Translations under genes and position numbers: made by a program
Notes under the pieces: generated by a model
What the model saw: the letters and a program-made list of their open reading frames with translations, nothing else
The model's database searches: none
What the model was told of the DNA's origin: nothing
Assembly: GCA_028282925.1 (NCBI GenBank)
Contig: JANQGV010000047.1
Location: forward strand, 1 to 32,759
DNA length: 32,759 bases
Direction of reading: 5' to 3'
From: Thermodesulfobacteriota bacterium
GTDB lineage: Bacteria > Desulfobacterota > WTBG01 > CAIYCZ01 > CAIRTM01
In this document: positions 1-32,759 of the stretch, in pieces
Layout of the letters: every line of letters starts with the position of its first letter
Position numbering within the stretch: position 1 is the stretch's first letter

Positions 1-14
1 TTTTTAATATACAA

Positions 15-75
15 GGGGCGTCTCTCCGTGCCTGCCATGCCGAAGCTTTATGCGAAGGATGGGGCGCCCCGTATT
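15..75 (-). repeat. Dispersed repeat fragment, GGGGCGCCCC-bounded
   Basis: Read on the minus strand this segment carries the core ATCCTTCGCATAAAGC followed by TTCGGCATGGCAGGC, flanked by GGGGCGCCCC and GGCGTCTCTCC-like ends. The same core occurs at 19399-19460 and, in longer form, at 23293, 26891, 27859 and 29941. It is probably a partial copy of one of the structured intergenic repeats. No coding function is suggested. Confidence 0.7.
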
Positions 76-279
76 CAATGAATTACGAAGGGCGGGCACC
101 CTTCGGCTCCGCTCAGGACAAGCAGAGGGGCGCCCCTACGGATCGATTGATACTGAGTGAATGTATTATGTTGCGCCGGATGCAGGGTGACACATACTTT
201 TGAGCACTCGGCGCTTTCGTAACGGTACCCTCCGATACCCTCTTCAACTGTTCATGGCCAGCGGTTTTCAGATTCTCTA

Positions 280-306
280 TTAAGATATTTCTTAATTAAA
301 ATCAGA
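280..306 (+). promoter_or_regulatory. 27-bp block shared by both sigma-54 activator genes (copy 1)
   Basis: The block reads TTAAGATA, five variable bases, then TAATTAAAATCAGA. An almost identical arrangement with the same spacing lies at 4729-4755, upstream of the paralogous activator. Here it ends 233 bases before the start codon. It may be a promoter or operator retained after gene duplication. The function is inferred from position only. Confidence 0.4.
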
Positions 307-539
307 TTTGACCCCATGGAGATAACCTTACGGCTGTGCTAAAATCCTACCAGTATCAGAAAGTCCTGTAGCGTGCAGAATCCGCCGCCCGGCACCATGC
401 CGGCAAAGGAAGGACCGTTATCACGTATGGCCCTGCGGGGCGCTGCTCAGCGGGCCACACGAAAGGCACGGCGATGAAGAGGCCGGGTGCCGGGTCAAGC
501 ACAACTATTATTGTAAACAATTGAAGAAAGGGAATCACT

Positions 540-1517
540 ATGATCGTCCCCAAAGCCGCTCATCGGAACGAAGAAACGTCTTTTTACGGCATTATCGGAA
601 AAACCGGTTCCATGCAGGCCTTATATAAAAAAATACTGAGAGTGGCCCATGAAGATGTTACCGTGTTTATCATCGGGGAAAGCGGTACGGGAAAAGAGCT
701 GGTGGCCCATGCGATCCACCGACTCAGCAAACGTTCGGGCGGGCCTTTTGTTCCGGTAAACATGGGAGCTCTGGCCGGAGAGATCGCTTTCAGCGAGATA
801 TTCGGCCACGAAAAGGGCTCGTTTACCGGTGCAACGGAGGCCCGTGAAGGAATTTTCGGGGCCTCAGAAGACGGAACGCTGTTTCTCGATGAAGTGGGCA
901 GCATGGATCACAAAACCCAGACAGCGCTTTTAAGGATTCTGGAAAACAGGGTTTTCAACAAAGTCGGGGGGCGGAAAACGTATACAACAAATGCCCGGAT
1001 CGTTGCGGCGAATACATGCAACTTACGGTCCGCGGTTAAAGAGAAGACTTTTCGCCGGGATCTTTTGTACCGTCTCGAAGTGTTTTCCATAGAGTTGACG
1101 CCCCTGCGCGAGCGACGGGAAGATATCCCTCTGCTGATAGACTTTTTTATCAACCGGTTCAACGAGAAACAGGGAACGGGGAAAGTGGACGGTGTTGCGC
1201 AAGAGGCCCTTGAATGTCTTATGCACTACAGTTGGCCGGGCAATGTCAGAGAGCTCATGAATGTCATCCGGAGTGCCATGCTGCTTGCGAAAAAAAACAA
1301 AATAACCCCGAATGATCTGCCGCCGAGGATTTGTGCACAGAAAACAACGGATGTGGGTTTAGTTCTCTGTTTCGGACGGTCTTTAAAAGAAGTAGAGAAG
1401 CTGTATATAACCCGGGCGTTGCAACTGACAAGCGGCAATAAGTCGGAAGCGGCCAGAAAACTCGGGGTGAGCCGGCGTTACCTGTATAATAAAATCGAAC
1501 AATATAATATCGCTTGA
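540..1517 (+). CDS. PspF-like sigma-54 transcriptional activator (bEBP)
   Basis: This 325-aa protein is an AAA+ activator of sigma-54 RNA polymerase followed by a Fis-type DNA-binding helix-turn-helix. Visible motifs are Walker A GESGTGKE (residues 46-53), the sigma-54 contact loop GSFTGA (93-98) and Walker B TLFLDE (113-118). The C-terminal helix-turn-helix covers about residues 282-325. The loop carries Ser where the family norm GAFTGA has Ala. There is no receiver, GAF or PAS domain before the AAA+ module, an architecture like PspF, so activity may be controlled by a partner protein rather than by phosphorylation. The start at 540 has AAAGGGA at good spacing and puts the motifs at the same residue numbers as in its paralogue at 4911-5900. 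The target promoters are unknown. The family assignment is firm and the biological role is not. Confidence 0.95.
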   Translation: MIVPKAAHRNEETSFYGIIGKTGSMQALYKKILRVAHEDVTVFIIGESGTGKELVAHAIHRLSKRSGGPFVPVNMGALAGEIAFSEIFGHEKGSFTGATEAREGIFGASEDGTLFLDEVGSMDHKTQTALLRILENRVFNKVGGRKTYTTNARIVAANTCNLRSAVKEKTFRRDLLYRLEVFSIELTPLRERREDIPLLIDFFINRFNEKQGTGKVDGVAQEALECLMHYSWPGNVRELMNVIRSAMLLAKKNKITPNDLPPRICAQKTTDVGLVLCFGRSLKEVEKLYITRALQLTSGNKSEAARKLGVSRRYLYNKIEQYNIA

Positions 1518-1564
1518 AAACAGCAGCCATGAAAAAACAGATGGAGTGCCTGACAAGTGTTCCT

Positions 1565-1724
1565 GCGTTAGAGCACTTCACACACTCGTAGAGCCGGGTA
1601 GGAGCGGCCTTCGGCCGTGCATAACGACCGTAACATCCACAGAGTTCATTAATCGCACCTAACGGTGCTCCTGCCGGGCGAATGTGCTGTTGAGGCTATA
1701 GAAATTTGTGAAGTGTTCTAACGC
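1565..1724 (+). repeat. Miniature inverted-repeat element, copy 1
   Basis: The ends are terminal inverted repeats: GCGTTAGAGCACTTCACA at 1565-1582 and its near-perfect reverse complement at 1707-1724 (17 of 18 positions pair). The interior contains GGAGCGGCCTTCGGCC and TTCATTAATCGCACCT, both shared with the copy at 18316-18434 and, inverted, with 12317-12463. No ORF lies inside. It sits 47 bases after the first activator gene. It may be a non-autonomous transposable element or a mobile palindrome. Confidence 0.75.
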
Positions 1725-2145
1725 GGCAGCGGGCGGTTGCCTTCCGGCGTGCAACCAAGAAAATGCCCTTGCCCACAAGGGGCCCGAACCGGCTTTCATC
1801 AGTGGAGGCTGTATGAAATAGTGCATCAAATGAGTAGGTGTATCGTTGACTTTACATGTGTGGCCGGGTGCATAGCTTTTACAGCCTCACTGTAGTTTTG
1901 CAAACAAGGCTTCACGCAGTGTGTATGGTTTTCCATCGATGCCGCGTGCCGGTGTGCCGGGCCGGGAACGATTTGCCGTGGAGCCACAGCCCGGTAGACA
2001 TGTTTGACAACACGTTTCAACACCGTACACAGGACGCACAATCGGGACTGCATTGTCCGGCAAAGCCTCAGAAAAACCAGGTGAAGCAGAGAAAATATAT
2101 TGACAGAAACCTGATAAATAGATAGATGTGGATAGTATAACGATT

Positions 2146-2304
2146 TTAGAGCCCAAAGAATCGTACACCCTGGGGGAGGACGTCTAACAAAAGGCTCCGG
2201 CGGAGCATCCTGGAATGCTTACGCGCGCCACTGAAGTTACATGGGTCGATTTTGTCCTGGAGTCGCATCATGTCCCTGCACAGCTGATCGAATTCTTCAA
2301 ACAT
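2146..2304 (-). CDS. Doubtful small ORF, possibly histone H1-like N-terminus
   Basis: A 52-aa reading frame starts with MFEEFDQLCRDM after a purine-rich AAAGGCGG. It contains a basic helix-like stretch, GARKHSRMLRRSLLL, that recalls the short Hc1/histone-H1-like DNA-binding proteins of deltaproteobacteria. The frame then ends in residues with no family character (LPQGVRFFGL), so if the resemblance is real the gene may be truncated or frameshifted. It lies antisense in a repeat-bearing intergenic region. I would treat it as a candidate remnant only. Confidence 0.25.
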   Translation of the reverse strand: MFEEFDQLCRDMMRLQDKIDPCNFSGARKHSRMLRRSLLLDVLPQGVRFFGL

Positions 2305-2405
2305 GCCGCCTTTCTGAAGCTCGAACCGAAACGCCTGCAAGAAGAGTAACGGAATCCGGAGCCGTGGCGTTACCCCTACCAGCTTGAATAGGGGGCACAC
2401 CTGAT

Positions 2406-3833
2406 ATGGACTATCAGAACAAAAGTAAAATTTCAGTACTCCGCAGGAAATCGAACAGTCTCCAGCAGGAAGACGACGTCACCTTGAAGGGTCTTTCTGA
2501 AGAAGATGCCGAACACCTGGTCCATGAGCTACGGGTTCACCAGCTTGAGCTTGCAATGCAGAATGAAGAACTTTTGGCTGCCCAGGTTAAAATCGAGCAG
2601 TCCCGGAAGAAGTATTATAACCTGTATAATTTAGCTCCCGTCGGCTTTTTTACCTTCAACCTGAAAACCGGCCGGATCGAAGATGCAAATCCGGCCTGCG
2701 CCAGGCTGCTGGGTATCAGGTCGAGCGGCCTGCGGGGAGTCTATTTTTCGCGTTTCATCGTGCCTGAGTTCCAGGACGCTTTCTGTTTTCACAAAAAGCG
2801 CATTTGTGAAAGCGTCGACGGCAGCACACACCAGTGTCAGCTTGATCTGATACGGCTGGACGGCACCTCCCTTTCCGTTCAACTGGAAAGCGTTGCGATA
2901 AAAGGTCCAAGCGATACAAGCAGGCAGGCGTACATATCTCTTGCCGACATCACCAGGGCCAAGCAGGCCGAAGAAGCGTTGAAAAAAACAAAACTCGACC
3001 TGGAAGCGCGGGTTACAGATAGGACATACGAGTTGATTTTAAAAAACCAGGAGCTTACAACCCTCAACCAGCAATTACTTGAAGAGAATGAAAGGAGCAG
3101 AAGGTGTCAGATGACCTTGGAAATCCAGACTGAGGAGATGCTGGCCGCCTATAAACAACGGAATTACCTGTCCCGGAAATTCGTGGAACTGCTGGAAAGG
3201 GAGCGCCATGCAATCGGCAGAGAGTTGCACGATGAGATCGGTCAAACCCTGACAGGTGTCTCTATGCATCTGGAAGGTCTGAAACATATACGAACGGCGG
3301 ATGGAACCGATCTGTCGGACTGTGTGGTACCCATCCAGGAACTCTTGATGAAAGCAATGAAGCGCGCCAGGGACATTTCGCACAGTCTTCGTGCAGAAGT
3401 TTTGGAAAGATTCGGATTACTGCCTTCCATCAAAAATCTGCTGGAGGATGTGCAGAACCACTTTAATATAAAGATTCACCTGTTCACGAAAGGCATTGCC
3501 GGCCTTGCTTCTGAAGACCTCAAGATCAATGAAAAAGATTTGACCATTTACCGGATTATCCAGGAGAGCCTGACAAATGTGGTCAAATACGCGGAGACAA
3601 AGGAGGTTTTCATCAACCTGATCCTGCGCGAAAAAGCGTTTTACTTAAGTATCGAAGACAATGGAAAAGGGTTTGACTATCTACAGTTCTCGACGAATCA
3701 GGACAAAGATCCCCGTCGCCCTCTCGGCATTACGATCATGCGAGAACGGGTTGCGATGGTCGGCGGGGTGTTTCGTATTGAATCACAGCCCGGTGCAGGA
3801 ACGCATGTTTTTGCAGAGATACCCGCTGATTAG
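2406..3833 (+). CDS. Soluble PAS-domain sensor histidine kinase, HisKA_3 (NarX/DegS type)
   Basis: This 475-aa cytoplasmic kinase has no transmembrane segment. Residues 1-65 are helical. A PAS domain spans about 66-185 and begins LYNLAPVGFFTFN. A coiled coil follows at about 186-262. The dimerisation/phosphoacceptor domain is HisKA_3, with ELHDEIGQ placing the phosphorylated His at residue 275. The HATPase domain shows the N box IYRIIQESLTNVVKYA (381-396), the G1 box EDNGKGFD (417-424) and a G2-like PLGITIMRERV. HisKA_3 kinases pair with NarL-type regulators, and one lies immediately downstream at 3976-4644, so the two are likely partners. The signal is unknown; a soluble PAS suggests a cytoplasmic ligand, redox state or gas. 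AGGGGGC lies upstream of the ATG at somewhat long spacing. Confidence 0.95.
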   Translation: MDYQNKSKISVLRRKSNSLQQEDDVTLKGLSEEDAEHLVHELRVHQLELAMQNEELLAAQVKIEQSRKKYYNLYNLAPVGFFTFNLKTGRIEDANPACARLLGIRSSGLRGVYFSRFIVPEFQDAFCFHKKRICESVDGSTHQCQLDLIRLDGTSLSVQLESVAIKGPSDTSRQAYISLADITRAKQAEEALKKTKLDLEARVTDRTYELILKNQELTTLNQQLLEENERSRRCQMTLEIQTEEMLAAYKQRNYLSRKFVELLERERHAIGRELHDEIGQTLTGVSMHLEGLKHIRTADGTDLSDCVVPIQELLMKAMKRARDISHSLRAEVLERFGLLPSIKNLLEDVQNHFNIKIHLFTKGIAGLASEDLKINEKDLTIYRIIQESLTNVVKYAETKEVFINLILREKAFYLSIEDNGKGFDYLQFSTNQDKDPRRPLGITIMRERVAMVGGVFRIESQPGAGTHVFAEIPAD

Positions 3834-3850
3834 CCGGGAGCGAATCAATG

Positions 3851-3867
3851 CCGGGCCCACTGCCCGG
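3851..3867 (+). other. GC-rich hairpin between kinase and regulator genes
   Basis: CCGGGC and GCCCGG pair around a five-base loop in the gap between the kinase and the response regulator. There is no T tract, so it is not an obvious terminator. It could stabilise or partially separate the two cistrons. Confidence 0.35.
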
Positions 3868-3975
3868 GATAACGGTACCGACAGGAACCTCCGTCCGTAT
3901 CCCGGCCTACGGGTGTTGAAATAAAAGACCGACAGTCGGCATCCCTTTGCACCGTGCAGAGTGAGAGCACACAAA

Positions 3976-4644
3976 ATGGCTGAAAAAAGAAAAGTCCTGA
4001 TTGTGGATGACCACACCGTGGTCATTGAGGGTATTAAAAAAATTCTGTCCAATGAGGAAGAGTTCGAGGTTGTCGGTTCGGCAAAAGACGGTTGCCAGGC
4101 GCTATCGCTCATCAACTCCTTGAACCCCGACATTGTGATTCTGGATATTGCCATGCCCGGCATGGACGGAATAGAAACCGCCCGTGAAATCAAAAAGATT
4201 CACAAGAAGGTCCGCATTTTAATCTACAGCATGTCATCTTCGAGGGATCATATTACGACGCTTTTCAGGGAAGGCGTGTCGGGCTACGTGCTCAAACATG
4301 AGCCCATGGAGGAACTGTACCTGGGCCTGAAGACGCTTAGCCGGGGAGCCGCTTTTTACAGCAAAGCCGTTCAGCAAACGTTGCAGAAGCATATACTGGA
4401 CCTGGAAACGGAACAGGAAAAGGGCATGGAGGACCGGAACCGCATCGCCACGTTAAGTAATCGCGAAAAGGAGATTTTTATATTGCTGGCCGACGGCTTA
4501 ACGGTTAAAGATATCGCCAAACAGCTCTGCATCAGCCACAAAACCGTTGAAACGCACAAGTACAATATTATGGATAAGCTGGGTTTGAAATCGCTTGCCC
4601 AGTTTACCAAAATCGCGGCCAAGAATAATCTTATCGACCTCTGA
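3976..4644 (+). CDS. NarL/FixJ-family response regulator
   Basis: This 222-aa protein has an N-terminal receiver domain and a C-terminal LuxR/GerE helix-turn-helix. The receiver shows the acidic pair in VLIVDDH (Asp 11-12), the phosphoacceptor Asp57 in VILDIAMPGMDG and the conserved Lys107 in YVLKHEP. The DNA-binding domain runs from LSNREKEI through the recognition region ISHKTVETHKYNIM (about 160-205). I prefer the ATG at 3976, which has GAGAG eight bases upstream; an in-frame GTG at 3961 would add five residues. It follows the HisKA_3 kinase by about 140 bases and is very probably its partner. A strong intrinsic terminator follows the gene, closing the unit. Confidence 0.95.
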   Translation: MAEKRKVLIVDDHTVVIEGIKKILSNEEEFEVVGSAKDGCQALSLINSLNPDIVILDIAMPGMDGIETAREIKKIHKKVRILIYSMSSSRDHITTLFREGVSGYVLKHEPMEELYLGLKTLSRGAAFYSKAVQQTLQKHILDLETEQEKGMEDRNRIATLSNREKEIFILLADGLTVKDIAKQLCISHKTVETHKYNIMDKLGLKSLAQFTKIAAKNNLIDL

Positions 4645-4669
4645 AAAGAGTGCAGGCCTTCTTCATGTT

Positions 4670-4716
4670 GTATGCCGGTTCGGGCACCCTGCCGCATAGG
4701 ACGGCATACCTTTTTT
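4670..4716 (+). terminator. Rho-independent terminator after the response regulator
   Basis: GTATGCCG (4670-4677) pairs perfectly with CGGCATAC (4702-4709), and a nested GGCA/TGCC stem sits in the loop. One base later comes T6 (4711-4716). It lies 25 bases after the stop of the response regulator, which supports termination of the kinase-regulator transcript here. Confidence 0.85.
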
Positions 4717-4728
4717 CAATCGTTCCTT

Positions 4729-4755
4729 TTAAGATAAAACCTAAATAAAATCAGA
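4729..4755 (+). promoter_or_regulatory. 27-bp block shared by both sigma-54 activator genes (copy 2)
   Basis: TTAAGATA, five bases, then TAAATAAAATCAGA. It matches the block at 280-306 in sequence and spacing. It begins 12 bases after the terminator T tract and lies 155 bases before the preferred start of the second activator, so it falls within that gene's own control region. Confidence 0.4.
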
Positions 4756-4910
4756 ATTTTACCGATAGCCTGACTGCAATTGATGGGCTATATTTTTATC
4801 TATTCCGGCGTGTTGCATTTTACGGCAGGGGAGGCCGTCAACAGGATACGCACACCGGGTTTCGATTCGTAGATGTCATGTATACATATATCAATGAAAG
4901 GCGGATACCC

Positions 4911-5900
4911 ATGGCGACACGCACTGACGACCCGGCTCAGAGAGCCGCAGCCAACGAAGGCATCATCGGCGTCTCTGAAACAATGCAGGAGATTTTTAAA
5001 AAAATAGACCTAATAGCTCATGAAGACGTGACGGTTCTCCTCCTGGGGGAAACCGGCACGGGCAAAGAGATTATCGCCCGCAGGATCCATGCCGGAAGCA
5101 AACATTCGCACGGGCCTTTTGTGGCGGTGAATATGGGGGCCATAGCCACGGAGCTCGTGTCCAGCGAACTGTTCGGCCATGAAAAGGGGGCGTTTACCGG
5201 GGCAACGGAGGCGCGCCAAGGGCTCTTTGCCGCAGCCGAGAACGGGACGATTTTTCTGGATGAACTGAGCAGCATGGCCCACAAAACGCAAACAGCGCTC
5301 TTGAGAATTCTGGAGAACCGCACATTCAGGAAAGTCGGCGGAAACAAGCATTATACTACGAACACCCGCATTATTGCGGCAAACGATGCTGATTTGCGGA
5401 TCGCGGTCGAAGCGAAAAAATTTCGCAGAGATTTGATGTATCGGCTTGAGGTGTTTACCATACAGATACCGCCGTTGCGCGAGCGCCGGGAGGAAATCCC
5501 CGCGCTGGCAGCGTATTTTATCAAGCTTTTTTCCGAAGAGATGGACACGAACGTGACCGGCATAACAGAAGAAGCCTTTGAATGTCTCTTGCAATACAAC
5601 TGGCCGGGTAACGTCAGGGAGCTGAAGAATGTCGTTCAGAGTGCCATGCTGCTTGCAGAAACAGAAAAAATCACCCCGGATGATCTTCCCACCAGGATTG
5701 TTGCGAAGGAATGCACGCGCGCGCCATCGGCTCTGTGTCCGCACCTGTGCTTGAAAGAGGTGTTTAAACTCCATATAGCCCAGGCTCTCCAGTCGACGAA
5801 CGGGAACAAGTCCAGGGCGGCGGAAGCACTGGGTGTCAGCAGGCAATACCTGTACAGTAAGATTGCGGAATACAAGATAGACGCTCTTTTTCTCCAATGA
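4911..5900 (+). CDS. PspF-like sigma-54 transcriptional activator, second paralogue
   Basis: This 329-aa paralogue of the protein at 540-1517 has the same layout: Walker A GETGTGKE (46-53), canonical GAFTGA (93-98), Walker B TIFLDE (113-118), conserved LRERREEIP, then a Fis-type helix-turn-helix (about 285-325, ending VSRQYLYSKIAEYKID). I chose the ATG at 4911 because GAAAGGCGG sits six bases before it and because this start gives identical motif numbering to the paralogue. An upstream in-frame ATG at 4878 would add 11 residues. No sensory domain is present. Unlike its paralogue it keeps the canonical GAFTGA loop, so the two may differ in how they contact sigma-54. The gene ends 14 bases from the convergent gene at 5914. 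Confidence 0.95.
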   Translation: MATRTDDPAQRAAANEGIIGVSETMQEIFKKIDLIAHEDVTVLLLGETGTGKEIIARRIHAGSKHSHGPFVAVNMGAIATELVSSELFGHEKGAFTGATEARQGLFAAAENGTIFLDELSSMAHKTQTALLRILENRTFRKVGGNKHYTTNTRIIAANDADLRIAVEAKKFRRDLMYRLEVFTIQIPPLRERREEIPALAAYFIKLFSEEMDTNVTGITEEAFECLLQYNWPGNVRELKNVVQSAMLLAETEKITPDDLPTRIVAKECTRAPSALCPHLCLKEVFKLHIAQALQSTNGNKSRAAEALGVSRQYLYSKIAEYKIDALFLQ

Positions 5901-5913
5901 GCCGTTATTGCCT

Positions 5914-6240
5914 TCAGCCGCCGTTTTCAATATCCTGATGTGATTCAAGAATGCTCAGCATAAGACTATACATGGTTTCATCCATCACATCTTCGCCCCA
6001 CCCAAGAATGGACAGCGCACGATTAAGAGACCGTACTGAAATATTTTTTTCATCACGCCGTATATTGAAAACGTCTTTAATCAACCGTGCAATCTCAACC
6101 CGACCGAATCCGCGCGTGGTCAGCCTTCCGACAAGCGCCCGGTGAATACGCCGGCCGTTCTCTTTCTCGGACTGCAGGCCGCGATCCGACACAACACCGC
6201 AGGTGCCTTTATTCCGCCGTATCTCAATTGCCGATACCAT
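5914..6240 (-). CDS. Small conserved-looking protein of unknown function
   Basis: This 108-aa soluble protein is rich in Arg and in predicted helices. It has a strong ribosome binding site, AAGGAG, five bases before the ATG. I do not recognise a family. A central region (TTRGFGRVEIARLIKDVFNI, then SVRSLNRALSILGWG) looks like a compact helical, possibly nucleic-acid-binding fold, but there is no diagnostic motif. It follows the PAS protein on the same strand with a gap of 48 bases, so the two could be cotranscribed and functionally linked. It converges on the second sigma-54 activator. The coding call rests on the ribosome binding site and protein-like composition. Confidence 0.65.
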   Translation of the reverse strand: MVSAIEIRRNKGTCGVVSDRGLQSEKENGRRIHRALVGRLTTRGFGRVEIARLIKDVFNIRRDEKNISVRSLNRALSILGWGEDVMDETMYSLMLSILESHQDIENGG

Positions 6241-6288
6241 GCTCTCCTTCTTGAAGCCCGGTTTTTACATGAGCTCTTATGAGAAACA

Positions 6289-6705
6289 TTAATCCGTATC
6301 ACACTTCAGAATTTTCATTACACCGATCCACTTATACGGACTGTGTGCATTGTCCATCAAATACGTTCCGGTATCCTCAATGTTGAGGAGTTTTCCGTTT
6401 TTATGGTACACCAGATACCGTTCGCAAAATGGAACATCGGCCTTTAGATGTAAACCCATCCTGTTTTTTACCCGCATCCTATCACCCGGATGAATTATTT
6501 TCTCCCAGGCTTGAAACTCCTGCACAAACGTATCGCGCTCATAACCGAGCTGCTCGGCGAAGTTTCCGAACCACTCAATCGCGCCGTTTTTCATGTTCCA
6601 TTCATAAGAAAACTCGGCTTCATTTGTTTGCAAAGTGGAGCCCTTTTTGATGCCGGCTATCCCTCTGAGATACGCAGTAAAAAAATGCTCACTTTGTTTT
6701 TCCAT
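6289..6705 (-). CDS. Stand-alone PAS-domain protein
   Basis: This 138-aa protein consists of little more than one PAS domain of the PAS_3 fold. Diagnostic features are the WNMKNGAIEWFGNF entry strand, the FQAWEKIIHPGDR helix that matches the W..iIHPdD signature of the fold, and the strand RYLVYHKNGKLLNIEDTGTYL. No kinase, cyclase or DNA-binding output domain is attached. It may therefore act by binding a partner, such as the 108-aa protein encoded next, or one of the activators nearby that lack sensory domains. AAAGGA lies eight bases before the ATG. No transmembrane segment is present. Confidence 0.8.
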   Translation of the reverse strand: MEKQSEHFFTAYLRGIAGIKKGSTLQTNEAEFSYEWNMKNGAIEWFGNFAEQLGYERDTFVQEFQAWEKIIHPGDRMRVKNRMGLHLKADVPFCERYLVYHKNGKLLNIEDTGTYLMDNAHSPYKWIGVMKILKCDTD

Positions 6706-7201
6706 TACGGTATATCCTTTCCCGGATTATTTCGTTTATACCTGAAAACACCGCCTCTCTCCGAATGGATTATTATTGGAGCAGAAGCTGCAAGTCATAA
6801 AGAGTCTTGTCTCTGGTTAAGTAATAAAGTGTAGGACTTGGATTGTCCATCAGGAAAATCTTGGTTTTTTATAAGAAGTATCTTAGGGAATGCTTTGTCG
6901 TTGAAAAGGAATGCTTTTCAGCACGGGCACCCGAGTATCAAGATGTCGATACATGGATTAAAAGCGGGCACAACATGTGGCCTTTTTTTGGCCTCACAAT
7001 ATACCGTATGAAAAAATAAGGTTTTTTCCGATCGCAGTTGTGCCGAACCACATCAAAATTCAGTGCGTTTCACAGTGCCGGCGGATCGATATGCAGCGTT
7101 TTCTTCCGGTATGCACTCACAGACGCGCAGGCCGGTTCCACTATCGACATGTACCTTTTCGGCGGTAAAAAAATGTGACGGAGGTTTTCGGCATGCTTCC
7201 T
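6706..7201. other. Intergenic region with a possible gene remnant
   Basis: About 500 bases without a confident gene. On the plus strand a frame is open from roughly 6829 to 7019 and reads in a protein-like way (FYKKYLRECFVVEKECF, later DVDTWIKSGHNMWPFF), but it has no ATG or GTG start in a usable position. It may be a decayed gene fragment. No clear terminator for the M6 protease gene was seen. Confidence 0.4.
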
Positions 7202-10200
7202 TTACTCCGCTGCCGATACTGGGGTGAGCGGCACCCGCATGATGACCCACACCTTTTTTTTCATCCCAAGATGATCAGACACTGTTATCCGGGCAACATA
7301 GAATCCCGCAGCCATTTTTTTTTCTCTCTTTATCGACAAGGTCAGTTTTTGCTCAGCGTGTGCTTCGAGATACCCCTCAGCAGGGCTTGTGTCGAGCCAG
7401 CCGACGTCACCGGATGGTGTCAACCAGCCGTATTCTATCGACTCGATGTGCCACGGAAAGCCTTCACTCCCGTTGTTGCGCAGGGTAAGGGTGTCCTGTG
7501 TTTTGTCCCGACGGAAAAAAAACTTCATTCCCCGATCCGTATCAAGTATTCCCTGCATGCCGGGAACACCGGCCCGCACCCGGACCTGTGAAAACCGACC
7601 TGGGGTGAAGACCGTAATGACACCGGTATACACACCCTCCGGCAGGTCCTGCCGATCAATACCGACCTTTACGGTCTTACCGTCTCCAAGGGCCAGCGTG
7701 CCGCTGTCGGCATCGGTGTACAGCCATCCGGTTGCGTTGTCATAACTGATCTGCAGGCCCCAGGCCATCGTTTCATAGCCCCTGTTTTCCACCGTGAAGG
7801 TTTTTACCGTATCTTCCCATCCGAACACAATGGATTCATTATCGACATAGAGCCCGGGGGTCGGCTGATAATACTCCTCGGCAACTTTCATGCTGATTCG
7901 CACCTTCCCGCTTCCACCATTTGACGAAACGGGGATATCGGCCCTATAGGTGCCGGGGTCAAGCCCATTGCGCGACACGGAAACGTCCACGGGGGAAACG
8001 TCCGTCGTCGCACCTGATACGTGCTTGACAGCCGTTATCCAGCCGCTGCCCACCATGTATTGGATGTCTCCGATAGTCCACTGCAGAGCACCATACCCGG
8101 ATGTGTTTTTTATGAAAAATCGTTCCTGCGACTTTTCGAAACCGAGATCAATAGAGTGCGGCAATGATAAAACAGGCTTTCGAGAGGAGCCGCCACCGCC
8201 GCCCCCCCCACCACCACCTGTTGATCCGGTGGTAGTCGTTGTCTCTTCCGTGCAGGTAGCCCGGGCCTCATCGCAGACCGCATCGGTTGTTGCGCAGGGA
8301 TCACCCAACGATACGCATGCATGATCGATACACACTTCAGGACCGTTGCAGAACAGCCCGTCGTCAGTGCAGTTATCGTCATCAAAACAGGCAATACCCA
8401 ACCCGGATATATTTCTGATGATTCTCAACGCGGGATCATCATCATAGTCACCGTTGTCGGTGACATATACCGTCACAACCTTTCGATCGGCGCTGAAAAC
8501 GGCCCCCTGGGTCTCGCCCTCCGACGGTGTCCCACTATTGAAATCGATCCACCCGTATTTTGTGGTGTACGTATACCAGGTGTATCCCGCGGGGGCCGGC
8601 CCAGGTAAATATATTTTTACAGCAGCGGTGCCGCTGTTTTTCTCCGCTTCAATGCGTATGTCGTACATGCCGTACAGTATTTCTGCAGGCCTGTTTTGGG
8701 TTCCGGGCAGGCCGGCGGGATCAATATGGCTTATTCTTTTCATTCCTCCGTCCATCTCAGCCACTTTTGAAAACAGCGCTGCAACTGTTTTGTTATTGTC
8801 GATTGTTATTGTGCCCGGATTTTCGAATCCACCCATATCATATCCCCACCCCGCAAACAGGCAGTTTGAATCGTTTTCAGGCACGGCAAACAGTAAAACC
8901 GATGTTCCTTCCTGATAAACGGTACTTTGATAGGGCTGTGGGGCGGCGATAATCGTTCCCTCACAGGCACCACCGGTTGTGAGATGTACATTAAAAACCC
9001 GCCGGCACACATATCCCGCAGCCTCATCACATACCCTGTCCGGGCCGCAGTCCTCATCGGAACGGCATTCGCATACTTCGTCCCCACCGTCGCAGTCCTC
9101 GTCGATACCATTTTCGCATATCTCCGCAGCACCGGGAAATACGGATAGATCGTCATCATCACAGTCATCACCCGGCTTCTCATTGCACTCTTCAGGAATG
9201 CACTTATAGGTACCGCACACATCGGTCGGCTTCCGGCTGTAATAGGTGTCCGCATCGTTATCACAGTAATAGTTTTGCAGGCATATGCCGCCATTGTCGA
9301 CAATGCCGTCGCAGTCATTGTCGACGGCATCACATATCTCTTCCTCCGGAGATCCGCCGACACAGGTATCAACGATTTCGCCTTTACTGCATATCAGCCG
9401 ACCGTGGGACGCACAGGCGCCCCGTCCGCATAAGGTCGGCGTCTCCTCAAAATGCTCATCCGTCTCCCCATCACAATCATCATCCACCCCGTCACAGGTA
9501 TCGTCGACACCTGTGGGTATGCAGCCCTGTTCTGCAATCACTGCAAAGGCATTGCTTGAACCGCTGACGTCTTCGTCTTCGGCGCTCAGGACCGTGTTTT
9601 CGCCCACCTCATACAGCGTCATCTTTCCGGTCCATCTGCCGTTTTCAAAAACCGTGGTTGCAACGGGTTCGACAATCTGCGCACCGTCTGTGTTCGACGC
9701 GCTCAGAGCCGCGAAGCCGTCATAGGTCATGATCCTCTCGTCAGCACTGTTCTTTGCCGTTATGGTTACCGCAAAAGGAGAACGGGCCGTTACGGGAGAT
9801 GCTATCTCATCAAATTCAAAATGAGTCAGGACGGTGTTTACCTCCCTCACCTCGATATCGTCCCATTCCCGCCCGTCGGTATCCCAGGGGAGGTTGTCGT
9901 ATTGCTGAAACTTGATTTTGAACGTATCGGTATAGCCGAAAGAAGGGTCGATTGTTCTGACGGCGGATAGTTTCCCGTCAAGGTCGATATAATACGTCCG
10001 GCCCGGGCTGTCCAGTTCGGCAGCGGTAACAATCGTATACCACCTGGTACCGTCATTGCTCACGGCAACGCCGTCACCATTTGCATGTCCGTTGAAAAAA
10101 GCAGGCAGCTCGGTTTCTTCATCGTTGGAATCGGCCTGAAAAAAGCTCAATTGAACACCGGCGGCATCCTCAAGGGCAAGGGTAAGGACCGCTTCATTGA

Positions 10201-12238
10201 GGTTGTACTGCGCACCTGAGGACACATCCATGCGAAGTCTGCCGCCCGAGACGGCAATACGACCGTTCGTAGCGTCCGAGGAATAAAAACTCCAGTATTC
10301 AGGAGGTGACCGGGGCGACATGTCCGTGAAGTCTTCGGTGTACGGCAGGGAAGGAATGTATCCGTAGACGGCCGACAGCGTGTAATCATCATCCAAGTGA
10401 ATTGTTATGGGATTCTCCGGCTGAACCCGACCGTTGACCTGCCACCACATGAAATCGTCCCCGTTATGGGTGTCCGGCGCCGTTAAGGAAACCACCGTGT
10501 CCGGGTTATAATAGCGCATAAAATCGGTCTGAGACGTCCCATTGCCGTATTCATCGGCCGGATCCGGCACAATCGTCGCCCCCGGCGGGGAAGAGCTCAC
10601 CTTGATAAACCGGTACATGTTTTTCATATAGGTGAAAGACATGGTTTCACCGTATTCGGAAATATCAACAAGGCCGAAGCCGCTCGGGGAGCCGTCGTAA
10701 AATGCGGAGTTCGGGCTGCTGTAGGGGTTGAAACGATTGTTGTTGCCGGCATAAAAAAGCGTTGTTTGATCGCCGCGGCAGGTACTCAGGATCATATCGC
10801 AGAGTGTCGTCGCAGCCTGTACCGGCAAGACTCCCTGGTGCCCGGACTCCGTCCACCGGTTGATATCATTTGCACCGGGAGATCCGACTGTTGTGTCGAT
10901 ATGCGTTATCAGCAGTCCTCCGCTGAAATCGTCACCGATCCTTTTCAGGCCCCGGTCCCATCCTGTGCACCATCTGTTTTCCGCAAGAAAGTATTCCGTC
11001 GTGCTGTAAAGCGAATCAACAAGCAGTACGGCCTCATGCGGCGAGGAGAGCGGTGTTTCGAGACTCAACACCTGCGGATCTCCTAAGGGGGCCACCGGAT
11101 CGCACCATCCGACATACATACGCGACCATGCGTCAAGGTTGACCGGCGTAGTGCCGCCGGCTTCACCGGTGTCCGCGCCCCAGCTTCCCGTCGCCATTAA
11201 AGAAAAATACCCCATGGCACCATTTACCTGGGCCGTATCATACAAATCCGGAAGCCCGCACATCTGGTGGCCCAGTTCATGAGCGATGACCCCCATGGGA
11301 TGCATCTCGGAAGTATTGTTCAGCTCGCCGCTTGTGGCCCAGGCCGACAGGATTTTCGTCCCCGCATACACCGGGTCCGTTGCCCTGCTTCCCCATGCAT
11401 GGGCCCATATACTGGGCCTTTTGGTCGTTCCCGAAGCTTCATATCCCGCAGGAATGAAATAAATGATCAGCTCATCCGGGTCTAGTGAGCCGTCGCTGTT
11501 ACCGTCCAGCTCATCAAAATCAACAGCATCCCAGGCGGACTCCAGGGCCGGACCCAGCCAGGCCTTCTCCATGGCATAATTAAAGGAGCCCGCATAATCG
11601 GGATGCGGCATTTCAAGGCCGACGGTAATTACGCCGGGCGGGTTTCCCGTCTGGTTGTGTGCGGCGGGAACCAGCACGAGATCCTGGAATGAATTGTCCA
11701 GATAATAGCGGGCAACGGATTTAATCCCGTCGGCTGTGTCCAGGATGGCGTCGTACCACTCATCAGCAGTGGTCGTGAGCGTTGCATCGGTGAAATTCAC
11801 TAAAATCAGCAGGAATTTTTTCTGCCCCGATACGGGAACAGGGTCCCATACCCCGGCCGCAACCCTCATGCGGCCGGTGCGTGTTTTTCTTAGATACCGT
11901 CTGAAATCTTTCTCAAAATCGGTATTTTTGGGAGGCCGTATTCGTTTTCGGAAGGGCGGCGGCACGCCGCCTTCAACAACAGCCACGCCCGAAGGAGCCG
12001 GCATCCCTGCAGGGTCCTCTCGTGCATATTCCCAGAAACCGGTTCTTTCGCTTACAACTACCGAGGAGCCGTCTGTTGTTTCCACCCAGTTTTGAAACTC
12101 ATCACCTCGTATTGTCCCCAGGAAGGCACTTCCATCCGGTTGAATAACAGCGACAGGTTCAGGATTTGCCGGACTTGCGTAAGAATGCGAAACGGCCCCC
12201 ATTACACAAGCAAGAACAATGATTGCGTACTTACTCAT
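7202..12238 (-). CDS. Giant secreted M6-family metalloprotease with accessory domains
   Basis: This 1678-aa exported protein has a signal peptide (about 1-22) and an M6-type (immune inhibitor A-like) protease domain over about residues 120-520. The zinc site is HELGHQMCGLPDLYD (His320, Glu321, His324). An EF-hand-like calcium loop, DGNSDGSLDPDE, lies at 245-256. Downstream, in order, are a Pro/Gly-type bacterial repeat (about 545-630), a jelly-roll-like segment (640-800), an Ig-like module (800-900) and MopE-like motifs such as CDGVDDDCDGETDE (900-1030). Next come another InlB-like repeat, a choice-of-anchor-U-like block ending in DNGDYDDDP, a CTDDGLFCNG Cys-rich motif, a Thr/Gly linker and three BACON-like Ig domains at the C-terminus. 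AAGGAG precedes the ATG. The likely job is extracellular proteolysis with carbohydrate or surface adhesion. No sorting signal is visible at the C-terminus. Confidence 0.9.
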   Translation of the reverse strand: MSKYAIIVLACVMGAVSHSYASPANPEPVAVIQPDGSAFLGTIRGDEFQNWVETTDGSSVVVSERTGFWEYAREDPAGMPAPSGVAVVEGGVPPPFRKRIRPPKNTDFEKDFRRYLRKTRTGRMRVAAGVWDPVPVSGQKKFLLILVNFTDATLTTTADEWYDAILDTADGIKSVARYYLDNSFQDLVLVPAAHNQTGNPPGVITVGLEMPHPDYAGSFNYAMEKAWLGPALESAWDAVDFDELDGNSDGSLDPDELIIYFIPAGYEASGTTKRPSIWAHAWGSRATDPVYAGTKILSAWATSGELNNTSEMHPMGVIAHELGHQMCGLPDLYDTAQVNGAMGYFSLMATGSWGADTGEAGGTTPVNLDAWSRMYVGWCDPVAPLGDPQVLSLETPLSSPHEAVLLVDSLYSTTEYFLAENRWCTGWDRGLKRIGDDFSGGLLITHIDTTVGSPGANDINRWTESGHQGVLPVQAATTLCDMILSTCRGDQTTLFYAGNNNRFNPYSSPNSAFYDGSPSGFGLVDISEYGETMSFTYMKNMYRFIKVSSSPPGATIVPDPADEYGNGTSQTDFMRYYNPDTVVSLTAPDTHNGDDFMWWQVNGRVQPENPITIHLDDDYTLSAVYGYIPSLPYTEDFTDMSPRSPPEYWSFYSSDATNGRIAVSGGRLRMDVSSGAQYNLNEAVLTLALEDAAGVQLSFFQADSNDEETELPAFFNGHANGDGVAVSNDGTRWYTIVTAAELDSPGRTYYIDLDGKLSAVRTIDPSFGYTDTFKIKFQQYDNLPWDTDGREWDDIEVREVNTVLTHFEFDEIASPVTARSPFAVTITAKNSADERIMTYDGFAALSASNTDGAQIVEPVATTVFENGRWTGKMTLYEVGENTVLSAEDEDVSGSSNAFAVIAEQGCIPTGVDDTCDGVDDDCDGETDEHFEETPTLCGRGACASHGRLICSKGEIVDTCVGGSPEEEICDAVDNDCDGIVDNGGICLQNYYCDNDADTYYSRKPTDVCGTYKCIPEECNEKPGDDCDDDDLSVFPGAAEICENGIDEDCDGGDEVCECRSDEDCGPDRVCDEAAGYVCRRVFNVHLTTGGACEGTIIAAPQPYQSTVYQEGTSVLLFAVPENDSNCLFAGWGYDMGGFENPGTITIDNNKTVAALFSKVAEMDGGMKRISHIDPAGLPGTQNRPAEILYGMYDIRIEAEKNSGTAAVKIYLPGPAPAGYTWYTYTTKYGWIDFNSGTPSEGETQGAVFSADRKVVTVYVTDNGDYDDDPALRIIRNISGLGIACFDDDNCTDDGLFCNGPEVCIDHACVSLGDPCATTDAVCDEARATCTEETTTTTGSTGGGGGGGGGGSSRKPVLSLPHSIDLGFEKSQERFFIKNTSGYGALQWTIGDIQYMVGSGWITAVKHVSGATTDVSPVDVSVSRNGLDPGTYRADIPVSSNGGSGKVRISMKVAEEYYQPTPGLYVDNESIVFGWEDTVKTFTVENRGYETMAWGLQISYDNATGWLYTDADSGTLALGDGKTVKVGIDRQDLPEGVYTGVITVFTPGRFSQVRVRAGVPGMQGILDTDRGMKFFFRRDKTQDTLTLRNNGSEGFPWHIESIEYGWLTPSGDVGWLDTSPAEGYLEAHAEQKLTLSIKREKKMAAGFYVARITVSDHLGMKKKVWVIMRVPLTPVSAAE
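8202..8209 (-). repeat. Homopolymeric C8 tract within the protease gene
   Basis: Eight consecutive C (G8 on the coding strand) lie in the codons of the polyglycine linker between the Cys-rich motif and the BACON-like domains. Slippage here would shift frame and remove the C-terminal adhesion domains while leaving the protease domain intact. Whether it varies is unknown. Confidence 0.8.
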
Positions 12239-12316
12239 TCGACGGCTCCTTTTTAATCAGCGATTCGGGAAGAATATGTTTATGAGACGCTGCGCGTCTT
12301 CTCCTCCTTCGTCTTG

Positions 12317-12463
12317 CCGCTGGAGCAATGCACATACATGCTCTAGCCTCAATAGTGTTAGGAGCACCTTGAGGTGCTGATGAACTATGTGGATTTCAGA
12401 GCCTTTATCGCGGCCGAAGGCCGCTCCTACACGGCTATACTCTTATGTACATTGCTCCAGCGG
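12317..12463 (-). repeat. Miniature inverted-repeat element, copy 2
   Basis: Terminal inverted repeats CCGCTGGAGCAATGCACAT (12317-12335) and the reverse complement at 12445-12463 pair at 18 of 19 positions. The interior is the reverse complement of copies 1 and 3, including GGCCGAAGGCCGCTCCTA. It lies just upstream of the protease start, between the gene and any upstream promoter. No ORF is inside. Confidence 0.8.
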
Positions 12464-12595
12464 GCTGCCATCTCAGCACGGTTTCAGTCGGCGGTTCCTG
12501 AAAAGCGGGGCTCAAACATGTATGATTCTTGTTGTGTGCATGCCCGCCTCCCGGGCCGGTTATATTCCCCATCCGTACATCGACCCCAGGGTTGT

Positions 12596-12624
12596 AAAAC
12601 CCGGCGGCTTTGCCGCCGGGTTTT
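12596..12624 (-). terminator. Strong rho-independent terminator after the surface-protein gene
   Basis: AAAACCCGGCGGC pairs perfectly with GCCGCCGGGTTTT around a three-base loop: a 13-bp stem with A and T runs at its two ends, so it could work in both directions. It lies 38 bases after the stop of the surface-protein gene. Confidence 0.85.
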
Positions 12625-12662
12625 ACTCTTCCTGGATTGCTTCAGGTGCTTTTCGGGCAGGA

Positions 12663-15600
12663 TCAACGTATCATAACAATGTTGAATGTTGTTGCCAGGC
12701 TCTGGGAACCGGTTTTTGCGGTAACCTCTACGAGCTGTTCCCGGGCGCTTGCCAGCCATGCGGGTTTCACAAAGATAAAGCATCTGATCTGCGTGGGGCT
12801 CGTGATCCTTGTGATAATCGGCCGCACTGCGCTCGAGGGATCAAACGTTACCTTCGTACTCGCATCGAATGCCGTGTTTTCGCCGGTAATGGTCACTATC
12901 GCCGGGATACCGAACAGCCAGGCGCGTCTCAGCGTTTGGGCCACACGGATTCTTGCCGTAGCGGTAGCGATAAAATCAACATTCACATCCACGTCGACGA
13001 TCGTTACCTCAAGCTGTTCCGGGGTGAAGGTGTACCCCTCCTTGGAGGGCACAACCGTATAGGTCCCGGACGGCAGGCCGCTGATGATATATCGGCCGTC
13101 ATCCTGGGTAACATACGAACCGGCCTCACCCATAATAAGCAACGTAACGCCTGAAAGCGGGGTATTATTGATGGTAACCCTGCCGGCTATTGCAAATGTT
13201 GCGTCCGGTTCGGGCTCAGGTACCGGAGGTTCATCCCCGGGAGGAATCGTCGTTGTGGGTTCGGTTCCATCAGTAGCTCCACCGCCCGAGGAGCCGCCGC
13301 CCGAAGAGCCGCCGCCTGAGGAGCCGCCGCCGGTACCACCACTTCCGCCGCCGTTTACAGGAGGCGGTTCCTGATCATTCGGTCCGGGAATATTGCAGGT
13401 GAAATTCACCGGGGTTCCGTCCGCATTGGCGACAATGCTTTCATTGTCCGGATCTCCGAGATTGTCGTCACGCGCTAAAAATGTCTGCGTTACACCGTTG
13501 GGGTCTTTCCAGGGACTGACCGAAACCCGGTACGTATCGTTTTCCAGATCACAGAACTCATAGAATCCGTCCTGTACGGCCAGGGTGGTGTCAATGGGGG
13601 TGTTTTCATCGGACGCCGTAAAAAGGTTTACCATGGCGCCTTCGACGTTAACCAGCCCCTGTCCCGCCACACACGCAGAAACGCTGCCGTTTATACAGTA
13701 TGTATCGGGCGGATCATCACACTCACAGGTTCCCTGGACATATACTTCTTCGTCTTCCCGGTAGACGGTTACCGTGCCCGCCTCCGTAAAGGTAAATCCT
13801 TCACGTTCGACGGTTATCTCATAGTCGCCGGGTTTCAGGCTGCATACCTCATAGGCCTCATGATTGTAAATATACGGCGCGACATGTGAAACGTCGTCCT
13901 CACCGGTTATCGTTACAACGGCGTCGTCCATGTTCATCCACTTGCCGGGCTCACACAGAATTCCCTTTACATCGACTTTAATGCAGTACAAATCCTTTTC
14001 CTGTACCCAGGAGCTGGTCAGCAGGAAGTCGCTGGGCACACAGCGCTTCTTCCCGTGTCCATGGCCATGCCCATCCCCGTGTCCATCACCATGTTTGTGG
14101 ACACAATCATCGTCACGGCAGCGATGGAACCTGCAGGGGTTGTCCTCATGTTTCGGCAGCCGGAACATAGTATACTGTTTGGGCAGGGTATCAAACGGCT
14201 TGCTGATGAAGGTCTCGGGATCGCCTTCCTTGAGCACTTCATACAGGGTTCCGCTGAACCGCGGCTCGATGGTTTCCTCAACCCAGCTTTCGGCCGCAGG
14301 ACACACCTTTTCAACTTCTTCCTCGCCGTTGATGTCGTCTTTCACATAATGCCGGCGGTTGAACGGCGGCAGCAGCGGCAGATCGCAGCACGGCGGCACG
14401 CAGTTTTTGACCAGCGAAAGATTAGGAAAGGCGATGTTGCCCAGTTCTTCATCTTTGGCCGGATCGTCACCGGTAAAGATTTCACATTCATCATTATCCG
14501 ATGGATAGCCGACACATTTCGGCAGCGGGTTCCGGATCGTTATGTACTTGAATGTATAATCACACTTCTCGTCTTCACTATCGCATTCGCCGTCTTCGGC
14601 ATCGCAAATGGTAAAGATTCTGGCGATATCATATTCAGCACCGTCGGAGAAGAAGGTCTCGCCTTCCATCAGCAGCCGCCCGGCCTGAACATATATCTCA
14701 GGATCTCCGACTTCATCATTGGCCACAGCCAGCAAATCCATATACCAGGGCCTGATTACCGGCTCGAGGCCCGGGCAGCCCGGGTCGCTTGACAGGCAGT
14801 ATGCCTCCCGCTCAACGTATATCGTCTCATCGGTCTTGAGGGTAACCGTATCGATAATCGGCGGTTCTTCCATGCCGTACTTGTACGGGTAGCGGATTTC
14901 AAAGTTTACCGACGGGTCGTCTCCTCCCTGAATTTCCTTGACGATCACTTTTTTGTCGATAAACTGAAAAGAATCACCCTCTTGCAGACTCAACAGGGGG
15001 GTGCCGATATCGATCACGGGACGGTTCGTGGTTTCACCATCCAGATCCGTGAAGTCCATCCGGCAGACCTTATTCAGAATCACCGCGTCATCCCGTCCGT
15101 TCTGATCAACATCCCATCCTTCAAGGCCGATTTGATGGTTGTCGAAAATGCAGTTGTTATGGTTTCCTCCGCCTTGCTCCGGAGCTGAACCGTTTCTGAT
15201 GTGTTTGCAGCTCTCCCAGGTGGTGGGAAAAACGAAGCTGGTAATCCCGGCTGCTCCCGCGGTAGGCCTGTCATATCCGTCAAGCAGCATAAAAGAGTAT
15301 TCCTTGACGATGTCGTGGGTATACTTCTTTACCTCCGGTGTCCATACATCACCGCGGGGCTCTTCATATTCGGGTACATACCACTGTCGCAGAAATACCT
15401 TTTCGCTGGCATCATCTCCATTGACGATAATCGAGGTCTTGTAAAATTTGCTTTCGCCTTCGCCGTCATCTCCGCCGTAGAGCCAGGCGGGATTCCAGGT
15501 AAGGAAATCCTTGGGATGTGCCTCAGGGTGGGTCGGGTCGAAGGGTGCCGCGGGATCTTCATACGGAAACGGTGCATCATAGGTACCCTCGCCATAGAGC

Positions 15601-17651
15601 CTTACAAAGTTCTCGAAATACGTTTTACATCTGGGCCTTCCATTGTTCCCGCCCTCACTAGCGTCACTGCTTCCTCTATAGCAGCACTCGAGAACATCGG
15701 GCTCTTCCACGCAATCGCATGTGGGATTGATATACACATCGATTATCCCCGGATCTTTGGGGTCCGAAGGCGGAAAATCATCGGGTGGTTTATATGCGAA
15801 TTTAACCCGGGCATATTCGTCGTTGATTTTATCCGAGTTCGGAGCCCGAAATGAGCTGGTAAGCAGGTAATCACCGGGTTTGGTATACCTTGATGTGTTT
15901 GGATCGTAATAATCGGCCTGCCTGCCCTGGCCTTCCTCGCCCGGCAGAATGAGCCTGGTAAAGCGCCACGGCATGGTCTTGAGATCAAGGGACATGAAGG
16001 TTTCCTCGCACCACCCTTCGCAGAGCACTTCATACAACTTGGTATAAAACCGTTTTTCCTTGCTTTCCTCGACCCAGTATTCTTTCACCGGCCTGATGGG
16101 CCGCTCGAGCTCATACGGCGAGGTTTCACCGATAATCCCCGCTAAACCGTTGATGTCATCCCGTGCAAAATGGTCCTGATTAAAGGGCGGCAGCAAAGGA
16201 ATCCTTTTTCTTGACGGGTACCCGTTGGGCTCTTCGTCATCGATGATGTCTTCCGTATCGGCTTTGCGAATGCAGTTTTTCCAGACGGAAAGATTAGGGA
16301 AGTAGATATTGTCATACTCATCTCCATCATATCCGCCTAAAAAGGCATAGGGGTCACCGTCGGTCGTATACCCGCCGTACCCGTCGTCGCAGTCGATGCA
16401 TTTGGGCAGGGGATTTCTCAGGGTGATGTATTTCAGTTTGTAGAGGTCATCGTCCTGAATAACATGAATCTTGGATATGTCGTATTCGGCGCCGTCGGAA
16501 AAAAACGTTTCACCCTCCACCAGAACTCTTCCCACTTTGATCAGGCAATAGCTTTCATCCGGGTTTTCGATATCGATCTGGATGGAATCCACATACAGAT
16601 ACCAGGGTTGATCAATGGGGGTAAGGTACGGCGCCCAATCTTCAAAGGGGTCGACGCTGTGCTGATTCACCGTGTGCCGGCCGGCGACAAGCAGGTCGCC
16701 CTCTCGCAGCAGGAAATTCGTAGGGCCGATGGGCAGTTCCCTCTTGAATTCGACGGGATAATAGATTTTGACCTCCACCATCTTGTTGTTGATACCGGTG
16801 GCATTAATGTCTTTTACCGTTACCCGATGGTCTATGAAACGGAATGTGGTGGGTTCACCGCCTAATTCCCGGCTGTACAACTGCTTCAGATCGGCCGTTT
16901 CGAGTTGCACATAGCTGCGCTCTGCGCCTTTTATTTCTTTTTTACCAACCGCTCTCAGTTTTACGGACCTGAGATCGCCATCGTCGTATGCTCTGTCAAA
17001 ATCTTCGAGTCCGATCTGCCGGTTTTCATAATCCGGCTCATTGATCCAGCTCTTATAATCGGTGGGGAATAAAAACTTTGAATCCGGCAGGGACGGCGCC
17101 GGCTGGGGGTCCATAGGATCGCCTTTCAGAAGCATGTAGGAATACTCCTTGACGATATCCGCGCTTTTAATGGCAGGCTGGTTTGTCCATACAAGGCCGC
17201 GAGGCTCCGGATATTCAGGAACATACCATTGCCGCAGAAATACCTTTTCACGGCCATTGGTCAGCGAGCCGCCTCGAGTCAACTTCAAACTGATTTTATG
17301 CAGATATTTTTCGCGTTCGATGGATTCACACATAAAGGCCGGATTCCAGGTAATAAAATCCTTCAGGGGGGCCTCGATGTGGTCCGGATCGAAAGGCGCC
17401 TCCGGATCAGTATAGGGAAATGCGGCATCTTTTGAGTCATCCCCATAGATCCGAAGCCCCCCGAGGGGCATCTTTTCGTCTTTGGACTGAATATAAATCC
17501 CGTCCTTATAATATTTATGTACGCTGAAATTAACTCTTTTGTCCTCATCATAGTCATCCGGCACGTTCGCCTGTGCCGGAAAGCACCAGCACAGGACAAG
17601 CAGTACGGACACATAAAACTCAAGCTTGCTATACCCTGGTTTTGTTTTCAT
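12663..17651 (-). CDS. Giant exported surface-type protein with duplicated N-terminal module
   Basis: The preferred start is the ATG at 17651, preceded by GGGGAG, giving about 1662 aa with a signal peptide ending near PAQA (residue 28). A longer frame to 18080 lacks a signal and is unlikely. Residues about 65-610 and 683-1215 are a tandem duplication: both halves contain VFLRQWYVPEY, DIVKEYS(Y/F)MLL, ETFFSDGAEYDI, NPLPKC, PLLPPFN and DDING in the same order. I cannot name this module; the motif style is reminiscent of methanogen S-layer-like proteins, but that is recollection, not a search. The second half carries a His/Asp/Gly/Cys-rich insertion (about 1173-1204). The C-terminus has carboxypeptidase-regulatory-like beta domains (1222-1420), a Ser/Gly then Pro/Glu linker, a further such domain (about 1490-1570) and an IPT-like end. 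Likely an envelope or extracellular structural protein. Confidence 0.85.
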   Translation of the reverse strand: MKTKPGYSKLEFYVSVLLVLCWCFPAQANVPDDYDEDKRVNFSVHKYYKDGIYIQSKDEKMPLGGLRIYGDDSKDAAFPYTDPEAPFDPDHIEAPLKDFITWNPAFMCESIEREKYLHKISLKLTRGGSLTNGREKVFLRQWYVPEYPEPRGLVWTNQPAIKSADIVKEYSYMLLKGDPMDPQPAPSLPDSKFLFPTDYKSWINEPDYENRQIGLEDFDRAYDDGDLRSVKLRAVGKKEIKGAERSYVQLETADLKQLYSRELGGEPTTFRFIDHRVTVKDINATGINNKMVEVKIYYPVEFKRELPIGPTNFLLREGDLLVAGRHTVNQHSVDPFEDWAPYLTPIDQPWYLYVDSIQIDIENPDESYCLIKVGRVLVEGETFFSDGAEYDISKIHVIQDDDLYKLKYITLRNPLPKCIDCDDGYGGYTTDGDPYAFLGGYDGDEYDNIYFPNLSVWKNCIRKADTEDIIDDEEPNGYPSRKRIPLLPPFNQDHFARDDINGLAGIIGETSPYELERPIRPVKEYWVEESKEKRFYTKLYEVLCEGWCEETFMSLDLKTMPWRFTRLILPGEEGQGRQADYYDPNTSRYTKPGDYLLTSSFRAPNSDKINDEYARVKFAYKPPDDFPPSDPKDPGIIDVYINPTCDCVEEPDVLECCYRGSSDASEGGNNGRPRCKTYFENFVRLYGEGTYDAPFPYEDPAAPFDPTHPEAHPKDFLTWNPAWLYGGDDGEGESKFYKTSIIVNGDDASEKVFLRQWYVPEYEEPRGDVWTPEVKKYTHDIVKEYSFMLLDGYDRPTAGAAGITSFVFPTTWESCKHIRNGSAPEQGGGNHNNCIFDNHQIGLEGWDVDQNGRDDAVILNKVCRMDFTDLDGETTNRPVIDIGTPLLSLQEGDSFQFIDKKVIVKEIQGGDDPSVNFEIRYPYKYGMEEPPIIDTVTLKTDETIYVEREAYCLSSDPGCPGLEPVIRPWYMDLLAVANDEVGDPEIYVQAGRLLMEGETFFSDGAEYDIARIFTICDAEDGECDSEDEKCDYTFKYITIRNPLPKCVGYPSDNDECEIFTGDDPAKDEELGNIAFPNLSLVKNCVPPCCDLPLLPPFNRRHYVKDDINGEEEVEKVCPAAESWVEETIEPRFSGTLYEVLKEGDPETFISKPFDTLPKQYTMFRLPKHEDNPCRFHRCRDDDCVHKHGDGHGDGHGHGHGKKRCVPSDFLLTSSWVQEKDLYCIKVDVKGILCEPGKWMNMDDAVVTITGEDDVSHVAPYIYNHEAYEVCSLKPGDYEITVEREGFTFTEAGTVTVYREDEEVYVQGTCECDDPPDTYCINGSVSACVAGQGLVNVEGAMVNLFTASDENTPIDTTLAVQDGFYEFCDLENDTYRVSVSPWKDPNGVTQTFLARDDNLGDPDNESIVANADGTPVNFTCNIPGPNDQEPPPVNGGGSGGTGGGSSGGGSSGGGSSGGGATDGTEPTTTIPPGDEPPVPEPEPDATFAIAGRVTINNTPLSGVTLLIMGEAGSYVTQDDGRYIISGLPSGTYTVVPSKEGYTFTPEQLEVTIVDVDVNVDFIATATARIRVAQTLRRAWLFGIPAIVTITGENTAFDASTKVTFDPSSAVRPIITRITSPTQIRCFIFVKPAWLASAREQLVEVTAKTGSQSLATTFNIVMIR

Positions 17652-18458
17652 ATTTTTCTCCCCGTCATATTTATTTAGAAAAAACCGTTCATATAACCCG
17701 CTCTGATTATTTTGCTTTTTATAGGAATCCCCCGTTGTTGTTTGCTCTCTTTTTCTCACCTCCTTTGCTTGGATTAGGGGATGAATCTTCAACACCGCCC
17801 AGGTGAAAAAGACCCTGGAATGAAACCATAACGCATATACCGTGCCACAAGCGGTATTGAATTGCTCATTGCCGATAAGTGAAGTTTCGTTAAGCAATTG
17901 GCAGACGTTCCTGGGTTCGGGCTTTGCATCCGGAGCACACTGCGCCGGGCTTGTTGTAACGTGTGGATACAGGTGAGGGATACACTTGTAAAAAATGCTG
18001 ACACTCCCCAAATCCCGTTCACGAAGCCGGCAGCACGCTTGAGCGGCCGCCGCACATGTGCACGTCACGGCAGGGTCCACAAATGTATCCGGATGATTCC
18101 ATAAGAGGCCGTCTGCAGGAGGGGGGAGGTGTGCGGTCTCGTATCACTGCCGTCAGGTACGTAATTACTTATACAGGACGGCGATGGAAGATGTCCGAGT
18201 GTCCGTGGGACCGACACACCTTTGAAAAACGGGGCAGGCGGGATGTGTATAAAAAATCGCGTCTGAATATAGCTGTTCGAAGGGTCCGGCGGAAGCATGT
18301 AAAAGGAACAACAACGCAATGAGATATATGTAGCCGGGTAGGAGCGGCCTTCGGCCGCGATACAGGCCGTAAAACCTACAGAGTTCATTAATCGCACCTG
18401 ATATTGAGGCTATAGAATTTTGTGAATTGCTCTAGGGAGCGTCTTTTCCGGGGCAAGC
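17652..18458. other. Upstream region of the surface-protein gene
   Basis: About 800 bases without a credible gene. On the minus strand a hairpin in which two CCGG arms enclose GCAGTGTGC is followed by ATGCAAAGCC (near 17925-17955), which superficially recalls a cyclic-di-GMP-I riboswitch core but lacks the rest of the consensus. The third copy of the miniature inverted-repeat element lies at 18316-18434. The leader of the surface-protein gene may be long. Confidence 0.45.
18316..18434 (+). repeat. Miniature inverted-repeat element, copy 3 (left end decayed)
   Basis: The interior matches copy 1 closely: CCGGGTAGGAGCGGCCTTCG, then GAGTTCATTAATCGCACCT, then TTGAGGCTATAGAA. The right end TGTGAATTGCTCTA is the family terminus, but the left end has diverged to GCAATGAGATATATG. 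It lies 24 bases beyond the stop of the response regulator gene at 18459. Confidence 0.7.
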
Positions 18459-18929
18459 TCAATTGCCGATGGAAAGCTGCTCTCTGACGGTTCCGGTGAG
18501 TTCTGAAAGTGAGCAGGGCTTGTGCAGAAACACTTTTCTGGCCCCAGGGGCCTGGTGCACATGGTCGGCGTTGCGGTCACAGTAGCCGCTGCATATGATA
18601 AAAGGCATTTCCGGCCTGAGGTGCAACACCTCGTTAATGAACTGATCACCGTTCATTTCAGGCATCTCTATGTCGGTAATAATCAGGTCTACAGCGTCCG
18701 GGTCGGACTGGAACAGCTCCAGGGCATCGCGTCCGTTTTTTGCGACGATGATAGTGTACCCGGCCCGCTCGAGCATTTCCTTATAGACCCTGCAAATAGC
18801 CTCTTCGTCATCGACGACCATTATCGTCGGGGAGTGCAACCGCTTCCGTTCAGCCTGTTTGGCGTGAGCAAACTGTATTCGGGAAGATTCCGGCCTTTCT
18901 GTTGCCGGGTCGTGCTGTCTTGACACCAT
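18459..18929 (-). CDS. Single-domain response regulator (CheY-like receiver)
   Basis: This 156-aa protein is a receiver domain with a basic, disordered-looking 33-residue N-terminal extension and no output domain. The acidic triad is in VVDDEEA (Asp40-Asp41), the phosphoacceptor is Asp86 in LIITDIEMPEMNG, and the conserved Lys is Lys137 in FLHKP. The Thr/Ser switch position falls in ICSGYC. The start at 18929 has an excellent ribosome binding site, AAAGGAG, five bases upstream; a longer frame reaches 18980 but is less likely. No histidine kinase is adjacent, so the partner is unknown; the soluble kinase at 2406 more likely serves its own neighbour. It may act as a phosphorelay intermediate or bind a target directly. 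Confidence 0.92.
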   Translation of the reverse strand: MVSRQHDPATERPESSRIQFAHAKQAERKRLHSPTIMVVDDEEAICRVYKEMLERAGYTIIVAKNGRDALELFQSDPDAVDLIITDIEMPEMNGDQFINEVLHLRPEMPFIICSGYCDRNADHVHQAPGARKVFLHKPCSLSELTGTVREQLSIGN

Positions 18930-19303
18930 GTCTTTCTCCTTTGTGCATTTTATATTCCGTGACGCCATGCCCTGCTGCATAGCTCTGCAAAAGGCGGCCG
19001 GGCGAAAGGAGTTGCGAAAACACCGGAGGAGCCTTTAAAAAGAACGTTGGCCTTTTGTCCCCATTCCCGGAACCTGAGATTGGGTATGCAGGACATACCC
19101 GGTAGGGCCGTTTCAAGCTGTTTGCACCAGTCAAGTAGTTGTGCCGTCGTTTAAACTTTAATCAATGGATCGTCGTAAGTCTATTGGGAAAAATATGATT
19201 TTTTTTGAGATATATCTCAGCAATTTTAGTAAAGATCAACTTGCGGTGCCGTGATCTTTGCCAGGGGAATTTCCGGCAACGGCCGGTTGTGCGGGCCTCT
19301 TGG

Positions 19304-19327
19304 ACCCTGCGGACACAGCCGCAGGGT
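19304..19327 (+). repeat. ACCCTGCGG hairpin repeat, copy 1
   Basis: ACCCTGCGG, a six-base loop, then CCGCAGGGT: a perfect 9-bp stem. Two more copies lie at 19532-19555 and 28077-28100, with loop variants. No gene is inside. Confidence 0.8.
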
Positions 19328-19398
19328 GGCGGTGGGGGGGTGAATTTATGTTGTGCGTATGATTGCAGGGAGCCGGATTTTTGAGGCAGATACGAATC

Positions 19399-19460
19399 GG
19401 GCGCCCCATCCTTCGCGTAAAGCTACGGCATGGCAGGCACGGAGAGGCGCCCCTACGGAT
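19399..19460 (+). repeat. Dispersed repeat fragment, GGCGCCCC-bounded
   Basis: Shares the core ATCCTTCGCGTAAAGC and GGCATGGCAGGCAC with the segment at 15-75 and ends in GGCGCCCCTACGGATCAATT, which also occurs near 115-138 with one change. The two loci appear to be rearranged copies of one compound repeat. Confidence 0.7.
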
Positions 19461-19531
19461 CAATTGATGTTGGGTGGGGGTATTGGAGTCGGTGGTGTAT
19501 AGGGGACGTGCTGTTTGTGTACACCAACTGC

Positions 19532-19555
19532 ACCCTGCGGACAGAGCCGCAGGGA
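19532..19555 (+). repeat. ACCCTGCGG hairpin repeat, copy 2
   Basis: ACCCTGCGG, loop ACAGAG, CCGCAGGG: the same hairpin as at 19304, with a mismatch at the outermost base pair. Confidence 0.75.
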
Positions 19556-19728
19556 GACGGTGGAGGATGCCTTTGCTGTTTAACAGCATTGGAAATGAAA
19601 GGGGCTGTGTCTGCTCGTGACGTGTAGCGTTACGATAAAACCGTCGACGGCAGTTCCGGCCCCTTTGCAGGCTTGAAAAAACAATTATTGCATTTGAGCT
19701 GATACCATTCGTTTTATTTCCATCAGCG

Positions 19729-21555
19729 CTATGGAGTGCCGGTTTCCCTGGGGTTGTCGTAATGTGTCCATTCGAACCAGCCGCCATCGTAGTTGGCGGC
19801 TTCCCAGCCCATGAGGTAGGCGTAAAAGGTGTATAACCCGGATCGCCAGCCCCCGCCGCAGTAAAAGTAGCTCTTTTTATCGGATGACAGCCCTGAGTCG
19901 ATCCAGTCCTGTTCTACCTCGGTATAGGTTTTCAGGGATTCAAAGTCCTCCCTGGTCAGCTCCCACCAGTCGCCGACCCAGATGGCGGTTTTTATGCGCC
20001 CCAGTTCATTGAAGTACTGATAGTAGGAGTTCGACTGGCCGATATATTCTTCCCATGACCGGTCATCCACAATAACGGCATCCTGGTTTGTTCCATTTAC
20101 CACGGCCAGCAGATCATCTGTTGCGGCAAGATAGCGGGGATTACCCGTGCTGTCTCCGAAGCTTACGGGAACGGGCGTGTTGGGGGCTGTTTCGATTTCT
20201 CCGCCGTATTCGACCCAGGCGTCGTAGTTGCCGTTGAGCACCCGGACGTCATTCACGCCGGCAAGCAGCAGGGCCCATGCAGCGCGCCCGGCCGTCATCA
20301 TTGATATGTCGTCATCGGCATACACCACGACCGTCATATCCTTTGATATGCCGAGACTGCCGAGGTGTTCCTGGAGCTCAGCGATGGGTTTGATGTTTCC
20401 TTCTTCCGGATACGCATATCCATCGGCATATTCCGAATTCGGCCCGTTTTCCAGTAAGTAGATATCCGTAAAAACAGCACCGGGAATATGCCCTTCTTCA
20501 TACACGGTTCCGGCATAATCCGACCGGTTTTCTGAATAGCGGGGTTCATAGGACGGGTAAAGAACGACATACCCGTTTCCCGGATATGTGGGCGGATTTT
20601 CATCGTTGATGAGTTTGTCGACCCATGCCGGGTAGACCAGCGCCTGATGGTTTTCCATCTTCTCCATCGGCAGGGATGCATCCGCGGCCCATTCAAACAT
20701 GGAGTTTGCGTAGTTTGAACAGTTCTGGTACCCGAGCAGCCGAAGGGCAAAATAGACGAAACCGCTTCTAATGCCGGCGGTGCAGTAGGATGTTACTTCC
20801 TGGTCGGACGTTATACCGCGGCTGGTAAACAGAGCCAGAAGATCTTCATAGCCCAGCACGGTGCCGTTATCGGAAGCATAGAACCATTTGTAGGGAATCT
20901 GGACGGCCCCGGTAATGTGACCGCCGCGTGCTTCACCGTAGAGTTGCCAGCCGTTGTATTCCTCGTCGGTACGGGAATCGATGACGGCAAAATCGCTGTT
21001 ACCGAGACGGCTGCTGATGGAATCGGCGGTGCTCAACACCTGTTCGCGCAACGACGGTATAAACGTTGCGGGCGGGAGGGTGTTCGGGGTAGACTCGGTC
21101 TGCCGCTCTTCCAGCACCCACAGATCCCAGCCGCCGTTCAGAATGTGTACATCGGTGCAGCCGAGGTATTCGAGCATCCAGAATATCCGGCCTGCTGCTC
21201 CCCATGATGCCAGGGTGTCGTCATAGACGACAAAGGTTGCGTCGCGGGTCAGACCGGCCGCACCGAGTTTTGCGGCAATTGCCGATGCCGACAGCAGCCT
21301 TTTGTTTTCGTCGACATACTCACCCCACTGCACACTGACGGCACCGGGTATATGAGCTGTTTCATACCCCGATGAGCGGGCATCGATGATGACCACACCG
21401 GGCTCTTCCATAATTGTTTCAAGGAATTCACCTGCAACCAGCAATTCCCCGTTGGGGTACGCTCCCTGGGGAAAATCAATAGGAGTTTTGCAACCCGCGC
21501 AGATACACACGATCAGCGCGGCAATGACACATATACTGCTTTTTTTTGTTTTCAT
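19729..21555 (-). CDS. Four-domain rhodanese (sulfurtransferase) lipoprotein
   Basis: This 608-aa envelope protein is built from four rhodanese domains, arranged as two thiosulfate-sulfurtransferase-like pairs. Domains 1 (about 35-150) and 3 (310-455) lack the catalytic Cys: their active loops read YDDTLASWGAAGR and YADDDISMMTAGR. Domains 2 (172-295) and 4 (475-600) keep the CxxxxR loop, YCTAGIRSG (Cys258) and YCGGGWRSG (Cys566). Each pair thus has the usual inactive-active order of TST enzymes, duplicated in one chain. The N-terminus is a signal sequence with a Cys at residue 22 in CAGC; the -3 residue is atypical for a lipobox, so lipidation is likely but not certain. The ATG at 21555 is preferred over upstream in-frame codons because it gives this signal. 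A small exported protein is encoded 28 bases upstream and is probably cotranscribed. Substrate unknown; periplasmic sulfane-sulfur transfer is plausible. Confidence 0.92.
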   Translation of the reverse strand: MKTKKSSICVIAALIVCICAGCKTPIDFPQGAYPNGELLVAGEFLETIMEEPGVVIIDARSSGYETAHIPGAVSVQWGEYVDENKRLLSASAIAAKLGAAGLTRDATFVVYDDTLASWGAAGRIFWMLEYLGCTDVHILNGGWDLWVLEERQTESTPNTLPPATFIPSLREQVLSTADSISSRLGNSDFAVIDSRTDEEYNGWQLYGEARGGHITGAVQIPYKWFYASDNGTVLGYEDLLALFTSRGITSDQEVTSYCTAGIRSGFVYFALRLLGYQNCSNYANSMFEWAADASLPMEKMENHQALVYPAWVDKLINDENPPTYPGNGYVVLYPSYEPRYSENRSDYAGTVYEEGHIPGAVFTDIYLLENGPNSEYADGYAYPEEGNIKPIAELQEHLGSLGISKDMTVVVYADDDISMMTAGRAAWALLLAGVNDVRVLNGNYDAWVEYGGEIETAPNTPVPVSFGDSTGNPRYLAATDDLLAVVNGTNQDAVIVDDRSWEEYIGQSNSYYQYFNELGRIKTAIWVGDWWELTREDFESLKTYTEVEQDWIDSGLSSDKKSYFYCGGGWRSGLYTFYAYLMGWEAANYDGGWFEWTHYDNPRETGTP

Positions 21556-21583
21556 TCCTGATCCTTTCTTTGCTGCCGATTTC

Positions 21584-22045
21584 TTATTGAGCCAGCGAAA
21601 AACGTACCTGGCAGTTGTAAGCCGGAAGATGTTGAGACAGGGCCACCCCGCAGTAGAGCCACACAAATCCGTAGGGCTGTGCAGCGCTGCCGATCTCGAC
21701 GATCTGATCGATCATGCCCTTTGACACACCGGCCCGGTATATGGGGGTTGTGCCGGCGCTTGAGAAGGCAGCGCCGGTCATAAAGAGCGTATCACCGGCA
21801 ACATCGTCCTTTTGTAACGAGATGCCCAGTGTGCCCGAGCCGAGTATGACGACAAAAAAATGCGGGCAGCCCCAGGGAAACAGCTCCTGCTGTCTGATAT
21901 CAATTGCCCTTGTCATGCCGGGCATGATGGTCAGTATGGTGGTTGTCCCCAGAACTGCATCAGCGCAAACCGGCGCGATGCCTGCTGTGTTGCAGGCAAG
22001 GACGGTCAAAACAACCAGAACGCCTTTTTTTAGTGTATTGATCAT
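21584..22045 (-). CDS. Small exported protein of unknown function
   Basis: From the ATG at 22045 this is a 153-aa protein with a clear N-terminal signal (lysines at residues 6-7, then VLVVLTVLA). The signal could end at Cys18 (VLAC, lipoprotein-like) or after CADA near residue 30. The mature part is beta-rich and Gly/Thr-rich and contains four Cys, with no recognised domain. It lies 28 bases upstream of the rhodanese gene on the same strand, so it may be a periplasmic partner in the same pathway. The longer frame to 22105 would mask the signal and is unlikely. Real-gene status is supported by the signal peptide and the tight spacing. Confidence 0.7.
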   Translation of the reverse strand: MINTLKKGVLVVLTVLACNTAGIAPVCADAVLGTTTILTIMPGMTRAIDIRQQELFPWGCPHFFVVILGSGTLGISLQKDDVAGDTLFMTGAAFSSAGTTPIYRAGVSKGMIDQIVEIGSAAQPYGFVWLYCGVALSQHLPAYNCQVRFSLAQ

Positions 22046-22622
22046 GCACACATCCAGCTTGCTTTGTGTAAACACGGTATTGGTTTTATTAGTAAAAATA
22101 CACACAACCCGACAGTGGATTCAAATCGATAATTCTAATGGAAACCCGGTGTACTATCGGAAAAATCAATTGTAAATATATACCAACAAACAGATCGAAG
22201 ATGTGATTATGGTCCGTGTGTGGGGTGACACTTCGACAGGTTCAGTGCACGCTCTGTTGGTTTACCTTATGCAGCACATTAGAGCAATGCACACAATATT
22301 GCAGCCTCCGTATGGCTCAGCCGACGCTGATGCGGTAGGATTGCCGGCGGCTACGTACTCGCTGGAACATGAAGAACGTGTGTCTTCAATCGACTGCTCG
22401 CACCGCCGCGGCTGCTCTTACCGCATCAGCGTCGGCAGTACTTGGTGGCTACAGAAAAGTGTGAAATGCTCCAGTATGCAGGGTGGCGGTGTATTGCGGG
22501 TTTTTGTAAAATGAGAATAAACCGGCCCCCTTTTTTCGTGGGACGGGCTCTTCGGCTCGGCCCAGGACACGCTTCCACGGAGAGGCGCTCCTGCGAAACC
22601 GAATAAAGGTCGGCACGTACCT
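22046..22622. other. Intergenic region with an inverted-repeat element
   Basis: Nearly 580 bases. The fourth inverted-repeat element spans 22279-22474 and encloses an 18-bp perfect stem. A compound repeat fragment related to 85-150 lies near 22540-22600. The AT-rich part at 22080-22190 probably carries the promoter of the exported protein/rhodanese pair, but I could not settle on specific -35/-10 boxes. Confidence 0.5.
22279..22474 (+). repeat. Inverted-repeat element with 18-bp internal stem, copy 4
   Basis: Ends are TTAGAGCAATGCACAC (22279-22294) and GTGTGAAATGCTCCAG (22459-22474), imperfect inverted copies of the family terminus. Inside, GCCGACGCTGATGCGGTA (22320-22337) pairs perfectly with its reverse complement at 22419-22436. 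The interior differs completely from copies 1-3, so the same termini enclose different cargo. Confidence 0.7.
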
Positions 22623-23174
22623 TTACAGGTTTTTTATCTTTTTAAAAAGCGTGTCGAGTTCCGCCGGGAGGCTTTTGAACGGGCTGAGCTGCGTTTCAAA
22701 GTCGGCGAGCTTTTGGAGGATTGTTTCCGACTGATCTTTAGAGATAAAAAGTGTGCCCCGGGCCGGGCTCTTTACGTGCTTTTCACAATAGAGGGAGTAC
22801 TCGGAGATGACCCGGTACAGCTTCCCGAACCGGTTCATGCCTTTTTGATAGGATCTGCTTACCTGTGCGGTCTTTTTGTTCGGCGTCAGGAGATCGATGC
22901 CGTTTTCCTGCAGGTAGGTGTCTATGTTCTTCAGGGCATCGTTGGTTTTCTGCAGTACAGCGTACCAGGTTGTATCGATTTCTTTCACAACCGTTTCAAC
23001 GGAACCGGCACAGTTTTCAGGCGGGGGAGGGGCTACAGGCTTCTGCACCTCCTGCCGGGGTTGGGGCGTGGGTGCGGCCGCCTTTTTCTCTGGTGTTGCG
23101 GCACACCCTGCAAGAGCTGCACACAGAAAAAGGGGTATGAGTACAATGGAAACGGGTTTGAGGGGTAGTGTCAT
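22623..23174 (-). CDS. Small lipoprotein of unknown function
   Basis: This 183-aa protein has a canonical lipoprotein signal ending LAGC (Cys24). A Pro/Lys/Ala-rich tether (about 28-55) is followed by a helical domain with two Cys (residues 55 and 129 approximately). No named family is recognised. The helical mature part (VETVVKEIDTTWYAVLQKTN, later QSETILQKLADFETQL) suggests a periplasmic coiled-coil or binding domain. CCAGGAAGG lies just before the ATG. It does not share an obvious transcript with the rhodanese genes because an inverted-repeat element lies between. It could be a divergent partner of the VWA lipoprotein gene that starts 406 bases away on the other strand. Confidence 0.8.
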   Translation of the reverse strand: MTLPLKPVSIVLIPLFLCAALAGCAATPEKKAAAPTPQPRQEVQKPVAPPPPENCAGSVETVVKEIDTTWYAVLQKTNDALKNIDTYLQENGIDLLTPNKKTAQVSRSYQKGMNRFGKLYRVISEYSLYCEKHVKSPARGTLFISKDQSETILQKLADFETQLSPFKSLPAELDTLFKKIKNL

Positions 23175-23580
23175 AATACCTTCCTGGAAGTGAATACGGT
23201 TTGCTGAAGTATTTGTATTTTCTCTGTATTCATTTTTACGACAGTACTGTTAAGATACTATTAAGGCAGCGAATATCGTTTGAAGGAGGTTAGGTGGATG
23301 AAATCCACCATCTACGGGCCGTGCATTGCTGGTGGGTTACCATCCTTTGCATAAAGCTTCGGCACGGCAGGCGCTGAAGCTCCAATCACCCTCTCTTCGA
23401 AAATAAATCCGTCCCCTTTTTTGTGTTTTCTTGAATTAAAACCTTGAAATCAGGTCTTTTTTGTCATAATTAGATCCATAGTACTTGAAGGTATGGGGGT
23501 ACTGTCTTGTACGGTTAGCGCTCACCCTGAAATTCCCGCAATCAGTCGTCTTTTTAACCATTTTTACCGAGGAGGTGGCT
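23175..23580. other. Divergent intergenic region
   Basis: Separates the small lipoprotein gene from the VWA lipoprotein gene, which point away from each other. It contains the structured repeat copy at 23293-23383 and an AT-rich stretch at 23400-23480 that could hold promoters. No additional gene is supported. Confidence 0.5.
23293..23383 (+). repeat. Structured 90-bp intergenic repeat, copy 1
   Basis: Begins with a perfect hairpin GGTGGAT-GAA-ATCCACC, continues through CTACGGGCCGTGCATTGC and GGTGGGTTACCATCC, and ends with AGCTTC ... GAAGCTCC, which also pairs. Copies at 26891, 27859 and 29941 share this layout. The first stem differs from copy 3 by paired changes (GGAT/ATCC versus GGGT/ACCC). 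Confidence 0.85.
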
Positions 23581-26500
23581 ATGATGAATACAAATAGCAT
23601 GCCCCATAGGTTGTGTTTCCTGATCCCGGCCCTTTGCGCACTTCTATGTGCCGGAGGGTGCGATCTGCCGCTGCAGGTGACAATAACCTCACCGCAGGCA
23701 GGAAGCACTCTCGACTGGGGCGATTCGGTAACACTAACGGGGACCGTGGTTGATGATGAGGGTTCGGTGCCTCAGGGGCTGAAACTTACCTGGTCGTCGG
23801 ACCGCGACGGGGTGCTGGGCAACGGCACTTCTCTTGTGATCTCATCTCTATCTGTGGGCGCTCACACCATAACCCTGACCGCCCTTGCGGCCGACAATTC
23901 CACCGGCACCGACCGGATTCGGCTGACCGTGAACCAGCGTACCGGCCTTATCATCCGGGACAGCGATTTCGTGGGCCGGGACTTCAGGGATACGATGTGG
24001 GCCAGCGCTACGGTACGCGACAAGGCGGGCTCGTTTGTGACCGGCCTGAGCCTTTCCGACTTTACCCTGACCGAGGCCGTTATTGCAAAGGCCGACGGAG
24101 CGGTTAAGGTCGAAACCCGGGTTGATATCAACGATTTTATCGGCGATGAGTGGAGTGAGGGCGGCTTCTGGGAAGACTCCCGGGGCGGTGAGCCCATTGA
24201 CATTGTGGTTGCCTTTGACGCGACCGGCACCATGAACGAGTACGTGCAAGCGGCCAAGCAGGAGCTGGTGGCCCTGGTGAGCGACCTGAAGGCAGGTAAC
24301 GTTGATTTCCGCATGGCGGCCGTCAGGTTCGATGAAACCACTATCGACGACCGGTTCGCCTTTTACGGACCCCAGGAAACAGACCTGCTGGTGGAGCAGA
24401 TTGAATACTGGTTGAGGACCGGCACCGAGTGGTGGGGCCCCACCACGGCCTATGACGCGGTTATGTTTTCGCCGTGGTTCGGTTTCCGGGAGCACGCCCG
24501 CAAGGTCTGCCTGGTTCTAACCGATATCGTGCCCCAGACCGTGTACGGCACGTTCTGGTATGGGGGCGGGTGCACGGCAGCTACGCGGAGTGCCGTTGAG
24601 CTGTTTTTGAAGCAGACCGGCATAGAGATATTTTACAGCCAACGCATGGGGTATAAGTCTGTTGACTTTCATACCTATACGGACCCGGACATCAACCCCC
24701 GGGCAAGCGATAACGAGAGCGGTTTCAAGGCGCTTGCAGGACTTGACGGAACGCCCCTTGCCACGGCCCTGGAGTGGCCTTTCAGCCGGAAGGACTTTAT
24801 GGAGACGCTGGGGATTTCAAAACCGCAGACCGTAACCGATTCGCGGTATTTGTTTGCCTGGGAATCGAGTTTTTCAGAATGGGAAGATGAAAACGGCACG
24901 ACCCTGCTTAACGCGGCTGATGAGTATGAGCTGCGGTTGACCCTGCAGACCGCCGACCCCGACAGTGCAGGATCAACATTAAGCGCCACGTGTCCCTATG
25001 CGGTTGAAAAGCAGTGGGACAAGACTGCTGTAACGCTGAAGGTCGGCGATGAGGAGGGCACCCGGATCGACAGCGACCTGTGGGGCTACGTGTATCACCT
25101 GATGGACGAGCGCAGAATTGAGCTGAAATCGCAGCTCAGTCCCAAGGACGGCACGATCGAAGTAACCTATCTGCCCCTTGACAGCACCTACGAGGTATTT
25201 ATCCGCGACGGGGGCAACTGGAGCTATACCTATCACAGTATACGGGCCGTGCACCGGGAAACCATCAAAGCCACCCAGGACGGTATGTCGTTTGATATGC
25301 AGGTCGAAACGGCCGATAAATCGGCCGCGTTCTGCAAGGCCCGGGGGCTTTTGAAAGACATTGCCGACTGGCAGGGCATAGGAGACCCGTTTCAGGATAT
25401 GGTTGATGACTCCCGGGTATGGCTTGACACCCTGGAATCGGACGGCGTTTCATGGCGCGATATTGAAAAGGTCAAGCGGTTTTATATGGCGCTGTCGGGC
25501 TATGCCAACATTATCTATTATTCCCAGCGGCAGGCTGAAGGGGCCATCAGCGATTTCAGCGCCATTGTGCAGAACTTCCGCGACATTGTGGACCAGGTGG
25601 AGAAGATCCAGGAAACCACAACCGAGGAATGGCTGCGGGAGCTGGCGAGCATCTTAATTGAAGTTGTGGATGTGCTGATTACCCATGGTGAATTTACGGC
25701 CCAGAAAGAGCTGCTCGACGCGGCACTTGATAAACTCTTTGTTTATCTCATCGAAAAGCTCACCACCGACCTGCGCAAAAAAATTATCGAGCAGTTCCCC
25801 GCAGGCGACTATACCGAGCTGCTGGTGACAATAGTGAATTACCTCATCGACGCCGCGTTCGGGGGCGAATCGTCGGAGCCCGACTGGGACGGCGTGTATG
25901 AGGCGTTGAAGGCCATCACCCTTGACAAGGCCCTTGAAACCGTGAAGCAGGAGGCCACGGATTATCTGATAGATGCGGCCCTTGACCGGGCCCTGCGGGT
26001 AAACTTCTTCGACGACCAGGTTACCGGCACGGTGAAGAGGCTTGTGCGGGACATTATCGACGCGCTGATGAGCGACGACATGGAGCAGGGGTTTGAGACC
26101 TCGTTTGAATCGTTCGGCGAAGGCATGAAAGACTCTGTGCTGAGCTACGGCAATGAAACCATCACCAATGCCATAGACACAGTGTTCGACACGGTTGACG
26201 ATGAACTGGCAAAGGAGGGGGTGCCCCTTGATGTGCGGGAGTTCCTGGTGGGAATGGCCCGGGACCTTACCCGCCTGGCCGTGCCGGCCATTAAAGGGGA
26301 AGACGTCAGCTATCATCTCGATACCGATGCGGTTGTGGACATACTCATTAAATACGGGGTGTACTATGTGATCCTGAAGGATTTCTTTATCGACGAGATA
26401 AGCTCCGGTCTGGACCGGGCCCTGTACGAGGCGCAGAACTTTGTGCCCACGGGTGAGGACCGCTATGACTGGAGCAAATCAATGGAGAGCGATTTCCGGA

Positions 26501-26817
26501 ACTACCGTAAACTCGTGGACGGTGTGCAGGGCGAGGCCTGGGATTCTCTCCGTGTCCAGGAGGCCATATCCGAGTGGGCCGAGCAGATGCAGGAGTTGTG
26601 CGAGTTGCTGGAAGAAATAAGCGCGCCCCTGGACTTTTTCGCCAATTTTTGGCCCGACCTCAAGGACACCGCCGATGATGTGCACGCCTTTATCGCTGTT
26701 TTGGACGGGTTCCAGATTTTGCCCAACTCGATTTCATTCGGCCTGAAGGTTGACTGCCTGGACACCTTCGGTAACAAGGCCGAGCCCCTGTACAAAGCGG
26801 CGTTCTATCCGGAGTAG
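23581..26817 (+). CDS. Large lipoprotein with Ig-like and VWA domains
   Basis: From the ATG at 23581, preceded by GAGGAGG, this is a 1078-aa protein. The signal sequence ends at Cys27 (CAGGC, an imperfect lipobox) and Asp follows the Cys. Residues about 32-118 form an Ig/PKD-like domain (VTITSPQAGSTLDWGDSV). A von Willebrand factor A domain lies at about 205-400, with a MIDAS-type motif DATGT (Asp213, Thr215, Thr217) in place of DxSxS and a later LVLTD strand. Residues about 560-1078 are mostly helical and acidic, with no recognised family. VWA domains bind protein partners through a metal ion, so the protein probably mediates interactions in the envelope. An in-frame extension to 23485 lacks a signal and is unlikely. 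A structured repeat lies on each side of the gene. Confidence 0.88.
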   Translation: MMNTNSMPHRLCFLIPALCALLCAGGCDLPLQVTITSPQAGSTLDWGDSVTLTGTVVDDEGSVPQGLKLTWSSDRDGVLGNGTSLVISSLSVGAHTITLTALAADNSTGTDRIRLTVNQRTGLIIRDSDFVGRDFRDTMWASATVRDKAGSFVTGLSLSDFTLTEAVIAKADGAVKVETRVDINDFIGDEWSEGGFWEDSRGGEPIDIVVAFDATGTMNEYVQAAKQELVALVSDLKAGNVDFRMAAVRFDETTIDDRFAFYGPQETDLLVEQIEYWLRTGTEWWGPTTAYDAVMFSPWFGFREHARKVCLVLTDIVPQTVYGTFWYGGGCTAATRSAVELFLKQTGIEIFYSQRMGYKSVDFHTYTDPDINPRASDNESGFKALAGLDGTPLATALEWPFSRKDFMETLGISKPQTVTDSRYLFAWESSFSEWEDENGTTLLNAADEYELRLTLQTADPDSAGSTLSATCPYAVEKQWDKTAVTLKVGDEEGTRIDSDLWGYVYHLMDERRIELKSQLSPKDGTIEVTYLPLDSTYEVFIRDGGNWSYTYHSIRAVHRETIKATQDGMSFDMQVETADKSAAFCKARGLLKDIADWQGIGDPFQDMVDDSRVWLDTLESDGVSWRDIEKVKRFYMALSGYANIIYYSQRQAEGAISDFSAIVQNFRDIVDQVEKIQETTTEEWLRELASILIEVVDVLITHGEFTAQKELLDAALDKLFVYLIEKLTTDLRKKIIEQFPAGDYTELLVTIVNYLIDAAFGGESSEPDWDGVYEALKAITLDKALETVKQEATDYLIDAALDRALRVNFFDDQVTGTVKRLVRDIIDALMSDDMEQGFETSFESFGEGMKDSVLSYGNETITNAIDTVFDTVDDELAKEGVPLDVREFLVGMARDLTRLAVPAIKGEDVSYHLDTDAVVDILIKYGVYYVILKDFFIDEISSGLDRALYEAQNFVPTGEDRYDWSKSMESDFRNYRKLVDGVQGEAWDSLRVQEAISEWAEQMQELCELLEEISAPLDFFANFWPDLKDTADDVHAFIAVLDGFQILPNSISFGLKVDCLDTFGNKAEPLYKAAFYPE

Positions 26818-26890
26818 AGGGAGACGGTTGCGGGAGACTAAGCTGTTGCGGTGCGCAGTGCGCACCCTGCGTATGGATTGCTGTAGACAG

Positions 26891-26980
26891 GGTGGGGGAA
26901 CCCACCATCTACGGGCCGTGCATTGCCGGTGGGTTACCATCCTGCGCATAAAGCTTCGGCACGGCAGGCGCTGAAGCTCC
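26891..26980 (+). repeat. Structured 90-bp intergenic repeat, copy 2
   Basis: Same layout as the copy at 23293: GGTGGG-ggaa-CCCACC hairpin, CTACGGGCCGTGCATTGC, GGTGGGTTACCATCC, then AGCTTCGGCACGGCAGGC and GAAGCTCC. Nearly identical to copy 1 outside the first stem. Confidence 0.85.
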
Positions 26981-27113
26981 ATCTACACTACGTACTAATT
27001 ATAATCGGAATTGTTTTGACCTGTTTTTCATGAGGTTCTCTGTTTTATTTAGCGAAGGTGCTTTTTGCTGGAAGGCAATAAATGGACTAAGCATCAAAAA
27101 TGCTAAATTATAC

Positions 27114-27141
27114 TTGACTACCTGCTGTTTTATGCTACATT
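27114..27141 (+). promoter_or_regulatory. Candidate sigma-70 promoter of the NYN gene
   Basis: TTGACT (27114-27119), 16 bases, then TACATT (27136-27141). An inverted repeat AGCAT-caaaa-ATGCT at 27090-27104 sits just upstream and could be an operator. A start near 27148 would give a leader of about 75 bases that contains both hairpins. Confidence 0.45.
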
Positions 27142-27169
27142 CAGTAACAGGAAAACAAGTGACGACTCC

Positions 27170-27215
27170 CCCCGTTTATCGGGGTTGGGCAGCCTATATG
27201 GCTGCTTTTTTTTTT
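27170..27215 (+). terminator. Tandem hairpins and T10 tract in the NYN leader (candidate attenuator)
   Basis: Hairpin 1 is CCCCG-tttat-CGGGG (27170-27184). Hairpin 2 is GCAGCC-tatat-GGCTGC (27189-27205), followed directly by T10 (27206-27215). The ribosome binding site GAGGA comes next and the ATG is at 27224. The structure has full intrinsic-terminator form yet sits inside the leader, so transcription of the gene must read through it. Confidence 0.75.
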
Positions 27216-27223
27216 GAGGACAT

Positions 27224-27850
27224 ATGTCAAAAAGAAGCATAGTATATATTGACGGCTTTAATCTTTATTACGGGGCTCTTAAAAATACCAAATTCAAGTG
27301 GCTGAACCTTGAGCGTTTTTTCGCGCTTCTTCGGCAGGATGATGATATCCTGAGGATTAAATATTTTACAGCCCTGATCAACGGTTCTCATAAACCCAAT
27401 CAAGAAGCATATCTTTTGGCACTGGAAACCCTGCCAAAGGTCGAAATTGTTTTAGGTAAATTTAAAACAAGGACCGTTAAGTGCCGTGTAGAATCCTGCA
27501 AGTATTCAGGGAGTCGCCATTTTGATATGCCGGAAGAAAAACGTACCGATGTCAATATAGCACTTCACATGCTTCACGACGCAGTTTCCAACAATTGCGA
27601 CCGTTTTATACTGGTCAGCGGCGATTCCGACCTTGTGCCCGCAATACAGATGGTAAAGAATGTCTCGCCGGACAAGAAATTATTTGTATATATACCTGCA
27701 AATGATCCAACCCGCGGGGCCTCCGTAGAATTGAGAACGGCAGCCGACAAAGCCAAAACTTTTCCCAATGCATTACTGAAGAAAACACAATTTCCTTCAA
27801 AGATCCCAGGCCTTGAGGGCGGGGATATCCTTAAACCCGAAACATGGTAA
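27224..27850 (+). CDS. NYN-domain (PIN-like) putative ribonuclease
   Basis: This 208-aa protein has a NYN domain (LabA/DUF88-like, PIN fold). It starts VYIDGFNLYYGAL, with Asp10 as the first acidic active-site residue. It continues with EEKRTDVNIALHML (Asp109) and FILVSGDSDLVPAI (Asp134, Asp136), which together form the expected metal-binding acidic site. Cys87 and Cys92 lie in KCRVESC, an addition of unknown role. NYN proteins are predicted or shown RNases acting on structured RNA. GAGGA lies before the ATG, immediately after a terminator-like leader, which suggests attenuation or autoregulation of its own mRNA. It sits near hicAB, another RNA-cleaving module, but with a separate promoter. 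A structured repeat begins nine bases after the stop. Confidence 0.92.
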   Translation: MSKRSIVYIDGFNLYYGALKNTKFKWLNLERFFALLRQDDDILRIKYFTALINGSHKPNQEAYLLALETLPKVEIVLGKFKTRTVKCRVESCKYSGSRHFDMPEEKRTDVNIALHMLHDAVSNNCDRFILVSGDSDLVPAIQMVKNVSPDKKLFVYIPANDPTRGASVELRTAADKAKTFPNALLKKTQFPSKIPGLEGGDILKPETW

Positions 27851-27858
27851 TACGTCAG

Positions 27859-27945
27859 GGTGGGTGAAACCCACCATCTACGAGCCGCACAGTATTGGTG
27901 GGTTACATCCTTCGCATAAAGCTTCGGCACGGCAGGCACTGAAGA
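27859..27945 (+). repeat. Structured 90-bp intergenic repeat, copy 3
   Basis: GGTGGGT-GAA-ACCCACC hairpin, then CTACGAGCCGCACAGTATT, GGTGGGTTACATCC and AGCTTCGGCACGGCAGGC. The 3' end is slightly diverged (CACTGAAGATC). It starts nine bases after the NYN gene and could form its 3' end structure. Confidence 0.8.
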
Positions 27946-28076
27946 TCTACCCAGTCTACGCATTGATTAAGACGGGCGCCCACGGAGAGACGCCTCTTGA
28001 AAAATTCATGAATGTTGTGTGGTGGTATTGAAGGTGTCGAAAAATTGATATCGTGCAGATTACGTAAGCCTAATGG

Positions 28077-28100
28077 ACCCTGCGGACGCAGCCGCAGGGT
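28077..28100 (+). repeat. ACCCTGCGG hairpin repeat, copy 3
   Basis: ACCCTGCGG, loop ACGCAG, CCGCAGGGT: a perfect 9-bp stem, as at 19304. It lies 30 bases upstream of the hicAB promoter. Confidence 0.8.
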
Positions 28101-28129
28101 GACAAACTTTTTTTACCCTGACGGAATAC

Positions 28130-28161
28130 TTGACATATAGTATCATTAATGATACTATATG
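28130..28161 (+). promoter_or_regulatory. hicAB promoter with 28-bp palindromic operator
   Basis: TTGACA (28130-28135), 17 bases, TACTAT (28153-28158) form a near-consensus sigma-70 promoter. A perfect 28-bp palindrome, half-site CATATAGTATCATT, spans 28134-28161 and covers the spacer and -10 box. It is the expected kind of binding site for the ribbon-helix-helix part of the HicB antitoxin. Confidence 0.7.
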
Positions 28162-28164
28162 ACT

Positions 28165-28428
28165 ATGGGGGGCATTAAGGAACTGTTGGGGCGTATGAAA
28201 CAGAATCCTAAAAGCGTTCGCTTTCAGGATCTGAGTAACGTCTGTGAGCACTATTTCGGCAAACACCGGCAGGGTGGTTCAAGCCACAGGGTGTATAAAA
28301 CACCATGGCAGGGCGACCCCAGAGTGAATATACAAAACGATAAAGGCAAGGCTAAAGCATATCAGGTGAAACAGGTCTTATCCGCCATTAACAGATTGGA
28401 GGAAGAACATCATGGCTCTGAAAAATGA
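28165..28428 (+). CDS. hicA: HicA-family mRNA interferase toxin
   Basis: About 87 aa from the ATG at 28165 (89 aa if the ATG at 28159 is used). The fold is HicA: GIKELLGRMKQNP, then VRFQDLSNVCEHYFG, then GGSSHRVYKTPW with the catalytic His (residue 41 from this start), then DPRVNIQ and a C-terminal AYQVKQVL helix. HicA cleaves mRNA and is neutralised by HicB. The ATG at 28159 lies inside the operator palindrome and ahead of the predicted transcript start, so 28165 is the more plausible start, possibly with almost no leader; the ATG at 28195 is another option but would drop conserved residues. The gene overlaps hicB by 17 bases, typical of toxin-first HicAB operons. Confidence 0.88.
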   Translation: MGGIKELLGRMKQNPKSVRFQDLSNVCEHYFGKHRQGGSSHRVYKTPWQGDPRVNIQNDKGKAKAYQVKQVLSAINRLEEEHHGSEK

Positions 28429-28741
28429 CCGTTATACATATCGTGTTACCTGGTCGGAAGACGATAAGGAGCATGTCGGTCTGTGTGCAGAGTTTCCCGG
28501 CTTGAGCTGGCTTGCAAAAACTCCTGAGGCTGCATTGCGTGGAATCCGAAAGCTGATTGCTGATGTTTTAACCGACATGCAAAAAACAGGCGAGCCTATA
28601 CCCGAACCCATTGCCGCTAAACACTACAGCGGTAAATTTCTTGTGCGGGTACCCCCGGAAGTGCACAGGTCTCTGGCTATCCAGGCTGCCGAGTCGGGTG
28701 TGAGCCTGAACCGTCTGGCAAGTTCAAAGCTGTCTCATTAA
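28412..28741 (+). CDS. hicB: HicB-family antitoxin
   Basis: This 109-aa protein has the HicB partial RNase H-like N-terminus (YRVTWSEDDKEHVGLCAEFPG, with WLAKTPEAALRGIRKLI) and a C-terminal ribbon-helix-helix domain (KFLVRVPPEVHRSLAIQA, then GVSLNRLASSKL). It should bind and block HicA and repress the operon through the palindrome at 28134-28161. GGAGGAAG lies within hicA ahead of the ATG at 28412, and the 17-base overlap suggests translational coupling. The length is normal for this HicB type. Confidence 0.92.
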   Translation: MALKNDRYTYRVTWSEDDKEHVGLCAEFPGLSWLAKTPEAALRGIRKLIADVLTDMQKTGEPIPEPIAAKHYSGKFLVRVPPEVHRSLAIQAAESGVSLNRLASSKLSH

Positions 28742-28828
28742 AAATGAGTGCTCCTCCATATAAAACAACACACCTCAGTTGGTGGTAGACACCGGCCTGC
28801 GTACACCCCTTTGCTTAAAACCCATGCA

Positions 28829-29713
28829 CTAGCTGCGCCTGATGGCGATCCACTGGGCAATGAGAATGATTCCCGCGCCCGTGAATTTTGTGAGGCCGAC
28901 CGGCTGGCCGAAGAAGAAAAGGGCAATCAGGGTCGCGAAGACCGGCTCCAGGATGTAGATCATGGCCGATGTCTGCGCGTCTACGGTGCGCTGCCCCACG
29001 CTCATGAGAACGTAGGGGGTCACGGTCCCGATGACAACCAGAAACCCCAGGTTGAAAATCGTCTGGTTGCCGAATACACCGAGGCCGGGAACGGCAGCCT
29101 GTGGAAGGGCAAAGCCCAGGGGCAGACACAGAAGGGCCGTTACGCTGAAGGTAATAAACATAACAACACCCGAGTGATACCGCTTGGAAAGCAGCCCCAC
29201 CAGGATAACATAGAAGGAGTAAATAAACGCTGCCGCAAGGGCCATCAGGTCGCCGGCGATCAGGCGGCGCGGCAACTCAAACCCGTACGACATCAGATAG
29301 ATGCCGCACAGCATCAGGCAAACGGCAACAATAATGTTGCGGCGCAGAGTGGTCCCGAACATGAGCAGCTCCCAGAAGGGGATCATGAGCAGGGCAAAGG
29401 AGAGCAGGAAGCTGCTGTTGGCTACATCGGATATTTTCAGGCTCATGGTCAGGAACAGGATCCCGCCCAGGTTTAAAACACCAAGAAGCATGAACAACCC
29501 GAAATCTCGTTTAGGCATTGATTGTAAGGCTTTGCGGATATGGGGGAACGCCAGCACCAGCAGGATTACGGCCGCAAAGCCGAACCTCAGGGTGATGATC
29601 CACAGGGGGTGAAGAACTTTGGTGAGCTCTTTGGTGAACGGGAAGGTCGTTCCCCAGAAAAGGGTCGTCAAAAAGAGAATCAGTATCGCCAGGGGCTTGC
29701 TTAGCGTGACCAT
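28829..29713 (-). CDS. DMT-superfamily transporter with two EamA domains
   Basis: This 294-aa integral inner-membrane protein has about ten hydrophobic segments and the internal two-fold repeat of EamA transporters. The first half starts LAILILFLTTLFWGTTFPFTKE, with the WG.TF motif typical of the family. The second half starts AGDLMALAAAFIYSFYVI and ends ILEPVFATLIALFFFGQP, the classic EamA signature near the last helices. The family exports amino acids, nucleotides or other metabolites; the substrate cannot be told from sequence. The ATG at 29713 has no clear ribosome binding site, but no better start exists. It converges on hicB and is unlikely to be functionally linked to it. Confidence 0.93.
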   Translation of the reverse strand: MVTLSKPLAILILFLTTLFWGTTFPFTKELTKVLHPLWIITLRFGFAAVILLVLAFPHIRKALQSMPKRDFGLFMLLGVLNLGGILFLTMSLKISDVANSSFLLSFALLMIPFWELLMFGTTLRRNIIVAVCLMLCGIYLMSYGFELPRRLIAGDLMALAAAFIYSFYVILVGLLSKRYHSGVVMFITFSVTALLCLPLGFALPQAAVPGLGVFGNQTIFNLGFLVVIGTVTPYVLMSVGQRTVDAQTSAMIYILEPVFATLIALFFFGQPVGLTKFTGAGIILIAQWIAIRRS

Positions 29714-30297
29714 GGGGTTTTAATCTATCCGTCTCGGAACAATAAAATAAACAGTACAATGATAATTCAGTTTGCATGGAATACAAGGGAAATTTTTACC
29801 ACCCGCCGCCCTCGGGACACAGCGGGCACCGAGGATGTGTTGTTTTACCAATGCCCCAAAATACCGGCATTGGTAAAGAACACTCGGGAAAAAGATCGCC
29901 TGTGCTGAAATCACATGCAGACAAACGGTGCGAAGGCAGTCGGGTAGCTGAAACCCACCATCTGCGGGCCGTGCAGTATTGGTGGGTTGCCATTCTTTGC
30001 GTAAAGCTTCGGCACGGCAGGCGCTGAAGCTCCACTCGCCCCACGCACTGAATTACCGCATTTATGGGTAGTGTTTGTGACAGGCCGGGATGTTTTCTGT
30101 TTTGTAACTACTTGATAAATAATTATAAATTAAAAAAACCTAATTTTTAACAGTATTATCTAGGTGCATTTTAGGTATTGACAAACGGTAATAAATAAGT
30201 ATCTAAAAAATACGAAATCCACAACACATTAGTACGGCAGGCCTAAAAAGCATCGGATAACTGCGATTAGTCATTTTTTTTCATTAAAAAAAATATA
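29714..30297. other. AT-rich intergenic region with a structured repeat
   Basis: Nearly 580 bases with no supported gene. Structured repeat copy 4 lies at 29941-30033. The stretch from 30100 to 30297 is strongly AT-rich and includes TTGACA at 30178-30183, but no well-spaced -10 box stands out. A hairpin-like pair ATGCCCCAAAATACCGGCAT lies near 29851-29870. Confidence 0.5.
29941..30033 (+). repeat. Structured 90-bp intergenic repeat, copy 4
   Basis: The first stem is weaker here (GGGT ... ACCC), followed by CTGCGGGCCGTGCAGTATT, GGTGGGTTGCCATTC and the conserved AGCTTCGGCACGGCAGGC with GAAGCTCC. Same orientation as the other three full copies. Confidence 0.8.
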
Positions 30298-30720
30298 ATG
30301 AAGAAAAGATTAGTTGAAGCCGAACTCATTGCCTTTATCTACGTTATTACCGCCCGCATAGGGCAGTTGCTTATACTTCCGCCCGGCAACAGTACCCCTG
30401 TTGTTACGCTTCAAAACAACCGGCCTTTCCACATCGGCACCATAGAAAAATCGGTACTGTTTACATACCGCCGCGGCGTTCCCGGACTGCGCAGCGTGCC
30501 GTGGCTGAAATATCTTTTCAGCGTGAAGGGCACAAAAACAGAGAATGCACAGTATATACATTATTGCAACCAGATGGTTTATGAAGCCCGACGCCTGGGA
30601 GAAGACAAGGAAATTCTGAAACAGGTCGACAATCAGGCACCGGAATATATAAAGCGCAGCATGCTCCCGCTTCAAGAACAGAAAACACCGGAGCAGTTGC
30701 AGCAACACTGTACCTGTTAA
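30298..30720 (+). CDS. Small protein resembling the C-terminal end of a secretin
   Basis: This 140-aa protein has a short hydrophobic N-terminal stretch ([10 protein letters not shown]). Its central part resembles the last part of the secretin beta domain: [12 protein letters not shown] recalls the GG-loop strand, and [21 protein letters not shown] matches the secretin pattern G(V/I)P.L..IP.L..LF. The preceding secretin domains (N0-N3, most of the barrel) are absent. It ends with a Gln-rich tail and a terminal CTC. It may be a truncated secretin gene or a small protein derived from one. No good ribosome binding site precedes the ATG. The chemoreceptor gene starts 41 bases downstream, so the two are probably cotranscribed. 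Confidence 0.5.
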
Positions 30721-30761
30721 AAAGGAAGAGCCGAAAACAAAGCAATAAAAGGAGAAAGAAC

Positions 30762-32759
30762 ATGGCATTAAAAAATTTAAAATTCAGGACAAAGTTGTTT
30801 CTCGGGTACGGAACCGTACTGTCTTTTTTGGCTATCGTTGCGGTGATTGTGTATGTGAATGTCAATAGCCTCATTGAAAACGCAGCCTGGGTAGAGCATA
30901 CGCAGAACGTCATCCGGCTGGCCGAGAAATGCCAGGCCCTGCTTATTGATATGGAGACCGGCCAGCGGGGGTTTATGATCGGAGGCGCTGATGAATACCT
31001 GGAGCCCTACAATGCCGGGATAGAAGCATTCGACAAAACCCTGGCCGCAGGTAAGGAGTTGACCAGCGACAACCCGGCGCAGGTCAAACGCTGGGAAGAA
31101 ATTCTTGCAATGAAACAGGACTGGCTTGAGAAGGCCGCCAAGCCCGAGATCGCCCTGCGAAGAGAAGCGTCGAAAGGAGCCGGAGCCGTCAAAACGTTTA
31201 AAGAGGTGTCGGCCAGAACAGTGGGGAAGGAACTGTTTGACCAGCTTCGGATAAAAATTGCTGAAATAGACGGGGCATTTGAAAAGAACAATTTCCTTGA
31301 GGGCAGATACCTGGTGGAGGCGATTTTGCTGGACATGATCAACCAGGAGACGGGCCAGCGCGGCTTCCTGCTCACCGGTAAGGAAGAATCGCTGGAACCG
31401 TACATTGCCGGTAAAAAGTCTTTTAAGAAGCATCTTGCCGAGCTTTATGAAATCGATCATGAAAAATATGGTGTTACCGGCAGTGCTGTTGACGCACTGG
31501 AGAACCTTGCAACAAAGTGGGCCCGGAATGCGGCGGAACCTGAAATTAATGCCCGCAGAAAAATGAACGAGTTTCCAGTGGACATGGATGATGTGAACGC
31601 GCTGGTTGCCAAGAAAATCGGCAAGACCTACATGGATGCGATCAGGGGAAAAATCAAAGAACTTGTCGATGCAGAAGAAGCGCTGCTGGTTGTGAGAGGT
31701 GAAGAAGCTGCACGCACCGCAAGCTTTACCAAAGTCAGTACTATTGCGGCAACACTGACAGCAATTTTACTGGGAGCCATTATCGGGTTCATCATTGTTT
31801 CGGGTCTCACCCGGCAGTTGGGAGGAGAGCCGGCCGAAATTGCAGACATTGCCGCCAAGATCGCCGATGGTGAATTAACGATGAGCTTTGATACACACGG
31901 CAGGAGAATTGAGGGGTTGTATGCGTCTATGAAAAGCATGTGTGAAAGCCTTAAGGGTATCGTTGCAGAAGTACAGTCCGGGGCCGACAATGTAAAGATG
32001 ATGGCGGAAACCGTTAAAACATCTGCAGACAGTGTATCTTCAACCAGCGAAGAGATGAGTTCCTCCGCCGAGGAGATGAACCAGGGAGCTACCGAGCAGG
32101 CCGCGTCATCTGAAGAAGCTTCAAGCTCCATGGAGCAGATGGGATCCAACATCAAGCAGAATGCCGATAATGCGCTGCAGACGGAAAAGATCGCCCTGCA
32201 GGCGGCACAGGACGCCCAGGAGGGCGGTAGTGCGGTGAAAGAAACCGTCAGCGCCATGAAGAACATTGCCGGTAAGATTACCATTATCGAAGAAATTGCA
32301 CGTCAGACCAACCTGCTGGCACTTAATGCAGCCATTGAAGCCGCCCGGGCCGGTGAAGCGGGAAAAGGCTTTGCCGTTGTCGCCTCCGAGGTCAGGAAGC
32401 TTGCCGAGCGCAGCCAGAATGCCGCGGCCGAGATCAATACGCTCTCAGCCAGCAGTGTTGAAATAGCTGAAAAAGCCGGGGAGCTTTTGATGAAAATGGT
32501 ACCGGACATCCAGAAAACGGCTGACCTGGTGCAGGAAATCAGTGCGGCCTGCAATGAGCAGAACTCCGGAGCCGGCCAGATCAACAAGGCCATTCAGCAG
32601 CTTGACCAGGTAACACAACAAAACTCATCAGCAGCAGAGGAGATGTCCAGCAGTGCGGAAAATTTGTCGACCAGTGCTGGAGCGATGGGATGCAGTGCAG
32701 CCGAGATGACCGGTCAGGCCAGGCAACTGCAGGAAATAATTGCATTCTTCCGACTTGAC
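30762..32759 (+). CDS. Methyl-accepting chemotaxis protein with two CHASE3-like modules (runs off window)
   Basis: The frame is open from the ATG at 30762, preceded by AAAGGAG, to the last base: 666 codons with no stop, so the 3' end is missing. Transmembrane segment 1 covers about residues 12-32. Two CHASE3-like helical modules follow, each marked by ETGQRGF (about 65-71 and 196-202) and an EPY motif about ten residues later. Transmembrane segment 2 is at about 326-349, followed by HAMP and the signalling domain. The hairpin tip, [20 protein letters not shown] followed by [21 protein letters not shown] (about 507-547), is canonical for CheA/CheW coupling. It ends near IIAFFRLD, so little is probably missing. 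It senses an unknown periplasmic signal. Confidence 0.95.

Follow-up and report, generated by a model that had tools for sequence, protein, structure and literature searches.

The minus strand of the window (the whole 32,759-nt stretch of DNA analyzed, a contig of a Thermodesulfobacteriota bacterium) encodes a large two-module protein, which is best read as belonging to an undescribed family of secreted proteins of the surface or matrix that spans two domains of life, with members in archaea, in Chloroflexota and in this sporadic bacterium. We consider it probable that the protein is an exported structural or adhesive component of the surface or matrix, that a pair of all-beta modules forms its core and that its gene reached the genome through an old transfer between domains. 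The family extends the repertoire of surface proteins in methanogens and anaerobic methanotrophs and presents a large surface-protein design that is common to archaea and Chloroflexota and sporadic in another bacterial phylum.

The gene is an unbroken frame (12663-17651, minus strand) running from an ATG at 17651 to a TGA at 12663 and translating to 1662 residues. The frame is open farther upstream, giving a longer GTG-initiated ORF that reaches 18080; the ATG was favored because an RBS-like GGGGAG (about 17658-17663) lies 6 nt ahead of it. The features of the gene and its 3' flank are as follows.

12666..17651, minus strand: coding sequence of the predicted secreted two-module surface protein, 1662 aa (stop codon at 12663-12665)
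17568..17651, minus strand: predicted N-terminal Sec signal peptide, residues 1-28, ending ...FPAQA/N (hydropathy scan, by inspection)
15726..17465, minus strand: module 1, residues about 63-642 (self-comparison, relatives, all-beta AlphaFold2 model with pTM 0.80)
13938..15611, minus strand: module 2, residues about 681-1238 (self-comparison, relatives, double-module model with pTM 0.73)
13392..13931, minus strand: SdrD_B/PEGA-like beta-sandwich domains, residues about 1241-1420 (Pfam PF17210, 9e-12; PF08308, 3e-4)
13212..13376, minus strand: Gly/Ser-rich linker, residues about 1426-1480 (sequence)
12972..13199, minus strand: carboxypeptidase regulatory-like domain, residues about 1485-1560 (Pfam PF13620, 9e-14)
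12666..12971, minus strand: C-terminal ~100 residues, without a family match, dockerin, cohesin or transmembrane helix (Pfam, hydropathy)
12597..12623, minus strand: perfect 12-bp hairpin, AAACCCGGCGGC-AAA-GCCGCCGGGTTT, 3' of the gene (sequence)

The predicted export signal and the two-module layout are evident from the translation itself. Apart from the signal peptide, the hydropathy scan detected no strongly hydrophobic stretch in the protein that could serve as a C-terminal transmembrane anchor, and Pfam detected neither a dockerin nor a cohesin. The hairpin is probably a terminator, to judge from its sequence; it was not among the results of a consensus scan. The next gene downstream (7202-12238, minus strand) also encodes a surface protein, an M6-type metalloprotease with MopE copper-binding-like motifs, choice-of-anchor U and BACON-like domains and a poly-Gly linker. 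Elsewhere in the window, two sigma-54-type AAA regulators without a receiver domain (540-1517 and 4878-5900, plus strand; 63% identical) flank a histidine kinase/LuxR-type response regulator pair, a lipoprotein-like protein carries four rhodanese stretches in one chain (19729-21666, minus strand), and a methyl-accepting chemotaxis protein frame runs to the contig end (30762-32759, plus strand). A sulfate-reducing identity of the host genome was considered and rejected, as no dsrA was found above the cut-off.

The preliminary description of this DNA had reported a tandem duplication within one chain, and this holds far above chance: residues 1-690 and 691-1300 align by BLASTP over 531 columns, in which 38% are identical (E 4e-83). 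Both copies contain five landmarks in one common order, namely VFLRQWYVPEY (residues 137 and 752), ETFFSDGAEYDI (381 and 998), NPLPKC (413 and 1041), PLLPPFN (485 and 1092) and DDING (498 and 1105). Module boundaries were refined by comparison with relatives, giving modules of ~560 residues; module 2 is Cys-rich (20 Cys) and bears a His/Gly-rich insertion. The two copies were also said to be about equally conserved, which agrees with our count: with 53 columns defined as at least 90% conserved across 66 other modules, copy 1 retains 47 and copy 2 retains 45. AlphaFold2 predicted module 1 as all-beta (pLDDT 69, pTM 0.80), and the double-module model reached pLDDT 70 and pTM 0.73.

No named family could be given to the module, as the preliminary description had anticipated: neither as a single sequence nor as a profile did it match Pfam, NCBIfam, PHROGs or PDB sequences. 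The host genome contains no module relative, and only the common C-terminal Ig-like domains match elsewhere in it. A search of 78 relatives yielded no family member, a single E 0.002 match in a stop-broken frame being taken as chance, and even with an improved profile only one of 395 sampled genomes of the phylum was positive, namely the window's genome itself. Plasmids, phages and viral contigs yielded no module relative in the searches, nor did the first whole-genome motif scan, with QWYVPEY and [FY][FY][ST]DGAEY. The productive scan covered 84,980 species genomes with the degenerate motif KY[IV]T[LIV]RxP[LI]P; after confirmation in tblastn, for which the real window module was the query, it gave 14 loci. 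Among these are Methanolobus and other Methanosarcinaceae (about 30% identity, 5e-59), ANME-1/Methanophagales, a Methanomicrobia MAG, a Diapherotrites MAG, a Chloroflexota MAG and one CSSED10-310 contig. Both window modules match the relatives over their full length, with the conserved landmarks present. Thus archaeal relatives exist, and no common bacterial family was matched.

Profile A8, built from 20 modules, then matched at least 28 of the 345 genomes sampled from the phylum of Methanolobus and at least 23 of the 249 sampled from the class of the Chloroflexota MAG. Since A8 includes the window modules, any E-value that it gives the window is circular; this does not affect the initial motif and tblastn matches, the window sequence having entered there only as the confirming query. 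Alignments A4-A7 contained artificial decoy rows, served only for choosing the scan motif and carry no weight as evidence.

Two modules behind a signal peptide are found in nearly all family members, the window protein included; the exceptions are locus L125, which has a single module, and L021, which lacks its start at a contig end. What follows the modules differs among lineages. The sequences of methanosarcinal members close with a dockerin-like tail of two repeats (GDxNGDxxVNFxDF...), which dockerin or EF-hand models match only weakly, and the product of the gene after them has two or three cohesins; in Methanolobus, a one-cohesin gene lies directly upstream of the family gene. Chloroflexota members carry CarboxypepD_reg, dockerin and cohesin domains in addition and adjoin genes for cohesin-LysM proteins. 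Because genes for GyrB and for an EPSP-synthase-family protein reading as MurA are neighbors on the Chloroflexota contig, we regard that contig as truly bacterial. The four ANME-1 members L022 and L024-L026 all show split matches, module 1 being interrupted by a VWA-type domain (Pfam, L022), and a PGF-CTERM protein gene comes after the one checked (L022). One or two family genes are present in ANME-1-type genomes, and about one per genome in the family. In L122 (6956-10856; G725, a genome of an archaeal phylum), the family gene is broken up into four short frames, reflecting decay or sequencing error.

In the relatives, therefore, sequence and gene order tie the module pair to a cohesin-dockerin surface assembly. 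The window protein shares CarboxypepD_reg with the Chloroflexota type and is without dockerin and cohesin; cohesin domains occur in its genome only on two other contigs (C273 and C43), no dockerin was found in the genome, and no cohesin was found among the window proteins scanned. Accordingly, its tie to such an assembly runs through its relatives.

The cohesin-dockerin context is classically that of polysaccharide-degrading enzymes, which raises the alternative of a secreted protein with an enzymatic or carbohydrate-binding role, carried in the relatives like a cellulosomal enzyme. Several aromatic and acidic residues, invariant across the module alignment, would suit such a function. Pfam and NCBIfam gave no enzyme family for the window protein, no carbohydrate-binding family was matched, and the fold searches returned no enzyme at a significant level; moreover, cohesins and dockerins occur in many prokaryotes that are not thought to degrade cellulose (PMC9012536). 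We thus judge an enzymatic or carbohydrate-binding role to be improbable and favor a structural role.

In the trees, the window modules group with methanosarcinal archaea (93/75) and with the Chloroflexota protein L020 (94/91). At about 1.0 per module, the window branch is long, which makes its exact place unsure. A clade of all bacterial members was rejected (AU p 1.9e-5), and a clade of the window and L020 alone was not (p 0.19). The GC3 of the window gene, 0.60, equals the level of the neighboring genes; together with the tree grouping, this makes an old cross-domain transfer, in either direction, followed by adaptation to the genome the simplest reading. The earlier suggestion of a transfer is thus credible as an old cross-domain event, given that the nearest relatives in the tree are methanosarcinal.

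With its nearest relatives archaeal, the contig could in principle be chimeric, or archaeal DNA contaminating a bacterial bin. The one CSSED10-310 contig (L016) looks misbinned in just this way: rejected as an independent bacterial member, it is probably a misbinned Methanolobus-like contig because the tree places it within Methanolobus and its two-module-dockerin gene adjoins a Methanolobus-like cohesin gene. The window differs, in that its 32.8 kb carry bacterial sigma-54-type, LuxR-type and histidine-kinase genes, the GC3 of the gene matches that of its neighbors, its modules are only ~38% identical to archaeal ones, and its C-terminal domains are typical of bacterial surface proteins. Contamination or chimerism is largely refuted and, in our estimate, highly improbable.

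Modules 1 and 2 group by lineage and not by their position in the chain. A single ancient duplication, with the two modules separate ever since, was rejected, as the data are incompatible with a clade uniting all first modules (AU p 1.2e-5, quick tree), and in every lineage the identity table shows the modules of one protein to be more alike than modules from different lineages. The tandem arose on many occasions, or else its copies were repeatedly homogenized; repeated duplication is possible because L125 has a single module. In L123 and L124, the modules are 85-87% identical within each protein, with stretches at 100%, and ~60% identical between the proteins; the very even 85-100% stretches fit recent duplication and gene conversion alike. 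The pair thus seems to have been remade or homogenized repeatedly, which suggests that having two copies matters for how the protein works.

The motif style had initially been likened to that of methanogen S-layer-like proteins. A link to methanogen surface proteins is credible, because the family has archaeal relatives and the nearest of them in the tree are methanosarcinal; the further proposal of a surface layer of archaeal type fared less well. Under that proposal the protein would be a true S-layer subunit whose tandem modules tile a two-dimensional lattice, like the Methanosarcina tile protein with its tandem-duplicated domain (PMC12369344). The plan is indeed that of the tile, comprising a signal peptide, a tandem module and an acidic C-terminal region (PMC12369344), and the Methanosarcina tile domain (3u2g) ranked first when the double-module model was compared by fold with 350,542 PDB chains (prob 0.80), the other matches listed having a prob of 0.16 or less. 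This match is below significance (E 0.0097) and poorly aligned (TM 0.26, rmsd 18.8); module 1 alone gave no significant fold match among PDB or viral models, with 3u2g outside its top 50. The top rank is noteworthy because the tile was the hypothesis before the search, and the alignment is too poor for membership. The profile comparison with the S-layer family that had been proposed as a check gave no similarity: when the module profile was aligned by hhalign with 10 and then 25 DUF1608 (PF07752) domains, scores did not exceed those of shuffled decoys. PF07752 had no match in the window protein at E<=1 and none in its genome at E<=10.

The distribution of PF07752 bears on the same question. 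Each of five Methanosarcinaceae genomes with the family has 7-20 separate PF07752 matches of its own, and the domain is absent from the ANME-1-type, Diapherotrites and Chloroflexota genomes and from that of the window, except for a weak fragment in G406. Considering the separate tile genes, the occurrence of the family in Chloroflexota and the lack of a membrane anchor in the window protein, we regard a true S-layer subunit as unlikely. On the other side stands the presence of one or two copies per genome in ANME-1-type genomes, mostly without PF07752, where the S-layer protein is unknown (PMC9012536); ANME-1 lack recognizable S-layer domains, yet their cell shape suggests an S-layer (PMC9012536). 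As a speculation with a rather small chance of being right, the family might be the overlooked S-layer or main outer scaffold of DUF1608-less ANME-1 and related archaea, a very distant relative of the tile fold, and the bacterium would then have taken over an archaeal-type surface-lattice protein. The family is in any case a testable candidate for the cell envelope of ANME-1, in which none is recognizable according to PMC9012536.

Returning to the favored reading, an exported structural or adhesive protein, we infer that the pair of ~500-600-residue all-beta modules would form a rigid, non-catalytic extracellular unit, which may be tethered to the envelope or matrix through the C-terminal part, a partner being shown in the relatives only. 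In the window protein, this part consists of Ig/prealbumin-like domains and the Gly/Ser linker in place of a dockerin. The gene would have been gained by an old cross-domain transfer and later adapted to its genome.

Among known systems, the Methanosarcina tile (DUF1608/PF07752, MA0829, PDB 3u2g) resembles the window protein in being exported, beta-rich and built from two tandem domain copies in methanosarcinal archaea, and in being the top, albeit weak, fold match. It differs in that there is no profile similarity, the window module is about twice as long, the window protein has no C-terminal membrane helix, and the same methanogens have separate PF07752 genes. The cohesin-dockerin assemblies of archaea and non-cellulolytic prokaryotes (PMC9012536, PMC10553843) are comparable in that the relatives carry dockerins or cohesins and adjoin cohesin genes, whereas the window protein has neither domain and its genome has no dockerin. 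The SH sheath proteins of Methanospirillum, Methanothrix and ANME-1 (PMC11576556) are likewise beta-rich archaeal surface proteins, present in some ANME-1. Without extra domains, they measure 150-350 residues, have an amyloid core of two six-stranded cross-beta sheets and reach up to 40 copies per genome (PMC11576556), whereas the two-module family, whose modules span ~500-600 residues and which has about one gene in each genome, is set apart by size and copy number.
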